Source: Candidatus Nitrosocosmicus franklandus
Lineage (GTDB): Archaea > Thermoproteota > Nitrososphaeria > Nitrososphaerales > Nitrososphaeraceae
Direction: 5' to 3'
Assembly (NCBI RefSeq): GCF_900696045.1
Contig: NZ_LR216287.1
Location: forward strand, 1,240,001-1,304,000
Length of the DNA: 64,000 nt
The notes beneath the pieces were generated by a model, which worked only from the letters and a program-made list of their open reading frames with translations, made no database searches and was not told the origin of the DNA. Below are positions 1-64,000 of this stretch, in pieces. Position 1 is the first letter of the stretch. Each line of letters starts with the position of its first letter. A program made the translations under genes and the position numbers.

Positions 1-2229
1 TATCCCTCAGGAAGACCATGGCATATTGGAGCTGCTGCACACTATGCTCAAATAGATATGATTGCCAGGTTTGCACGTTTAAAGGGATTAAAAGTAATCT
101 TTCCTATTGGGGTAGATCGTAATGGAATTCCTGTAGAAATTCACACTGAAAAAAAATACAAGATAAGGATGAGGAATACCGATAGAAAAGAGTTTTTGAA
201 ACTATGCAAATTAACTTTGGATGAAACAGAAGACGAATTTATGGGGATCTTGACTAGTCTTGGTCTGAGTGCAAACTTTAACCAAAAATATCAAACTGAT
301 TCCCCGGACTTTAGGGCCTTTACCCAAGCAACATTCATTGAAATGTGGAATAGGGGTCTTGTATACCTTGGCAACAGACCAAATAATTACTGTGTTGACT
401 GTGGTACAACGATAGCCGATGCAGAGATCATATATTCGGATATCGAAACAAAGTTGGTTTACATAAAATTTTATTTTAAAAATAGTAATGATAGTATTGT
501 CATTGCAACTACTAGACCTGAGCTACTTTTTGCCTGCCAAGCCATAATTGTAAATCCAGAAGATGAGCGATATAAAAAAATTCAAGGAAAATTCTTGAAA
601 ATTCCGTTGTTTGAAAGGGAAGTTAAAATAATACCTCATAACTCTGCTGACATGAATTTTGGATCTGGAGCGGTCATGATATGTAGTTATGGTGATCTTA
701 ATGATGTTCAACTATTCAGGGAATTAGGGCTTACAGAAATCCGATCTATCGACTTGAATGGAAGGACAACCGAATTTGCAGGTGAATTTGCCAACCTGAA
801 GATAAAAGAAGCAAGGGATAAAATAGTAGATGGATTAACAAATCGAGGATTAGTCGAAAAAATAGAGATCATTACTCACAGAACACCCCTTTGTGAAAGA
901 AGCAAGACACAGATTGAAATAATTTCGCTTGAAGATTATTATCTTAAACAAGTAGACATAAAATCAGAATTACTAGAACGATCGAATTCGATCAAATTTT
1001 ATCCTGAAATGCATAGGCAAATTCTTGTAAACTGGATAAACTCTATTGCCATTGATTGGCCAATATCAAGAAGACGATTTTACGGAACAGAGATTCCGAT
1101 ATGGTATTGTACAAAATGTAATAGTCCAAATCTACCTCAGCCAGGGAAATACTACAGACCATGGGAAGAGGATCCTCCATTTGAAAAATGCAACAAGTGT
1201 AATAATGACAAGTTTGAAGGAGAAAAAAGGATTTTTGATACATGGATGGATTCCAGTATAACTCCTCTTTACATCACAAAATTTAACAAGAATAAAGAAA
1301 TTTTCGAAAAATCTTATCCGACAGCGATCAGACCTCAAGGAAAGGACATCGTAAGAACTTGGTTATATTATACCATCCTGAGGTGTGTATATCTTACAGA
1401 CCAAATTCCATGGGAGAGCGCATGGATAATGGGTTATGGTGTAGATGAAAAAGGAGAGAAAATGAGTAAAAGCAAGGGAAATGTCATTGATCCACTCCCA
1501 CTAATTAATAAATATGGTGCAGATGCCTTTAGATTTTGGTCTGCAAGTGAAACTAATATAGGATATGATTTTAGATGCTCGGAACTGAAAATACAAGGAG
1601 CTCAAAAGTTCTTGTCAAAATTGTGGAATATTGGAAGATTTATTTCTAATTTTGAAGTTGTTGAAGAAAATAACAAGCCTCATGAATTAAATCCAACAGA
1701 CAAGTGGATACTCGCAGAACTATCGAAAACAACAGAAAAATGCCTCGAAGGATACGAAGAATTGAACTTTTTCATACCTGCAAATGTGATAAGGGAATTT
1801 ACCTGGAATATATTCGCTGCTCACTATATAGAAATGATCAAAGGTAGAGCATATAATACAAAATCTGATGACAATAGAAAATCGGCTCTTTATACCATCC
1901 ACAAATGTTTTAGAACAATATTGCTTCTGTTAGAACCAATTTCTCCATTTATCACTTATGAACTTTGGTCAAAGATTTATGGTAAAGAGGAAATGCTTTC
2001 AAGTAAAAAAAAGATTCCCATTATAGAGAAGAAGTACGACTCCTTTGTACACCTAACTCAGTCAATAATCAAATTCAATTCAGACATATGGAATAAGAAA
2101 AAAGAAACCATATCGGAAATTACAAACAAACCCCTTTCTCTTAAAGATCCCATTCAAACGGAAATACCAACAGAATTGGAATTATTTAGAGACGATTTAA
2201 TTGTAATGCATAATATTATAACAGAATAA
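1..2229 (+). CDS. valS: Valyl-tRNA synthetase, 5'-truncated by the window edge
   Basis: Class I aminoacyl-tRNA synthetase charging tRNA-Val in the cytoplasm. The frame is open to base 1 and begins inside the catalytic domain: the HIGH-type signature reads PWHIG at visible codons 6-10, so only the extreme N-terminus is missing. An editing-domain motif (ATTRPELLF) lies near codon 170, the IDWPISRRRFYG segment typical of ValRS near codon 350, and the KMSKS loop as KMSKSKGN near codon 487. A zinc-binding CxxC pair occurs around codons 370-400. The C-terminal third is the helical anticodon-binding domain. IDWPISRRR favours Val over Ile or Leu enzymes. The gene converges on the following one. Confidence 0.93.
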   Translation, partial: YPSGRPWHIGAAAHYAQIDMIARFARLKGLKVIFPIGVDRNGIPVEIHTEKKYKIRMRNTDRKEFLKLCKLTLDETEDEFMGILTSLGLSANFNQKYQTDSPDFRAFTQATFIEMWNRGLVYLGNRPNNYCVDCGTTIADAEIIYSDIETKLVYIKFYFKNSNDSIVIATTRPELLFACQAIIVNPEDERYKKIQGKFLKIPLFEREVKIIPHNSADMNFGSGAVMICSYGDLNDVQLFRELGLTEIRSIDLNGRTTEFAGEFANLKIKEARDKIVDGLTNRGLVEKIEIITHRTPLCERSKTQIEIISLEDYYLKQVDIKSELLERSNSIKFYPEMHRQILVNWINSIAIDWPISRRRFYGTEIPIWYCTKCNSPNLPQPGKYYRPWEEDPPFEKCNKCNNDKFEGEKRIFDTWMDSSITPLYITKFNKNKEIFEKSYPTAIRPQGKDIVRTWLYYTILRCVYLTDQIPWESAWIMGYGVDEKGEKMSKSKGNVIDPLPLINKYGADAFRFWSASETNIGYDFRCSELKIQGAQKFLSKLWNIGRFISNFEVVEENNKPHELNPTDKWILAELSKTTEKCLEGYEELNFFIPANVIREFTWNIFAAHYIEMIKGRAYNTKSDDNRKSALYTIHKCFRTILLLLEPISPFITYELWSKIYGKEEMLSSKKKIPIIEKKYDSFVHLTQSIIKFNSDIWNKKKETISEITNKPLSLKDPIQTEIPTELELFRDDLIVMHNIITE

Positions 2230-2258
2230 AAACTTTGAAGAAGTTGAAGATTTAAGGT

Positions 2259-2627
2259 TCAAGATTTATTTCCGCTTACAATGTCTAATATGTCCTCTGC
2301 CAAATCAATTACGTTCTGAGATTCCATATTAGGCTCCAAAGTAATTAACAACATTTTTTTGTCCAAGTAAAACGTTAACAAAGATAGCTTTTCACGCTCC
2401 ACATATACAAAACGAGCTTTACCCATAGTATCATCGAATCTTTCTCTCATAGATTTTCGAAGGGCGGTATGTGTAAGATATAATTCTTCGCTTGGTTGAT
2501 CAACAATAGAATCTATTCCATGTCGCATTCCACCAACTATTAATGACCCGGTTTCATCAATAAATCCAGCATATCGGATATCTTTGTTTAGTTCAAAAAT
2601 AGCGTCAATTATTTTTTGGTAGTCCAT
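2259..2627 (-). CDS. DUF6659-like small thaumarchaeal protein
   Basis: A 122-residue soluble protein with no signal peptide or membrane segment. The start MDYQKIIDAIF, the central GFIDETGSLIVGG and the C-terminal LLITLEPNMES pattern suggest an alternating alpha/beta fold like roadblock/profilin proteins. I recognise it as similar to proteins labelled DUF6659 in thaumarchaeal genomes; the function is unknown. A paralogue with the same length and layout lies at 10947-11321. It converges on valS with a 29-bp gap and has its own AT-rich upstream region. Confidence 0.6.
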   Translation of the reverse strand: MDYQKIIDAIFELNKDIRYAGFIDETGSLIVGGMRHGIDSIVDQPSEELYLTHTALRKSMRERFDDTMGKARFVYVEREKLSLLTFYLDKKMLLITLEPNMESQNVIDLAEDILDIVSGNKS

Positions 2628-2897
2628 GAATAATTAGAATGGATACTATTTATTGAATGTTAAGATTATTTATAAGAATTATTAGTATAATCCAAAAAAC
2701 ATCTTAACCCTAATGTATAAAAACAATAGAAATTTTGTAACGATAAAGGCCTTGTTATAAGTAAATCTCCTTAATCTAACAAGTCTATAACGGATGAAAG
2801 ACACATTAATTTAATATTTTTTTTGTTAATTAATATATGAGGAAAAATTGTATAGAAGAATATTATAGAAGAATAGGATTGGTAGAAGTTAGGAAAA

Positions 2898-4904
2898 TTA
2901 GTTTACTGCTATTTCCCTAACGCTTAGATTCTTTATATCTACGTTTGAACTTCCATCCCATCGGAATGTTACGATTGGTCCTCCCCATGAAAGCAATTGA
3001 TCTGGACTTCCTCCACATCTATCACCCTCGTCTCCGAATCCTCCACTATCCGTATATCCAAATATCTTCTTCCAGTTTCCATCATTATTTTCATCGACCC
3101 AATTTTCAAGCTTTACTGCTGGTTTTCCATTTACTACAGTATTGTACATAATGGCCTTGTACCCTACCCACTTATCCTCAATAGACCCGATATTCTTTTG
3201 TGCAGGTGTGAATGAGTATCCGCCGGAATGCCATTGTTCTTTTGCAAATCGCGAGCGACCATCCTTGAATAATCCTCCCTTATATGCAGTACCTTCACAC
3301 GGAACATCAGAATTGTGCTTACCACCATGTGCATACCAAGTCAAATCAAAGTCCGAATCAGATGCCGAATTTATCTTTACAATTCCCGTTATTTCGACAT
3401 TCCTCCAGTCATTAACTGCTTGCATATAACCGTTGGTCGATAATTGTTTTTGATTATAAGTATCAATATCGTCTTGGTGGTATCCCGTACTAGTAAACAC
3501 GTTCATTCGGACTTTGCTTGACGTTACCTTCCAAGATCCATCAGTATTTTTCTTCAAAGTGAGTTTAGGATCGAATCGACTATCGGAATTCGGGTTATTC
3601 ATATTCATGAACCATTTTTCCCCATTTGGTTTGTCAGGATAAATTTTCTTTACTCCAAAAATATCTACCCCACTATTAGGGTCAGGAGTGGGGTCAGGAG
3701 TGGGGTCAGGAGTGGGGTCAGGAGTAGGACTAGTTGATGAAGGTTTGGAATATGCCCGGATCTCGGAAATGGAAGCCCAATCATTTTCTGTATTTCCAAA
3801 TACAGTTACTCGAATATACTTTGCCTTGAGATCAGAATCTTGTATCAAGTAACGCTCATAAGAATTAGTCTGTCCACTGCTTTTTCCAGAGAACAAAGTT
3901 GTAAAGATTGAACCGTCTTGAGAGGTTGAAATTGAAAAGTCATTTATTCTTACATCACCTCTGTGCCATGCGATATCTACTGCACAAAGAATATCATCTT
4001 TTTCAAGTTCTATTTGGATATAAGATCCTTTTCCATAATTTGACCATCGAGTGTTATAGTTATTATCAAGAACATTTTGTGGTCTGTTTCCATCATTACC
4101 ACTTGCACCTATACGAGTAACGGTGGCTTCAGAGCAACCTTCAGGTAATTGTTGACCAGGAGTGGGGTCAGGAGTGGGGTCAGGAGTGGGGTCAGGAGTA
4201 GGACTAGTTGATGAAGGTTTGGAATATGCCCGGATCTCGGAAATGGAAGCCCAATCATTTTCTGTATTTCCAAATACAGTTACTCGAATATACTTTGCCT
4301 TGAGATCAGAATCTTGTATCAAGTAACGCTCATAAGAATTAGTCTGTCCACTGCTTTTTCCAGAGAACAAAGTTGTAAAGATTGAACCGTCTTGAGAGGT
4401 TGAAATTGAAAAGTCATTTATTCTTACATCACCTCTGTGCCATGCGATATCTACTGCACAAAGAATATCATCTTTTTCAAGTTCTATTTGGATATAAGAT
4501 CCTTTTCCATAATTTGACCATCGAGTGTTATAGTTATTATCAAGAACATTTTGTGGTCTGTTTCCATCATTACCACTTGCACCTATACGAGTAACGGTGG
4601 CTTCAGAGCAACCTTCAGGTAACTGAGGTAGAGGTTGGGGCTGAGGTTGGGGCTGAGGTTGGGGCTGAGGTTGGGGCTGAGGTTGGGGCTGAGGTTGGGG
4701 CTGAGGAGTAGGATTTGGATTAGGCCAAGGCCAAGGCCAATTTCCATTATTTCCAGGATTAGGTACACCATCTATATAACCACCTATGATGTCTTTTAAG
4801 TTCAGACTTGCATGTACTTGTGCAACTGAGTCATATAGACCTGGAGTTGAAAAAATTAATGTTAACATTAGAAAAACACTCAGAAAATTGTTATACTTTT
4901 TCAT
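2898..4904 (-). CDS. Secreted protein with two identical discoidin (F5/8 type C) domains and a jelly-roll-like C-terminus
   Basis: A 668-residue exported protein, probably binding carbohydrate at the cell surface. Residues 1-32 form a signal peptide (Lys-Lys, hydrophobic core, then AQVHA). A Trp/Pro/Asn-rich stretch and a PQ-repeat linker follow at about residues 65-95. Two F5/8 type C domains follow (about 95-230 and 253-390), separated by PTPDPTPD linkers and identical to each other in protein and, as far as I can compare, in DNA. The last ~250 residues (with DLTWYAHGGKHNS and VRNLS-like ends) resemble a concanavalin-like beta-sandwich of polysaccharide-active proteins; enzymatic activity is not established. 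Proline linkers and tandem lectin-like modules suggest an extracellular adhesin or polysaccharide-binding protein. It is divergent from another secreted protein that ends in a discoidin-like fold. Confidence 0.72.
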   Translation of the reverse strand: MKKYNNFLSVFLMLTLIFSTPGLYDSVAQVHASLNLKDIIGGYIDGVPNPGNNGNWPWPWPNPNPTPQPQPQPQPQPQPQPQPQPQPQPQPLPQLPEGCSEATVTRIGASGNDGNRPQNVLDNNYNTRWSNYGKGSYIQIELEKDDILCAVDIAWHRGDVRINDFSISTSQDGSIFTTLFSGKSSGQTNSYERYLIQDSDLKAKYIRVTVFGNTENDWASISEIRAYSKPSSTSPTPDPTPDPTPDPTPGQQLPEGCSEATVTRIGASGNDGNRPQNVLDNNYNTRWSNYGKGSYIQIELEKDDILCAVDIAWHRGDVRINDFSISTSQDGSIFTTLFSGKSSGQTNSYERYLIQDSDLKAKYIRVTVFGNTENDWASISEIRAYSKPSSTSPTPDPTPDPTPDPTPDPNSGVDIFGVKKIYPDKPNGEKWFMNMNNPNSDSRFDPKLTLKKNTDGSWKVTSSKVRMNVFTSTGYHQDDIDTYNQKQLSTNGYMQAVNDWRNVEITGIVKINSASDSDFDLTWYAHGGKHNSDVPCEGTAYKGGLFKDGRSRFAKEQWHSGGYSFTPAQKNIGSIEDKWVGYKAIMYNTVVNGKPAVKLENWVDENNDGNWKKIFGYTDSGGFGDEGDRCGGSPDQLLSWGGPIVTFRWDGSSNVDIKNLSVREIAVN
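3683..4148 (-). repeat. 466-bp direct repeat, copy A (second discoidin domain)
   Basis: Bases 3683-4148 match 4157-4622 at a constant offset of 474 bp, with mismatches only outside these limits (3682 and 4149). The repeat covers the PTPDP linker plus a complete discoidin domain. Identity extends to synonymous positions, so the duplication or homogenisation is recent. Confidence 0.9.
4157..4622 (-). repeat. 466-bp direct repeat, copy B (first discoidin domain)
   Basis: Partner of the copy at 3683-4148, in the same orientation. The two copies are separated by only 8 bp, so they are effectively tandem units with a 474-bp (158-codon) period. Confidence 0.9.
4625..4712 (-). repeat. 12-bp tandem repeat encoding Pro-Gln linker
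   Basis: About seven copies of a 12-bp unit read on the plus strand as GAGGTTGGGGCT, encoding PQPQ on the minus strand. It links the signal-peptide-proximal region to the first discoidin domain and is prone to length variation. Confidence 0.8.
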
Positions 4905-5215
4905 CTAAACACTTGCCTCCATTAAATTGAAGTCTTTTGGATAATTCGAATCAATTTCAATAACTAAGAGTGCATAAATTATACTCATTTCAAGAATTTA
5001 AGAAAATTTAATATTTATGAGACGCTTACTTATATTATCAAAAAAATATAATATATTTAGTTATACGAATTTGATAATTAATAATTAATGTTTATTTTAT
5101 TCTACCTATATTTTACTAGAGTATTAGATATAATAAGAGCTTATTACATAAAATTATATAAAATTTTATTACAAATTACAACATATTTCATAAATATCAA
5201 CACCCGTAATATAAA
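4905..5215. other. Divergent intergenic region, AT-rich
   Basis: A 311-bp gap between two divergent secreted-protein genes. It is very AT-rich with several TATA-like stretches (for example TTTATATTTA-type runs near 5005-5060 and 5150-5165). No ORF, RNA gene or clear operator was found. It presumably holds both promoters. Confidence 0.5.
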
Positions 5216-6148
5216 TTGGAATTGTTTCAATATGTCAAAGTAAAGAATGTTGTAATATCAAGTGCTTTTATTATTTTTATGATTAGTTCGGTATTATTAT
5301 CTGTAGGTCCAGGTCCTGCATTTGCTCAATCATCAGAACTACCCAAAGCTAGTCTACTTTATAACGGAGGTATTTCGGATTTGAAGCCATCATTAACGAT
5401 AAAAGACAAAATAATGACAAAAATACAAGCACCAGAAGATGAACACAAGTTTGAGTTTAACACATTAATCTATGCAATTAATCGAGGAGACATGGTTTCT
5501 TTTGACTTTGAAGAAGAACCTGCACAAGTAGATGCTTTTCTAATAGATTATGAAACAGATTATACCACATTATGGGCGCTAGAAAAGACTCCTAATGGAG
5601 AGTTCATTGCAAACACACCATCGCCAGGGCTTTATAATTTAGACGTACATGCAGTATATCCAGATGGAGAATATGTTTCATATTCTAAATTTGTAAATAT
5701 TGTAGACAATGATCTAAATCTACTGAGCTTAACTCCACAATCTAACCAATGTGGAAATGAATTGTCTTTGGATAAAGTAACAGCAATGGGTAACCCTGCC
5801 ACAAGTGTTTTGAACGAAGTCATCAATCAGCCCTTGATCAAGGAACTTTCATTCGGCATAATAGACGAATTAAGCATACAATTACCAGATGTCAAGAATA
5901 TTTGCGGGATTCAATTAGGACTCAGGAATGCTCAAAATAGCATAAGCTTCTTTGCAGTACAAAGCTCTAGTGACGGAAAGTTGTATTCAGATCCAATAAT
6001 TTTTGCAAATACAGGATTCAGCGGAGAATTACCTGAAATTTATAAATATCCTTCTTCCGTTGAAGCAAAGTTCCTAAAGATAGTGCCCCTTGGAAGTACG
6101 TTAGAAAACGGTCTTGGAATAACAGACTTTAAATTATTTGGTCACTAG
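5216..6148 (+). CDS. Secreted protein with C-terminal discoidin-like domain
   Basis: A 310-residue exported protein. It begins at a TTG codon (5216; another TTG lies at 5222), since no ATG in frame precedes the signal peptide. Residues ~10-38 form a hydrophobic signal sequence ending PAFAQ. The middle (about 70-175) looks like an all-beta Ig-like module (YNLDVHAVYPDGEYVSY). The C-terminal ~140 residues, with CGIQLGLRN and FLKIVPLG, match the strand pattern of F5/8 type C domains, including a possible disulphide pair. It is divergent from the tandem discoidin gene and may share its substrate. The function is unknown. Confidence 0.62.
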   Translation: MELFQYVKVKNVVISSAFIIFMISSVLLSVGPGPAFAQSSELPKASLLYNGGISDLKPSLTIKDKIMTKIQAPEDEHKFEFNTLIYAINRGDMVSFDFEEEPAQVDAFLIDYETDYTTLWALEKTPNGEFIANTPSPGLYNLDVHAVYPDGEYVSYSKFVNIVDNDLNLLSLTPQSNQCGNELSLDKVTAMGNPATSVLNEVINQPLIKELSFGIIDELSIQLPDVKNICGIQLGLRNAQNSISFFAVQSSSDGKLYSDPIIFANTGFSGELPEIYKYPSSVEAKFLKIVPLGSTLENGLGITDFKLFGH

Positions 6149-6176
6149 TTCTAAAATTTTTTTCACAATAAAAAAT

Positions 6177-6656
6177 TTATGATTCTTTTAACTGAATTAC
6201 GAAGTCGATCTCCACAGGTGAGTTTAATGGTAAACTGTTTACTCCTACAGCTACTCTGGAATGTCTTCCAACTTCTCCAAAGATCTCAATAAGAAAATCT
6301 GACGCACCGTTTATTACCTTGGGATGGTCCACAAAAGAATCATCACAATTTACGTAACCTGTTATTTTGACTATTCTTTTTACTTTATCTAATTCTCCAA
6401 CAGAATTTTTCAGAATCGAAATCGCATTTAGACAGCAGACTTCACAAGCTGATTGTGCATCTTCTATTGAAACTTGTTTTCCCACTTTCCCCTTAAATTT
6501 TAAATCATTAGTGGGAGAATCAATTTCTATTGGCAGCTGGCCAGAAATGAAAACAAAATTGTCTACCCTTACCAATGGAACATAAGAACCCAATGCTTTT
6601 GATATTCCCTTTGGTATTACAAGATTCAGTGATTCTATTTTTTTCTCTGGAGTCAT
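6177..6656 (-). CDS. RidA/YjgF family imine-enamine deaminase
   Basis: A 159-residue protein of the RidA (YjgF/YER057c/UK114) family, which hydrolyses reactive enamine/imine intermediates released by PLP enzymes. The segments VFISGQLPI, the Cys-rich helix before AISILKNSVG and GRHSRVAVGVNSLP fit the family. The Arg in the last motif corresponds to the conserved substrate-carboxylate-binding Arg. It is slightly longer than the usual ~130 residues because of an insertion after the QLP motif. It converges with the upstream secreted protein (28-bp gap) and is divergent from the cupredoxin gene. Confidence 0.85.
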   Translation of the reverse strand: MTPEKKIESLNLVIPKGISKALGSYVPLVRVDNFVFISGQLPIEIDSPTNDLKFKGKVGKQVSIEDAQSACEVCCLNAISILKNSVGELDKVKRIVKITGYVNCDDSFVDHPKVINGASDFLIEIFGEVGRHSRVAVGVNSLPLNSPVEIDFVIQLKES

Positions 6657-6739
6657 AATTTAATACTTACTTGTTGTAACTAAAATGTTAACCTTTACGT
6701 TTAGTAAGCTTTTTAATATCTTTATCTTTTGTTTTACAT

Positions 6740-7429
6740 ATGTCAAAGGAGGGTGACCTTCCAAAACTTCCGGTCAGGAAATTGAAAATAGGTACTATAA
6801 GTATCTCCCTGATAGTAATGGGATTATCTTTGTTAGGCATTTATATATTATGGGCATCTTTTGGTTATATTGGTCCATCCTTTTCTTCTGACGTTTTAAA
6901 TTTACAACAATCAACCTTAAGAGCTGAATATCATTTACCAGAAGAACCAGTAATTACAGACCCGACTATTTTGCAAACTCCCCCATCTCTCCGCCCTTTT
7001 TTGACTGATAATGCAACAAGCTCATCTAATGCAACAAGCTCATCTAATGCAACAAGCTCATCTAATGCAACAAGCTCATCTAATGCAACAAGCTCATCTA
7101 ATGCAGCACAACAGAATGCCGGAGAAGTTCATGTTTCAATTGTTCCAAACTCTTCTACTTTAACCGATGATGCGTTTAGTCCAAATCCTGTAGAAGTTAC
7201 AGTAGGCCAATCAGTTATCTGGACAAATGATGACACTGTATTTCACACAGTGACATCGGGAACCGTTGGTGCAGATGATGTTGGACAACTATTTGATTCT
7301 GGGTTGACAGGACCAACTGCTCTCACAAGTCAAGGAAAGACTTTTGAGCACAAATTCGAAACAGAAGGCGAATTTCCATACTTTTGCATGTTGCATCCTA
7401 ATATGGTTGGAACAGTGTCAGTGAGCTAA
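6740..7429 (+). CDS. Membrane-anchored blue copper (plastocyanin-like) protein
   Basis: A 229-residue protein with one N-terminal membrane anchor (about residues 20-45, ISISLIVMGLSLLGIYILW). A linker with five NATSSS repeats follows, then a cupredoxin domain from about residue 130. Copper ligands visible: His in DTVFHTVTSG, then Cys, His and Met in YFCMLHPNMVG, giving a type 1 (blue) copper site. Such proteins are abundant in ammonia-oxidising archaea, where they are thought to carry electrons outside the membrane; the partner cannot be told from sequence. Each repeat contains an N-A-T sequon, so the stalk could be heavily glycosylated. The ATG at 6740 follows a TATA-like TTTAATATC at about 6711-6720, so the mRNA may be nearly leaderless. 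Confidence 0.88.
   Translation: MSKEGDLPKLPVRKLKIGTISISLIVMGLSLLGIYILWASFGYIGPSFSSDVLNLQQSTLRAEYHLPEEPVITDPTILQTPPSLRPFLTDNATSSSNATSSSNATSSSNATSSSNATSSSNAAQQNAGEVHVSIVPNSSTLTDDAFSPNPVEVTVGQSVIWTNDDTVFHTVTSGTVGADDVGQLFDSGLTGPTALTSQGKTFEHKFETEGEFPYFCMLHPNMVGTVSVS
7010..7105 (+). repeat. 18-bp tandem repeat (NATSSS) in cupredoxin stalk
   Basis: Five perfect copies of an 18-bp unit (AATGCAACAAGCTCATCT, 7010-7099) plus a 6-bp remnant. Perfect identity suggests recent expansion; each unit adds one N-glycosylation sequon. Confidence 0.92.
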
Positions 7430-7553
7430 TTCAACAATTACCATTCGTTAGTGATTTGATTAAACAACATACTTGTATAGAATATAGTTTGGATGGATCA
7501 CCAAAATTGTATTGATGAGATTTGATAGTTATTGATACATATCCACAAAAAGT

Positions 7554-7566
7554 GTATTATAAATAT
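7554..7566 (+). promoter_or_regulatory. Candidate TATA box for the DUF255 gene
   Basis: TATTATAAATATA lies 21-33 bp upstream of the ATG at 7587. An archaeal TATA box about 26 bp before the start site would place transcription initiation at or just before the ATG. Prediction by eye only. Confidence 0.45.
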
Positions 7567-7586
7567 AATCATGTATCTTCACTGTC

Positions 7587-9689
7587 ATGAATGAAAAAAA
7601 GAACAAATTAAAACCTAATTCCTTGATAAAGGAAAGTAGCCCTTACTTATTACAACATGCTTATAATCCTGTCAATTGGTTTGCTTGGAATGATGAAGCC
7701 CTCAATTTAGCAAGAAGAGAAGATAAACCAATCTTTCTCAGTATCGGGTATAGCTCTTGCCACTGGTGCCACGTTATGGCACATGAGTCATTTGAAGATA
7801 ACGAAATTGCAAAAATCATGAATGAAAAATTCATTAATATCAAGGTGGATAGAGAAGAAAGACCAGACATAGATGACATTTATCAAAGAGCATGTCAGCT
7901 GGTTACTGGTAATGGGGGTTGGCCTTTATCCGTATTTTTGACTCCAGATCTTAAACCGTTTTACGTGGGGACATACTTTCCAAAAGAGAGCAGATATGGA
8001 ATACCAGGGTTTAAAGAAATCCTCAATCAACTTTCACAAGCGTATTTATTAAAAAAAGATGACATAAATAAAACAGCTGCAGAGTTTGTACAAGCATTAG
8101 TGGATACCTCAAAAGATATCAAACATAGTAATAATAACAAAATGGAAATTGATAAAACAGTACTCGACGAATCCGCACTAAATCTATTACAAATGGCAGA
8201 CTTTGTTAATGGGGGTTTTGGTATTTCCCCCAAGTTCCCTAATGTATCGAATTTGATCTTTTTGTTAAGATATTATCATATTTCAGGAATAGAAAAATTC
8301 AAAGAATTTGTTTTATTGACATGTGATAAGATAATCTTTGGAGGAATACATGACCACTTAGGTGGAGGATTCTCCAGATACTCGACCGATCAAAAATGGT
8401 TGGTACCTCATTTTGAAAAGATGCTGTATGACAACGCACTATTGGTCATCCTATTTTGTGAAATGTATCAAATTTCTAAAGATGACATATTTAGAGATAC
8501 GGTGGAAAAAACACTAGACTACATATTACGGGAGCTTACCAATGATCAAGGAGTCTTTTATTCAGCAGAAGACGCAGATTCTGAAGGCGAGGAAGGAAAA
8601 TTTTATGTTTGGTCAAAGAAAGAAATCATATCAGAAATCAACATTCCACTGCATCAAGATATATTTTGCGAATACTTTGGTATAACTGAAACCGGGAATT
8701 TTGAAGGAAAAAACATACTAAGTGTGAAATATTCAATCGATCAGTTATCAAAAAAATATGGCTTAGATGTAAAAGAAATCAAAAGCATAATAGATACATA
8801 CTCAACTAGACTATTTAATATTAGAGAGAAAAGAATAAGACCTCAAAAAGATGACAAGACAATACTATCATGGAATGCATTAGCCATTTCTGCATTTGTT
8901 AAAGGTTACAAAATAACAGGAAAGCAAAAATATCTAGAAGCTGCTTTAAATGCAGTAGAATTCATAGAGAAAAAATTAAAATCAACGGAAGGATACCTAT
9001 ATAGAATTTATAAGAAAGGCGAGGTCAAAATACTCGCTTATTTGGATGATTATTCTTTTTATATTAACGCCTTATTGGACATCGTTGAGGTAAGGACAGA
9101 TTCAAAGTACATAGATTCGGCTTGTCGTTATGTGGATTTGGCATTAAAACATTTCTGGGATATAGAAGATAATAACTTTAATTATACTTCTAATATGCAT
9201 GAATCTCTTCTTATTCGAACAAAGATGTTATACGATCTCGCAGTACCGAGTGGAAATTCTGTATTTGTATCGAATTTGATTCGTTTGTATCATATAAAAG
9301 GAAAGACGGACTATTTAGATAAAGCTGAAAAAATGATAAAGGGGTCGATTTCCTCGGCAATTGAAAATCCATTTGGATTTGGTTGGTTGCTATCATCCAT
9401 CTATTTGTATATCAAGAAACCAATAGAAATAACAATTTTTTCTAAAGATAGTAAATATTCAAAGTTGACTGATGAAATAAATAAAATGTTTATTCCAAAT
9501 GGTATAATTTCAGTTTTGTATGAAGGAAATACTTCACAGGATCTTTACAAATTTAGCCTATTCAAAGATAAGATACAGATCAATAAAAAACCAAATAGTG
9601 ATTTTGTATTAATATGTAAAGATTTTACTTGTACTCCCCCAATAACAGACCTAGAAGAAATAAAGAAGATTTTGAATTCAAATTCCTAA
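7587..9689 (+). CDS. Thioredoxin-like DUF255 protein (YyaL/SSP411 family)
   Basis: A 700-residue cytoplasmic protein. Residues ~8-170 form the DUF255 thioredoxin-like domain, with the family start [15 protein letters not shown] and a redox-type CxxC in SSCHWCHVM. The remainder is an (alpha/alpha)6 barrel like N-acylglucosamine 2-epimerase ([29 protein letters not shown], then [15 protein letters not shown]). The length is normal for the family, which occurs in all three domains of life; its reaction is not established. A TATA-like element TATTATAAATATA (about 7554-7566) lies 21-33 bp before the ATG, suggesting a leaderless or short-leader transcript. It stands alone on the plus strand, followed closely by another exported protein. 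Confidence 0.85.
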
Positions 9690-9727
9690 AGGAAAGAATT
9701 AAATAAATTTTTTGCAGCTATATCACA

Positions 9728-10504
9728 TTGTTGAACTCTGTTCAAGTAAAATTTTTTTTTATTGTCGGGTTTAGTTTAGTTCTACTCCCAATAATTAATG
9801 TAAATGCATTTGGTCAATTGAACCAAACATCAGATAACTTTGATCAAGCAAAATCATCTAGTGATGAGGCGCTATCATTGATTGATTCTTTGAAAGGATC
9901 GTCTCTACTTGATTCAGTAGTAGAGGACATGAAAAATATTTCCTATCCAACAGCGAATCAAACAATCAACAATGGAAACAATAGCTCTCAGCCATTAGAA
10001 AATACGTTAAATTTTCTGATATCCAATAGTACTGCTGCAATTGATCCTCTACCTTCCAATAATACAACCATAATACCAGACGCTATCAACAAAAATACTA
10101 CAGCTGATGGATATAGTCTAAATAACATACAACCTATTATGGTCCTGCCTTATCCTATGACTATTTCTTCAAAAGACATTATTCCATTATATAGTTCAAT
10201 ACCACTAAAGATCGCCAATGGCAATATTCTGGCAAAACTTCCATGTAATTCAACCAGCTCAATATTACAAATTGCTGGCAGCACCTCGGATGGCAAATTA
10301 TTTCCAATACAACTAAATCTTTTGCCAAATTTAACTGGAACGGGAAGTATGTGTATGTACCAGTCAGTGATTCCAGATGACTTATCGAACAGACTATATT
10401 CAAACACATTGACCAACATCTACCTCTATAATCCTTTGGAATACCCGCTTGAAGTACCAACTACAACCTCCATTTTTATTGGAATACACAAGCTAATAGA
10501 GTGA
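9728..10504 (+). CDS. Exported hypothetical protein
   Basis: A 258-residue protein beginning at TTG (9728). Residues 1-30 form a signal peptide ending NVNAFGQ. The next ~110 residues are Asn/Ser/Thr-rich and low in complexity (several NxT/S sequons). The C-terminal ~120 residues form a compact, probably all-beta region (MVLPYPMTIS, IPLKIANGNILAKLPC, TSIFIGIHKLIE) with two Cys. I do not recognise a family; similar short-range repeats are common in thaumarchaeal surface proteins. It starts 39 bp after the DUF255 gene and may be cotranscribed with it. Confidence 0.55.
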   Translation: MLNSVQVKFFFIVGFSLVLLPIINVNAFGQLNQTSDNFDQAKSSSDEALSLIDSLKGSSLLDSVVEDMKNISYPTANQTINNGNNSSQPLENTLNFLISNSTAAIDPLPSNNTTIIPDAINKNTTADGYSLNNIQPIMVLPYPMTISSKDIIPLYSSIPLKIANGNILAKLPCNSTSSILQIAGSTSDGKLFPIQLNLLPNLTGTGSMCMYQSVIPDDLSNRLYSNTLTNIYLYNPLEYPLEVPTTTSIFIGIHKLIE

Positions 10505-10524
10505 AATACCTCCTCTCCCTCTAT

Positions 10525-10833
10525 CTAAATCGAATACATAATTCCGCCTGAAACTATAGGTATAGAGTCTAAGTTTGAAAGTTCCTTGATACGAGCAATA
10601 ATTGCATTGAACCAGAGACTATCTATACCTTGGCTCCAAATTGTTATTTTCTTATAGTCTCTTTCTTTGCCTTCATGAAAATAACCTTTACAATCCTCGA
10701 CCGTCATATTATTATATTTCTGACTTATTTCCTCGACAGCTAATTTCGCTTCTGCTGGTAAGTATAAAATAGTTAATGTTGGATATGGAATGGTGTCTGT
10801 AGAAGTAGAAGATGATGACGCATCATTAGCCAT
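10525..10833 (-). CDS. Conserved-looking small hypothetical protein
   Basis: A 102-residue soluble protein. After a Ser/Thr-rich N-terminal tail (about 20 residues) the sequence has an alpha/beta pattern: PTLTILYLPAEAKLAVEEI, then a helix, KKITIWSQGID and a final helix plus hydrophobic end. There are no recognisable motifs. It converges with the exported protein (20-bp gap) and is divergent from the DUF6659-like gene. Confidence 0.5.
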   Translation of the reverse strand: MANDASSSSTSTDTIPYPTLTILYLPAEAKLAVEEISQKYNNMTVEDCKGYFHEGKERDYKKITIWSQGIDSLWFNAIIARIKELSNLDSIPIVSGGIMYSI

Positions 10834-10946
10834 GGTTATATTGTATTTTAGACTTATATGATGATTTCGTTATAAAAGTTTGAAAAACAAAAGATTGAAA
10901 TCGGAAATTCATAAAGGCTATATGTTAATTACTTTATTGTAACTGT

Positions 10947-11321
10947 ATGAAGGCCGATCAATTTACAAAAAATATACTTGATTTAAATACTAATATATTA
11001 TTCATCGGGATTGTTGAAAAATCCGGACATTTAAATATCAGTAGTCAAAGGGAGGCATTAGATAAATATTTAAAAGGAAGAAATGCCGAATTGATTATTT
11101 CTGAATCCGCATATGCAGTTGATTTGAGAAAAGGTTTTTCATCACCATTTGGAAACTTAACTTCCATTTGCTACGAGTATAGTTCACTTAGAATCTTAAT
11201 AATACCAGTGAAAGATCACACTTTGTTCTTGTTGCTCAACAAGGATGTAAATACAAGTGATCTAATACAACAGATCTATAGGATTATTAATTCTACAAAA
11301 GAACTTGATCTATACTCTTAA
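10947..11321 (+). CDS. DUF6659-like small thaumarchaeal protein (paralogue)
   Basis: A 124-residue protein with the same length and layout as the protein at 2259-2627: a leading helix, LFIGIVEKSGHLNIS (compare AGFIDETGSLIVGG), a central helix-rich part, and SLRILIIPVKDHTLFLLL near the end. This pattern suggests a roadblock/profilin-like fold. No catalytic residues are visible. Two paralogues within 9 kb suggests lineage-specific expansion. The function is unknown. Confidence 0.55.
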   Translation: MKADQFTKNILDLNTNILFIGIVEKSGHLNISSQREALDKYLKGRNAELIISESAYAVDLRKGFSSPFGNLTSICYEYSSLRILIIPVKDHTLFLLLNKDVNTSDLIQQIYRIINSTKELDLYS

Positions 11322-11373
11322 AGAAATGTATGATTCATGGTCCAATAAAATGATATTAACGTCAAAATCGACA

Positions 11374-11986
11374 TTATTTTTGACTTTTAAGCTGTGACCA
11401 GAAATCCAACAATCTAAAGTATGAAGAAGTTGCTTCTTTCATGGTTTGAAGATAGGCTTCACGTATTTGTTCCCATAACAAGTAATAATCAAAAACGTTA
11501 CCTGAATGTGATGTGATGTCAGTTTGATCCTCTTCCTTCTTGTCTATCTCCCTCTCAATAAGATTTGAAGTAATCTTTTCTTCTGCTTCTCTTTTGGCCT
11601 TTTCTTCTGCTTCTCTTTTGGCCTTTTCTTCTGCTTCTCTTTTGGCCTTTTCTTCTGCTTCTCTTTTGGCCTTTTCTTCTGCTTCTCTTTTGGCCTTTTC
11701 TTCTGCTTCTCTTTTGGCCTTTTCTTCTGCTTCTCTTTTGGCCTTTTCTTCTGCTTCTCTTTTTGGCCTTTTCTTCTGCTTCTCTTTTGGCCTTTTCTTC
11801 TGCTTCTCTTTTGGCCTTTTCTTCTGCTTCTCTTTTGGCCTTTTCTTCTGCTTCTCTTTTGGCCTTTTCTTCTGCTTCTCTTTTGGCCTTTTCTTCTGCT
11901 TCTCTTTTGGCCTTTTCTTCTGCTTCTCTTTTGGCCTTTTCTTCTGCTTCTTTGTTGGGTATTACATATCCTTTAGGAAGTGTCAT
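11374..11986 (-). CDS. Repeat-rich coiled-coil protein, split by a +1 frameshift
   Basis: Read on the minus strand, the gene starts [17 protein letters not shown] and continues as AKREAEEK octads in 24-bp repeats. At plus-strand 11760-11764 one repeat has five T where all the others have four. This extra base moves translation into a KRSRRKGQ frame that stops at 11555 (143 residues). Removing it gives 203 residues: the octads run on, followed by a ~66-residue C-terminal domain ([13 protein letters not shown], then [18 protein letters not shown] and ending FWSQLKSQK, stop at 11374). The octad region would form a long charged helix or coiled coil. The C-terminal domain is amphipathic and faintly phasin-like, a weak guess. 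The frameshift could be real or a sequencing/assembly error in the repeat. Confidence 0.6.
11572..11955 (-). repeat. 24-bp tandem repeat, about 16 copies
   Basis: A 24-bp unit (on the minus strand, coding AKREAEEK) repeated about 16 times with almost no divergence; the only length change is one extra T at 11760-11764. All frames through the unit are open, so spurious long ORFs appear on both strands. There are no spacers, so it is not CRISPR. Confidence 0.95.
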
Positions 11987-12038
11987 AATTGAATTGATAT
12001 GTATAAAGATTAATGTTTTTCTAAGATTCTATAAAAGA

Positions 12039-12806
12039 TCAATCGCATTTAATTAGAGACAATATTGAATCAAAATTTTCCCTGCACTTTTCTTTTTTAT
12101 ATATGGTTAAAAGACTTTGAAGTTCAGATCGCATATTAGTATTATTATAAATTGTTTTTACTTGTTCTGCTATAGGACCCCTGAAAAACAAACCTTGTAT
12201 TGCAGAAGTCACATTGTTGACTTTCCTGTTCCTACTAGCGCTTTCAAAATCAACTATTGTGCATTTTGAACCATCGTGAGAAATTATAACGTGATTATCT
12301 AGTTTGTTTAATTGACCATGATCAATACCCATCACATCCAATTTGAAACACTGGTTTAAAATATCAAGGATAACACGTCTCACGAGGTCTAATTTTGTTA
12401 TAGAAGAGAAGAACCATTTTCTGGCAGACAAGCCTTCAATACATTCCATCAATAACATATTTTTCGTATGCAAATAAGCACTTGGACCAATATTATGTAG
12501 ATTGACATATTTATAAAAATTAAATTCATTTTCCATTGCAATTCTACATGAATCGGTTCTTTTAATCTTGACTGCCATTGTATTATTTTTAAAGTCACGA
12601 ACTTTTAGAACTAAGCCTTCATTACCTTTCCCTAATATGTTAATAGAATTTAAAACAGTAGGTCCTTCCAAGATCACAAATTTTATGTTTAATGAGCGAA
12701 GCTCATTTATTCTATCTCGATATTCAACAGAATCAAATTTGGGATAACACAATAGATCAGCTAACTTGTATGATGACAATAGAACTTTATTAGAAAAGCC
12801 TGTCAT
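12039..12806 (-). CDS. COG2112-type archaeal Ser/Thr protein kinase homologue
   Basis: A 255-residue kinase-fold protein. The glycine-rich loop reads LGKGNEGLVLKV (about residue 57), the ATP-orienting Lys lies in MAVKIKR, the catalytic-loop equivalent is GIDHGQL with a downstream Asn, and the metal-binding DFG equivalent is IVDFESA. This matches the short predicted archaeal kinases of COG2112, smaller than Rio or Bud32. Its target is unknown. The start overlaps the end of cca by 17 bp, so it is almost certainly translationally coupled with cca and thpR. Confidence 0.78.
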   Translation of the reverse strand: MTGFSNKVLLSSYKLADLLCYPKFDSVEYRDRINELRSLNIKFVILEGPTVLNSINILGKGNEGLVLKVRDFKNNTMAVKIKRTDSCRIAMENEFNFYKYVNLHNIGPSAYLHTKNMLLMECIEGLSARKWFFSSITKLDLVRRVILDILNQCFKLDVMGIDHGQLNKLDNHVIISHDGSKCTIVDFESASRNRKVNNVTSAIQGLFFRGPIAEQVKTIYNNTNMRSELQSLLTIYKKEKCRENFDSILSLIKCD

Positions 12807-14205
12807 CTGTGGTTATCAATTCAGAAATGGTATTACTTACATGGAGATCAAGTTTGGGATGTTGATTTAAAAGATATATATTTTGAGAACCCAAAAAATC
12901 GGTTTTCAACCCCTTTGGAATTCCTATCAAGTTTGGACTGTTCTCAAAAACGTACTTGAGATATTCCTTTATATTAGTATGGTCTCTAAAAAGAATACAT
13001 TTAGTTATAGAATTATTATCAATCCACTTCAATGGAGATTTTTCGTTAGCCTCGGCAAATTTTTCAACATCATTGATTCTAAGAATTTCGGGACCAACTT
13101 TAAGAGATAAGGAAGAAATCGTCGTTGATTCAAGTAACAGTGCTATGACACAATGATTTTCTTTATCATTAACACTGCAGATAGATCTAAAAATTTTAAA
13201 ACCGTAAGACTCTGAAAATCCGATAATAGATTTAGTTAGTTTTTTAAGCTGTCCCCAGATAACATCGGATGGCCTATTTGTATATGTAAATTCGATAACA
13301 AGAATAAAAGACGATAATAAATTTTTAAGATTGTTCTGAACAGCAAAGATATTTTGAGAAGTAAAATATTTTTCACTAGGATTAGATAAGAATCTTCTTG
13401 AAGCTTGAATCATGATTGCAACGGAACGAGCTGAAATTGCACTACCAAGATTTCTATTTTGATCAATTGGGTCTAGAATTATAGCAAAACTGTTATGGTT
13501 TACATTAGTCCTTTCTAGTGAAACTGTGTTTTCATTGATACTTATAATCATCTTGTTACTAAATTTTTTAGAAAAAAATTCGAGAGTTGACAAGAACGAT
13601 CCGAATTTTGAGATCAATACTTCACAGACATATCCGCTAAATCCCTCAACAGAAATTTCGGCACCGTAGATCTTTAAGGCTTTTAAAAATCGCTTAAGCA
13701 CTCTTACTTGATTTTTCTGTTGCTGATTTAAATGATTAATCATGTAAGAAGTGTGAAAGGGAGAACGATCTGCAGCACTTTTCCATTTACCAAAAGGGAC
13801 GTCAAAGCAAGGTACAATATTTACTTTTATCCCTTCTATAACCGCTTCAACATAAGGATGATCGGCATATCGAAGATATGGAGAATACTCTGTTAAAGAC
13901 TGCATCCCTATCTGCTTTCCAAGGGTTTCAAAATGATCATAGTCCAATTCATATCGAAATTTAAGAAAGATATCTATATCGGTCTCATTTTTGAGCCATG
14001 TACCCTTTGCAAATGAACCACCGAAGACGATATCTGTAATATATTGTTCTAGATTATGTTCCAAAATATATGAATCAAGTTTTTTCCTTACACTGTTAGC
14101 GCAATCTATTAAACGCTCCTCCTCATCTGTGGAAGGAACACTATCTATTAATATTCGTTCAATTAAGCTATGTATGTTCATACTCTTCATCTCTTTAAAC
14201 TGCAT
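12790..14205 (-). CDS. cca: Archaeal (class I) CCA-adding tRNA nucleotidyltransferase
   Basis: Adds or repairs the 3' CCA end of tRNAs. 471 residues, normal for archaeal CCA enzymes. The nucleotidyltransferase signature GGSFAKGTWLKNETDIDIFL (about residues 66-85) supplies the GS motif and the DxD metal ligands. The third carboxylate fits the VNIVPCFDV region. The central and tail domains carry the archaeal pattern (FSGYVCEVLISKFGSF). It overlaps thpR by 11 bp upstream and the kinase gene by 17 bp downstream, forming a tight three-gene operon for RNA end processing. Confidence 0.9.
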   Translation of the reverse strand: MQFKEMKSMNIHSLIERILIDSVPSTDEEERLIDCANSVRKKLDSYILEHNLEQYITDIVFGGSFAKGTWLKNETDIDIFLKFRYELDYDHFETLGKQIGMQSLTEYSPYLRYADHPYVEAVIEGIKVNIVPCFDVPFGKWKSAADRSPFHTSYMINHLNQQQKNQVRVLKRFLKALKIYGAEISVEGFSGYVCEVLISKFGSFLSTLEFFSKKFSNKMIISINENTVSLERTNVNHNSFAIILDPIDQNRNLGSAISARSVAIMIQASRRFLSNPSEKYFTSQNIFAVQNNLKNLLSSFILVIEFTYTNRPSDVIWGQLKKLTKSIIGFSESYGFKIFRSICSVNDKENHCVIALLLESTTISSLSLKVGPEILRINDVEKFAEANEKSPLKWIDNNSITKCILFRDHTNIKEYLKYVFENSPNLIGIPKGLKTDFLGSQNIYLLNQHPKLDLHVSNTISELITTDDRLF

Positions 14206-14773
14206 TGATGGTTAGTAAGTCAGAATATATTGATCCCTGGGGTGCAAGAACACTTTTCTTTAGCTTAACATGTTTTACCTCCTCCATATGAGAAACATTT
14301 AGAAGATTGGGATTAAAGGACCCTAAAGTGTTAAATTGGTGTTTTGGACGAAAAATGGTAAGATGAGGAACAAAATCAGTTTTCTTGTTTGATAGATTGT
14401 TTTGTGATTTATTCTCGAATTCGTTGATTCCGTCTAACAATTTTGTTATAGTATCATAAAGGATATTTAATTTATCAGTACTTTGTTTGTCCAATCCTAG
14501 CCATATGACCCGAGGATTGGACAAATTTGGAAAACAGCCAGCGTTAGTAAATCTTATCTCGAATGGTTCAAACTTTAAATTCCTTAGGTTTTCAGCTATT
14601 TTTTTAATTTCAGAATCACTGATCTCGCCTAAAAATTTTAAAGTAAGATGAAGATTACCTTTAGCGATTGGTCTCATACTAAATTTATCAGATTCACTCT
14701 GCTTCAAAATCATATTTTGATAGTGAACTATTTTTTCCACGCCAAGAATATCTATCGCAATAAAGGTTCGCAT
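14195..14773 (-). CDS. thpR: RNA 2',3'-cyclic phosphodiesterase (LigT/2H family)
   Basis: A 192-residue 2H phosphoesterase hydrolysing 2',3'-cyclic phosphates on RNA ends; some archaeal homologues also ligate tRNA halves. Both HxT motifs are visible: HLTLKFLGE and PHLTIFRP. I place the start at the ATG at 14771-14773 (MRTFIAIDI), which matches the family N-terminus, rather than 57 bp upstream. Overlap with cca suggests translational coupling. Given the many tRNA introns in this genome, a role near tRNA splicing is tempting but unproven. Confidence 0.88.
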   Translation of the reverse strand: MRTFIAIDILGVEKIVHYQNMILKQSESDKFSMRPIAKGNLHLTLKFLGEISDSEIKKIAENLRNLKFEPFEIRFTNAGCFPNLSNPRVIWLGLDKQSTDKLNILYDTITKLLDGINEFENKSQNNLSNKKTDFVPHLTIFRPKHQFNTLGSFNPNLLNVSHMEEVKHVKLKKSVLAPQGSIYSDLLTINAV

Positions 14774-14860
14774 AATACAACTAGACGAAACTCTAAATAT
14801 ATTAATTCGCAAACCTGTAAAACGAACCAAAAGATAAATTACAAAAAGTTCACAGATGTA

Positions 14861-15466
14861 GTGTTGGTCAGTTCAAATCAATTAGTTATTTGTTTAACTG
14901 GTATGCCGGGTGCAGGAAAATCAACAGTAGCCAGATTTCTTCAAGAATTTGGATTTCATTCCATCACAATGGGAGATGTTATAAGAGAAAAGGCAATCGA
15001 GAATAACCTGCCTTTAGATGATTATAATTTAGGGGAATTGATGAAAAATTTTAGAAAGACACATGGAAATGATATTGTTGCAAAGCTAACAGTCGAAAAA
15101 ATTACTAATTTAGAGAATTCAGAATTCATAGTTGTCGACGGAATTAGAAGCTATGATGAATTCATAGTATTGAAGAGTATTGGTCATGTAAAATTATTAT
15201 CTATACATGCTTCCCCTGATATCAGATATAATCACATAAGACAGCGAGACAGATCGGATACCCCATCCAACCATGAAAATTTTCTTCAAAGAGATGAAAG
15301 AGAAATGAGTGTGGGGATTAGTAGAGCTATAGCTTTGGCAGATGAATCAATTTCAAATAACAACATAACTGTCAATGAGCTCAAAGAACATGTTGAAAGC
15401 ATCGTTAAAAAATGGATTGACGAATACAAGAACAGCAAACAAGAAAACAATATTACCATACACTAG
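14861..15466 (+). CDS. UPF0200 family P-loop nucleotide kinase-like protein
   Basis: A 201-residue protein with a Walker A loop LTGMPGAGKST near the N-terminus, followed by ITMGDVIREKA and RKTHGNDIVAK, typical of archaeal UPF0200 proteins related to adenylate and dephospho-CoA kinases. The substrate is not known. The frame is open further upstream into thpR, but the segment before 14861 is lysine-rich and unlike the family; I choose the GTG at 14861 (TTG at 14864 is possible). It is followed 7 bp later by UPF0201; these two families are fused in some other archaea, supporting a functional link. Confidence 0.8.
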   Translation: MLVSSNQLVICLTGMPGAGKSTVARFLQEFGFHSITMGDVIREKAIENNLPLDDYNLGELMKNFRKTHGNDIVAKLTVEKITNLENSEFIVVDGIRSYDEFIVLKSIGHVKLLSIHASPDIRYNHIRQRDRSDTPSNHENFLQRDEREMSVGISRAIALADESISNNNITVNELKEHVESIVKKWIDEYKNSKQENNITIH

Positions 15467-15473
15467 ATTAGAA

Positions 15474-15860
15474 ATGGAGAATAATCGTATCAAGGTTACA
15501 ATTGTAGCTTCGGTGAATTCGACTGAAGATAGACAAAAGGTAATTTTTGCACTCAACAATATTTTTCCTAATTCAGAATTGATAGAAAAGAAGAATAATA
15601 TATCTACAAAAATGGATGATTTGAGGGTTTTAGAAAAAATTAAGGAAAAAATAAGATCTAAAAAATCATTGGCCGTATTACAAAGAATACTTCACAATAA
15701 TTACCACATGGGAAACACATGGTTCTTAATAAACAAACAGGCAGCATTTGTAGATAATGTTGCAATAATAGAAAATGAAGATGAATCCCCATTAGGACCA
15801 ATAAAAATATCTATAAATGGATGCAATCTTGAACAAATCAAAGAATGGTTCGAACGTTAA
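15474..15860 (+). CDS. UPF0201 family RNA-binding-like protein
   Basis: A 128-residue protein beginning MENNRIKVTIVASV (ATG at 15474). The family is small, alpha/beta and archaeal, with an L5-like fold, and has been suggested to bind RNA. Features are DRQKVIFALNNIFPNSEL near the N-terminus, then FLINKQAAFVDN and a C-terminal PLGPIKISING. The longer frame beginning at 15375 overlaps the preceding gene and is not needed. The neighbour is UPF0200, and fusion of the two in other archaea supports this pairing. Confidence 0.78.
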   Translation: MENNRIKVTIVASVNSTEDRQKVIFALNNIFPNSELIEKKNNISTKMDDLRVLEKIKEKIRSKKSLAVLQRILHNNYHMGNTWFLINKQAAFVDNVAIIENEDESPLGPIKISINGCNLEQIKEWFER

Positions 15861-15882
15861 GTAATGATAAATAATTGATACC

Positions 15883-16758
15883 CTATTCTGCTGACAGATC
15901 CCAATAATTTGCATCTTTGAATTCTGTTTTGGGTTTTCCAAGCGATTTCCATTCCTTAAATGACTTTGGATAAAGTTTTACATTGGAAATACCTGCAGCC
16001 TTTAGAGCGAAAAAAGTCAATCCAGACAATGTTCCAACGCTTCCACAGTATGTTATGATTTCATGATTTGAATCGATGCCTCTATTTTCTATAAATCGCT
16101 TAAGTTCTGATGGACTTCTCAAAATGGAATTCTCAGAACGTAGCATAGTATAAGGGATGTTCTTTGAATTTGGAATGTGTTCTGTCAGGAAATTCAACCT
16201 TTCTCTTGAATCAATTATAATTTTGTTTTTATCATTTTGAGCATTTTCTATATATGCGGCATCCGCATATATAGAATAATCAATATTCATGGAATGCGAT
16301 GCTTTAGGATATTTATTTGATTTCCTCTCTATTTCTAATCCTAGTTTCTTCCAATTATCATAAGTTACCTCTAATAGGGCTACGTTACTATGTCCTACAA
16401 ACTTGAACGACCATGCTACTCTTGAGGCTAAAGCCCCAAAAGTATCATCATATACAACTACAGGGGTATCATCCGATATTCCAAGATTATTAAGAATTTT
16501 GACTATAGAGTCAGGATCATCGTTAGATAATAATTCAGCCAAAGGTAACGAGACAGCAGTTTTTATATGACCTTTCTTATACTCCTCTTTTTTCCTCACA
16601 TCTACAACTCTAACTTTATTTTTTTTTATGAGAGTCCTTAGCGTGTCAATATCACAAATATAATCAAGCGCAAGTAACGAAGACTTGCTTTTTTCACGTT
16701 TATTTAAAAGCTTGGTTTTACTATTTCTTTGCTTGAAAGATTCATTCAAGCTGCACAT
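15883..16758 (-). CDS. Double-rhodanese sulfurtransferase
   Basis: A 291-residue thiosulfate/3-mercaptopyruvate sulfurtransferase-like protein with two rhodanese domains. The N-terminal domain (about residues 30-155) is the inactive type, with VVYDDTFG where a Cys loop would be. The C-terminal domain has the catalytic Cys in ITYCGSVGTLSG. The substrate cannot be assigned from the CGSVGT loop. Its ATG lies inside the last codons of the nitrite/sulfite reductase gene (13-bp overlap), suggesting cotranslation and a sulfur-related role for both. It converges with UPF0201. Confidence 0.87.
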   Translation of the reverse strand: MCSLNESFKQRNSKTKLLNKREKSKSSLLALDYICDIDTLRTLIKKNKVRVVDVRKKEEYKKGHIKTAVSLPLAELLSNDDPDSIVKILNNLGISDDTPVVVYDDTFGALASRVAWSFKFVGHSNVALLEVTYDNWKKLGLEIERKSNKYPKASHSMNIDYSIYADAAYIENAQNDKNKIIIDSRERLNFLTEHIPNSKNIPYTMLRSENSILRSPSELKRFIENRGIDSNHEIITYCGSVGTLSGLTFFALKAAGISNVKLYPKSFKEWKSLGKPKTEFKDANYWDLSAE

Positions 16759-18599
16759 TCGCCTCGTGCTGTCTTGGCTACAAAATTAGTATCGTTTCCA
16801 TAGTCCTTGTAAAAGTCAGGAGCCGATGTAAGGGCAGGTAATTCAATTATGGGTAAAAGTATTTTTTTCATATCTTCAAGATTCTTAACTTCGCCAGTCC
16901 CATTTCCAATGGAAATTCTATGAATCCATTCATTTAGTTTCTCACCACTTGTCCTTTCCTTCTTGAATGTATCAATTATTTTAAGAATAACATCTATTAC
17001 CTTTTTAGCTGGTACTCGCATTACAGCCTTGCCTAATTCGCCATTTTCTCCAGTGCTTCCATCAAAAAGCATGGTATAGATAGGAACCATTGAAGTTGCA
17101 ATTCGAGATGCACCACCATAAAAGCCAATTGTAGCTACCTCATGTTGTCCACATGAATTAGGACATCCACTAACTTTAATAGTTGAACCCACAAAGGCTT
17201 TTTCCTTATCAATATTTAGTTCTAGAAACTTGCTTTGAATTTCTTTTGCCAATCTATGAGAATTTGTGATAGCAAGATTACAAGATGTAGTTCCAGAGCA
17301 ACCCACTGTAGATACAATTGTAGTTGCACCTGGATTTCCTAATCCACTACTAGATAACTTCATAAAGACTTTAGGTAATTGATCTGCTTTTATATATCTA
17401 ATTAAAAAGTTTTGTTGAGGAGTATTACGTGCTTTCTTTTCTAATGAAAATTCTCGAATACACTCTGCAAGAACGCGTAATTGGTTAGACGTAATATCGC
17501 CAGCTCCTAAGGAAATGTACACGCTAAACATACCAGGTTGTTTCTGGGCAACAACATTTGTATGAAGCCATCTAGTGTATGGATCATTATCTGACTCAGA
17601 GGTTATGACAGGTAATTTCCTTTTTTTACCGATTGTTGAAATAGGTATTGTGGAAGGATTTGTTGCAGCTGTCTCAGATGCCTTCAAAAAGTCCTCAAAA
17701 GTACTTTTTGTAGGAATTGATATTGTAGCCTCAACCAATGTTCGTTCTTTTAGTAATAATTCTTGGAATTTTTCCCACCCAATTTCACTAACCAAATAAC
17801 GCATTCTATTTCTGGCTAGATTTTCTCTATTACCTAACCTATCATATAGACGTATGGTAGCTATAGATGTGGACAGCAACCTTGACTCAGGGGTAAATTC
17901 TTCTAACAAATGACCAATAAATGAAGCAGCACCCAAGCCTCCACCCAAATAAACACGAAAACCTCTTACTCCATCTCGGACGGTTGGAACTAAACCGACA
18001 TCTGCAATACGTACATAACCATGTTCGGAACAACATGAAAAATTGAATTTAAATTTCCTTGGCAGATTTTGACAAATAGGATTTCGCAAAAAAAATCTTG
18101 CAATTGCTTTAGCATAAGGGGTAGTATCAAATGGTTCATTAGGACACACCCCTGCAAAATGGCTGCACATTACGTTTCTAATAGTATTACCACATGCTTC
18201 TCGAGAGGTAAGTCCAACTTCAGCCAAACCTCGAAAAACTTCACTAACATCTTCCAACTGAACCCAATGTAATTGTATATTCTGTCTAGTAGATACATGA
18301 GCTGATCCAATGGAAAAAGACTCTGACAGATTGGCGATCTTTTCGAGTTGGTTAGGCGTGATTTCTCCACCAGGAACCTTTATTCGAATCATACTAAATT
18401 CGCTATTTAGTCTGGAGCCATAAGTACCATTTTGAAGTCTAAAACGTCTAAATTCATCTGCATTCAATTTATCTTGGCGATAAAGTTTCACTTTATTAGC
18501 AAAATATTCAGATTCTTCTGCTAAGCCCCATTTTTCATTAGTATCAGGTTCTCTATTTTTTGTCGGAGAAAGAACATCAAATTCGATAGATTTTGCCAA
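16746..18599 (-). CDS. Siroheme [4Fe-4S] nitrite/sulfite reductase (NirA/SiR family)
   Basis: A 617-residue ferredoxin-type assimilatory reductase making ammonium from nitrite or sulfide from sulfite. It has two ferredoxin-like half domains and two siroheme-binding half domains. The first half domain contains SREACGNTIRNVMCSHFAGVCP. The second carries the [4Fe-4S]/siroheme cysteines VGCSGTTSCNLA and VSGCPNSCGQHE. Arg/Lys substrate residues are consistent with the family but do not decide between nitrite and sulfite. The overlapping rhodanese gene downstream favours a sulfur role; the NirA-like architecture is also found in ammonia oxidisers. It ends GECAA, overlapping the start of the rhodanese gene. 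Confidence 0.87.
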   Translation of the reverse strand: MAKSIEFDVLSPTKNREPDTNEKWGLAEESEYFANKVKLYRQDKLNADEFRRFRLQNGTYGSRLNSEFSMIRIKVPGGEITPNQLEKIANLSESFSIGSAHVSTRQNIQLHWVQLEDVSEVFRGLAEVGLTSREACGNTIRNVMCSHFAGVCPNEPFDTTPYAKAIARFFLRNPICQNLPRKFKFNFSCCSEHGYVRIADVGLVPTVRDGVRGFRVYLGGGLGAASFIGHLLEEFTPESRLLSTSIATIRLYDRLGNRENLARNRMRYLVSEIGWEKFQELLLKERTLVEATISIPTKSTFEDFLKASETAATNPSTIPISTIGKKRKLPVITSESDNDPYTRWLHTNVVAQKQPGMFSVYISLGAGDITSNQLRVLAECIREFSLEKKARNTPQQNFLIRYIKADQLPKVFMKLSSSGLGNPGATTIVSTVGCSGTTSCNLAITNSHRLAKEIQSKFLELNIDKEKAFVGSTIKVSGCPNSCGQHEVATIGFYGGASRIATSMVPIYTMLFDGSTGENGELGKAVMRVPAKKVIDVILKIIDTFKKERTSGEKLNEWIHRISIGNGTGEVKNLEDMKKILLPIIELPALTSAPDFYKDYGNDTNFVAKTARGECAA

Positions 18600-18779
18600 T
18601 GTTAATACTATAGTGGATTAACAAACCTTATATTTTTTGTGGAACATGCACATTATACAAAAAGTAATCAATTTTTGCATCAAGAAACAGAATCAAATTT
18701 AGAAAAACTTATAGTTACAATTACAAAAATAATATCTAGGTGGGGTCGTAGCGAAGCCAGGCATCGCAACGGGCTCCAG

Positions 18780-18807
18780 ATCAGATAAAAGGGCAAATAT
18801 GGAAGAA
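18780..18807 (+). other. tRNA-Trp intron 1 (28 nt, position 37/38)
   Basis: Canonical-site intron. TCCA (18775-18778) can pair with TGGA (18800-18803), forming the anticodon-intron central helix of a relaxed bulge-helix-bulge. The boundary is ambiguous by one base because A occurs at both 18780 and 18808. Confidence 0.78.
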
Positions 18808-18828
18808 ACCCGTGGATCAGGGGTTCAA

Positions 18829-18855
18829 ATAATATATCAAGATATATTAGAATAA
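18829..18855 (+). other. tRNA-Trp intron 2 (27 nt, T-loop, position 58/59)
   Basis: Strict bulge-helix-bulge: central 4-bp helix 18823-18826 with 18850-18853 (one G-U), a 3-nt bulge on each side (18827-18829 and 18854-18856) and an inner 8-bp hairpin (18830-18837 with 18842-18849). Cutting between bulge bases 2 and 3 restores the T-loop TTCAACT. Confidence 0.85.
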
Positions 18856-18870
18856 CTCCCTTCGGCCCCA

Positions 18871-19272
18871 TCTATCTTCTTGTTACTCATATACTATTAC
18901 TTGTCATGCAAATGAAAATATAATAATATGATGCAATAGAAACAAAATTAGACATACATTGCCTTTTTTAATAATACGAAAATACAATTCTTTCAAATGA
19001 GTAAAAAATGACTTTATCATGTTATCCGTGAATATGTCCTACGTCCAATTAACAATATGAGATTATTAAGTTGCCTGTTTTTCGTTTAATACATTACTAA
19101 AGGTTATATCATACAAAGAATTCTATGTTTGTATCCAATGATATGGATATGACATGAATTCGAACACAATAGTAATTAAATTCAATATCAAATAGATCTA
19201 ATTAGAATAGGATTTATTAATTATAAATAACAAACAGCTAATCTTGATTCCAATCAAAAAAGTACAATGGAT
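18871..19272. other. Gene-free AT-rich region
   Basis: About 400 bp between tRNA-Trp and the zinc-ribbon gene. The frames are closed by many stops, there is no tRNA-like fold and no repeat. I see nothing assignable here. Confidence 0.5.
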
Positions 19273-19560
19273 TTAGCTTGTTTTCTTAAAACTGAAATAA
19301 CAAGAATGACATCGATCTTTACCATAGATAACTCCAATTCTACCACATTCGGAGCATTTCTTTTCATTATCAACGGTAGAATCCAAAGATTTAATCTTTT
19401 GGATACATTTAGTACATAAAGGAGCATCCAGGTTATGACTAGATAAGAAGACATCCCCACATTGCGAGCACCTAAAACTATACATTTTTCCTTTAGGTTT
19501 CCATTTTCTAAAAGGATTGGTAGAAAAAGGATACAATATTTTTTTAAAAGGATTGGCCAT
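19273..19560 (-). CDS. Small multi-CxxC zinc-ribbon protein
   Basis: A 95-residue protein starting MANPFKKILYP (ATG at 19558-19560; the frame is open 30 bp further upstream). Four CxxC knuckles (CSQC, CTKC, CSEC, CHSC) form two zinc ribbons, preceded by a basic N-terminal region (KKIL, RKWKPKGK). This suggests nucleic-acid or protein binding. No specific family is recognised. It is in the same orientation as the small membrane protein and the 200-aa protein upstream, with short gaps, possibly one transcript. Confidence 0.62.
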   Translation of the reverse strand: MANPFKKILYPFSTNPFRKWKPKGKMYSFRCSQCGDVFLSSHNLDAPLCTKCIQKIKSLDSTVDNEKKCSECGRIGVIYGKDRCHSCYFSFKKTS

Positions 19561-19642
19561 AAAGTATATAATAATCACATCAACACACATTTTAATTTAA
19601 TGTCAGGCGGGTAATAAAAGAGATTGACGAAGATCCAGAAAA

Positions 19643-19927
19643 CTATAATTTTTTGTAAAGTTGTCTATTTCCTATTCGAATAAGAAAGACTCCCGATGAA
19701 ATTAAAATCAAAGAAATAAACAAGAATGATGGACTTATAATCTGTTTAAAAAAATTTGGTGCATCCAAAATATAGGTACACTTAATTTTACAATTCTTTG
19801 TCATAGGAAACATCAATAGAATCGATCCAAATAAAATGAGCATTATGACACCTATTGTAGATACTACTGCACCTAATTTGATCATCCTACGATATTTTAA
19901 TGTAGTATTCATTCCCGATATTTTCAA
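19643..19927 (-). CDS. Small membrane protein, two transmembrane segments
   Basis: A 94-residue protein with a basic start, one hydrophobic helix at about 17-42 (LGAVVSTIGVIMLILFGSIL) and another at about 64-84 (SPSFLFISLILISSGVFLI). Two Cys lie between them (CKIKC), probably on the outside. The initiating Met may be residue 1 or MNTTLKYRRM at residue 6. The gap to the upstream gene is only 3 bp, suggesting cotranscription. The family is unknown. Confidence 0.5.
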   Translation of the reverse strand: MKISGMNTTLKYRRMIKLGAVVSTIGVIMLILFGSILLMFPMTKNCKIKCTYILDAPNFFKQIISPSFLFISLILISSGVFLIRIGNRQLYKKL

Positions 19928-19930
19928 AAA

Positions 19931-20533
19931 TCAATATTCAAGTTTTGATGTATCAATTGTAACATATTTATACTCACTATTTTTTGATACTCTGTTAAAT
20001 TGTTTATTATAGTAAAAAAAGGGAACATCGCCTTTTATATGCAAATCCCAAATTTTATGAACTTGGTCGAAATATACTTTTCTCTTATTATGTTTTCGTC
20101 TTAACATTTCGTGACATATTACATGAGATATTTTCGCACAATTATTATCAGCAAAGTATCTCTCGTTCTTAAAATCTGAAGAAAAAACCTTGGGTCTAAA
20201 CCAGGTGATAAGACCAAAATTCTCGCCATGATAACCCTCCAAACGACAATCTGTCCACAGAGGTTTAAAATATGCAAGATAAAAATGAAATATAGAATAT
20301 CCTCTTTCTTTATGGTCCCTTAAGAGATAAGCGAGGTTAATACGGTCAAACAATTTCCCTGAGACAACTGGCAATATATCTGCTTCTACAGACAAGTCCT
20401 CGTTGAATTCTCGCTTGATCCACCATTTGAAAAAACGCGCCATGGATGAAACATAGCTCCAATCCTCCTCGTAGCGCTTCTTCCATTCATCATTTTTTGA
20501 TACATATATAAAAAATAACTTATCTTGCAACAT
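19931..20533 (-). CDS. Hypothetical protein with a metalloprotease-like HE motif
   Basis: A 200-residue soluble protein rich in aromatic residues. The motif SHVICHEMLRRKHNKRK with a later WDLH resembles a minimal zinc-metallopeptidase helix (H-x3-H-E) but lacks the strict HExxH spacing, so activity is doubtful. An early FKWWIKREFNEDLSVEADIL and a central YLAYFKPLWTDCR look like a folded domain, not low complexity. I do not recognise the family. It is divergent from the VOC gene (92-bp gap). Confidence 0.5.
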   Translation of the reverse strand: MLQDKLFFIYVSKNDEWKKRYEEDWSYVSSMARFFKWWIKREFNEDLSVEADILPVVSGKLFDRINLAYLLRDHKERGYSIFHFYLAYFKPLWTDCRLEGYHGENFGLITWFRPKVFSSDFKNERYFADNNCAKISHVICHEMLRRKHNKRKVYFDQVHKIWDLHIKGDVPFFYYNKQFNRVSKNSEYKYVTIDTSKLEY

Positions 20534-20625
20534 AAGCTACACTGCAAACATCAATAAAATTTTTGACTCTTCAACAATACGTAATACAAAAAGTTCATAA
20601 TTTAGAAGCAATATAGACAAATCAA

Positions 20626-21036
20626 ATGTCATTTAGAAAATTAGGTGCTGTGATACTTTTAGTTTCAGACATGCGCAGATCAATTCAGTTTTATAAAGAA
20701 ATCCTTAATCTACCTATTAAAAAGGAATCAGAAGAATGGACAGAATTTTTCAATAAGGAAACAGTATTGGCTCTGCATCCAGTAAAACACAAGAAGGAGA
20801 ATCTGAAATCCGGTCAACACATTTTAATTGGATTTACTGCGAATGATTTTGATCACACAATAAATACTTTGAGAGAGAAAGGAGTTGTCTTTTTTAAGAA
20901 TGCCAAAGAGGAAAGTTTTGGAAAACATGCAATAATTGAAGATCCAGACGGTCATCTAATTTCAATTGTAAAGCTAAAAAGCAATCAAAATGAAGAAGAT
21001 GGATTTGATTTTCTTGGTTTAATAGGTGCGGAATAA
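20626..21036 (+). CDS. VOC (glyoxalase/bleomycin-resistance) family protein
   Basis: A 136-residue metal-dependent VOC-fold protein with two beta-alpha-beta-beta-beta modules. Features: GAVILLVSDMRRSIQFYKEIL at the start, LALHPV mid-protein, the second module HILIGFTANDFDHTINTL, and the terminal metal-site pattern IEDPDGHLISIV, supplying Glu/His ligands. The substrate cannot be told; members include glyoxalases, dioxygenases and antibiotic-binding proteins. It is transcribed alone. Confidence 0.85.
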   Translation: MSFRKLGAVILLVSDMRRSIQFYKEILNLPIKKESEEWTEFFNKETVLALHPVKHKKENLKSGQHILIGFTANDFDHTINTLREKGVVFFKNAKEESFGKHAIIEDPDGHLISIVKLKSNQNEEDGFDFLGLIGAE

Positions 21037-21205
21037 TTAGTATATCAAACTAAAAAAGATACATGCTGAGACAATATCTTAAAAGCATATATCTTTACTA
21101 ATATAATAAACGTTCAGGATGCTAGTGTTACAGAAATCAAGGCACAATGTACAAAGCCAAATATCTGTTTAGATTAAAGAACATTTAACAACCCCATGGA
21201 ATAAT

Positions 21206-22696
21206 TTAAGCAATTATTTTACCAGGATTTAATATATTCAATGGATCAAATGCTTTCTTAACGTAGGTAAAATAGGAGAGAATAAAATCATTATATACAT
21301 TCCTTATATAAGGAGCTCTAGATATACCATCTCCATGTTCTGCAGTAATTGTACCTCTGTATTCTTGTACTTTTTTAAATATCAAATTAGTGATATCCTC
21401 TAAGATCTTCATTTGTTTAGAATCTAATTGACCATCAGATTCGTTAGAATCGATTATTATTGGACGCGTATGAAGATTGCCGTTGCCCAAATGACCATAA
21501 ATGACATATGGCAAATCATACTTTTTGTATAGAGCCAACATATAGACAATATAATCGTAAAGATGTTCAATCGAAACAGCAGTATCTTCAAAGATGGTAA
21601 ATGGTTTTCTATTGCCTACAGTGTATCTGATGGCCATGTTTAGGGCATTTCTTCTTGAGTTCCATAAATTAGTTATGGAATTTAAATCATGAGCTTGTTC
21701 TAACACTTTGCCTTCTGGATAAATGGCATTTCTAAGTAAGCTTGTTATTGTATTAATCTCTTCGTTATACGAGTAAAAATACTCGATAAACAAAAGGCAT
21801 CCATCTTTGTTCTTGGTAACATATTTAATGGATGAATCCATTACCGGAGTATCCAAAAGCTCCAAAGCAACGGGAGAGGTAGAGAGTATCTTTCTAGAGT
21901 ACATACATGCTTTCTGTACGCTAGAAAAATAAACTATGAATAGAGATCTAAAGATCGGTAAATCCAGAATCTTTAGTTTTAGAGAATTGACAATAGCCAG
22001 AGTACCTTCAGATGCAGCAAAAATTCTTTGAGGACTGTAAGTGGGAGTAAAGACGGAATCAAGTCTATATCCACACGAATTTTTACTTACGTTTGGATAT
22101 GCAGAAGTTATCTCATAATGAGCTGGAATCAAAGGTAGTAAAAGCTTCCTTAGTCTATCGTCACAAACGCCGTCCTTAGCAAAACCTCTACTTCCATCAT
22201 AATAATTAAAATCAACTTGTTGTAAATATTTTAAAATACTACCATATCCCAATCCGTATGGCCCTGATGAATTGTTCGAAACCATTCCTCCAATAGTACA
22301 ATAATTACTACTTGCAGGATTTGGAGGCAAAAACTTGTTATGTTTTCGTAGCTCTTTATCAAGTATTCCCTTAACTACACCAGGTTGAACACTTACAAAA
22401 TTGGATTGTAAATCTATACCAAGGATTTTATTCATATACCTGGTAAAATCCAGTATCAGACCATTTGAAAGGGTTTGACCAAGCAGGCTTGTGCCAGCAC
22501 CTCTACAAGAAATCGACAATCCATTTCTAATAGCAGAGTTCAAGGATATTTTGATATCATCCTCGTCTTTGGGAAAGCATACTAGTTCGGGATAAATTTG
22601 ATGATTGCTTGAATCGACAGAATAATAATCTTTAATCCACGTTTCATTAGATACATCACCTTTAAAGGAAAATTTGAACTCATCTAATATATCCAT
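21206..22696 (-). CDS. FAD-linked oxidase, GlcD/D-lactate dehydrogenase family
   Basis: A 496-residue flavoprotein oxidising a 2-hydroxy acid such as glycolate or D-lactate. The N-terminal PCMH FAD-binding domain shows PELVCFPKDEDDIKISL, then SISCRGAGTSLLGQ and a GGMVSNNSSG pyrophosphate-binding segment. The C-terminal FAD-oxidase domain ends with YGHLGNGNLHTRP, AEHGDGISRAP and KKAFDPLNILNPGK, all hallmarks of GlcD-like enzymes. No Fe-S partner (GlcF) is adjacent, so the electron acceptor is unknown. Confidence 0.9.
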   Translation of the reverse strand: MDILDEFKFSFKGDVSNETWIKDYYSVDSSNHQIYPELVCFPKDEDDIKISLNSAIRNGLSISCRGAGTSLLGQTLSNGLILDFTRYMNKILGIDLQSNFVSVQPGVVKGILDKELRKHNKFLPPNPASSNYCTIGGMVSNNSSGPYGLGYGSILKYLQQVDFNYYDGSRGFAKDGVCDDRLRKLLLPLIPAHYEITSAYPNVSKNSCGYRLDSVFTPTYSPQRIFAASEGTLAIVNSLKLKILDLPIFRSLFIVYFSSVQKACMYSRKILSTSPVALELLDTPVMDSSIKYVTKNKDGCLLFIEYFYSYNEEINTITSLLRNAIYPEGKVLEQAHDLNSITNLWNSRRNALNMAIRYTVGNRKPFTIFEDTAVSIEHLYDYIVYMLALYKKYDLPYVIYGHLGNGNLHTRPIIIDSNESDGQLDSKQMKILEDITNLIFKKVQEYRGTITAEHGDGISRAPYIRNVYNDFILSYFTYVKKAFDPLNILNPGKIIA

Positions 22697-22772
22697 AAAC
22701 AGGTCATATCGCTAAAGAATATAATGTTTGGTAAAAGTTATCGGCATCAAAAGGATTATAGAGTGAAAAAAA

Positions 22773-23666
22773 TCATTTTGTAATTATATAACTTAAATTG
22801 TCAGAAATAAAAATAGTATGTTCAGCTTGAGACACAACTTTATTATTCCCTTCAACTAGAATCGGGTATCCCCTCACATTCTTCTTCTTGATGAGGAAAT
22901 CAATCATAGCCCGAGCTTTAGATTCATCAAAATTATTTACTAGCCATCGTAAAGCGAAAGGGAGTGTCTTAAACTTGTCCCACAGATACAAGATAAATTC
23001 ATCTGCCTCTTTATCCTTAGTCGGTTTTCTAGATATTAATGAAAAAATATTTCTTTTCTTTCCTTCATACACTATGCCTAGGCCATCATTAGTAGTAACA
23101 AAAGGCTCTATTGCATAAGCCTGATTAGATGATAAAGAGAAGGATGATCCATATGTTTTAATATTTGGAATAGATTTGCCGGCATGAATGATATACTGTT
23201 CAAGAGAATGACCACTAAGATTTTGAATAGGTTTTAATCCATAGTGTGATATCGTATTCTCAATTGTTTTTCCTATTTCACTTGATTTAGTATTATGCTT
23301 TGCAATCTTTATAGCTTCAGATAAGGATAATTCTGCCACTCTTATCAATTGATCATACTTTGGATCATATGAAATGGTGACTGCGGTATCTGCAACATAG
23401 CCATTAATATGCACGCCCAGGTCTATTTTCACAACATCAGTATCTTTTATTACAATTTGATCGTTTGGTTCAGCAGTATAATGGGCTGCAATTTCATTTA
23501 TACTAACATTAACCGGAAAGGCGGGATTTCCACCGTAATCTATTATCTCCTTTTCAATTGAATTGCACACTTCTTCAAGGGTTCTACCAATATGATTTCT
23601 TTTCCTAGTATTCTCACGTACTAGTGAAGCTATGTGGCCTGCACGGGTATAATTCTCTAGGGACAT
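22773..23666 (-). CDS. map: Type II methionine aminopeptidase
   Basis: Removes initiator Met from nascent proteins; 297 residues, typical of archaeal type II enzymes. The dimetal ligands are visible: the two Asp in VVKIDLGVHINGYVADTAV, His in NLSGHSLEQYIIH, Glu in AYAIEPFVT and Glu in VSQAEHTIFIS. The helical insertion specific to type II lies near KEADEFILYLWDKFK. The ATG at 23666 (MSLENYTRAG) fits the family start. tRNA-Pro lies just upstream on the opposite strand. Confidence 0.93.
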   Translation of the reverse strand: MSLENYTRAGHIASLVRENTRKRNHIGRTLEEVCNSIEKEIIDYGGNPAFPVNVSINEIAAHYTAEPNDQIVIKDTDVVKIDLGVHINGYVADTAVTISYDPKYDQLIRVAELSLSEAIKIAKHNTKSSEIGKTIENTISHYGLKPIQNLSGHSLEQYIIHAGKSIPNIKTYGSSFSLSSNQAYAIEPFVTTNDGLGIVYEGKKRNIFSLISRKPTKDKEADEFILYLWDKFKTLPFALRWLVNNFDESKARAMIDFLIKKKNVRGYPILVEGNNKVVSQAEHTIFISDNLSYIITK

Positions 23667-23757
23667 AAAATACAGATAATATTATTGGGAATATAATAAT
23701 AATGCGAATAATAATTGAAACAAGGTTAAAATTAGACAAAAATTTCTCTTTAGAATG

Positions 23758-23831
23758 GGGATCGTTGTCTAGCATGGTAGGATGCCAGCCTTGGGCGCTG
23801 GAGGTCGTCGGTTCAAATCCGGCCGATCCCA
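23758..23831 (+). tRNA. tRNA-Pro (TGG), no intron
   Basis: 74 nt without intron. Acceptor GGGATCG (23758-23764) pairs with CGATCCC (23824-23830), discriminator A at 23831. The anticodon stem is CCAGC/GCTGG with loop CTTGGGC, anticodon TGG. The T-arm is GTCGG TTCAAAT CCGGC. CCA is not encoded. A weak TATA-like GGTTAAAATT lies 25-34 bp upstream. It lies on the strand opposite to the flanking map and rps11. Confidence 0.95.
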
Positions 23832-23864
23832 TCCCATAATTAAACAATAGTAAGCAGAAAAAAA

Positions 23865-24269
23865 TTATACCCTTCTGCCTCGCCTACCACCAGGTTTTCT
23901 AGTTGTATCATGAGGAACAGGTGTTACATCATCAATTCTTCCAATTCTAAAGCCAGCTCTCGCTAGTGCCCTTATGGCAGCTTGAGCACCAGGACCAGGA
24001 ATCCTTGGCCCAACACCACCAACTGCTCTTACTCGTATGTGAAGCGCATTAATTCCCTTAGTTTTTGCCGCATCAGCAGCCGATACAGCAGATTTCATGG
24101 CTGCATATGGAGATGATTCATAACGGTCTGCTGTTACATGGCGGCCTCCAGAGCTAATGGAAATGGTCTCTGCACCACTTATATCAGTTATATGGACTAA
24201 AGTATTATTATAACTACTAAAAATATGGGCTACACCCCATTTATATTGAGTAATTTCCTCTTGCGACAT
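23865..24269 (-). CDS. rps11: 30S ribosomal protein S11 (uS11)
   Basis: 134 residues, near-canonical archaeal uS11: [15 protein letters not shown] at the start, [13 protein letters not shown] in the middle, then [19 protein letters not shown] and the C-terminal [17 protein letters not shown]. It binds 16S rRNA in the platform of the small subunit. It is detached here from the S13-S4 genes usually next to it; upstream is thiL (38-bp gap, same strand). Confidence 0.97.
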
Positions 24270-24307
24270 TAATGTAGAACTTTTGATTTTCGCATTTAAA
24301 AACCTTC

Positions 24308-25318
24308 TTAATCAAAATGAATAAATCCATGGTTCTTTAGCAACTTTTTATTTCCATCATGTTTAATAACGAATACCTTTCCTTCTCCTTTAACTACCTT
24401 GCCGATTACGAAAAGATCTAATCTATGTTTTGCTAAAATTTTGGATATCTTCGCCAAATTTTTCTCTGATATCGTTCCTATTATATGGTATTCTTCTCCC
24501 CCATAAAAAATAAGATCAAAATAATCAAGTCTATTCATAGAAGAGAATCTTCGTAGTTGAGGAGGAATAGGCACATTTCTCTCATCGATCAAAATATCTA
24601 CGTTACTCTCTTTAGATATCTGATACAATGATACGGCAAGACCATCACTAGAATCAATAGAGGATGAAAAATATGGAGCGAGCAGAATTCCAAATTTATA
24701 TGACGGTGTAGGATTCAAAACAGAATCGATCGATCTTTTCCTAAAATAATTATCAGGACTTCGTAAATTATCCATCAATATTTTTAGTCCTGAAGAAGTA
24801 TAGCCAAAAATTCCTGAAACAACAACAAGATCTCCCTCTTGTGCACCATCCCTTCTAGGAATATCAATATTTGATGAAAGTGTTCCAAACATACAGCAAT
24901 CAATTATGATTTCTTTAGATTCATTAATGTCACCGCCCACTATATCAATTTCAAAATCCTTTGAGGAAAGTGTGAATCCATCTAATAATTTGGAGATTTC
25001 GCTTTTTTTTAACGTTGTAGGCAACCCCAAAGAGATTAAAGCGAATTGAGGCTTTATTCCCTTTGTTACAAGGTCACTTATACTAGACACCATCGATTTT
25101 CTGGCTATTTGTTCAAAAGTCATTTTTGTAGGTACATCAGTATGTTCAACTAGCATGTCGCATGTAACTGCCAAAGAAACTCCTCCGTAAATTTCACCAC
25201 CAACAGAGCTCAAAGAGATTACAGAAATATCATCTTTACCAAACCATGGATCTATATTTTGAAACCCAAATCTTGATATTATTAAATTTAATATTTGCTT
25301 CTCATTGAATTTTCTCAT
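24308..25318 (-). CDS. thiL: Thiamine-monophosphate kinase
   Basis: A 336-residue enzyme phosphorylating thiamine monophosphate to the pyrophosphate cofactor. AIR-synthase-related fold with the ATP/Mg motifs [32 protein letters not shown] and SSDGLAVSL; a late GGEEYHIIG also fits ThiL. Its start overlaps the end of the phosphohexomutase gene by 17 bp, implying translational coupling of two functionally unrelated genes. Confidence 0.9.
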
Positions 25319-26630
25319 AAACTTCCACTATCTTGTTATTTAACGATTCAAAGAGTGAATCCAATCTATCAATAGTGGATTCCAACGAAATCCTAAGCAC
25401 ATGTTCGGTGTTAGAGAAACGTATTAAAATCCATGAATCATCATCAAGAATAAACTTTAAACCATCAGTATGAATTACATCTACAGATTGAGGCTTTAGA
25501 GCTGACAATATTTTTTCTAATAGTATTTTATTATCAGTTTTTGTATTTATCGGATATTTAGTTCGTATTTGTCTAAAATTTGATGAAATTGTCATACACT
25601 CTTTGATCAAATCTTGATTTAAAGAACTAATAATCACACTAGCCAATAAACCGTCTCTACAGGAAGTAAAATTTGGAAGGATAAAACCTCCACTGCTCCC
25701 TTCACCACCCGATTCAGAATGCGTTTCGATCATACGACGCAAGACATTCGATTCGCCTACTTTAGAGAAGAAAACCTGTCCACCATGGTCTTTCACATAT
25801 TTTTCAATAGCTAAACTAGTATCCAGACTAATAGTAAATTTCTTAAATTTACTATTATTGATGACGCTTGCAACACAGAACAAAAGGGTTAAATCGGGAT
25901 TGAGCTGAACTCCGTCGTTACTTACTACAACTAATCTGTCACCATCAATATCAAATGCAAAACCAAAATTCAAATTATTTGTCTTTACCAAATTGCAAAG
26001 GTCTAGTAGCGGATCAGATGTCGGATCAGGTCCTCGAGAAGAGAATCCCAACTTATCATTTATTCCAAGGTATTTTACATGATATGTATCAAGCAAGCGA
26101 TCAGTATACATACATGCCGCTCCCCCTCCGAAATCAATTCCAACTTTGAAATCCATATTCGATTGATTTGAGGGATGAATGTGTTGTAATATATCAGTTA
26201 CATAGCTGGAATCAATGTTGAAATATCGCCCCATTTGCGAATGTTCATTAATTCTGGTATTTAATAGCTGTTCTAAATCGGATTCAAATAAACCCCTGCC
26301 GTTAATAAGCATCTTAAGACCATTCCATGGCAAAGGATTGTGAGATGCGGTAATCATTATACCCCCCGTATACTTTCGGGCTTCTCTAAACAAGATTGGT
26401 GTAGGGGCTACTCCTAAATCATATACATCAATTCCTTGCTCTAGGAGAGATCCGGTAACAACTTCTGAAATCAGTCTTCCAGATGGTCTACTATCTCGTG
26501 CAATTACACAATTTGTTATAGGAAATCTATTTTTTAAATACGAGCCGAAGGTCCTTGAAAAACGAGCTATCTCCTGTATGCCAAGGTCTTCATTAAATAT
26601 GCCTCTAATTCCTGAGATAGATATCTTCAC
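25302..26630 (-). CDS. Phosphohexomutase (phosphoglucosamine/phosphomannomutase family)
   Basis: A 442-residue alpha-D-phosphohexomutase. The phosphoserine loop reads GIMITASHNPLPWNGLK (about residue 95), the Mg loop AFDIDGDRLVVVS, the sugar-specificity loop GGEGSSGGFIL, and the phosphate-binding domain 4 has the RFSNTEHVLRISLE pattern. The GEGSSGG loop and archaeal context favour GlmM-like phosphoglucosamine mutase, but phosphomannomutase/phosphoglucomutase activity is possible. It heads the pair with thiL. Confidence 0.88.
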   Translation of the reverse strand: MKISISGIRGIFNEDLGIQEIARFSRTFGSYLKNRFPITNCVIARDSRPSGRLISEVVTGSLLEQGIDVYDLGVAPTPILFREARKYTGGIMITASHNPLPWNGLKMLINGRGLFESDLEQLLNTRINEHSQMGRYFNIDSSYVTDILQHIHPSNQSNMDFKVGIDFGGGAACMYTDRLLDTYHVKYLGINDKLGFSSRGPDPTSDPLLDLCNLVKTNNLNFGFAFDIDGDRLVVVSNDGVQLNPDLTLLFCVASVINNSKFKKFTISLDTSLAIEKYVKDHGGQVFFSKVGESNVLRRMIETHSESGGEGSSGGFILPNFTSCRDGLLASVIISSLNQDLIKECMTISSNFRQIRTKYPINTKTDNKILLEKILSALKPQSVDVIHTDGLKFILDDDSWILIRFSNTEHVLRISLESTIDRLDSLFESLNNKIVEVYEKIQ

Positions 26631-26685
26631 GATGATAAAAATATCTGTGCACTATTTATGTTAATAGGAGTAGAAAAAAATAGGA

Positions 26686-27096
26686 TTACGAAAAGCGCGA
26701 ACCGGTAAGCATAACTTCACATTGTTCACATATTCGCTTATCTATATTTGATTCTATACTATGGTGAACATCACATATGATAAATGTATACCTCATAAAG
26801 TTGCATAATTGGATAAATTTTGTCATAGTACTTGGAGAATAGGCTTTATTTGTAGAAAGATCTTTGGATATATCATTTATCATCTTCATGACCTCAAAAT
26901 TATCTTCCAATTTGGCTACTAACGATAAGTCGCCACGTGTTCCTCTTATGTAATTACTAACTGCTGCTTGGGTAATCCCTAGTAGTTTAGCCACAGTTTC
27001 CTCCTTTAGATCATAATCACGAATTAATTTTTTAGATAAGATAGCTCGTATAGCAGGAATAAGCGACTTTGACTCAATTTCGGAGGGTAATAGCAT
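26686..27096 (-). CDS. HTH transcriptional regulator (XRE-like, COG2522-like)
   Basis: A 136-residue protein. An N-terminal helix-turn-helix (about residues 25-65) is recognisable from YDLKEETVAKLLGITQAAVS followed by NYIRGTRG. The C-terminal part is helical and ends with a CxxC-like pair (KRICEQCEVM) plus His/Cys in CDVHHSIE, possibly a zinc or redox site. The layout matches small archaeal regulators of COG2522. The target is unknown; its own promoter overlaps the region before the ferredoxin gene. Confidence 0.75.
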   Translation of the reverse strand: MLLPSEIESKSLIPAIRAILSKKLIRDYDLKEETVAKLLGITQAAVSNYIRGTRGDLSLVAKLEDNFEVMKMINDISKDLSTNKAYSPSTMTKFIQLCNFMRYTFIICDVHHSIESNIDKRICEQCEVMLTGSRFS

Positions 27097-27166
27097 AATA
27101 TTTTGTAATTTTCTAATTATATAAAGATTTCAAGTATATAAGCAAACAAAAAATAGTTGGGTGATA

Positions 27167-27460
27167 TTAGCCTTCTTCCCAGCCTTTATTAAATACACCG
27201 TTTTTATGCAACGGAACTGGTTGGCCTGCAGTATATTCTAATGGTCTCATCCAGAATATAGCATGAGTGGGACAAACACCGACACATGCGCCGTCTGAAA
27301 TACATCTTTCTGGATAAAAGACAAATGCTTTGCCTCTTTTCCAACCTTCGACAGGTTTAACACGAAGTACATCCGGACCTAATGCGGTACAAATCTCTAC
27401 ACAAAGTGCACACCCAATGCACCTTTGTTCATCAACATCTGGAAGTATAGCAATTGGCAT
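27167..27460 (-). CDS. Ferredoxin with two [4Fe-4S]-type clusters
   Basis: A 97-residue electron carrier. The first cluster motif is CIGCALCVEIC plus a distant Cys-Pro; the second is CISDGACVGVCP, with a longer first spacing (C-x5-C-x3-CP) than the classical CxxCxxC. This atypical second motif may leave one cluster as [3Fe-4S] or use another ligand. The C-terminal ~30 residues (AIFWMRPLEYTAGQP) extend beyond minimal ferredoxins. It is a possible electron donor for the siroheme reductase in this window, but nothing links them directly. Confidence 0.85.
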   Translation of the reverse strand: MPIAILPDVDEQRCIGCALCVEICTALGPDVLRVKPVEGWKRGKAFVFYPERCISDGACVGVCPTHAIFWMRPLEYTAGQPVPLHKNGVFNKGWEEG

Positions 27461-27561
27461 CTAATAATTCACTAATCGTCTAGTAACGATAAAACTATTT
27501 AAACTATTTGCCCATATCAAAACAGTGTTATACAAAGATAAAAAAATCTAGATAGGAATAT

Positions 27562-27783
27562 CTACTTTTTAATTTGACGCATTACGTCTACTTGACCACT
27601 ATGAAGCCAATCTTTTAATTCTTCATGAGATGGTTTTGTATCGTGTTTGCCTTGAAGATGAAGATGAAGTAATACATAATTTACCTGATTCAATAAAACC
27701 TTGTTGTCTTCATCGCCCTTACGAGCTTTTGCTTTTAATTCCTCAGGAACGGTTGCCCACCATTCCTCAAATGATCTTACCAT
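27562..27783 (-). CDS. Small conserved-looking hypothetical protein
   Basis: A 73-residue soluble, helical protein (MVRSFEEWWATVPEELKA, NYVLLHLHLQGKHDTKPSH, ending VDVMRQIKK). Coding-like composition and a clean ATG 8 bp inside a short AT-rich leader support reality. I do not recognise a family with certainty. It is oriented like the ferredoxin, 101 bp upstream of it. Confidence 0.55.
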   Translation of the reverse strand: MVRSFEEWWATVPEELKAKARKGDEDNKVLLNQVNYVLLHLHLQGKHDTKPSHEELKDWLHSGQVDVMRQIKK

Positions 27784-27919
27784 TAAAAAATCAGTGCAAA
27801 GTTACTTTATAAATATTTTGAAAAATTTTCAAAGGATATATAACTAAATATTTGACAGGTGTTAAAATAAAAACATTAATTTATAATAACGTTATTTAAG
27901 TTAAGTTTAAGTTTTAAGA

Positions 27920-28747
27920 ATGCCTTTCTCAATTGACGACATCATATCTGCACAAAAGGAATTGGACAAGTTTAGATCAAAGATGTATACACACAAGAAC
28001 TCAAGTGATCATGAGAGATTTATTTTTCCTTTTCTATGCGGATCATATTTTACCTATAGAAAAATAGATGTAAAAAGAGTGGTCTCTATTGCTAAATCTG
28101 TATCTAAAGATCCATCTTATTTGGATATCGGATGTGGTTATGGCGATTTTTTAGAAAAAGTAAGACAATATTTACCTAAAGCAGAAGGAATGGAAAAAAA
28201 TGTCGAAATGTTTTTCAAATTAGGAAGATACAAACCAGATTATATCAAAATCGGTGATGCATATAATGAAATAGAAAAAAAATATGACGTAATATTTGTT
28301 GGATGGATGGAACCAGGTGTTGATTATAGAGACAAAATTGCTGAAAAAACGGATATAATAATTACAACATTCGATAAGGGAGGACAGTGTGGAATAAATG
28401 GTGGATGCGAATTTGAAGGTTTTGGTTATGATAAAGTGGCAAGCTGGGTAACTCCATCATGGATAGATGTGAATACAGAACTAATGAATAAATACTATTC
28501 AAAAATATCAGACGATATCATTAAATCTCTAAGCGAATTACGTGGAGCACATAATCTGTGGTATGTTTATTCCAAACCAAAATACAAGGAAAAGATAAAA
28601 GAAGAATTAAGAAAAATAGAAACAGATAATCATGCTAATCCGCCGTACAAGCATGAAAAAATCCTCGATGAATGCGGATTTAAAATTGGCGAAATACTCC
28701 CGGCATGGCCATCAGTAGAATTATGGAAGATAAAATTTGAAGAATGA
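27920..28747 (+). CDS. SAM-dependent methyltransferase-like protein, tandem copy 1
   Basis: A 275-residue protein with class I methyltransferase features: motif I YLDIGCGYGDFLE (about residue 70), an acidic end of strand 2 (AEGMEKNVEMF), and VIFVGWMEPG as motif IV. The lack of strand-order evidence leaves the substrate open. A Cys/Gly-rich loop GGQCGINGGCEFEGFG is distinctive and could bind a metal. Residues ~30-231 are encoded by a 607-bp segment identical to the next gene. The N-terminal 30 and C-terminal ~44 residues differ but remain alignable. The stop overlaps the start of copy 2 (ATGA), so they are cotranslated. Confidence 0.7.
   Translation: MPFSIDDIISAQKELDKFRSKMYTHKNSSDHERFIFPFLCGSYFTYRKIDVKRVVSIAKSVSKDPSYLDIGCGYGDFLEKVRQYLPKAEGMEKNVEMFFKLGRYKPDYIKIGDAYNEIEKKYDVIFVGWMEPGVDYRDKIAEKTDIIITTFDKGGQCGINGGCEFEGFGYDKVASWVTPSWIDVNTELMNKYYSKISDDIIKSLSELRGAHNLWYVYSKPKYKEKIKEELRKIETDNHANPPYKHEKILDECGFKIGEILPAWPSVELWKIKFEE
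28008..28614 (+). repeat. 607-bp exact direct repeat, copy 1
   Basis: Matches 28823-29429 at a fixed offset of 815 bp, with the first mismatches at 28007 and 28615. Inside, I see no difference, including at third codon positions. Confidence 0.92.
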
Positions 28748-29568
28748 TGCCGCCCCGATTTGAGGATTTAAGCTTCGCATATGAAGCATTAAAACAATTT
28801 AGAAAATACTCATTTTCGGTGCATCATGAGAGATTTATTTTTCCTTTTCTATGCGGATCATATTTTACCTATAGAAAAATAGATGTAAAAAGAGTGGTCT
28901 CTATTGCTAAATCTGTATCTAAAGATCCATCTTATTTGGATATCGGATGTGGTTATGGCGATTTTTTAGAAAAAGTAAGACAATATTTACCTAAAGCAGA
29001 AGGAATGGAAAAAAATGTCGAAATGTTTTTCAAATTAGGAAGATACAAACCAGATTATATCAAAATCGGTGATGCATATAATGAAATAGAAAAAAAATAT
29101 GACGTAATATTTGTTGGATGGATGGAACCAGGTGTTGATTATAGAGACAAAATTGCTGAAAAAACGGATATAATAATTACAACATTCGATAAGGGAGGAC
29201 AGTGTGGAATAAATGGTGGATGCGAATTTGAAGGTTTTGGTTATGATAAAGTGGCAAGCTGGGTAACTCCATCATGGATAGATGTGAATACAGAACTAAT
29301 GAATAAATACTATTCAAAAATATCAGACGATATCATTAAATCTCTAAGCGAATTACGTGGAGCACATAATCTGTGGTATGTTTATTCCAAACCAAAATAC
29401 AAGGAAAAGATAAAAGAAGAATTAAGAAACTGCTCGGTCAATGAAAATAATGAAATTGAAAGATACGAATTTGAACACGTATTGGATGAAGTGGGATATA
29501 GATATCTAGAGAAAATCAAGATTGGAAATAAGATACATCTATTATGGGACATCATCTATAATGAATAA
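28744..29568 (+). CDS. SAM-dependent methyltransferase-like protein, tandem copy 2
   Basis: 274 residues, same core as copy 1 (motif I YLDIGCGYGDFLE, loop GGQCGINGGCEFEGFG). Unlike the core, the N-terminus (MMPPRFEDLSFAYEALKQF) and C-terminus (YEFEHVLDEVGYRYLEKIK) are diverged from those of copy 1. This patchwork indicates homogenisation of old paralogues by gene conversion rather than a fresh duplication. The ATGA overlap with copy 1 suggests a two-protein complex. The nuclease gene starts 38 bp downstream. Confidence 0.7.
   Translation: MMPPRFEDLSFAYEALKQFRKYSFSVHHERFIFPFLCGSYFTYRKIDVKRVVSIAKSVSKDPSYLDIGCGYGDFLEKVRQYLPKAEGMEKNVEMFFKLGRYKPDYIKIGDAYNEIEKKYDVIFVGWMEPGVDYRDKIAEKTDIIITTFDKGGQCGINGGCEFEGFGYDKVASWVTPSWIDVNTELMNKYYSKISDDIIKSLSELRGAHNLWYVYSKPKYKEKIKEELRNCSVNENNEIERYEFEHVLDEVGYRYLEKIKIGNKIHLLWDIIYNE
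28823..29429 (+). repeat. 607-bp exact direct repeat, copy 2
   Basis: Partner of 28008-28614, same orientation. 208 bp of non-identical DNA lie between the two copies. Confidence 0.92.
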
Positions 29569-29606
29569 AGTTTCAAAAAGACTAATATGATAAATAACTT
29601 AAGTAA

Positions 29607-30875
29607 TTGTTATTGAAAGTAACAACATTAGGAGCTGCCAGAGAAGTTGGGAGATCCGCATTTCTTGTAAATTCGAATAATACGAATATTCTATTAGATT
29701 ACGGAGTTCTCTTAAAGAAAGAACCTCTATTTCCTATAAAGGTAAATCCGAATGAAATCGATGCAGTAGTGATAACTCATGCACACTTGGATCATTCTGG
29801 ATGTGTTCCATCACTTTTTCTGGACGAGAACACAAACCTAGAGGCTTTAGCTACAATGCCCACGTTTGAACTTTCGCAGCTACTGATACAAGACATGATA
29901 AAGATATCTGGATTCTATCTACCGTTTCAATATCATGACATGATGAACATGCTAAATCATGCCAGACACATAGATTATAGAAGCAGTTACAAGATTAGAG
30001 ACACAAGTATTACTTTCCACGAATCTGGACATGTAATAGGTGGATCTACAGTTATTGTCGAAAATGATGGAAAGAGATTATTTTACACAGGAGATATGAA
30101 TACTCGAGGTTCTAAGGTGCTAAGACCGGCAGATTTGGATATAGGCGAAATAGATATGTTAATTATAGAAAGCACCTACTCACAGGCAGAGCAAGTTCCC
30201 AGAGAGCAATCAGAAAGGGAATTGGTAAAGTATGCAAAAGAAGTTGTTGAAAGAAACGGTGTTTTCTTCATACCAGCATTTTCTGTAGAAAGAGCTCAAG
30301 AAATAGCATGCGTTCTTAAGACCTATAATTTTCCATACAAGATTGCCATGGATGGAATGGCGCTAAAGACCAACGATATAATGCTCAGGTATCCAAAGTA
30401 TTTACGTGATTCAAAGATGTTTAGGAGTTCGATCGAAGAAGTAGAAAGAATAACAAGTTGGCATAGACGAAAAAGAGTAGTCAAAGAACCGGGAGTGATA
30501 ATTTCGCCTGCAGGTATGTTAGTTGGTGGGACTGCAGTTTTCTATATAGAAGAGATTTGCAAAAGTCAATACAATGGAATTGCTTTGGTTTCGTATCAGG
30601 GTGAGGGAACTCCTGGAAGATCTTTACTAGATAATAGACAAGTAACTTACAATGGCAGAACAATAAAATGTCTTGCTGAGGTAAATAGATTTGACTTTTC
30701 AGGACATAATAGTAGAACAGAGTTATTTGAAATTCTAGATAAGGTGAAAGGAAATCCTCAAGTGTTAACAGTTCATGGTGATAATTTGTCATGTACCAAG
30801 TTTGCTGAAGAAATTGTTGAAAAATATGGTTACAAAGCTCATGCCCCAGAAGCTGGTGAAATAATCACGGTATAG
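29607..30875 (+). CDS. Beta-CASP metallo-beta-lactamase nuclease (archaeal CPSF-like)
   Basis: A 422-residue RNA nuclease-like protein. MBL motifs: THAHLDHSG (HxHxDH, motif 2), SGHVIGGST (motif 3 His) and FYTGDMN (motif 4 Asp). Beta-CASP motifs: IIESTYSQ, FFIPAFSVERAQE, SPAGMLVGG and a final VHGDNLSC. It lacks N-terminal KH domains, so it is aCPSF2-like rather than the KH-bearing aCPSF1 that terminates transcription. It could process RNA 5' or 3' ends. It begins at TTG (29607; TTG at 29613 is possible) and is followed 24 bp later by the OGG gene. Confidence 0.87.
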   Translation: MLLKVTTLGAAREVGRSAFLVNSNNTNILLDYGVLLKKEPLFPIKVNPNEIDAVVITHAHLDHSGCVPSLFLDENTNLEALATMPTFELSQLLIQDMIKISGFYLPFQYHDMMNMLNHARHIDYRSSYKIRDTSITFHESGHVIGGSTVIVENDGKRLFYTGDMNTRGSKVLRPADLDIGEIDMLIIESTYSQAEQVPREQSERELVKYAKEVVERNGVFFIPAFSVERAQEIACVLKTYNFPYKIAMDGMALKTNDIMLRYPKYLRDSKMFRSSIEEVERITSWHRRKRVVKEPGVIISPAGMLVGGTAVFYIEEICKSQYNGIALVSYQGEGTPGRSLLDNRQVTYNGRTIKCLAEVNRFDFSGHNSRTELFEILDKVKGNPQVLTVHGDNLSCTKFAEEIVEKYGYKAHAPEAGEIITV

Positions 30876-30899
30876 TTATAAAATTACGAGTAAAAATAA

Positions 30900-31790
30900 T
30901 TGAATAGTAGTAGAAATATCATAAATGTTCATTCTACCATTAATAGTGGGCAATACTTTCTATGGGAGAAAAGAAATAATTCTTGGTATGGAATATATGA
31001 TGATTCGATTTTAAAGATTACTTTGCACAAACATAGGAATAATTTAGTTTACGAACATGATTCGTTTCCCAGGATAGAAGATTGGCCACAGCATGTATTT
31101 AGACTTGACGACAAATACGATGAGATAATTAATGAAATTTCCAAAAAAGATAGAATAATTGAAAAAATCACTAAAGAACACTTTGGATTACGTATCATGA
31201 GACAAAAACCAATTCAATGTATTATATCATTTCTATGTTCAAGTAATAACAATATTCCAAGGATTCGTTTGATCTTACGAAATCTTTCTAGAAAGTTTGG
31301 AAAGAGGATAGAATGGGACGGCAATACGTTCTATTCATTCCCCACGTTAAGAACACTATCTACAATTTCACAGTCAGAATTGTTGCATTGTGGATTTGGG
31401 TATAGAGCTGAATATGTCCGAAAAACAGTAATATCGATCATAAATCAAGAAATAGATTTAAAATTCATCAAGGACACAGATTACACAAAGTCCAAACAAG
31501 AAATATTAAAATTAGCTGGAGTAGGTGAAAAGATTGCAGATTGTATTTTATTATTTGCATTTGACAAGCTGGAAGCTTTTCCTATGGATACGTGGATCAT
31601 AAAACATTTTCAAAAAAAATTAGATTATATGAAAACATCAGGTTTGGATTTTAAAATAAATGACAAGATTACTCCAAAGCAGTATAGACTTATTTCAAAA
31701 AAAATTAGAGAACATTATGGCAAATATTCCGGTTATGCTCAACAGTTTCTCTATTATAATATTAGAGAAGAAAATAGTAGAAGATGGTAG
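30900..31790 (+). CDS. 8-oxoguanine DNA glycosylase/AP lyase (OGG1 family)
   Basis: A 296-residue base-excision repair enzyme. The HhH-GPD signature is LKLAGVGEKIADCILLFAFD, with the catalytic Lys inside the hairpin (GEKIADC) and the activating Asp in AFPMDTWIIKHF. The N-terminal beta domain (GQYFLWEKRNNSWYG) matches OGG1-type, not MutY-type, proteins. The segment QCIISFLCSSNNNIPRI is also typical. Start codon TTG at 30900. It probably shares a transcript with the beta-CASP nuclease. Confidence 0.9.
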   Translation: MNSSRNIINVHSTINSGQYFLWEKRNNSWYGIYDDSILKITLHKHRNNLVYEHDSFPRIEDWPQHVFRLDDKYDEIINEISKKDRIIEKITKEHFGLRIMRQKPIQCIISFLCSSNNNIPRIRLILRNLSRKFGKRIEWDGNTFYSFPTLRTLSTISQSELLHCGFGYRAEYVRKTVISIINQEIDLKFIKDTDYTKSKQEILKLAGVGEKIADCILLFAFDKLEAFPMDTWIIKHFQKKLDYMKTSGLDFKINDKITPKQYRLISKKIREHYGKYSGYAQQFLYYNIREENSRRW

Positions 31791-31860
31791 GAATAAATAA
31801 TCATAGTAGTCATAACGACATCTAGCTACTATAAACAGTAACAGAATATTATGTTTACTT

Positions 31861-32655
31861 CTATGTTGACGAATTTTTCTTCCTTTTAGTGGTTGAAGAC
31901 TTTCTTGAATTGGTCGGCGTACTCTTTGTTGATTTAGTGGTTGAAGACTTTCTTGAATTGGTCGGCGTACTCTTTGTTGATTTAGTGGTTGAAGACTTTC
32001 TTGAATTGGTCGGCGTACTCTTTGTTGATTTAGTCAATATGCTTTTTTCAATTCTTGACATCCGTTTTCCCATCTCCTTAATTGCGGCTTGAGTCTGTTT
32101 TAATGATAATGTTTGCTTTTCAATAGATTTGAGACCTTTTTGTACAGGCTGAGATGTCTTGTGTATTTTTTGAATTTCTTTAAACAATTTATCCACATTT
32201 CTATTAAGGGTTTCTAAATTCTTTGTGATCGGAGTCAAATCAATTTCTCTATAATCAGATCTCTTCACAACATCTTTTCTAGTTGTTCTACGGGGTTTTT
32301 CATCATCTAATTCTAAATCTTCATCTTCATCATCTTCATCTTCATCTTCATCTTCATCATCTTCATCTTCATCTAATTCTAAATCTTCATCTTCATCTTC
32401 ATCATCTTCATCTTCATCTAATTCTAAATCTTCATCTTCATCTTCATCTAATTCTAAATCTTCATCTTCATCTTCATCTAATTCTAAATCTTCATCTTTA
32501 GTTTCTTCATCCTTGATTTCTTCGTTTTCACCCGAGTCTAAAGAACCGTCCTCTAAATTTGTAATGCGTTCATCATCATCTTCATCTGCGGCTGTAGTAA
32601 TTATTTTTCCTTTCTTATTTAAAAGAACAGGAAAATATTGAATCTTCAATGACAT
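31861..32655 (-). CDS. Low-complexity protein: acidic repeats, coiled coil, basic repeat tail
   Basis: 264 residues in three parts. Residues ~20-120 are almost entirely Asp/Glu with Leu (DEDEDLELDEDE repeats). Residues ~135-210 form a heptad-like coiled coil (LETLNRNVDKLFKEIQKI and MGKRMSRIEKSIL). The C-terminus has three 16-residue STPTNSRKSSTTKSTK repeats, strongly basic and Ser/Thr-rich like a histone H1 tail. No signal peptide or membrane segment. The acidic and basic ends suggest interaction with DNA, histones or another protein, perhaps as a chaperone or chromatin factor. I do not recognise the family. Confidence 0.6.
   Translation of the reverse strand: MSLKIQYFPVLLNKKGKIITTAADEDDDERITNLEDGSLDSGENEEIKDEETKDEDLELDEDEDEDLELDEDEDEDLELDEDEDDEDEDEDLELDEDEDDEDEDEDEDDEDEDLELDDEKPRRTTRKDVVKRSDYREIDLTPITKNLETLNRNVDKLFKEIQKIHKTSQPVQKGLKSIEKQTLSLKQTQAAIKEMGKRMSRIEKSILTKSTKSTPTNSRKSSTTKSTKSTPTNSRKSSTTKSTKSTPTNSRKSSTTKRKKNSST
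31886..32034 (-). repeat. 48-bp tandem repeat (basic C-terminal tail)
   Basis: Three perfect copies (31888, 31936 and 31984 are equivalent bases) plus the start of a fourth. They encode the STPTNSRKSSTTKSTK repeat. Confidence 0.92.
32304..32500 (-). repeat. 6/12-bp acidic repeat tract
   Basis: Runs of TCATCT/TCTTCA hexamers interrupted by TAATTCTAAATC, encoding (DED)n with LELDE inserts. High slippage potential; length probably varies between strains. Confidence 0.85.
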
Positions 32656-32733
32656 ATCTATATCTATACAGACAAATAAAACGCAAATATTAAAAGTGAT
32701 CTCTACAAATTATTACAAAATAATAAAAAAATA

Positions 32734-34092
32734 CTAGCTAACCTTTGGTTTTAATTCTTGAGTGAAAGTATTGTATATAGACAAAGCCTCTTCTTCGTTT
32801 TTTGCACCTACTATTGTTGCTGCTCCACTTGTAAGAAAGCTTATGAGTAATTGGTTTGAGTTGGATAATGTTAGTCCCAAATTACCTTTTGATTTTAACA
32901 CATATCCATTCGATTTAGCAATTTTCAAAATATGTGACAAATCCACTTGATTTGTAATTTGTGCTGGGGTAACAGTGTAAGTTCTTTTTCCACGATCTCT
33001 TCCACATAATTCTTCCACTAATATTGATGGGATGTTAACATCTTTTTGTTCTGCGTTTTTCCCACATGATGGACATTCATCATGCCTATTCATTTGAATT
33101 TTATCAAACACCAGATCATTAAGGTCTGTATATAGTAGTTTATTTACTAGAGAGGGTTGTTGCCCGACAGCTATTTTTACTGCTTCAGAAACCTGTATTC
33201 CAGATACGAGATATAAAATTGATGGATGTACTCCCTCAGTACTACAGGTTGGCATTTCATCTTCAGATAATTCAGGAAAAACGCATCTAAGACAAGCACT
33301 TTGATTAGGAAGAATAGTTAACACTGAACCAACCATACCGAGAGCTCCAGCATAGATAAAAGGAATACCTAGCTTTAAACAAGCATCATTTAAAGCATAT
33401 CTCGCATCGATACTATCCAAAGCATCAATGACTATATCACAACCCTTGACAATTTTCTCTGCAGTGTATTTTGTAACCGATATTGGAATAGCTTCGAGTT
33501 TGACATCAGGATTCATTTTCTGTAAACGATCCAAAGCAGCTTCAACTTTTACCTTTCCTATATCGGAATCCGTGTACAAATGTTGTCTATGAAGATTAGA
33601 AATTTCTACTACATCCCTATCAACTATTCGAATACTTCCTACGCCCATTCCGACTAATTGAGTCAAAACAGGATTACCTATCCCCCCAGCACCAACAACA
33701 CATATCTTTGTATCTTTGAGTTTCTCCATTCCAACATAGCCAATTTCTTCAAGCATTATTTGTCTTGAGTATCTAAGCATTTCTTGACTGGTTATTTCAG
33801 CTCCTCCTGCAACAGCAGGTAAAATATAAATTGAATCACCATCCTTTAGAGCAGAACTCATTCCTGCATTGTTAAACCGCATGTTTTTTCCATTAATATA
33901 AATATTGATTAACGCTCTGGGCTTTCCGTTAATGTCTATTACCCTACGTTTAAAATCATCTCCCATAATATCAGAGACGATGTTGAAGGCCTCGCCTAAT
34001 GTCGAAGCATCGATAGACATTTTTCTTTCACCTGCCCCTTTATTTAAGACTGATGGGATAACAAATTCAACTGTGGTCAATACATATAACAC
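32734..34092 (-). CDS. MoaD/ThiS-like domain fused to MoeB/ThiF adenylyltransferase
   Basis: 452 residues. Residues ~1-95 form a beta-grasp (ubiquitin-like) MoaD domain ending in the sulfur-carrier pattern LPAVAGGAEI. Residues ~105-350 form the E1-like adenylyltransferase: RYSRQIMLEEIG, the ATP loop VVGAGGIGNPVL, LHRQHLYTDSDIG, a zinc knuckle CLRCVF with a later CPSCG, and the putative catalytic Cys in MPTCSTEGV. The last ~90 residues form an extra domain of unknown type. In most organisms carrier and E1 are separate; here the Gly-Gly is internal, so either cleavage or a cis mechanism is needed. Role: molybdopterin, thiamine or tRNA thiolation; not decidable here. Confidence 0.88.
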   Translation of the reverse strand: MLYVLTTVEFVIPSVLNKGAGERKMSIDASTLGEAFNIVSDIMGDDFKRRVIDINGKPRALINIYINGKNMRFNNAGMSSALKDGDSIYILPAVAGGAEITSQEMLRYSRQIMLEEIGYVGMEKLKDTKICVVGAGGIGNPVLTQLVGMGVGSIRIVDRDVVEISNLHRQHLYTDSDIGKVKVEAALDRLQKMNPDVKLEAIPISVTKYTAEKIVKGCDIVIDALDSIDARYALNDACLKLGIPFIYAGALGMVGSVLTILPNQSACLRCVFPELSEDEMPTCSTEGVHPSILYLVSGIQVSEAVKIAVGQQPSLVNKLLYTDLNDLVFDKIQMNRHDECPSCGKNAEQKDVNIPSILVEELCGRDRGKRTYTVTPAQITNQVDLSHILKIAKSNGYVLKSKGNLGLTLSNSNQLLISFLTSGAATIVGAKNEEEALSIYNTFTQELKPKVS

Positions 34093-34120
34093 CTCAAATT
34101 TTCGATTTATATCCGTTTGT

Positions 34121-35347
34121 TCAATGTATCATTGCTGAGACAAGTCTAATGTCAGGTTTTACAGAGTTAGGAGTAGGAAGCAAATCAATCACAGATTCGG
34201 TTGTTTTTAACCCATTTCCTGTAACATAACAAACTACGCTTTCGTCCTTATTGATTTTATTTTCTTCTATTAGTTTTTTTAGGACGCCAACTGCAACGCC
34301 GCCAGCAGGTTCTGTGAAAATTCCTTCCGACTTTGCAAGCAATAATATCGCATCTTTGATTTCTGCATCGGTAACTTTCTCCCCTAGCCCATTAAATTGT
34401 TTTAAACGCTTTAATACATACAATCCATCACCTGGATCGCCAATTGCTAAGCTTTTTGCCACTGTATCAGGCTTTTCTACAGGTATTACTTCATTAGATC
34501 TATTTTTGTATGCATCGACAATGGGCGCACATCCGTCAGGTTGGGCGGCAATGATTCGTAAATTGGATATATCATGGATCAGTCCAAGATTCATAATTTC
34601 TTCAAACCCTTTACAAATAGCATTTAACATGGCACCGCTTCCTACAGGGATTACCAACACATCAGGAACAGTCCAGTTTAATTGTTCCAATACCTCAAAG
34701 GCAAGTGTTTTAGAACCCTCTACGTAGTAGGGACGCATATTTATATTTACGATTCCATAACCATTGGAGTCTCCGATTACTGAAGCAATTCTATTGGCAT
34801 CGTCATAAGTACCATCAACTGCTACAAATTTACCCCCATAAGATAATGCCTGAGCTATTTTAACGTCCTCTATATCCGAAGGTGCAAAAATATAACAAGG
34901 TAAATTAGCTCTTGCAGCATGGGCCGCAGTTGCAGATGCAAGGTTTCCAGTAGATGCACAGCCTACGGCAGCTAAATTCATTTCTTTAGCCTTTGAGACA
35001 GCTACACCGGCAGGCCTATCCTTGAAAGAAAAAGTTGGATTTACAGAATCATTCTTAATATACAAATTTTTAAATCCACCAAGGATATTGCCCAAGTTAT
35101 CTGCTTTTTGCAAAGGAGTAATTGAACCATTTAAACTCACTATATTTTTTTTGTCTTCTATAGGAAGTATTTCAAAATATCTCCAATAAGTCAAATCTGT
35201 CCGATTTTCAAATGTATGTTTATCGATGCCATTTTCAATTTTATATTGGACATCCAACGGTCCAAAGCAATCCTCACAGATATATAAAAACCTCGGGGAA
35301 TACTCTTTATTACATTCTCTACATCTTAACGCACTTATAATTCCCAT
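34121..35347 (-). CDS. thrC: Threonine synthase
   Basis: A 408-residue PLP enzyme converting O-phosphohomoserine to threonine. An N-terminal zinc-ribbon-like segment (CRECNKEYSP ... CEDCFGPLDV) is typical of archaeal/cyanobacterial forms. The PLP Lys lies in PTFSFKDRPAGVAV, and the phosphate-binding loop is VGCASTGNLASATAA. A C-terminal GIFTEPAGGVAVGVL fits. It lies 28 bp upstream of the MoaD-MoeB gene on the same strand. Confidence 0.93.
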   Translation of the reverse strand: MGIISALRCRECNKEYSPRFLYICEDCFGPLDVQYKIENGIDKHTFENRTDLTYWRYFEILPIEDKKNIVSLNGSITPLQKADNLGNILGGFKNLYIKNDSVNPTFSFKDRPAGVAVSKAKEMNLAAVGCASTGNLASATAAHAARANLPCYIFAPSDIEDVKIAQALSYGGKFVAVDGTYDDANRIASVIGDSNGYGIVNINMRPYYVEGSKTLAFEVLEQLNWTVPDVLVIPVGSGAMLNAICKGFEEIMNLGLIHDISNLRIIAAQPDGCAPIVDAYKNRSNEVIPVEKPDTVAKSLAIGDPGDGLYVLKRLKQFNGLGEKVTDAEIKDAILLLAKSEGIFTEPAGGVAVGVLKKLIEENKINKDESVVCYVTGNGLKTTESVIDLLPTPNSVKPDIRLVSAMIH

Positions 35348-35424
35348 TATTTCTGAATATTAGTTAATAAAATAATAGATAAATCTCTCTAAATAAAATT
35401 TAGTATTACTTAACTAACATTAGT

Positions 35425-35754
35425 CTATACGGCTAATTCATTATGAAAACAAGAGCGATTTCCGGTATGACATACGGGTTTTGCAGAATCAACAAGATAC
35501 AATAGTGCATCAGAATCGCAATCAACTAATATTTTTTCTACTGGTTGGATATTACCTGACTCTTCGCCTTTCATCCATAATCTGTTATGCGAAGTACTCC
35601 AAAAATACGCATTTCCTGTTTCAACGGTTTTAGAGAGAGCTTCTCTATTTGCGTATCCAAGCATCAATATATCCTTCGTTTTTATATCCTGAACTATAAC
35701 AGGAATAATACCATTTCTTTTTTCAAAATTGATTTTATCAATGGATTTTAACAC
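35425..35754 (-). CDS. hisI: Phosphoribosyl-AMP cyclohydrolase
   Basis: A 109-residue enzyme opening the adenine ring in step 3 of histidine synthesis. Zinc/Mg residues are visible in VDCDSDALLYLV and CHTGNRSCF; WSTSHNRLWMKGEESGN is the family core. It is not fused to HisE. Located 77 bp upstream of thrC and apart from other his genes. Confidence 0.96.
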   Translation of the reverse strand: MLKSIDKINFEKRNGIIPVIVQDIKTKDILMLGYANREALSKTVETGNAYFWSTSHNRLWMKGEESGNIQPVEKILVDCDSDALLYLVDSAKPVCHTGNRSCFHNELAV

Positions 35755-35922
35755 CGCAAAGTGATTGAATCTGATTGATATAAAAATCTTAATATAGATT
35801 TAAGAGCGACGGTGGATCTGGATTGTAGAATATAGTACGTTCTTTTGTTTGATATTTCTCGTTAGAAAAGAGTTTCGGTTAAATAGCACAAGATATCAAG
35901 AATAATAAAGATATTACTGCAC

Positions 35923-37305
35923 ATGATGATGATAGGCAATAACGCATTTAATACAAAGATCCTCCACATCGGAATTGACGATACTGATTCTATAAACGGA
36001 AGATGTACCACTCATTTATCATATTTAATAGCAGGGATATTAGTTAAAAAATTCCATGCAGAATTTATCGATTTTCCATTATTAATACGATTAAATCCAA
36101 ATGTTCCTTTTAAGACAAGAGGTAACGGTGCGGTATGTCTAAGGATCAAATGTAATTACTATGAAAAAATCAAGGAAGAAATTACGCAAATTGTGGAGAA
36201 ATACTCCGAGATCGGGTATGGTGCTAATCCTGGTTTAGCATTTTATGAAGAAAATAACATTAGCAAAGATTTGTTACAATTTAGCAAGAATGCAATGGAC
36301 ACCATATTAAGTAAGCAATTAGCCATAAAAATTGCGAAAAAAAATAATATTCAATTTCGACTATTCGGAAAAGGTCATGGGATTGTAGGAGCCCTCTCTG
36401 CTATAGGATGTCTTTTGGATTCGGATCACACTTTTGAAACGCTAGCATACAGACGAGAACAAAATATAGGAAAAATCAGGAAAACTAATGATGTAAAAGT
36501 AAAAAGATTAAGCGACGAATCATATCCATACACATATAATAACTTTGACAAAAAAAACTCTAGGATTCTGATTACACCCCACGGCCCTGATCCAGTGTTT
36601 TGTGGTATCAGAGGCGAAGATCCTTTATTGACTTTGTTTTTTCTAAAAAATTTGTGTATAGAAGAAGAGCTAGATGGCTATATGATATTTAGATCTAATC
36701 AAGGAACAAACTTACATCTTACAAAAGAGAACAAAGTGACAGACATGAAACCTTATACGGCAGGGCACATTAATTGCGAAGTAGCGACAACCCCAAATAC
36801 AATTAAAGGTGGACACGTAATATTTAAAATAAAAGACAAGTATAATTGTATGTTACCTGTTGCAGTTTATCAACCGACCGGTCTGACCAAAATTGCGAAA
36901 AAGCTAACAATAGGCGATAAGATCGAGATAGGGTATGGGGTACATCTGAAATCAAATAATCAAACTACGCTTAATTTAGAATATTTGGTTGTTAAAGAAT
37001 TGGTAAGGGTTTTTGAGGTAAAAAATCCTGTTTGTACTAAATGTTCAAAGAGTATGAAGTCAGAGGGAAAAAATAAAGGATATCAATGCTCAGTATGCAA
37101 AACAAGGATTGGATCAGTAGGAAAGATAAAGAGTGAAAAAGATAGAGAAATCAATAGTGGTTTGTATATTCCAGAACCTATTGCACATCGCCACCTCACA
37201 AAGCCATTGCCAAGATATGGGATAGAAAAAAGATTTGATAGATTTGACATAATACTCATGTTAAAAAGTATAACATGGATCAAGAATAGCGGGGGGTTGA
37301 TTTGA
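35923..37305 (+). CDS. tiaS: tRNA(Ile2) 2-agmatinylcytidine synthetase
   Basis: Modifies C34 of the CAU anticodon of tRNA-Ile2 to agmatidine so that it reads AUA. 460 residues: N-terminal kinase-like domain with GIDDTDSINGRCTTHL (catalytic Asp cluster), RLNPNVPFKTRGNGAV, a central domain, an OB-fold part near residues 275-365, and a C-terminal zinc ribbon (CTKCSKSMKS ... CSVCK). Start taken as the first of three ATGs; MIGNNAF is equally likely. The last 19 bp overlap the 3' end of the initiator tRNA-Met gene on the opposite strand. Confidence 0.92.
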   Translation: MMMIGNNAFNTKILHIGIDDTDSINGRCTTHLSYLIAGILVKKFHAEFIDFPLLIRLNPNVPFKTRGNGAVCLRIKCNYYEKIKEEITQIVEKYSEIGYGANPGLAFYEENNISKDLLQFSKNAMDTILSKQLAIKIAKKNNIQFRLFGKGHGIVGALSAIGCLLDSDHTFETLAYRREQNIGKIRKTNDVKVKRLSDESYPYTYNNFDKKNSRILITPHGPDPVFCGIRGEDPLLTLFFLKNLCIEEELDGYMIFRSNQGTNLHLTKENKVTDMKPYTAGHINCEVATTPNTIKGGHVIFKIKDKYNCMLPVAVYQPTGLTKIAKKLTIGDKIEIGYGVHLKSNNQTTLNLEYLVVKELVRVFEVKNPVCTKCSKSMKSEGKNKGYQCSVCKTRIGSVGKIKSEKDREINSGLYIPEPIAHRHLTKPLPRYGIEKRFDRFDIILMLKSITWIKNSGGLI

Positions 37306-37307
37306 AC

Positions 37308-37331
37308 ATACGGCTGGCTTTATGGCACAGT
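37308..37331 (-). other. Initiator tRNA-Met intron 2 (24 nt, T-stem 52/53)
   Basis: Bulge-helix-bulge: GCGG/CCGT central helix (one G-U), bulges TTA and ATG, inner CTG/CAG stem. Cutting restores the T-stem GGTTG/CAACC. Confidence 0.83.
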
Positions 37332-37366
37332 AACCGCTCTGCGGGTTATGAGCCCGCCGGGATAAC

Positions 37367-37383
37367 CTAGCCCCTAAAAAGGT
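37367..37383 (-). other. Initiator tRNA-Met intron 1 (17 nt, D-loop 18/19)
   Basis: Bulge-helix-bulge: AGCC/GGCT central helix, 3-nt bulges AGA and AGG, inner CCT/AGG stem with a TTTT loop. Cutting between bulge bases 2 and 3 restores a normal D-loop with G18G19. Confidence 0.85.
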
Positions 37384-37402
37384 CTGGCTTCCCCACCCCG
37401 CT

Positions 37403-37710
37403 AACTAATATTAGTAATATAAGGAGTATATATACGATATAGATCGTTAACTAAACTAAATCATGATTGTAATGACAAGGTGTGTGTTCATCTATTTTTA
37501 AAAAATTTATAGTCCATTTACTAATTATTTGGTAACTTTAATAATATTATTATCTTCATATGGTGTAATATGATCACATTAGTTGATATTTGACTATTCA
37601 TATCCGATCTATGAATCATAATTATTATGTAAACGGGCAGTGTTTAGATCAACCTTCTTGTTATATCTTTTATAGGACCTTTATTGTTTAAGGAAAAATT
37701 ATTTTTGTAA
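37403..37710. other. Spacer between two tRNA genes
   Basis: About 308 bp of AT-rich sequence. It contains the TATA box of the initiator tRNA (37427-37434) and, near 37694-37707, T-rich DNA in the minus-strand direction that may end tRNA-Leu transcription. No ORF of note. Confidence 0.5.
37427..37434 (-). promoter_or_regulatory. TATA box of initiator tRNA-Met
   Basis: TATATATA centred about 29 bp upstream of the tRNA 5' end (37402), the usual spacing for archaeal TATA boxes. Confidence 0.6.
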
Positions 37711-37755
37711 TGCGGGAGATGGGATTTGAACCCACGGACTCCTACGAGATGAGGT

Positions 37756-37771
37756 GTCTCAAATCCTGGTT
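37756..37771 (-). other. tRNA-Leu intron 2 (16 nt, position 37/38)
   Basis: CTCA/TGAG central helix with bulges GAA and ACA, at the canonical site. Only about 23 nt of transcript separate the starts of the two introns. Confidence 0.83.
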
Positions 37772-37778
37772 TCTGAGC

Positions 37779-37795
37779 CTCGTGCTTTTTACCGT
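37779..37795 (-). other. tRNA-Leu intron 1 (17 nt, anticodon stem 30/31)
   Basis: CGTG/CACG central helix with 3-nt bulges AGA and AGG. Cutting between bulge bases 2 and 3 joins TGAG to G and completes the anticodon stem. Confidence 0.82.
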
Positions 37796-37852
37796 CTCAC
37801 GCCTTTGACCAGGCTGGGCAACTCCCGCATTAATTATTCTTAAAAAAATCCA

Positions 37853-37860
37853 CATATATT
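37853..37860 (-). promoter_or_regulatory. TATA box of tRNA-Leu
   Basis: AATATATG (minus strand) lies 25-32 bp upstream of the tRNA 5' end, the usual spacing for an archaeal tRNA promoter. Confidence 0.55.
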
Positions 37861-37883
37861 CTAATAAAAACAAAACATTCAGC

Positions 37884-38804
37884 CTATATCTTATCTCCTA
37901 CTAAATTCACAAAGATATCATCTAGTGTGATAGGTGAGACAGAGAATGACAAATTACTACGCACCATAATATCAGATAATTCTCGTAAATTACGCTCAAA
38001 AGTGAATAACCTTATAGAATCTGAACTCATAGTAATTGTTTTTCCAAATGAATTTACGAGATTTTTCAAGTCAAAAACGTTGAGGGTTTTTGATATATTA
38101 ATATCAATTCTTATTTGATAATTTAACGTACCTCTCAAATCTTTCATATTTCCTTTAGATATAACTTTGCCCTCATCAATGATAAAAATAGAATCGGAAA
38201 GAATTTCGGCCTCATCCATATAGTGAGTGGTCAAAACAATAGTAATCCCCTTGTTCTTCCAATCTTTAATAATGGACCATACTTGTCGTCTTGAAACAGG
38301 ATCTAGACCAATTGTTGGTTCATCCAAAAATAGTAATGGCGATTCAGTAGCCATGGCCATTCCGACTAGGATTTTTTGTTTCATTCCGCCAGACAAGTTA
38401 AGAGCAGGAATATCCTTGGCAGAGTAAAGATCTAATCTATTTAGCATCTCTGCGGCCTTGTTTGCAGCAACGTCCTTTTTTTCACCATGTAATTTTAACC
38501 AATTATATATGTGATCCCAGGGCGTTAATGCTCGTAGTGGCCTTCCTTCCTGAGGTACAATAGATATTTTTTGTCGAATTTTTTGGGGATACTTCAATAC
38601 ATCTTCTCCAAATACTAGTACCGTTCCTGATGTAGGTAACATTTGTGTAGAACAAATACGTATGAAAGTAGTCTTACCAGCTCCATTCCTTCCCAGCAAT
38701 GTAGATATTTTTCCTTCATCAATTTTCAAAGAGACATCATCTAGTGCTTTCTTATTGGGATTCTTGTAGATCTTATTTACATTAAATGACTCGATAGCAA
38801 ACAT
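37884..38804 (-). CDS. ABC transporter ATP-binding protein (DrrA/multidrug type)
   Basis: A 306-residue ATPase: Walker A LLGRNGAGKTT, signature LNLSGGMKQK, Walker B LLFLDEPTIGLDP, and the H-loop His in VLTTHYMDEAEILSD. The C-terminal ~80 residues resemble those of daunorubicin/ABC-2-type exporter ATPases. No permease gene is adjacent (upstream is dnaJ, 29-bp gap; downstream the tRNAs), so its membrane partner must lie elsewhere. It may be cotranscribed with dnaJ. Confidence 0.88.
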   Translation of the reverse strand: MFAIESFNVNKIYKNPNKKALDDVSLKIDEGKISTLLGRNGAGKTTFIRICSTQMLPTSGTVLVFGEDVLKYPQKIRQKISIVPQEGRPLRALTPWDHIYNWLKLHGEKKDVAANKAAEMLNRLDLYSAKDIPALNLSGGMKQKILVGMAMATESPLLFLDEPTIGLDPVSRRQVWSIIKDWKNKGITIVLTTHYMDEAEILSDSIFIIDEGKVISKGNMKDLRGTLNYQIRIDINISKTLNVFDLKNLVNSFGKTITMSSDSIRLFTFERNLRELSDIMVRSNLSFSVSPITLDDIFVNLVGDKI

Positions 38805-38833
38805 AAGATTCGATTAGCTAAAGTTGCAAAAGA

Positions 38834-39967
38834 CTAGAATGAATCTTTCTTGAATTCCTTTGAAAGACTCTTTAACAGATTCTTTTGAGTATCATTTAGT
38901 TTATCAGGAAGTTTTACATTTACTTTAACATATTGACTTCCACGTCCAAATTTTCCATACCTTGGTAAGCCTTTCCCTTTCAACTTAAAAACCGCATTTG
39001 CTTTGGTACATGATGGTATTTTTAGCTTCTCTATTCCATCTATAGTCGGAACTTTGGTTTCGGTTCCTAAGATTAAATCTATAAACGATACATCAAAGTT
39101 ATACATTAGATCACCATCTTCAAGAACTTTAAAAAGTGGATGGGGTAAAACATGTACGCGTACTAACAAGTCTCCACTTGCTCCACCTGGAATACTCTCT
39201 CCTTTACCAGGTATTCGTAATGTTACCCCATCTTCGACACCAGAAGGTATATCTATCGTTAGATTATTTGTTTTTCTGACTTTACCTTCTCCATGACACG
39301 TATTGCATGGTTTTTCAAGAATTTTACCTTCTCCATGACACGTATTGCATGTTTCCAGAGAAATAAAAGTAGAAAATTGATTTTGATTGTAGACTCTACG
39401 AGTCTGGCCTTGTCCGTTACATGTGGGACAGATCTTTGGACTAGTTCCTGGTGCAGCACCTGTTCCAGAACAGATCGAACAATTCTCAATGGTTGGAATC
39501 TGTACTTCTTCTCTTTTGCCTTTAACTACCTCTTCTAAAGTCATATTTACATCATATAATAAATCTCTGCCTCTTCGTCTTCTACTTGTGGTTCTAGAAT
39601 TGAATCCAAAAGGATCGCTGCCAAAACCACCTCTACCTACCCCACCCATTCGACCAAATATTTGTTCAAATATATCACCTACATTACCAAATCCTATATC
39701 CTTAAAGATTTCAGCAAAATTATCCTCCGAACCCCTGAAAACTTCCTCACTACCAACATGTCCATAGGTATCATATCTTTTTCGTTTCTCTGGATCGGAT
39801 AGTACAGCGTAAGCTTCAGATATTTCTTTAAATTTTTCTTCTGCTTCTGGCGACTTGTTCCGATCTGGATGATATTTTAACGCAAGCTTTCTATAGGCAG
39901 ATTTTATATCATCTTTATTTGCAGATTTTTGAATCCCAAGTACTTCATAGTAATCTCTTTTACTCAT
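38834..39967 (-). CDS. dnaJ: Chaperone DnaJ (Hsp40)
   Basis: Stimulates DnaK ATPase and delivers substrates. 377 residues in the full type I layout: J-domain with the HPD motif ([11 protein letters not shown]), a G/F-rich region ([16 protein letters not shown]), four CxxCxGxG zinc repeats ([24 protein letters not shown] twice), and the C-terminal substrate domains. The last two zinc repeats share a nearly identical ~30-bp DNA stretch. Third gene of grpE-dnaK-dnaJ. Confidence 0.96.
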
Positions 39968-40017
39968 TATAAATCACAAAATAATTGAATGTAGTTGTTT
40001 ATTCATCAGGCGCTATG

Positions 40018-41934
40018 TCATTTATTACTACTGGTATCTGCGTCGCTACCACCAGGGGTTGAATTTCCGGGATTTTCTCCACCAGGATTTTGACCCTGTG
40101 TATTTTCATATGGAGGAGGTTGTTCCGCAGATGCATCTGGACCGGATTCACCGGAACCAGTGCTAGCAGTATTCTGCTGAACGGATTGATACGCAGCTGT
40201 GGATATTTCAGCCAATATATTTTTGAGAACCGTAATTTTTGACCTTATGTTATCCACATTGTTAGCAGAGATCGAGTCTTTCAGATCCTGAATTGATTTA
40301 TTGACTTTCTCCTTTTGTTCAGCAGTTATTTTATCCTTTAAATCCTGATTCACCAATTTTTCTGCAGAATATATCAAATTATCAGATTCATTCTTTAGTT
40401 CCGCCTCCTCGCGTTTCTTTTTATCGATCTCGGCAAATGCTTCTGAATCTTTCTTTAATTTTTCTATTTCCTCCTTAGATAGCTTTGAGCTTGCTGATAT
40501 GGTGATTTTTGATTCTTTTGAAGTAGCAAGATCTTTTGCACTTACGTTCAATATCCCGTTAGTATCAATGTCAAAGGTTACCTCAATTTGGGGCACACCT
40601 CTAGGAGCGGGGGGTATACCTGTCAAGTTAAACATACCCAATGAAACACAATCGGCAGCCATCGCTCTCTCTCCTTGTACTACGTGAATGGTAACTGCAG
40701 TTTGATAGTCTGCAGCCGTAGTAAACACTTTACTTTTCTTTGTTGGGATAGTGGTATTCCTCTCTATTAGAGTTTCTTTAAGTCCGCCCATGACTTCTAC
40801 GCCAAGGGTCAAAGGAGTGACATCAACCAACAAAATATCTGTTGATACTTCTCCTGAAATAATAGCGCCTTGAATTGCTGCACCCATGGCAACTGCTTCC
40901 ATTGGGTCCACTCCACGTTCAGGTTCCTTATTCATAACTGACTTAACAAATTCCTTTACTAGTGGCATTCTGGTAGGGCCACCTACCAAAACAATCTTGT
41001 CAATATCGGTTGGTGATAATTTTGCATCCTTTATAGCTTGTAACATGGGATTTCTACATCTCTCAACAACTGGTCTTAGTAATTCCTCCAATTTTGCCCT
41101 ATTCAAAGTAATTGCAAAATTCTTTGGTCCTGTAGATTGATCATATGCTAAAAATGGTAGATTTATTTCTGTAGTTACTATATTAGATAATTCAATTTTT
41201 GCTTTTTCAGCAGCTTCCCTGATCCTCATCATAGCAGCTTTGTCATTTTTCACATCTATTCCTGATTGATTTTTAAATTCATTAACAAGATAATCTATCA
41301 GAATATTGTCCATATCTGTACCACCCAATTGAGTATCACCAGACGTACTTTTTACTTCAAATACACCACCACCCATTTCCATAATGGTAACATCTAATGT
41401 TCCTCCACCAAGATCAAAAACCATGATTTTAAGATCACTTTGTACTTTGTCCAGTCCGAAAGCCAGAGATGCAGCTGTAGGTTCATTTATAATTCTCACA
41501 ACCTCTAGTCCAGCGATCTCTCCAGCATCTTTTGTTGCTTGCCTCTGATTATCATTAAAATAAGCTGGAACGGTGATTACAGCTTTATCAACTGTATCAC
41601 CAAGAAATGCCTCAGCATCCTTTTTAATTTTCTGAAGGATAAATGCAGATATTTGCTGAGGAGTATATTCCTTTCCAAAAACCTTAAATTTATAGTCGGT
41701 GCCCATTTTTCTCTTTGCAGCAATAACAGTTCCTTCAGGATTTGATAGCATTTGACGTCTTGCGGGTTCTCCAACAAGTAGCTGACCATCTTGCGAAAAT
41801 GCAACTACTGAAGGAAATGATTTTCCACCAATTGAGGCACCTTCTGCAGCTTGTATTATAACTGGTTTTCCACCGCTTAAAGCCGCTGCAGCAGAATTAC
41901 TAGTCCCTAAATCTATTCCTATTATTTTTCCCAT
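40018..41934 (-). CDS. dnaK: Chaperone DnaK (Hsp70)
   Basis: 638-residue Hsp70. ATPase domain: [44 protein letters not shown] and [10 protein letters not shown]. The linker [13 protein letters not shown] leads to the substrate-binding domain, the helical lid, and a Gly/Pro/Ser-rich tail ([14 protein letters not shown]). The start codon follows directly on the grpE stop (TAGATG), so translation is coupled. Hsp70 genes in archaea are generally regarded as bacterial acquisitions. Confidence 0.97.
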
Positions 41935-42612
41935 CTAATTGTCATCTCCTTTTGCATTCTCTTTAATATCACTATCGATATTTTTAATTATCTTTTTAGA
42001 CACTTCGACCAAACTGGGGCGAAGAACACGTTCATTTAATAAATAACCCTTGCGAATCTCCTTAGTAATTATATTTTCTTCCATACCATTTTCAAAATAG
42101 GAAAAGCCAACAATTTCATGAAAGTTGGGATCAAAAACAGTGTTTAAAGCTCTTATTTCTTTAACATCTTCCTTTTCAAGATATATGTCAATATTCTTGA
42201 GTATGTTAGACAATCCTTCTAGAATAGAGCTGTCAACTTTATGATGTTTGAGGGTATCCAAAGCACGCACAAAATCTTCTCGCAAATTAATTATGGTTGA
42301 CATCATTTCGGCCTTGACTGAAAGTATTTTCAATGTATTTTGTTTTTCAATGTTCTTTCTGTAATTATCAAAATCGGCCAAGGTATATTTTAGTTTGTTA
42401 AAAGTATCATCGTATAAATTACGATAATGTTCTAGCTCATCACGTGTTATTTTTAATTCTCCAGACAATTCTTCGATGGTCAAATCAGTATTTGAATCAT
42501 TTTCATTATTAGAAGTAGAATTAGAATTATTAGAAGTAGAATTATCATCTAATAATAGATGATCATCACCCAGATGATTCGCAGGTTGATCTTTATTATC
42601 GGTTTTATCCAT
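41935..42612 (-). CDS. grpE: Nucleotide exchange factor GrpE
   Basis: 225 residues. A Asn/Ser/Asp-rich acidic N-terminus (about 60 residues), a long coiled-coil helix (LTIEELSGELKITRDELEHY onward, then LADFDNYRKNIEKQ), and the C-terminal beta-wing (VFDPNFHEIVGFSYFENGME, ITKEIRKGYLLNERVLRPSLV). It releases ADP from DnaK. First gene of the hsp70 operon. Confidence 0.94.
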   Translation of the reverse strand: MDKTDNKDQPANHLGDDHLLLDDNSTSNNSNSTSNNENDSNTDLTIEELSGELKITRDELEHYRNLYDDTFNKLKYTLADFDNYRKNIEKQNTLKILSVKAEMMSTIINLREDFVRALDTLKHHKVDSSILEGLSNILKNIDIYLEKEDVKEIRALNTVFDPNFHEIVGFSYFENGMEENIITKEIRKGYLLNERVLRPSLVEVSKKIIKNIDSDIKENAKGDDN

Positions 42613-42725
42613 GTAAATAGATTTGGATAAATCTAATAATTAGATATCGATCTGTTGTAAAACTAAAAGAACAAAGATTTAACAAAGATTTATTGTAATT
42701 ACGAATATGAAGATGAAACTAAACA

Positions 42726-43178
42726 TCAAGCATAGTTACTTTTTATAGAAGATCTTGCTCCACAGGCTTCACAGATCATAAACCCGAGCTTTTTGACCTT
42801 TTCTGTCCTGGTATCTGGACTACCACAAACAGGACAAATAACATAATCTTTTACATATCTATCTATCAGACCAGAAAAAGAAGATACTGGTTTTCTTCCT
42901 AGAAAAATTACTCTTTCACCAGAAATGTATCCTGCAGAAGCCAGCTCTTTATTAAGATATAGCAATAATTTTTCAGGATCACGTCTCAATGCCTTTGGAA
43001 AATCCATAAAATTTCTAAAAATTGTTCTTTGACCAACCCAAATCACTCTTGGAGTAGGAATTTCAAGTCTTGAAACTTCTTTCTTTACTACATTACCTAA
43101 CTTACTTTGTAATCTATCTAATAATGACATATACCCAGATTCATCTTGGATTGACATATCTAGACTACGACGAACCAT
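42726..43178 (-). CDS. Translation initiation factor 2 subunit beta (aIF2-beta)
   Basis: 150 residues. Part of the aIF2 trimer that brings initiator Met-tRNA to the ribosome. The central domain shows TIFRNFMDFPKALRRDPEKL, and the C-terminal C4 zinc ribbon is CPVCGSPDTRTEK ... CEACGARSS. Length and layout are those of archaeal aIF2-beta. It stands alone between grpE and a hypothetical gene; the initiator tRNA gene is 5 kb away. Confidence 0.95.
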   Translation of the reverse strand: MVRRSLDMSIQDESGYMSLLDRLQSKLGNVVKKEVSRLEIPTPRVIWVGQRTIFRNFMDFPKALRRDPEKLLLYLNKELASAGYISGERVIFLGRKPVSSFSGLIDRYVKDYVICPVCGSPDTRTEKVKKLGFMICEACGARSSIKSNYA

Positions 43179-43271
43179 TTAATTTACGTTGTGAATCGTT
43201 TTGAAGAAGATGTATGATTATACCTGTTTTGAAATAAACTATCAAATTGGGGCCTTGCTCTTACGAATTAA

Positions 43272-43862
43272 TTAATTGTTTTTTACTATCCATTCAACAA
43301 ATGGAGTAATAGTTTTGTACGGCAAATCAGTAGTTTTTTCTACGTTATAGCTCAACATGACCATTCTATTTAATAGCAGATCATAGAATTTCTTATCCAA
43401 CTGATCTTTTTTAAATGGTTCGTAGATCTCAAAAAAACATTTTTGTCTGTAATAAGAAACATGATGCGCGTAGCAGTACATTAGAAGTGTAGGATCTCGA
43501 CTAATTCGTTCATTTGCTTTAATTTGTTCAAACATACTATCATTCTGTATTTCAACATACACCTGAAGAACTCTTCTTTGATATTTCTCTCTAATATAAT
43601 CATTATCAAATTGAGTATTGTTCCTAAATTGAATTATTTCGCGTTTTAGTTGATCAATTGTTTTCCTACTAATGTCTTTAGCAGACAATATATCAAGTTC
43701 AGTCTTAATCCCATAGTTTTTTCCAAAAAGAAAAAAAATTCCTAGAATTTCATTTTCCTTAACAAATGGAAAATGTAAATTACCATCTAGAAATTTCAAT
43801 AGCCTTTCATAAATATCTGCAGGTAAGAAAAACCCCATGTAGGAATCTGAAACCACTGTCAA
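43272..43862 (-). CDS. Conserved-looking hypothetical protein
   Basis: A 196-residue soluble, mostly helical protein with many aromatic and charged residues (GFFLPADIYERLLKFLDGN, IFFLFGKNYGIKTELD, YCYAHHVSYYRQKCFFEIYEPF). No nucleotide-binding, zinc or membrane motif is visible. I do not recognise it. A TATA-like ATAAATAAATAT lies shortly upstream. It is oriented like aIF2-beta but separated from it by 93 bp. Confidence 0.55.
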   Translation of the reverse strand: MTVVSDSYMGFFLPADIYERLLKFLDGNLHFPFVKENEILGIFFLFGKNYGIKTELDILSAKDISRKTIDQLKREIIQFRNNTQFDNDYIREKYQRRVLQVYVEIQNDSMFEQIKANERISRDPTLLMYCYAHHVSYYRQKCFFEIYEPFKKDQLDKKFYDLLLNRMVMLSYNVEKTTDLPYKTITPFVEWIVKNN

Positions 43863-43941
43863 GTCAGTAGGAAACCTCCTATGATATAAATAAATATTTA
43901 TGGTGCTAAAATGACCTTAGATCGATTAAGAGAATTCAACA

Positions 43942-46077
43942 TCAAGCTTTAGAGTAAAATCCAGGTTTTCTTTCATATATTTGACCATCATTCATTGCCT
44001 TTTTTATATACATTCGGGCGTCTGAATCTGTAAATTTGCCGGTTTTTATTAATTCTCCGATAAATACATTTTCTTCAACATCATTCTTATCTTCTCCTGA
44101 AATGCTAGAAAATATTTCCATAAAAAGCTTTAATTTAGATATCTCGCTGAATGGCTTGCCATGTAACACTCCTAAATCAACCTTACCAGTATTTACGTCA
44201 ACACCGGCCGTTTCTAACATTCTTTGTACTAGAAATAGTGACCTTTCAGCATCGTCTCTCTCGACTTTATCCTTCAGCAACAATCTCGCTCTAGCAGTTG
44301 CAAGCCTGATTAAACCCTCTAATTGTCTAGGGGTTACAGTTATCATGCTATCAGAATCAACATTTCTCATTTTCATATAATAATCACGAATAATGCTTAT
44401 TGCCTCTCCGGTTAGTTCAGGTTCCGCAATTTGTTTTGCAAACGCGAGATACTTACTAAAGAGATCTATATTTATTGTTCCTTGGGATGATTTTTTTACA
44501 TCCTTATGTATTTCTAAAATATGACTGGCTATTTTACTATCCTTTTCCTTCTCAGGTAGATCTCGTATCACGTATACAAGATCGAATCTAGTAAGAAGAG
44601 GTACTGGAAGATTAACATTTTCAGTGATATTTTTATAAGGATCATATTTTCCATACATCGGATTTGCAGCAGACAAAATCGAGGTTCTTGCATTTAATGT
44701 AGCGACGATACCACCCTTTGCTACAGAACAAGTTTGTTGCTCCATAACTTCATGAAGAGCAGATCGATCCTCAGCTTTAATTTTATCAAATTCGTCTATG
44801 CAAACCAATCCCTGATCTCCTAAGACTACAGCGCCTGCCTCAAGCATCATTATACCAGACTTATCTCTAACTACTGCAGCTGTAAGGCCAGCAGCAGTAG
44901 AGCCTCTTCCTGATGTATACAAACCTCTAGGTGCTATTTTTGCAGCAAACTTTAGCATTTCAGACTTTGCAGTTCCAGGATCTCCAACCAATAATACGTT
45001 AATATCACCCCTTCTGGTAGATCCATCATCTAGTTTCTTAGTTATGGAACCTACAATTAGTAACAAAATGGATTCTTTTATTACTTCATGACCATGGACA
45101 TGCGGTGCGAAAGAAGATATTAATTTGTCATATATATCAGGTTTTTTTGACAACATCAATATTTGCCTTTCATCTTCAGTGCTAATTGAAATACGTTCAA
45201 TAGATCGGGTTTTCTTATCTCCGGGTCTACCCCCAAGATATTCAATGTTGTTACCTTCCATTCGTAATCTAAATAAAGAAGTTTTTTGCGATGTTGGATT
45301 TCCTGAACCAAAAGAATATTCTTGATCGATTCTAACTATACCAGTTAACATAATTCTATCTCCTGGTCTGCATTGATCAACCAAATCACCAAGAATAGTT
45401 ACTTCGATGTAATGAGGCAACTGTCCTGCTGGTAAATCCTCTGGTAACTCTTGTAACCTAACCAGCTGAAAATCAATAAATAAACTATGCTCTACATCCA
45501 TTTCCAATTCTTTCTCAGAGCAATTAATACATCGTAATGGTTTTTTTAACACTAAACCCTTTAATTGAGAAAAACTAATCTGATTGCAATTAAGACACCG
45601 ATATGCAATTCGTTTTCCCAACGGTTTAATTTCAGAGGAACGTACTACCATTCCGGAAACACCCAATAATTTATTGATCACGTCTGCATTGATATCCCGT
45701 AATCCCTTCTGTACGGCATAGTTTCCTATTCTTACTCTAACATGCTCTCTAATTGTATTTGCATATTCTGGATGAATTTCGAGAAGGATAGAAGTAACAG
45801 CTTCGTTAAAAGCCGAGAGCATTTCATCCGGTTTATGAGTAATATCCTTGGCTAAGGATGGAGCAAAGCTATCAAAATCAATATAATCTATGGTAATAGA
45901 TGTAGAAGATGCAGCCATCATATTATTGATCTTGTCAAAATATTTGTAATTACCATCACGATCCTTAAATGAACGCAGAAACCTTTCCAATTCATTTGAC
46001 AATGCAGATATAGTTTGTTCCTCTTGTTCCTGTTCTTGCATATTTGATGATGGAGTAATAGGATCAGAATCACTCAA
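43942..46077 (-). CDS. mcm: Replicative helicase MCM
   Basis: A 711-residue AAA+ DNA helicase. N-terminal domain with a zinc ribbon (CLNCNQISFSQLKG ... CINC) and an OB-fold beta-hairpin region. Walker A is VGDPGTAKSEMLKFA, Walker B VCIDEFDKI, sensor 1 SILSAANPMYGKYDP, the Arg finger LTRFDLVYVI, and a C-terminal winged helix (IKTGKFTDSDARMYIKKAMND). Its start overlaps the end of the GINS gene by 8 bp, so the helicase and its activator are made together. Confidence 0.97.
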   Translation of the reverse strand: MSDSDPITPSSNMQEQEQEEQTISALSNELERFLRSFKDRDGNYKYFDKINNMMAASSTSITIDYIDFDSFAPSLAKDITHKPDEMLSAFNEAVTSILLEIHPEYANTIREHVRVRIGNYAVQKGLRDINADVINKLLGVSGMVVRSSEIKPLGKRIAYRCLNCNQISFSQLKGLVLKKPLRCINCSEKELEMDVEHSLFIDFQLVRLQELPEDLPAGQLPHYIEVTILGDLVDQCRPGDRIMLTGIVRIDQEYSFGSGNPTSQKTSLFRLRMEGNNIEYLGGRPGDKKTRSIERISISTEDERQILMLSKKPDIYDKLISSFAPHVHGHEVIKESILLLIVGSITKKLDDGSTRRGDINVLLVGDPGTAKSEMLKFAAKIAPRGLYTSGRGSTAAGLTAAVVRDKSGIMMLEAGAVVLGDQGLVCIDEFDKIKAEDRSALHEVMEQQTCSVAKGGIVATLNARTSILSAANPMYGKYDPYKNITENVNLPVPLLTRFDLVYVIRDLPEKEKDSKIASHILEIHKDVKKSSQGTINIDLFSKYLAFAKQIAEPELTGEAISIIRDYYMKMRNVDSDSMITVTPRQLEGLIRLATARARLLLKDKVERDDAERSLFLVQRMLETAGVDVNTGKVDLGVLHGKPFSEISKLKLFMEIFSSISGEDKNDVEENVFIGELIKTGKFTDSDARMYIKKAMNDGQIYERKPGFYSKA

Positions 46078-46678
46078 TCTTTAACACCAATTTCTTAAAT
46101 TTGGATGTCATATAATAAAAATTCTCGTAGAGAAATCTCTCTTCTATTGAAAGTTTTTCTTCAAGTTCTGGTACGAGTGGCGATGAGGCTGAGAGTTTGA
46201 CTATTTTTTGTAATCTAGAAGCAATAAACGGATTCAATGCTACTATTAATGATTCTCTTTCATTATCTCCAACACTATGTAGATAATTATTTACACGAGC
46301 ATAGAAATCTGGTTCTATTGTAGACAACATATGACTTTGAGATATTCTTTCTCGATTCAAAGCTCTCTTAATATATGATAATTGGTCGTCATCGTGAACT
46401 TCTACAATTCCATGTTCAGATAAAATTGCAGAGATCCATCGAGGTATGGAGGTCATATCTCCCTCCTTGGCACTAATAAAAACTAGAGGACGTATAGATA
46501 TTTCAAAATCCCTTAAATAAATCACACGTACGTCCTTTAGTAGATAATCTAACGAAGAAAAAGTATAAAGAATAGAAATATCATCCATTTCTAAAAATAG
46601 TTTATCTATACTAATGGCAGTGCCATTCGACGAATGTGATGGTTGTCTTCTTGGCGGAGAGGATGATGATTTTTTCAC
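46070..46678 (-). CDS. GINS complex subunit (Gins23-like)
   Basis: A 202-residue component of the CMG-type replication complex that activates MCM. A beta-strand B-domain-like segment (DFEISIRPLVFISAKEGDM, then IPRWISAILSEHG) precedes a helical A-domain-like C-terminal part, the B-A order of Gins23/Psf2-Psf3. The first ~20 residues are Ser/Pro-rich and disordered. The 8-bp overlap with mcm supports the assignment; Gins51 is less likely because of the domain order. Confidence 0.82.
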   Translation of the reverse strand: MKKSSSSPPRRQPSHSSNGTAISIDKLFLEMDDISILYTFSSLDYLLKDVRVIYLRDFEISIRPLVFISAKEGDMTSIPRWISAILSEHGIVEVHDDDQLSYIKRALNRERISQSHMLSTIEPDFYARVNNYLHSVGDNERESLIVALNPFIASRLQKIVKLSASSPLVPELEEKLSIEERFLYENFYYMTSKFKKLVLKIE

Positions 46679-46767
46679 ACATGTTATTATTGTAATAAGT
46701 TAATAAGATTTCAATCTTACAAATATTAAATAATTTTAAATTGGCATATGGAGGACAATACACCTAA

Positions 46768-47772
46768 ATGGAAAAACAGCAGAAGTCTAAGGAAATTTCT
46801 GATATTATGTGGGTGGAAAAATACAGACCAACCCGTTTAGATCAAATCATCAATCAAAAGGAAATTGTCCAAGGGCTAGAAAATTTGTTAAAAAAACCCA
46901 ACGAACTGCCCCATTTGCTATTTACTGGACCTGCAGGTATAGGTAAAACTACAACAGCTTTATGTTTAGCTAGACAGATTTTAGGAGAAAACTGGAAGAG
47001 AGATACATTAGAACTAAATGCATCTGATGAGAGAGGAATCAAAATGGTTCGCGAAAGAGTAAAGGAATTTGCCTCGATAATGAAACTTTCTCTAAAACAA
47101 GATATAGATGAGAAACCATTTAAAATTATTATACTAGATGAAGCGGATGAAATGACATCGGAAGCACAGACTGCCTTAAGAAGGATAATAGAAGATAGTG
47201 CTAAGACAACCAGATTTATTTTCATTTGTAACTATTTGTCTCAAATAATTGAGCCTATACAAAGTAGATGTGTAATTTTCCGATTTTCTAAAGTTTCGGA
47301 AGATGAAATAGTAAAATATTTGAAGAATATCTGTGCAAATGAGGGAGTAAAGGTAGAAGAGAAAGCTCTACACAAAATTTATGAACATACCAATGGGGAT
47401 CTTAGATATTCGATAAATATTTTACAAGCTGCCGCTGCAAGTGGAAATGTAAATATGCAGCATGTTCAAAATGCTATAGGTATTTCAGGGAAAAGCAAGA
47501 TAGCAGAAATAATTAATTTGGCCGTTAACGCGAAATTTAATGAATCAAGAATAAAATTATTAGAATTATTAAACGTATACGGAGTTTCAGAAACAGATTT
47601 TCTAAAGTATGCTAATGAAGAGATTTATAAGCTTGAATTAAAAGACCCTTTTGAAGTATCAACCATGGTTGCAGAGTATGACTACAGACTTGCAAATGGT
47701 GCACATCCTGAAATTCAATTGGCAGCCTTTTTGGCACAGCTTGGAAGACTAAATGTAAAGAGACAGTCATAA
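46768..47772 (+). CDS. rfcS: Replication factor C small subunit
   Basis: A 334-residue AAA+ clamp-loader subunit. Walker A GPAGIGKTTTALCLAR, Walker B IILDEADEMTSEAQTALRR, sensor 1 FICNYLSQIIEPI, and the SRC Arg-finger motif IQSRCVIFRF. C-terminal collar domain LRYSINILQAAAA onward. A Shine-Dalgarno-like GGAGG lies about 12 bp before the ATG. It is divergent from GINS-mcm (89-bp gap), giving a compact replication locus; no large subunit is in the window. Confidence 0.95.
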   Translation: MEKQQKSKEISDIMWVEKYRPTRLDQIINQKEIVQGLENLLKKPNELPHLLFTGPAGIGKTTTALCLARQILGENWKRDTLELNASDERGIKMVRERVKEFASIMKLSLKQDIDEKPFKIIILDEADEMTSEAQTALRRIIEDSAKTTRFIFICNYLSQIIEPIQSRCVIFRFSKVSEDEIVKYLKNICANEGVKVEEKALHKIYEHTNGDLRYSINILQAAAASGNVNMQHVQNAIGISGKSKIAEIINLAVNAKFNESRIKLLELLNVYGVSETDFLKYANEEIYKLELKDPFEVSTMVAEYDYRLANGAHPEIQLAAFLAQLGRLNVKRQS

Positions 47773-47778
47773 ACCTAG

Positions 47779-48051
47779 TTAAAAGTCATCCTCAAATTCA
47801 TCTACACCATCTTCTTCAGTTACTTCATCAAAATCCTCTTCAAATTCCTCACGTTCTTCGGCGGTCTTGTAGGGAATATCAGCCTCTCCTAAATTTCCAC
47901 ATACAGGACACTTAAATTCGATTGTTTGTCCTTCAAGATCTAACAGAAATTCTTTGGTGAAAACCTCATCACAATTTGAACAAACTAAGGTAGTTTGAAT
48001 ATTTTCTTGAGTAAATTTATGAGACTGTACCCGAAAGATTGTGTTCACCAT
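47779..48051 (-). CDS. Small zinc-ribbon protein with acidic tail
   Basis: 90 residues. One zinc ribbon (CSNCDEVFTKEF ... CPVCGNLGEAD) followed by a Glu/Asp-rich C-terminus (EEREEFEEDFDEVTEEDGVD). The basic-neutral N-terminus and acidic tail suggest a partner protein of the transcription or translation apparatus; no family is recognised. It converges on rfcS (6-bp gap). Confidence 0.6.
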   Translation of the reverse strand: MVNTIFRVQSHKFTQENIQTTLVCSNCDEVFTKEFLLDLEGQTIEFKCPVCGNLGEADIPYKTAEEREEFEEDFDEVTEEDGVDEFEDDF

Positions 48052-48142
48052 ACTTATTTTACCTATAAGAATCAGTCTTTATTATAAGCCTTATCTTTTT
48101 ATAAACCTAAGGGTTGCAGTACATTTGCAATTTAAAGTTGAA

Positions 48143-48967
48143 CTAATTCATGTCCAACATTTTGTGCATTTGTGGGATAACTCTTACATCCTTACAATAA
48201 GGGTATACTTCATCATAGATTTTTAAAATTTGTTCAGCAGAAGGAGAATCATATTGATAACTAGGTTGAAGTGTTATACCACTTAAATTATCAATATTGG
48301 AGGATTTAAAGATCTTATTTGTTAATTCTCTAATTTCATTGACGTTTGTTGATTTTGTAAATACAATTTTTACAAAGGAAATCTTATCCTTCCTGCTTAA
48401 TGCCAATTCCAAACATTTCAATTCATTCTGAATCAACTCATCATAGAATTTAGGTTCAATTACTTTTGAATCAGAAGTTTTAAATTCAATTTTACAAATA
48501 TCAAAATATGGCAGAACGGATTTGAATCTTTGCCAATCATAACAAGATGACTCAAGATAAGTTTTCATATTTAACTCATTTTTAATGAAATTTGCTAGGG
48601 TAACCAAAGATAAGGGTTGTAATAATGGTTCTCCTCCAGTAAAATTTACTTTAAAAATATTCGGCTGAAGCTTTCTGTATATGAGATGTTTAGCTTCACC
48701 TATGGTATAGGTTTTTCCACTCTTGGGTGATAGGGAATATTTCGTATCACACCAATAGCATCTGAGATGACATCCTGAGAACCGGATGAACAAGGTTTTT
48801 GTACCTGCAAATATACCTTCGCCTTCGATACTTACAAACACCTCATTTAATTGGACCTTGTCAAGTTCTTCCTGATCATCTATGGTATAATTTTCGTTAT
48901 TGTTACTATCATTATTATGGATCTCAATTCTGGGATTAATGATTGGCATATAGTGTTTTATCCTCAA
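48143..48967 (-). CDS. queE: 7-carboxy-7-deazaguanine synthase
   Basis: A 274-residue radical SAM enzyme making the 7-deazaguanine core for archaeosine. The cluster motif is SGCHLRCYWCDT (CxxxCxxC), preceded by FVSIEGEGIFAGTKTLFIRF, with VNFTGGEPLLQP downstream. C-terminal part QPSYQYDSPS and RVIPQMHKML is typical. The start overlaps the end of queC by 32 bp; both serve archaeosine synthesis in tRNA. Confidence 0.93.
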   Translation of the reverse strand: MRIKHYMPIINPRIEIHNNDSNNNENYTIDDQEELDKVQLNEVFVSIEGEGIFAGTKTLFIRFSGCHLRCYWCDTKYSLSPKSGKTYTIGEAKHLIYRKLQPNIFKVNFTGGEPLLQPLSLVTLANFIKNELNMKTYLESSCYDWQRFKSVLPYFDICKIEFKTSDSKVIEPKFYDELIQNELKCLELALSRKDKISFVKIVFTKSTNVNEIRELTNKIFKSSNIDNLSGITLQPSYQYDSPSAEQILKIYDEVYPYCKDVRVIPQMHKMLDMN

Positions 48968-49691
48968 GACCTGCTTTCAAAAATGCATCTTTTCTATTCA
49001 TACAAGATTCACATACCCCACATTGTATATCTACATTGCCCACGGTCACAGCATTGTTCTTATAGTTATAATTACCCGTTCCCGTATAACAACTCCAAGT
49101 TTCAAAAATTCTATTTCCCAATGTTTCATACCCCATCAAAAGTAACTCTGATTTGCTTATTTTATCTATTGCAGGTGACCAAATATGAAGTTTGTTTCTT
49201 ATTCCTGCAGCAATCCCATCAATTTCAGACAAGTTAAGTAGTTTTTCTAGTGAGCGTGTGAATGAGGGACGACAATCAGGATACAACGTATCACCGGAAT
49301 GAGCACCATACGCTATGAGTGGAACATCCAAAGAAGTAGCCCATACTGATGCAATGGTCAAAAAAACTGTATTTCTTAATGGTACTACCATGCTATAATC
49401 AAACTTTGAAGGGATTTTGGATCTTGAATTCGTAAGTATGTTTGTTTTTCCTAAAAGAGCTTTTAGGAATGATATATCAACTATTTCGTGTTTCTTACTT
49501 TTTAATAATTTGGAAAAGCGTTTTGCAACAGCAAGTTCATTGGATGCACGTTGCCCATAATTAAAAGAAATCAAATATACATCTAATCCCAAATTTCTTA
49601 GGTAAGCAGTAGTGCTTATAGAATCTAGGCCTCCACTAAATATACAAACAGCCTTTGAAAAATTACCTATGGAATCAGACTTTTGTATCAA
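48936..49691 (-). CDS. queC: 7-cyano-7-deazaguanine synthase
   Basis: 251 residues. ATP-pyrophosphatase fold with the PP-loop FSGGLDSISTTAYLRNLG, the FNYGQRASNEL motif, MVVPLRNTVFL, and the zinc-binding C-terminal CGVCESCMNRKDAF. Converts 7-carboxy-7-deazaguanine to preQ0. Overlap with queE gives coupled expression. TGT and ArcS are not in the window. Confidence 0.94.
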   Translation of the reverse strand: MIQKSDSIGNFSKAVCIFSGGLDSISTTAYLRNLGLDVYLISFNYGQRASNELAVAKRFSKLLKSKKHEIVDISFLKALLGKTNILTNSRSKIPSKFDYSMVVPLRNTVFLTIASVWATSLDVPLIAYGAHSGDTLYPDCRPSFTRSLEKLLNLSEIDGIAAGIRNKLHIWSPAIDKISKSELLLMGYETLGNRIFETWSCYTGTGNYNYKNNAVTVGNVDIQCGVCESCMNRKDAFLKAGLEDKTLYANH

Positions 49692-49709
49692 TTATAAAGT
49701 TAAATTAGA

Positions 49710-50285
49710 TTATTCGCTATGTAAACTTGACGATGGCTCAATGTAATTATCTTTCTTTAAATATCCAACTAAACCTCCTATTGCATATGAGACAGATAGC
49801 ATGACTCTAGTTAAGAAAAGTGTCTGTTCATAGTTATCGGTATAATTATAATATACTAAGATAGAGAACAAGGAAGAAAGAACAAATAAACCCGTAATTA
49901 TTTGTTCGACACCATAAATTTTGGAATATTTTTTTAAAAATATGAAGGTGGAGATGTTACCCAAGGATAAGCCAGTAAGGAGTAGGAAAGGATAATACTT
50001 TTGGAAAAAAAGTATAAAAACAAATGGCAGAGCCCAAGTGAGTCCATTTATCAATTTCACAGATAAAGGCCAAGATATACTAGTTGAAACCCTTTCTCGA
50101 AATACTGTGCGCATGGAAATGAGAGGTTTCAGAAAAACTAATAAAGAAATAGCAAGACAACCAAACCAAATCAAATAATAATAAAAATAATCTAGGTTAT
50201 AAACAAATATTATATGAGATAGGATCGAGGATAGCCCAAACCATAAAGATATAGAGAAAAATAAAAACGAAAAAACTCGAGTCAT
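49710..50285 (-). CDS. Integral membrane protein, about six transmembrane helices
   Basis: A 191-residue hydrophobic protein with helices spaced through the whole length (FSFLFFSISLWFGLSSIL, YYYLIWFGCLAISLLVFL, ALPFVFILFFQ, FLLLTGLSLGNISTFIFL, GLFVLSSLFSILVYY, MLSVSYAIGGLVGYL). No transporter signature is visible. It lies 18 bp upstream of queC on the same strand; coupling to deazaguanine metabolism, for example precursor uptake, is possible but unsupported by any motif. Confidence 0.6.
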   Translation of the reverse strand: MTRVFSFLFFSISLWFGLSSILSHIIFVYNLDYFYYYLIWFGCLAISLLVFLKPLISMRTVFRERVSTSISWPLSVKLINGLTWALPFVFILFFQKYYPFLLLTGLSLGNISTFIFLKKYSKIYGVEQIITGLFVLSSLFSILVYYNYTDNYEQTLFLTRVMLSVSYAIGGLVGYLKKDNYIEPSSSLHSE

Positions 50286-50427
50286 TCATATTTTAAAAAT
50301 AATATTTTAATATATAACTTGATAAGGCAAAATATCAAGAAAGAAGGAAAGAATAACAATCTAGTTGAGAGACATAAAATACATTAACAATCATTTCTAT
50401 CAGTAGATTGAGTGTAAAAAACAAATA

Positions 50428-50538
50428 ATGAAAGTATGCAAAGTATGTAACAAAATAAAATTTCACTCTATCAATTATTTATTCTCAGACACGGTATGTA
50501 ATGAATGCTATCTCATCTTAAAGGAAAAATCCAGATAA
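50428..50538 (+). CDS. 36-residue CxxC-CxxC zinc-knuckle microprotein
   Basis: ATG at 50428 to TAA at 50538: M K V C K V C N K at the start, then SDTVCNECYLILKEK near the end. The paired CxxC motifs 20 residues apart would bind one zinc. Homologous-looking zinc ribbons are the next two genes, on the opposite strand. Short length makes it uncertain, but four cysteines in two CxxC pairs in 36 residues is unlikely by chance. Confidence 0.5.
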   Translation: MKVCKVCNKIKFHSINYLFSDTVCNECYLILKEKSR

Positions 50539-50564
50539 GGAGTTTTGCAATATTATTAGGGATA

Positions 50565-50972
50565 TTATTCTTGGAAGTAACCACATTTGCTACAAAATTT
50601 TGAAGTATATTTTATTGCATTGCCACAATTAATGCAATATTTTTTTTCCTCATGATTCGAAGAGACATTTTTTGTATCAGTTGTAGTAGCATCTTTTGTA
50701 CTATAAAAATCAGCAATAGCTCCCGTTGGTTTAAATGAATCATCCACATCAGGAAGATAAGAGGATGGAGGAGTCAATGTATTTGTTTTGGAATCTGGTT
50801 TATCTTCGATATATGTGAGTAAACGTGGAGTCAAAGTATTTGTTTTGGAATTCTTTACACTTTCACCCAACCATAACGCAAACTTTTTCAAAGTCATTTC
50901 AGGTGTAGAAAAGGTCAATGAATGGGTGGACATATAATCCTCGGTAGCCAATCGCCCATTAAAGATTTTCAT
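50565..50972 (-). CDS. Zinc-ribbon-tailed protein with SKTNTLTP repeat
   Basis: 135 residues. The C-terminal double zinc ribbon reads CINCGNAIKYTSKFCSKCG, a common archaeal zinc_ribbon_2-type tail. The middle contains two copies of SKTNTLTP and is otherwise disordered. The N-terminus may start at residue 14 (MSTHSLTFSTPEM). It is adjacent to another protein with the same tail (51002-51598), suggesting duplication and a shared partner. The function is unknown. Confidence 0.6.
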   Translation of the reverse strand: MKIFNGRLATEDYMSTHSLTFSTPEMTLKKFALWLGESVKNSKTNTLTPRLLTYIEDKPDSKTNTLTPPSSYLPDVDDSFKPTGAIADFYSTKDATTTDTKNVSSNHEEKKYCINCGNAIKYTSKFCSKCGYFQE

Positions 50973-51001
50973 AGTATATACTAAAAAACTGTGTCTTTTA
51001 A

Positions 51002-51598
51002 TTATTGTGAATTACCACATTTGCTACAAAATTTTGCTTGTTTTGGGATCAAAGCGTTACAAACAATACAATTTTTTTTTGATGCCTTTATGTTTGACTG
51101 GTCTTGTTTAGTTATGACTATATCCACGGGTTTGAAGGTAGGTGCTTCTTGAGGTAATGGTAAATCATATTCTCCATCAATGGACCGAGGTGTAACAGAT
51201 GGAGGAGAAGACAAAGAAGCAGGACCAGTACTACCTCCGGTTGAAATAAAGCCGTTTATACCAAGACTTCCAGCAGATCCACCGCCAGTACTGATATTAC
51301 CACCATTATTACCAGAAGGAAGAGTCGATGAAGTAGATTTTTCGTTTTTGCCTTTAGTAGAAAAATTCTTATCCATAGCTGACTTGAGCTCAAGAATTAC
51401 ACGACAAGATAAAAAATTCAGAGCGGAGGATGATATAAGGAATTCGCCCATTCTCGAAAAATACTCATTACTATCCATTTTCCCCTGTTTAAATAATTGA
51501 GTTGAATCAAAAAATGATTCATAGTTATTTTGAGTATCATTAACTAATTGTTTTAATTTTTCAACAAGGCCACCAAGTGTATCTACTCCAAAGGACAT
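51002..51598 (-). CDS. Helical protein with C-terminal zinc ribbon
   Basis: 198 residues from the ATG at 51596-51598 (MSFGVDTLGGLVEKLKQL); the frame is open further upstream but that part is hydrophobic and overlaps the permease promoter. A helical, possibly coiled-coil domain (about 1-95) is followed by a Gly/Ser/Thr/Pro-rich linker and a zinc ribbon CIVCNALIPKQAKFCSKCG. It is paralogous in the tail to the 50565-50972 gene. It is divergent from the permease. Confidence 0.6.
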   Translation of the reverse strand: MSFGVDTLGGLVEKLKQLVNDTQNNYESFFDSTQLFKQGKMDSNEYFSRMGEFLISSSALNFLSCRVILELKSAMDKNFSTKGKNEKSTSSTLPSGNNGGNISTGGGSAGSLGINGFISTGGSTGPASLSSPPSVTPRSIDGEYDLPLPQEAPTFKPVDIVITKQDQSNIKASKKNCIVCNALIPKQAKFCSKCGNSQ

Positions 51599-51678
51599 GA
51601 CTTGCAAATGAATAAAAACAAATTTAAATTTATGGAATCCTATCCACAATATACAAATAATTGTTATAGCCTCATTCA

Positions 51679-53061
51679 ATGATGTTAAGTATTTATGAGA
51701 GTTTTTTAGGTGAAATAGTTGTGAAATTTTTAGAAGACAATTCAGATTTTGGAACAAATCCACTAGATAGTAAATATAAAGTTCTATCTGGAAAGAATTT
51801 TTTTGTTTTATGGTCTAGTTTGGGTATAGGTCTACTTGTTATTTCTGCAGGTTCATTCATTTCCTCTTCGAATATAGCAGAAGCAATAACAGCTATCATT
51901 ATAGGGTCGGTAGTTGGATCAATTTTACTGGCACTAGCAGGCAAAATAGGCAGCGATCATTCAGTCCCATCTATAGTGAGCATGAGACCAACATTCGGTT
52001 TGCACGGTTCATATTTACTCACATTGCTCAACATCTTTCAATTAATAGGATGGGCCACTTTTGAAATAACAATCTTATCAAAGGCTGCTAATATATTTAG
52101 TAATGGTTCTATTGATTTTTACATATGGTCGATAGTTTTTGGAGCAGTCATAATTCTTTTTTGCATACTAGGACCATTAAGAGTTGTCAAACAATGGCTT
52201 AGCAAATTTGCAGTCTGGGTAGTATATGGCTCAACTCTAGTCATGCTCGCAAGTATAGCAATTTCAAATAACGGAGTTGGTACAGAAAGTATAATAAATT
52301 CGCCTTCAGATGGCGCTGCTGCGAATTTTAGCTTTTTTAATTCTTTAGATTTGGTAATTGCTATGCCTTTATCTTGGCTGCCTTTGGTGGCAGATTATAA
52401 TAGATTTGCCAAAAATAGTAAAAATGCATTCTATGGAACATTTATCGGATTTTCAATTACAAATTCCCTTTTTTATGTAATTGGATTCTTGTTGGGTATT
52501 AGCGACATATTTGCAATACTCGTTGCTATTCAAACATTCTTTTATGGGTTTTTTCTATTGGTATTAATAGTTGATGAAGTAGACAATGTTTTCGCTAATA
52601 TTTTCTCCTCTGCTATGTCATTTAAGAATATTTACAACAAGATAAATTACAAGTATCTTGTTATTTTTTTCACAACATTAGGAGTTTTGTTGGCCAATCT
52701 TATTCCCATTCAACAGTATGAGAGTTTCTTATTGATAATAGGGGCATTATTTGCACCACTGTTTGCAATTGTGTTGACAGATTATTACATCATAAAAAGG
52801 AAAAAAATATCTGTAGAAAAATTCTATGAAAAGACCCATCGGATAAAGATATCATCATTTCTTGCATTTATTGCCGGAAGCGTCACTTATTTCATTTTAT
52901 CACCACTATCGGGTTTACAAGTAACGGATGTGAGTTTAAACATAGGATCAACCATTCCAAGCATAGCAACTTCAATTTTATTCTTCCTAGTAATAGAATT
53001 TTTAATAAAAAAGGTTAAATCGAAAAATGAAGAGTATTCAACTGATAGCAAGATTGAGTGA
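51679..53061 (+). CDS. NCS1-family nucleobase/cytosine permease
   Basis: A 460-residue transporter with about 12 membrane helices. N-terminal NCS1 features: FVLWSSLGIGLLVISAGSFI, then SVPSIVSMRPTFGLHGSYL and LNIFQLIGWATFEITIL. The mid-region PLSWLPLVADYNRFAKNSK is typical of the cytosine/hydroxymethylpyrimidine subgroup. It probably imports a nucleobase, allantoin-like compound or thiamine precursor with Na+ or H+. Starts considered: ATG 51679 or GTG 51721 (VKFLEDNSDF). Urea-yielding substrates would suit a urease-bearing cell, but this is speculative. Confidence 0.85.
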   Translation: MMLSIYESFLGEIVVKFLEDNSDFGTNPLDSKYKVLSGKNFFVLWSSLGIGLLVISAGSFISSSNIAEAITAIIIGSVVGSILLALAGKIGSDHSVPSIVSMRPTFGLHGSYLLTLLNIFQLIGWATFEITILSKAANIFSNGSIDFYIWSIVFGAVIILFCILGPLRVVKQWLSKFAVWVVYGSTLVMLASIAISNNGVGTESIINSPSDGAAANFSFFNSLDLVIAMPLSWLPLVADYNRFAKNSKNAFYGTFIGFSITNSLFYVIGFLLGISDIFAILVAIQTFFYGFFLLVLIVDEVDNVFANIFSSAMSFKNIYNKINYKYLVIFFTTLGVLLANLIPIQQYESFLLIIGALFAPLFAIVLTDYYIIKRKKISVEKFYEKTHRIKISSFLAFIAGSVTYFILSPLSGLQVTDVSLNIGSTIPSIATSILFFLVIEFLIKKVKSKNEEYSTDSKIE

Positions 53062-53074
53062 AAGGTTAAGGTAG

Positions 53075-54328
53075 ATGTCGATGACAAAAAAAAGGATTGT
53101 AATTTTAGGGGCAGGTTATGCAGGCATATTTCTCAGCACAAACCTTTCATCAAAATTAGACAAGTACACGACTGAAATAATACTAGTAGATAGAAACAAT
53201 TACCACCAATTAATGCAAGAAATACATCTGGTAGCCTCGGGTTATAGAACAGCCGAGCAATTAAAAATTCCAATTTCATCTTTAATACAGGGTAAAAATA
53301 TCAATTTTATTCAAGGGGACATAGAAAAAATATTACCTGACAAAAACACCATACTCTTAAAATCAGGCGAATTAAAATACGATGAATTGATAGTTTGTTT
53401 GGGATCATCAACCAAATACTTTAACATACCTGGTGCCGACAAGTATACCCTCCCTTTAAGATCGATATACGATGCTTCCATTATTCACAATCACATTTTA
53501 AGAATAATAGATGAAGCTGAAAACAAGAAACACAATATAGTAATAGTAGGTGCAGGTGCTACTGGAATAAGTCTTGGAAGTGCTTTAGCTGAAACGATAA
53601 ATGCCTCACCTAACAAAAGCAATATCAAGATAAATATAATCGAAGCAACTTCAACGATTTTGCCAGGATGGGACATAAGAGTTAAGAATAAAACAGAAGA
53701 AATCCTCAAAGAAAAAGGAATAAGGATTTTTCATAATTCACTAGTAGAAAGGGTTGACCAAAATACGCTATTTTTAAAGGATGGTTTAGAGATAAAGTCA
53801 TCTTTAATAATATGGACTGCAGGTGTAAGAGGGTATAATATAGACATAGAACCAGCTATCGATAAAACCAATGATGGTAGAATTATTGTTAATGAATATT
53901 GTCAAACGAATCAGTATAAAAATATTTATTCCATAGGAGATCTGGCAGCTATGAAAGATTCAAAAGGGAAGTTATATCCACCGTTAGCACAAATAGCAGT
54001 AAGGCAAGCACGTTATTTAGCAGACAGTATAGCAGAACGTTATATTCATGGAACAAATCCGAAAGAAAAATTTGACTATGAAATAAAGGCACAGATAATA
54101 TCAGTGGGAAGTGATGAATACGTAGGGTTGTTGAATAACTATTTAGTAAGTGGAGATCTGGCAAAGGTGATTGATGAATTTACAAAACAGACATATATGA
54201 AATCATTAAAGAGTGGGGGAAAGAATATATCCGTAAATCTGTACGAAAATGACTTTTTCTCAAAAGTCATGGCAGGTATAACCTTTGCAGGGTTTACCTT
54301 CTTTAAAGGATTAGAAAAGTTAGCATAG
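53075..54328 (+). CDS. NDH-2-like NAD(P)H/FAD oxidoreductase
   Basis: 417 residues, a two-dinucleotide-fold flavoprotein. First FAD GxGxxG: VILGAGYAGIFLSTNL; second, NAD-binding: IVIVGAGATGISLGSAL. FAD C-terminal motif IYSIGDLAAM followed by PPLAQIAVRQARYLAD. These match type II NADH dehydrogenases and sulfide:quinone reductase relatives; the absence of conserved Cys pairs argues against SQR. A short C-terminal hydrophobic helix (MAGITFAGFTFFKGL) may anchor it to the membrane. It starts 13 bp after the permease. Confidence 0.86.
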   Translation: MSMTKKRIVILGAGYAGIFLSTNLSSKLDKYTTEIILVDRNNYHQLMQEIHLVASGYRTAEQLKIPISSLIQGKNINFIQGDIEKILPDKNTILLKSGELKYDELIVCLGSSTKYFNIPGADKYTLPLRSIYDASIIHNHILRIIDEAENKKHNIVIVGAGATGISLGSALAETINASPNKSNIKINIIEATSTILPGWDIRVKNKTEEILKEKGIRIFHNSLVERVDQNTLFLKDGLEIKSSLIIWTAGVRGYNIDIEPAIDKTNDGRIIVNEYCQTNQYKNIYSIGDLAAMKDSKGKLYPPLAQIAVRQARYLADSIAERYIHGTNPKEKFDYEIKAQIISVGSDEYVGLLNNYLVSGDLAKVIDEFTKQTYMKSLKSGGKNISVNLYENDFFSKVMAGITFAGFTFFKGLEKLA

Positions 54329-54603
54329 CATAAGACACATAAAAATAATCGACATAAGCAATAATTGATCACATCTTATTATGGAAATTAGGTAATGGGG
54401 TTATTGATGCTGATTCGTTAATAAGGATCGTCATCTACAAATAAAAATGAAGGCCTAATCACTCTTCATAAGTAAAAAGATTATGTATATGCAAGGATGT
54501 AAACTCAATTTAAGTTGTTGTATATACATACAGACATAATTTGAATTTGAAAGGTTTTATATATTATCAATAAATTGTATCTTTCTCTTGTTCATAATAT
54601 TGT

Positions 54604-55503
54604 TTAACGATGAGTATGCTCATGCCTGTGTTCATCCGTGTGTATATGGGGATGGGAATGAGAAATCCCGCCGTGGCTATGGGAATGATAAATTTTCTTG
54701 AACAAAGCATACAAAGCGGTAATGCCAAAAGCTAGTGTTACGAACATGACAATTGTTGGACCTGAGGAAGAATCCAAAAAGAAACTTGCATACATTCCTG
54801 AAAAAGAAGCCACACAACCGATTATTATAGACAAGAACACCACATTAGAAAAATTATTTGAAAGCATGCGTGCAGAAATTGCAGGTCCTACTATTACAGA
54901 GGCTAGTAACGTTACTCCAATTGATGACATTGAAACTATTATAACTGTGGCCAGGACAAATGAAAATAGCAATTCTATATGTGACGTTCTAATACCACTA
55001 ATTTTGGCACTTTCGTTATCAAAAAATGAAAAAACTAGTCGTTTGTGTAAAAAGAAGAAGAATGCGCTTGAGAGGAGTGTAACTGAAACAATAACATACA
55101 GATCTTGTTCAGTTATTGCCAAAATATTTCCAAACAATAATGACTCAAAATTTCTTGTATACCTGTCTGTCATGCTTACAAGTAACACTCCAAATGCAAA
55201 AATGGCCGTTGTAACCAATCCTATTGCTGCATCTGGTTTAATTTTGTTTCTTTTACTAATTTCATAAATAATAAACGATGCAAGATAACTCCAAATAATA
55301 GCTCCGATATAGTAATTTATTCCAACTATGTTTCCAACAATTGCCCCACCAAATGCAGCATGAGAAAGCCCATGACCAACATAACTTAAACCTCTCAATA
55401 TAATGTATACTCCTGCTAACCCACAAATACCACCAAGCAAAACAGACACTATTATCCCTTTAATAAAAAACTCGTATTGAAAAGGTAGTAAAAGATCAAT
55501 CAT
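54604..55503 (-). CDS. Metal ABC transporter permease (ZnuB/TroC family)
   Basis: 299 residues with about eight membrane helices, starting MIDLLLPFQYEFFIKGIIV. Family segments GLSYVGHGLSHAAFGGAIVG and TLLASVIVGPAISARMLSN are visible. The last ~25 residues are a His-rich tail (SHSHGGISHSHPHIHTDEHR and beyond), likely a metal-binding cytoplasmic extension. Last gene of the substrate-binding/ATPase/permease set; the gap to the ATPase is 13 bp. Confidence 0.93.
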   Translation of the reverse strand: MIDLLLPFQYEFFIKGIIVSVLLGGICGLAGVYIILRGLSYVGHGLSHAAFGGAIVGNIVGINYYIGAIIWSYLASFIIYEISKRNKIKPDAAIGLVTTAIFAFGVLLVSMTDRYTRNFESLLFGNILAITEQDLYVIVSVTLLSSAFFFFLHKRLVFSFFDNESAKISGIRTSHIELLFSFVLATVIIVSMSSIGVTLLASVIVGPAISARMLSNNFSNVVFLSIIIGCVASFSGMYASFFLDSSSGPTIVMFVTLAFGITALYALFKKIYHSHSHGGISHSHPHIHTDEHRHEHTHR

Positions 55504-55516
55504 ATATATCTTGTAA

Positions 55517-56257
55517 CTAAGGTCTGTAATCTGCTAATCCATATGTTTTTAAAAGATTCTCTTCCTTAAGAACATCCTGTGGAGGGCCTTCTGCAATAAC
55601 ATATTTGTTAAAACATACTACCCAAGGAGAACGATTAGCTATGTGTGTTATGTCATGTGTGGACAAAATCACAGTCATACCATTGTTATTGAGGTTCTTT
55701 AGTATGTCAAATATCTTCTCTCTAGATACATAGTCAAGGCCCGTCGTTGGTTCATCTAAAATGAGAACATCAGGATTTCTAATCAAGGCTCTACCCAAAA
55801 ATACTCGTTGTTGTTCACCACCAGAAAGAGCTCTAATATGCCTTTTTTCATATCCACCCAAACCCAATATTCTTAACACATCTTTGATTTGATTTTTTAA
55901 TTTCTTGTCGATCCATGGAAGATAACTCTTGTAATTCCATGATCCCATGGCAATAACTTCTTGAACAGAAACTGGAAAGTTCCAATCAATAGTTTCTATT
56001 TGAGGAACGTAACCAATAGAAGGATGATAAAAGATCGAATCACGATCATTATTACAGATATATTCTATATCTCCGTTCCATGGTTCATAAATCCCACACA
56101 ATAGTTTTAGCAGAGTGGTTTTTCCAGATCCACTAGGACCCACTATAGACACAAATCGTCCTTTTGGAATAGTCAAGTTAACTCCTTCTATAACAAAATC
56201 ATGATACGAAAATCCATAGGATAAACCAGTGATTCTTAGGCATTCGAAGGAGCCCAC
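55517..56257 (-). CDS. Metal ABC transporter ATPase (ZnuC family)
   Basis: 246 residues. Walker A VGPSGSGKTTLLKLL, Q-loop region IGYVPQIETIDW, signature RALSGGEQQRVFLGRAL, Walker B VLILDEPTTGLD and switch His in STHDITHI. It powers uptake with the adjacent permease and binding protein. Confidence 0.94.
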   Translation of the reverse strand: MGSFECLRITGLSYGFSYHDFVIEGVNLTIPKGRFVSIVGPSGSGKTTLLKLLCGIYEPWNGDIEYICNNDRDSIFYHPSIGYVPQIETIDWNFPVSVQEVIAMGSWNYKSYLPWIDKKLKNQIKDVLRILGLGGYEKRHIRALSGGEQQRVFLGRALIRNPDVLILDEPTTGLDYVSREKIFDILKNLNNNGMTVILSTHDITHIANRSPWVVCFNKYVIAEGPPQDVLKEENLLKTYGLADYRP

Positions 56258-56302
56258 ATGAAAGGTATTGAATGGGTAGCTTATTAATATTTTAAAGAGG
56301 GT

Positions 56303-57331
56303 TTAAGGAGTGTCGGTATAGGTATTTGCCGGATTTATATCAGAAAGACTACTAATATTTCCTCCCAATGGAACAATCATGTTTTTCATATTTTCAAGCA
56401 TCATTCCGACATAGGTATGGTTAGGATCAGTCAGATTACCTGGTAAAGCATCATCGCGTAGAGTTTGTACTATTTCGATGTTGGCTTCATCTGCTATTTG
56501 ATCCACAATTCGGTTAGAAAAGACTTCGGAAGCAAATATAGCTGAAACATTTTCTGCTCTGATCTGATCAATCAATTTTGCAATATCAAGTGGCGATGGT
56601 TCTGAAAAGTCTGACGGTTGTACTGCACCCATTACAGTCATATTATACCTAGGAGCAAAGTATGCCCAAGAATCATGATATGTAATTAATTTCCTATTTT
56701 CCGGAGGTATGGTTTGAGTTGCTTCTTTTATTCCTTCATCTAATTGTTTTAATAGTGTAATATACTTGTCAGCATTCTCCGTGTAGTAATCAGTGTTGTT
56801 AGGATCCATTTCAATCAACTTATCTTTGGTTAGATTGGCGAATTTCATGGCATATACTGGATTAAGCCATAGATGCGGATTAGGATGATCTTGATCTCGC
56901 GGGAAGCTAAAATCAAACACCCATTCATCAGGAGTTATGGCATTATCCCCAAGTTTGAGTAATTGGATATCGGGATTGGTATTTAATGATGTATTTACTA
57001 TTCGTTCCATCGGATCTTCCAGATAGAGCCCATTTATGATCACAAGATCTGCATTACTTAGTTTCACGATATCAGATGGTACTGGTTCATAGGTATGGGA
57101 ATTCACGCCCTCTGGAACTAGACCTGTGAGGCTTATCCTGTCACCTCCTATATTTTTCACGATATTGGTAATAGGAGATACAGAAGTAACTACGTTCAAC
57201 GTCTTGTTTAGTGCAAAAGAGCTTTTATTGACTTCAATATTTGCAGATATAAACAAAAGAGACAATAAGGCCATTGCGAACGTCATACAAAGAGTTGTCT
57301 TTGAATTTTTAAGAAGAGATTTTAACATCAA
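56303..57331 (-). CDS. Metal ABC transporter solute-binding protein (ZnuA/TroA family)
   Basis: A 342-residue extracellular protein anchored by an N-terminal hydrophobic signal (FAMALLSLLFISANIEV). Cluster A-I metal-binding residues: His in GVNSHTYEPVPSD, His in DHPNPHLWLNP, His in ITYHDSWAYFAPRY, and an acidic residue in IFASEVFSN. The fold hallmark LVIINGLYLEDPMER also fits. Zn or Mn is the default substrate. The gene directly follows ureD on the same strand (86-bp gap), so nickel is a reasonable alternative. Confidence 0.9.
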   Translation of the reverse strand: MMLKSLLKNSKTTLCMTFAMALLSLLFISANIEVNKSSFALNKTLNVVTSVSPITNIVKNIGGDRISLTGLVPEGVNSHTYEPVPSDIVKLSNADLVIINGLYLEDPMERIVNTSLNTNPDIQLLKLGDNAITPDEWVFDFSFPRDQDHPNPHLWLNPVYAMKFANLTKDKLIEMDPNNTDYYTENADKYITLLKQLDEGIKEATQTIPPENRKLITYHDSWAYFAPRYNMTVMGAVQPSDFSEPSPLDIAKLIDQIRAENVSAIFASEVFSNRIVDQIADEANIEIVQTLRDDALPGNLTDPNHTYVGMMLENMKNMIVPLGGNISSLSDINPANTYTDTP

Positions 57332-57417
57332 GTTTTATTATAAAGAATCAGATTAAATTTTTGTAATACAAGATTTACAATTTTATCAGATAAAAAACTT
57401 TTATATCACCAAAAAAA

Positions 57418-58353
57418 TTAGATTTTTCGCATTCCACTAAATGAAATGTTTAAGACATTTCGACGCAAAATGCCAACAATTGAATAAATCAAGTTTCTTA
57501 TATCTTCAACAAACGAACCAAGCATGCGGACAAGTACCCCATTTTCATTAGGTAGTTTTGTGCACCCGCCAATAACACTCTTTGTCTTAGATAAGGACTC
57601 CAATATTTCACTCTGAATATTATTTAACTTATCCTTTGGAGTTAAGATATAGACACTTCCCAACACATCATAGTTATTTAATATTCCAAAAGATTTTACA
57701 TTTTCTCTTTTAGGTTCTATTTTTGCTATATCAATTAGCCTTAGTTTATCATACTGATTAACTGATTTGACTTTCATATAGCAAATATCATATTCAAACG
57801 ATTCATTGCTTGCAACTCTACCAGGAGTTAAAATCTCAGAGTAAATACATGTTGCTTCATCATGAACCTTGATATTTGATACCTGATAGAATCTAGAATC
57901 CCTAAATGGGATTATCTGATCAGGGATATATTCAAGATAGCAATCCTTATCGACGTTCAAGTTTATTATTTGGGTTCCAAAATTCTTGTTCATTTTATAA
58001 ATTCTGGTAGCACTCTGTGTAGTAACATGAGATTTGGCCGAATTTGAAAGTGAAATATCCATTCTAAATCTATCACCTTGTAAGATGCCGCCAGAAGGAG
58101 ATATTATATAGATATAAGCCATTTCAGGGCAAGTCTCCTCAAGATACATTGCCCGTTTTATACAAAGAGGTACCTTATAGTGCTGATATTTTATTGTAGT
58201 TTTGTGAATTATAGGATCATTTTCTAATTTTAGTTGCAAAATACCCAATTTGCCGGATTTTCCCACACCCATCTGCTCCAAAGTACTATCATAATTCAAT
58301 ACCTCAGAAGGGATTTTGTCTGGAGTACAATAAGAAAGATTATACACACTCAT
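57418..58353 (-). CDS. ureD: Urease accessory protein UreD/UreH
   Basis: 311 residues, a beta-rich scaffold that forms the UreD-UreF-UreG nickel-delivery complex on apo-urease. Family motifs: YIISPSGGILQGDRFRMD, then THVTTQSATRIYKM and YLEYIPDQIIPFRDSRFYQ. Last accessory gene of the urease cluster, 15 bp after ureG. Confidence 0.92.
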   Translation of the reverse strand: MSVYNLSYCTPDKIPSEVLNYDSTLEQMGVGKSGKLGILQLKLENDPIIHKTTIKYQHYKVPLCIKRAMYLEETCPEMAYIYIISPSGGILQGDRFRMDISLSNSAKSHVTTQSATRIYKMNKNFGTQIINLNVDKDCYLEYIPDQIIPFRDSRFYQVSNIKVHDEATCIYSEILTPGRVASNESFEYDICYMKVKSVNQYDKLRLIDIAKIEPKRENVKSFGILNNYDVLGSVYILTPKDKLNNIQSEILESLSKTKSVIGGCTKLPNENGVLVRMLGSFVEDIRNLIYSIVGILRRNVLNISFSGMRKI

Positions 58354-58368
58354 GAAATCACAAAAATT

Positions 58369-59025
58369 TCAATTGACGGCAACTGATTTGGGCGGTGCGT
58401 CGAACAATACATCTTTTATTATCTGCTCTGCGACTTTTTCCACGCCTTGGCCAGTCTTGCTATTTACAAAGACATATGGTTTATTGTTTCGAACTATCTT
58501 TGCATCTCGTTCCATAATACTCAGGTCAGCGCCAATAAATGATGCGATATCTATTTTGTTAATAACTAGCAGATCCGATGTTTCTATTCCAAGACCACGT
58601 TTTCTAGGATATTTATCACCTCCAGAAACGTCTATAATATATATGAAATAATCTGCAAGTGCTGGACTAAAGGTGGTAGTTATATTATCACCACCACTTT
58701 CTATTATTATTAAATCAAGATCTGGATGTTTAGATTCCATTTCCTCGACTACAGAAATATTAATTGACGGATCTTCTCTGACTGCAGTATGAGGACAACC
58801 TCCTGTTGCTATTCCTATTACAAGATCTTCTGGCATTAGTCCTCTTTCCGTGGCAAGATTTTTTCTCATCCTGTCAGCATCTTCCCTGGAAACTACATCA
58901 TTAGAAATGATTCCGACATTATATCCACCCTTTTTTAAAATAGGTACTAATTGTTCAATTAACATTGTTTTACCTGAACCGACAGGCCCTCCTATGCCAA
59001 TCCTAGGAATTCTTGAAAGTGCCAC
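58369..59025 (-). CDS. ureG: Urease accessory GTPase UreG
   Basis: 218 residues. P-loop GIGGPVGSGKTMLIEQL; the nickel-binding CPH motif in ATGGCPHTAVREDPS; the Glu-Ser switch region IIIESGGDNITTTFSP; guanine specificity in LLVINKIDIA. It hydrolyses GTP to drive Ni insertion into urease with UreE/F/D. Confidence 0.97.
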   Translation of the reverse strand: MALSRIPRIGIGGPVGSGKTMLIEQLVPILKKGGYNVGIISNDVVSREDADRMRKNLATERGLMPEDLVIGIATGGCPHTAVREDPSINISVVEEMESKHPDLDLIIIESGGDNITTTFSPALADYFIYIIDVSGGDKYPRKRGLGIETSDLLVINKIDIASFIGADLSIMERDAKIVRNNKPYVFVNSKTGQGVEKVAEQIIKDVLFDAPPKSVAVN

Positions 59026-59044
59026 AAGAGATAAATTGAAAAAA

Positions 59045-59809
59045 TCAAGTTATAAACATTTTTGAATCCATTTGCTCATGATGCATTTGGATTATATCAA
59101 GATGTGGAATGAACTGCCACATTTCATCAGCAGGTTGTTCGATATTATTTAAAACCGTAGATAGTATTACAGGCTTTAAATCATCTATCATCATTTGACC
59201 TTCAAAATGTTGAAGTATGCCTAATCTAAGAGCCGCCCCTATAATACTGACGACAAAACCATAGGATAACATCAAACCCGACCTATCCTTCGGCAGATTC
59301 AAAGAATTACATCCTATTGCATAAGACACAGGAAAAACGCCTTTTGCTAGGCCATCTTTTATGCTCTTTGAATAAAAAGTCAGATATTCATTTTCTCGAA
59401 TGAATGTAGAAACACATCTCAAGAATTGAATGCCCGATCTAGTCGAGGCAGAACGTGTTTCATCTACTAATCTCATGAAATAGTATGTATTATCTAGATC
59501 TAAAAGCGACGAAAAATCCTTCTTTTGAATAAAGCTATACACATTCCCTATTACACAACAATCAGTGGGCCCTATCTGTTGAACAAGATAGGCCTTTACA
59601 AAATCCAAAATTTCACTATATGAAATTTTTCTGTTTTTATCATAAAAGAGTTGTTCCAATCCGTTGGAAGTGGTATATAACCCAGTTGGAAAAAAAGAAT
59701 CAGCTAACTGTAAAAAACTTAGATCCTCTATAGATACGGTATTGGATGGTGAAAGTAGTTTCTCGTTCTCATCAGTGTGCATGGACATCAAATCCTTGGT
59801 CAGGTTCAA
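59045..59809 (-). CDS. ureF: Urease accessory protein UreF
   Basis: 254 residues, all-helical. Family segments: LSFLQLADSFFPTGLYTTS near residue 30, and TRSASTRSGIQFLRC. It couples UreG GTPase to UreD. The start at 59809 overlaps ureE by 38 bp; internal Met at 59788 or 59782 are alternatives. Confidence 0.9.
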   Translation of the reverse strand: MNLTKDLMSMHTDENEKLLSPSNTVSIEDLSFLQLADSFFPTGLYTTSNGLEQLFYDKNRKISYSEILDFVKAYLVQQIGPTDCCVIGNVYSFIQKKDFSSLLDLDNTYYFMRLVDETRSASTRSGIQFLRCVSTFIRENEYLTFYSKSIKDGLAKGVFPVSYAIGCNSLNLPKDRSGLMLSYGFVVSIIGAALRLGILQHFEGQMMIDDLKPVILSTVLNNIEQPADEMWQFIPHLDIIQMHHEQMDSKMFIT

Positions 59810-60347
59810 AAATAAGAGTTTCTGTACGAATTTCTATATGGTTTTTTAGATCAGACAATAGTCTCAAGAACAGATTTATCTCATCAGGAGTTTGAATAGG
59901 AAATATAATATCATCTTTATCAATTTTCAACGGTCTATGTAAGTTTCCAATAGTATGACCAACTTTAATTGCAACATTTGTAAGATCGGGGTGATGGCGA
60001 TGGCGATGGCGATGTTCAGTGCCACTACTGTCTTCATCATCATCACTACGAGGATGAACGTTCTCCCTAATATTCAGAATAGCAACAAGCTCTGGAGATA
60101 ATTTTATTATTATCATTCGAGTATCATCTAAAAATGCCACATCGCCATCTCTCAAATGGGTCCGAGATGGCAAAATAAATCCCACATCCGTTCCCTTGTC
60201 TGAAACCTTTCTCATCCTAACTTTTTCAGTTTCAGATCTCTGTATTGTTATGGTTTCAAGAGTATTTTTCTTTAATGACTCCTCATATTTTTTTTTCAAG
60301 TCCAGATTGTTTTTTACATTTCCTACAATAGTCGTAACGGTTAACAT
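59772..60347 (-). CDS. ureE: Urease nickel metallochaperone UreE
   Basis: 191 residues from the ATG at 60345-60347 (MLTVTTIVGNVKNN); the extra 13 upstream residues are unlike the family. N-terminal peptide-binding domain (RSETEKVRMRKVSDKG, FILPSRTHLRDGD) and a C-terminal metal domain (VAIKVGHTIGNLHRPLKI). A His-rich insert EHRHRHRHHPDL sits between the domains rather than at the very end, with a short FDVHAH at the C-terminus. Assigned by fold motifs and position. Confidence 0.88.
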   Translation of the reverse strand: MLTVTTIVGNVKNNLDLKKKYEESLKKNTLETITIQRSETEKVRMRKVSDKGTDVGFILPSRTHLRDGDVAFLDDTRMIIIKLSPELVAILNIRENVHPRSDDDEDSSGTEHRHRHRHHPDLTNVAIKVGHTIGNLHRPLKIDKDDIIFPIQTPDEINLFLRLLSDLKNHIEIRTETLIFEPDQGFDVHAH

Positions 60348-60422
60348 AAGATAACATATAGAATTCAATCTTATCAATAAAAACAATTTTAATAGATTAT
60401 AAAGAAAAAACTTGATTCAGTG

Positions 60423-60791
60423 CTAGTTATTTTTAGAAATTGCTTTGGTATCCCTTATTTTTTTCACAGCATTTATCATGTTCTGCAGATTTTGGGTGTA
60501 ATCATATTTGCCATAGTGTCCATATTTTGCAGGATCCAATTCTGCAAACATAAATCCCGCATCCGACATTTCGACTTTTGATCCAATTTCGAATTTTTCA
60601 GCTACAATGCATTTTTTTACCAAATGATATGGATAATCTAAATTAAGATGAGACTTGGGATCTATATAACCAGAGATCAATGATAATTTTCCCGATTTAA
60701 CAATTACATGTCTGATTCGTGTAGGATCGATTATTAGCAAAGAATCATCAACATTGGATTTTTCGGTACAATGCCTAATTTGCAACAACAC
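60423..60791 (-). CDS. Unrecognised 122-residue protein inside the urease cluster
   Basis: Starts at GTG (60789-60791) exactly one codon after the chaperonin stop (TGAGTG), so it is very probably translated with it. Beta-rich pattern: LLQIRHCTEKSN, IVKSGKLSLISGYIDPKSH and AEKFEIGSKVEMSDAGFMF, ending in a basic helix NMINAVKKIRDTK. It has none of the UreA or UreB hallmarks, no cysteine ligand set and no signal peptide. I do not recognise it. Position suggests a role in urease or chaperonin function. Confidence 0.6.
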   Translation of the reverse strand: MLLQIRHCTEKSNVDDSLLIIDPTRIRHVIVKSGKLSLISGYIDPKSHLNLDYPYHLVKKCIVAEKFEIGSKVEMSDAGFMFAELDPAKYGHYGKYDYTQNLQNMINAVKKIRDTKAISKNN

Positions 60792-62348
60792 TCACCTTTT
60801 TGAATCCGATAAAGCTTGAGGGTTGAGATCATCTGCAGCTAAATTCTTATCTATTCTGAGTACAGATTTTGCCATCTCCCCAGAAGCTTCCAATGCCATG
60901 GTTTTTACCAAAACAGGGTCAAGTACACCTTTTGATACCATATCTACTATTTCTCCACTATCTATATCTACCCCGTATCCATCAGGTGATGCTTTAGCAT
61001 TCATTACCTTTTCCAAACCATTGAATCCAGCGTTTGTTAATATTTGTCTCATAATACTTTCTAACGCAGAGGTTACTACTTCAAGTCCTACTTGCTCCAA
61101 CCCATTGAGCTTTAGTTGTTTGATTTTTTCAATGATATGTAATTCTGCAGCACCTCCGCCTGGAACTACTCCATAATTTAGGGCTGCTTCTGCAGCATTT
61201 ACTCCATCGATTGTGGATCTCCACCTCTCCAAAGATGTTTCCTTTGTAGATCCTGAAATCAAGATTGTTATAATCTTTTTTCCGTTGCCATTTTCTAAAT
61301 AGATAATTCCATTGTCCTCATCTTCGTATATTTTTTCAGATACGCCAATAATATCATTATTTTTCAGATCGTCTAAAGTTCGTACGGGTTTTGCACCTGT
61401 GTATCTTGATAAATACTCAATTTCCTCATTCGATATATGTACTGCAAACAATCCCTTTGATACAAATAAATCTTCAATTATTTGATCGACTTCAGGCGAA
61501 GCTATAAAGAGAGTATTTGCACCGGTTGCTACTATTGCATCAACAATTCTCTTAGATTTTTCGAGTCGATCCTTTTCCATAGTAAGAATATCTTGATATT
61601 TGCTATTTTCTTTGATCCAAGATTCCTTTACAGGTTTTAGATCTAATTTCAAAATAAGAATCCTTGAATTATCTACTTTATTTGGTAGCTCAGGATCAAT
61701 TCTTTTTCTTTCCAATACAATTCCATTAAAAATCTTGTCTTCAACATCAACTCTTCTTATCACTTTGATTGCTTTATCAAAATCATACTGACCATTGTAA
61801 ATCGCATCCTTTCCTACGGTACGCAGAGCATCAACCACAATTTTGTATAGGACGCGACCATCTAGTTTGGAAGATAGACTTGTTTTAACAATCTGATCAA
61901 GCTCAGGATCGCTAAGTTTTATTTTTTTAGCGCTTTTCACCAACAAGTCGCAGGAATGCTTTATACCGCTATCTATCCCTTCAACAACCTTGGTAGGATG
62001 AACTGCAAGTTCACGAATAAGCCTCTTGCCTTCTTTTATCATTTCAGCGGCAAGAATAACTGCTGTTGTAGTTCCATCTCCAACTTTTTGTTCTTGTCTT
62101 TCTGCAATTTCTACGATCATTCTAGCCACTGGATGGATGGCTCTTAGCGATAATAATATGGTAACACCATCATTAGATACGTGTCTATTCATTGATTGAT
62201 CTATCAAAAGCTTATCAAGACCCTTTGGTCCCAATGTAGTTCTAACAGTATCTGCTACAGCCATTACGGCATTAGAATTAGATTCCAAAGCATTAAATTC
62301 CACGTTTTCAGCAATTGGCTTCCAAACTCCAAAATTTTGTGAAGACAT
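60792..62348 (-). CDS. Thermosome (group II chaperonin) subunit paralogue
   Basis: 518 residues. Equatorial ATP motifs: TTLGPKGLDKLL, SNDGVTILL, EKVGDGTTTAVI (VGDGTTTAV) and GVVPGGGAAEL. The apical and intermediate domains are present. The N-terminus is normal for a thermosome, but the C-terminus lacks the Gly/Met-rich tail often seen (it ends DLNPQALSDSKR). Thermosomes assemble as double-ring folding machines in the cytosol. Here it sits between ureC and ureE on the same strand, separated from ureC by 89 bp. Whether this is the main thermosome or a specialised copy cannot be decided from this window. Confidence 0.88.
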   Translation of the reverse strand: MSSQNFGVWKPIAENVEFNALESNSNAVMAVADTVRTTLGPKGLDKLLIDQSMNRHVSNDGVTILLSLRAIHPVARMIVEIAERQEQKVGDGTTTAVILAAEMIKEGKRLIRELAVHPTKVVEGIDSGIKHSCDLLVKSAKKIKLSDPELDQIVKTSLSSKLDGRVLYKIVVDALRTVGKDAIYNGQYDFDKAIKVIRRVDVEDKIFNGIVLERKRIDPELPNKVDNSRILILKLDLKPVKESWIKENSKYQDILTMEKDRLEKSKRIVDAIVATGANTLFIASPEVDQIIEDLFVSKGLFAVHISNEEIEYLSRYTGAKPVRTLDDLKNNDIIGVSEKIYEDEDNGIIYLENGNGKKIITILISGSTKETSLERWRSTIDGVNAAEAALNYGVVPGGGAAELHIIEKIKQLKLNGLEQVGLEVVTSALESIMRQILTNAGFNGLEKVMNAKASPDGYGVDIDSGEIVDMVSKGVLDPVLVKTMALEASGEMAKSVLRIDKNLAADDLNPQALSDSKR

Positions 62349-62437
62349 ATTTTTTAGATTTAAAGACCAGGAGATAAATGTATCAGATCAGAAAGTTGCA
62401 AATAGAAAGTAGAAAGTAGAAAAAAGAGTGGCTGAAA

Positions 62438-64000
62438 TTACGCCATAAAGTATCTCTGTGCTAAGGTTAATTCCTTTGCGGGATCTACAGTAGCAATTTG
62501 TCCATCAATCTTAACTTCATATGTCTCAGGATCGATCTTAATTTCTGGTGTCTTATCGTTCCACAGCATATCTTTCTTTCCGATGCTTCTACAATTGCTT
62601 ACTGGCAATACAGTTTTTTCTAAACCTAATTTCTCGGGAACGCCTAGAGATATTGATTTCTTTGACATGAATGTAAATGATGTCTTCTTTACGGCACGTC
62701 CCATGGCACCAAACATAGGTCTATAAAATACTGGTTCAGGTGTCGGGATAGAAGCATTTGGATCTCCCATTATAGACCAAGCAATAAATCCACCTTTAAA
62801 GACCATTTTTGGTTTTGCTGCAAAGAATGGGGTGTTATACATTACGATATCAGCATATTTTCCTACCTCAAGCGAACCTAGATAATTAGAAACACCATGA
62901 GTAATAGCTGGATTTATAGTTGTCTTTGCAATGTAGCGTTTGGCTCTTAAATTATCATTGTCTCCTTCTTCATCCTTTAGCTTTCCTTTCATCTTTTTCA
63001 TTTTATCTGCTGTTTGCCATGCGCGTATTACTACTTCGCCGATTCTACCCATAGCCTGACTATCAGAGGAGTACATGCTAAGAATTCCTTCATCATGTAA
63101 GACGTCTTCTGCTGCAATAGTTTCGGCTCTAATTCTTGAATCTGCAAATGCGACGTCCTCTGCAACTGCAGGATTAAGATGGTGGCAGAACATGAGCATA
63201 TCAAGGTGTTCATCAATTGTATTAACAGTAAATGGTCTGGTTGGATTGGTTGACGAAGGCAATACATTTGGTTCTGCTGCAATGGCCATGATATCTGGTG
63301 CGTGACCTCCACCAGCTCCTTCAGTATGATAAGTATGGACAGCTCGTCCATCAATTGCATTGACTGTATCCTCAAGAAATCCACATTCGTTTATTGAATC
63401 TGTATGGATTGCAACCTGAGTATCTGTTAAGTCTGCTGCACGAAGAGAGGCATCCAAAACCGCAGGCGTGGTTCCCCAATCTTCATGATCTTTTAATCCA
63501 CATGCACCTGCCTCAATTTGCTCCATTTGAGTGGCCAAAGAGGGATGAGAATCGTTACCTTTTCCTAAGAATCCCCAGTTCATAGGAGTATCTTCAACTG
63601 CCTCTAACATCCTACTAATATTAAATACACCCGGCGTACATGTAGTAGCATTGGTACCATCTGCAGGACCAGTACCACCACCTATCATGTTGCATATACC
63701 GTTACTAATGGCATCGAGATACTGCTGAGGTGAAATCATGTGTATGTGTGTATCAAAGTGCCCTGGTGTACAAATAGTATGCTCACCTGCTGTTGCCTCT
63801 GTACATGCTGATATTACAAGATTTCTATCGACATCATCCATTGTTAACGGATTTCCTGCTTTCCCTATGCCTGCAATTTTACCATCCTTGATACCGATAT
63901 CTCCCTTTACTATACCCAATACGGGATCTAAAACTACTGCATTTGTGATAACAAAGTCCAAAGCTCCAGCAGCATTGGTGACACCAGGAGTTTGAGCTAG
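62438..64000 (-). CDS. ureC: Urease alpha subunit UreC, 5' end outside the window
   Basis: Catalytic subunit hydrolysing urea to ammonia and carbamate. The minus-strand frame is open past 63961 to base 64000 ([14 protein letters not shown]), so only the N-terminal ~60 residues are missing. Nickel ligands: [10 protein letters not shown] (two His), the carbamylated Lys in [10 protein letters not shown], His in [16 protein letters not shown], and Asp in [14 protein letters not shown]. The active-site flap His is in LMFCHHLNP. UreA/UreB genes are expected just beyond the edge. Confidence 0.97.

Follow-up and report, generated by a model that had tools for sequence, protein, structure and literature searches.

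Archaeal tRNA genes with several introns

Archaeal tRNA genes interrupted more than once are well established (PMC4033280, PMC3293823, PMC3218864). Those described in Thermoproteales, Caldiarchaeum and Thaumarchaeota combine two or three short introns, bounded by bulge-helix-bulge (BHB) motifs, at canonical and noncanonical sites. Work on tRNAscan-SE 2.0, for which a Thaumarchaeota intron model was trained, listed 107 noncanonical introns in Thaumarchaeota and noted that some archaeal tRNA introns lie so near each other that the motif of one cannot form until the other is gone, a case that the program explicitly takes into account (PMC8450103). In Sulfolobus tokodaii a tRNA-Leu, whose anticodon is given as both GAG and CAG, has an anticodon-stem intron that is cut in vitro by recombinant EndA (PMC4307357).

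The tRNA-Leu(CAG) gene described here belongs to a type that is already known in archaea, and its two-intron arrangement is shared by relatives. The host is a soil ammonia-oxidising archaeon of the genus Candidatus Nitrosocosmicus with a genome of 2.84 Mb in a single contig. The gene lies in the 64-kb stretch of DNA that was analysed (64,000 nucleotides, hereafter the window), whose coordinates are used below. Like the multi-intron genes cited above, it carries short BHB introns at one canonical and one noncanonical site. The S. tokodaii tRNA-Leu gene is similar in the anticodon-stem position of its intron but has one intron only (PMC4307357). A search of article texts found no description of this exact gene or of the combination of sites 30/31 and 37/38 around a 7-nt anticodon exon.

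Organization of the tRNA-Leu(CAG) gene

The gene occupies the minus strand from 37828 (5') to 37711 (3') and codes a complete tRNA-Leu(CAG) that is interrupted twice. It reads GCGGGAG TT GCC CAGCCTGGTCAAA GGC G TGAG [ ACGGTAAAAAGCACGAG ] GCTCAGA [ AACCAGGATTTGAGAC ] ACCTCA TCTCGTAGGAGTCC GTGGG TTCAAAT CCCAT CTCCCGC A, where the introns stand in square brackets. The exons have 33, 7 and 45 nt, the introns 17 and 16 nt, and all features given here are on the minus strand. Exon 1 (37796-37828) covers tRNA positions 1-30, which comprise the acceptor 5' strand, the D arm, G26 and the TGAG (27-30) of the anticodon stem. It is followed by intron 1, ACGGTAAAAAGCACGAG (37779-37795), inserted at site 30/31. 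Exon 2, GCTCAGA (37772-37778), provides positions 31-37 with the anticodon CAG at 37773-37775, while intron 2, AACCAGGATTTGAGAC (37756-37771), occupies the canonical site 37/38. Exon 3 (37711-37755) codes positions 38-73 with the long variable arm, the T arm, the acceptor 3' strand and the discriminator A. Removal of both introns gives the anticodon arm TGAGG CTCAGAA CCTCA and restores a standard cloverleaf. The marks of a tRNA-Leu(CAG) are all present, namely the CAG anticodon, the long variable arm, A73 and orthologues of near-identical mature sequence. The original prediction of a tRNA-Leu(CAG) with introns at 30/31 and 37/38 and a 7-nt anticodon exon is confirmed by the sequence, by an enumeration of intron solutions (see below) and by the orthologues; the strand is a new addition.

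Both introns display a 4-bp central helix and two 3-nt bulges, with a predicted cut after the second base of each bulge. In the motif of intron 1 the exon bases CGTG at positions 25-28 (37798-37801) pair with intron CACG (37781-37784), with bulges AG^A and AG^G, and in that of intron 2 exon CTCA at 32-35 (37774-37777) pairs with intron TGAG (37758-37761), with bulges GA^A and AC^A. These are the two helices initially proposed. A direct repeat of GAG would, taken alone, leave the first junction ambiguous in this gene; it is placed at 30/31 because relatives end in AT^G, AA^G or AC^G. Intron 1 has at most two outer pairs and an inner helix that is weak here and reaches 3-5 bp in some relatives, while the full outer helix of intron 2 is available only once intron 1 has been removed.

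The region upstream of the gene (37829-37868) contains a TATA-like block, TTTATTAGAATATATGTGG / TTTATTAGAATATATGT, located ~20-40 nt before the tRNA. This block is conserved across 15 congeners and is a putative promoter. A functional tRNA-Leu(CAG) gene with two independent BHB introns, at 30/31 and 37/38, is the reading favoured here, with a probability of about 0.93, and its tRNA is presumably expressed and cleaved at both sites.

Other leucine tRNA genes of the same genome are also interrupted. The tRNA-Leu(UAG) paralogue (L109/L234; G000:C1:1673166-1673287, minus strand) shares the 30/31 intron, with a CGCA/TGCG helix, but no clean 4-bp central helix is seen in its second intron, near 37/38, or in that of the family member L272. 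A tRNA-Leu(UAA) gene (L110; G000:C1:624771-624886) apparently combines a D-loop intron with one at 37/38. The window holds in addition an initiator-like tRNA-Met(CAU) on the minus strand (37288-37402) that is apparently interrupted twice, by a D-loop intron of about 17 nt and by a T-stem intron near 52/53. This gene, unreported by ARAGORN and Rfam, is 90-100% identical in 15/15 congeners and is found near the Leu gene in most of them.

Splicing enzymes and order of intron removal

Two EndA-family (PF01974) genes are present in the genome. The 184-amino acid product aligns over its full length to the archaeal endonucleases 2cv8 and 3p1z, and PDB matches for the EndA-family proteins include 2cv8 and 5x89. 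The 231-amino acid product is devoid of the DHAPYLV histidine motif found in the 184-amino acid protein. Their sequences suggest that the two are catalytic and structural subunits, and the predicted EndA is an alpha2beta2 enzyme, a form assigned in a review to Thaumarchaeota and tied to relaxed, noncanonical introns (PMC4090602). The genome also encodes RtcB. In both motifs EndA would cut after the second of the three bulge bases, and the exons would then be ligated by RtcB.

The flanks of the two motifs were originally proposed to overlap, and this is borne out: bases 27-28 belong both to helix 1 (exon 25-28) and to the anticodon stem (27-31), which serves the second BHB as outer helix. Because of this overlap helix 1 and the anticodon stem are mutually exclusive. 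Constrained folding was applied to 35 precursors to estimate the cost of each motif before and after removal of the other intron. For the second motif in its complete form the median fell from 12.7 kcal/mol with intron 1 in place to 3.7 kcal/mol without it, and the cost was lower in 35/35 cases; part of this drop is geometric, since a stem that has to close over an unspliced intron is bound to be expensive. The first motif cost 3.9 kcal/mol with intron 2 and 3.3 kcal/mol without it. In these models intron 1 probably leaves first. Its helix would form by pairing of exon 25-28 with the intron, independently of intron 2, and its departure would join bases 27-31, which could then pair with 39-43 and so give the second motif its outer helix. 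The departure of intron 2 and closure of the anticodon loop CTCAGAA would follow.

There is a lesser but real chance that removal of one intron does not depend on the other and can follow either order, with EndA tolerating a relaxed second motif that lacks the outer helix; their proximity would then be of no mechanistic consequence. The second central helix alone has a median cost of 4.7 kcal/mol in the precursor, both central helices fit in one nested structure at a median of 5.9 kcal/mol, and heteromeric archaeal EndA enzymes do cleave relaxed motifs (PMC4090602, PMC4307357). In this gene the GAG at the tail of intron 1, together with G31, can stand in for part of the second motif's outer helix; this substitution and the early formation of the second central helix make an order with intron 2 first conceivable. 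Independent removal is less easily reconciled with the much lower cost of the complete second motif after removal of intron 1 in every precursor, and with the pattern of mismatches among the 49 distinct two-intron orthologues collected, which come from Nitrososphaeraceae and three further families. All 49 have a perfect helix 1, while helix 2 is mismatched in 14/49, which suggests reliance on the outer helix; such a contrast would be expected were a strong outer helix available to the second motif only.

Unconstrained minimum-energy folds contained neither motif and, in most sequences, no mature anticodon stem. As such free folds miss the mature cloverleaf in most sequences, they are uninformative on the order, and thermodynamics alone is unable to settle it. 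The comparison of pre-tRNA structure before and after intron removal, suggested at the outset as a check, therefore speaks for removal of intron 1 first in its constrained version and is silent in the unconstrained one. Ordered splicing is favoured by the modelling, but the initial claim that it must occur is overstated, since formation of the second central helix in the absence of the outer helix is moderate in cost. It is unlikely that the order is strict, with removal of intron 1 obligatory to create the substrate for intron 2, and that Nitrososphaeraceae and families close to them have retained this dependence as a checkpoint in the maturation of the CUG-decoding tRNA. Skipping of exon 2, by use of the intron 1 5' site with the intron 2 3' site, was rejected for its poor motif, judged by eye: of the four positions of CGTG facing TGAG, one is a Watson-Crick pair, two are wobbles and one is a G-A mismatch.

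Conservation and evolution of the two introns

The gene is found in 15/15 genomes of Candidatus Nitrosocosmicus, with nearly invariant exons and a 7-nt exon 2 that is identical in all of them (15/15). The cloverleaf pairs are standard in 14/14 distinct congener sequences. Intron interiors differ in length and sequence, while pairing of both central helices is kept in the same 14/14 sequences, where changes on one side only yield G-T pairs. Within the family Nitrososphaeraceae the gene model matches 70/70 genomes searched; the best match has 115-136 nt in most of them, a length that fits two introns, and only ~85 nt in a few (e.g. G029, G046, G059). Covariation in helix 1, assessed in 36 genes with perfect helices, shows T-A, T-G or C-G at pair 27 and G-C or G-T at pair 26. 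The inner helices of intron 1 are lineage-specific and clear in several other genera, so that this intron is a real BHB intron rather than a chance reading.

These data bear on the very improbable notion that the locus is a tRNA gene with insertions that has decayed or is not expressed. ARAGORN does not report the gene, and neither does Rfam at its gathering score, the Rfam tRNA model yielding only 18.8 bits, which would be in keeping with decay; the exons are nonetheless almost invariant in the 15 congeners, the introns vary with their pairing kept, the upstream block is conserved and a second full-length copy was not found in the genome. Just as improbable is that one intron only is real, or that the two sites mark different possible boundaries of a single longer insertion: short introns always permit some alternative registers, and one alternative site pair exists in 2/36 relatives, but in this gene an acceptable anticodon arm together with a BHB is not obtained by taking out any single stretch, and each intron occurs alone in relatives with the same helix. 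Enumeration of every two-intron solution with a 5-bp stem, T33 and perfect 4-bp central helices at both introns returned a single one, 30/31 with 37/38. Two-BHB solutions arose in 0/2000 dinucleotide shuffles of the arm, and both helices were kept in 1/2000 shuffles of the intron letters. Both readings were rejected on the basis of conservation and enumeration. Use of the gene as an integration site was also discarded, its 29-base 3' end having no second copy in the 64-kb window.

Intron states in the class were sampled from the best matches per genome and are examples rather than a full survey. Four states are observed. Both introns are present in families f1, f6, f7 and f11, with a mismatched second helix in f7. 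The 30/31 intron is alone in Leu(CAG) and Leu(UAG) of family f15 and in Leu(UAG) of f5, and the 37/38 intron is alone in Leu(CAG) of f5. Relatives with a single intron include L199, L203 and L204 for 30/31 and L200 for 37/38. Neither intron is found in examples from families f2, f4, f9, f10, f13 and f16. The occurrence of all four states indicates that the two introns are independent insertions or losses. The 7-nt exon would then follow incidentally from the closeness of these two sites. In another class of the same phylum, a tRNA-Leu(UAA) gene (L306) reads by eye as carrying introns at 30/31 and 37/38 around the 7-nt exon ACTTAAG. The apparent site pair suggests repeated origin or spread of this combination of sites. 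The gene differs in isoacceptor and belongs to a distant lineage.

Implications

Genes of such layout escape common tRNA finders. The different intron states, with both introns, either one alone or neither, provide within one tRNA family a clean natural series for how splicing order arises and for how archaeal endonucleases deal with overlapping motifs.
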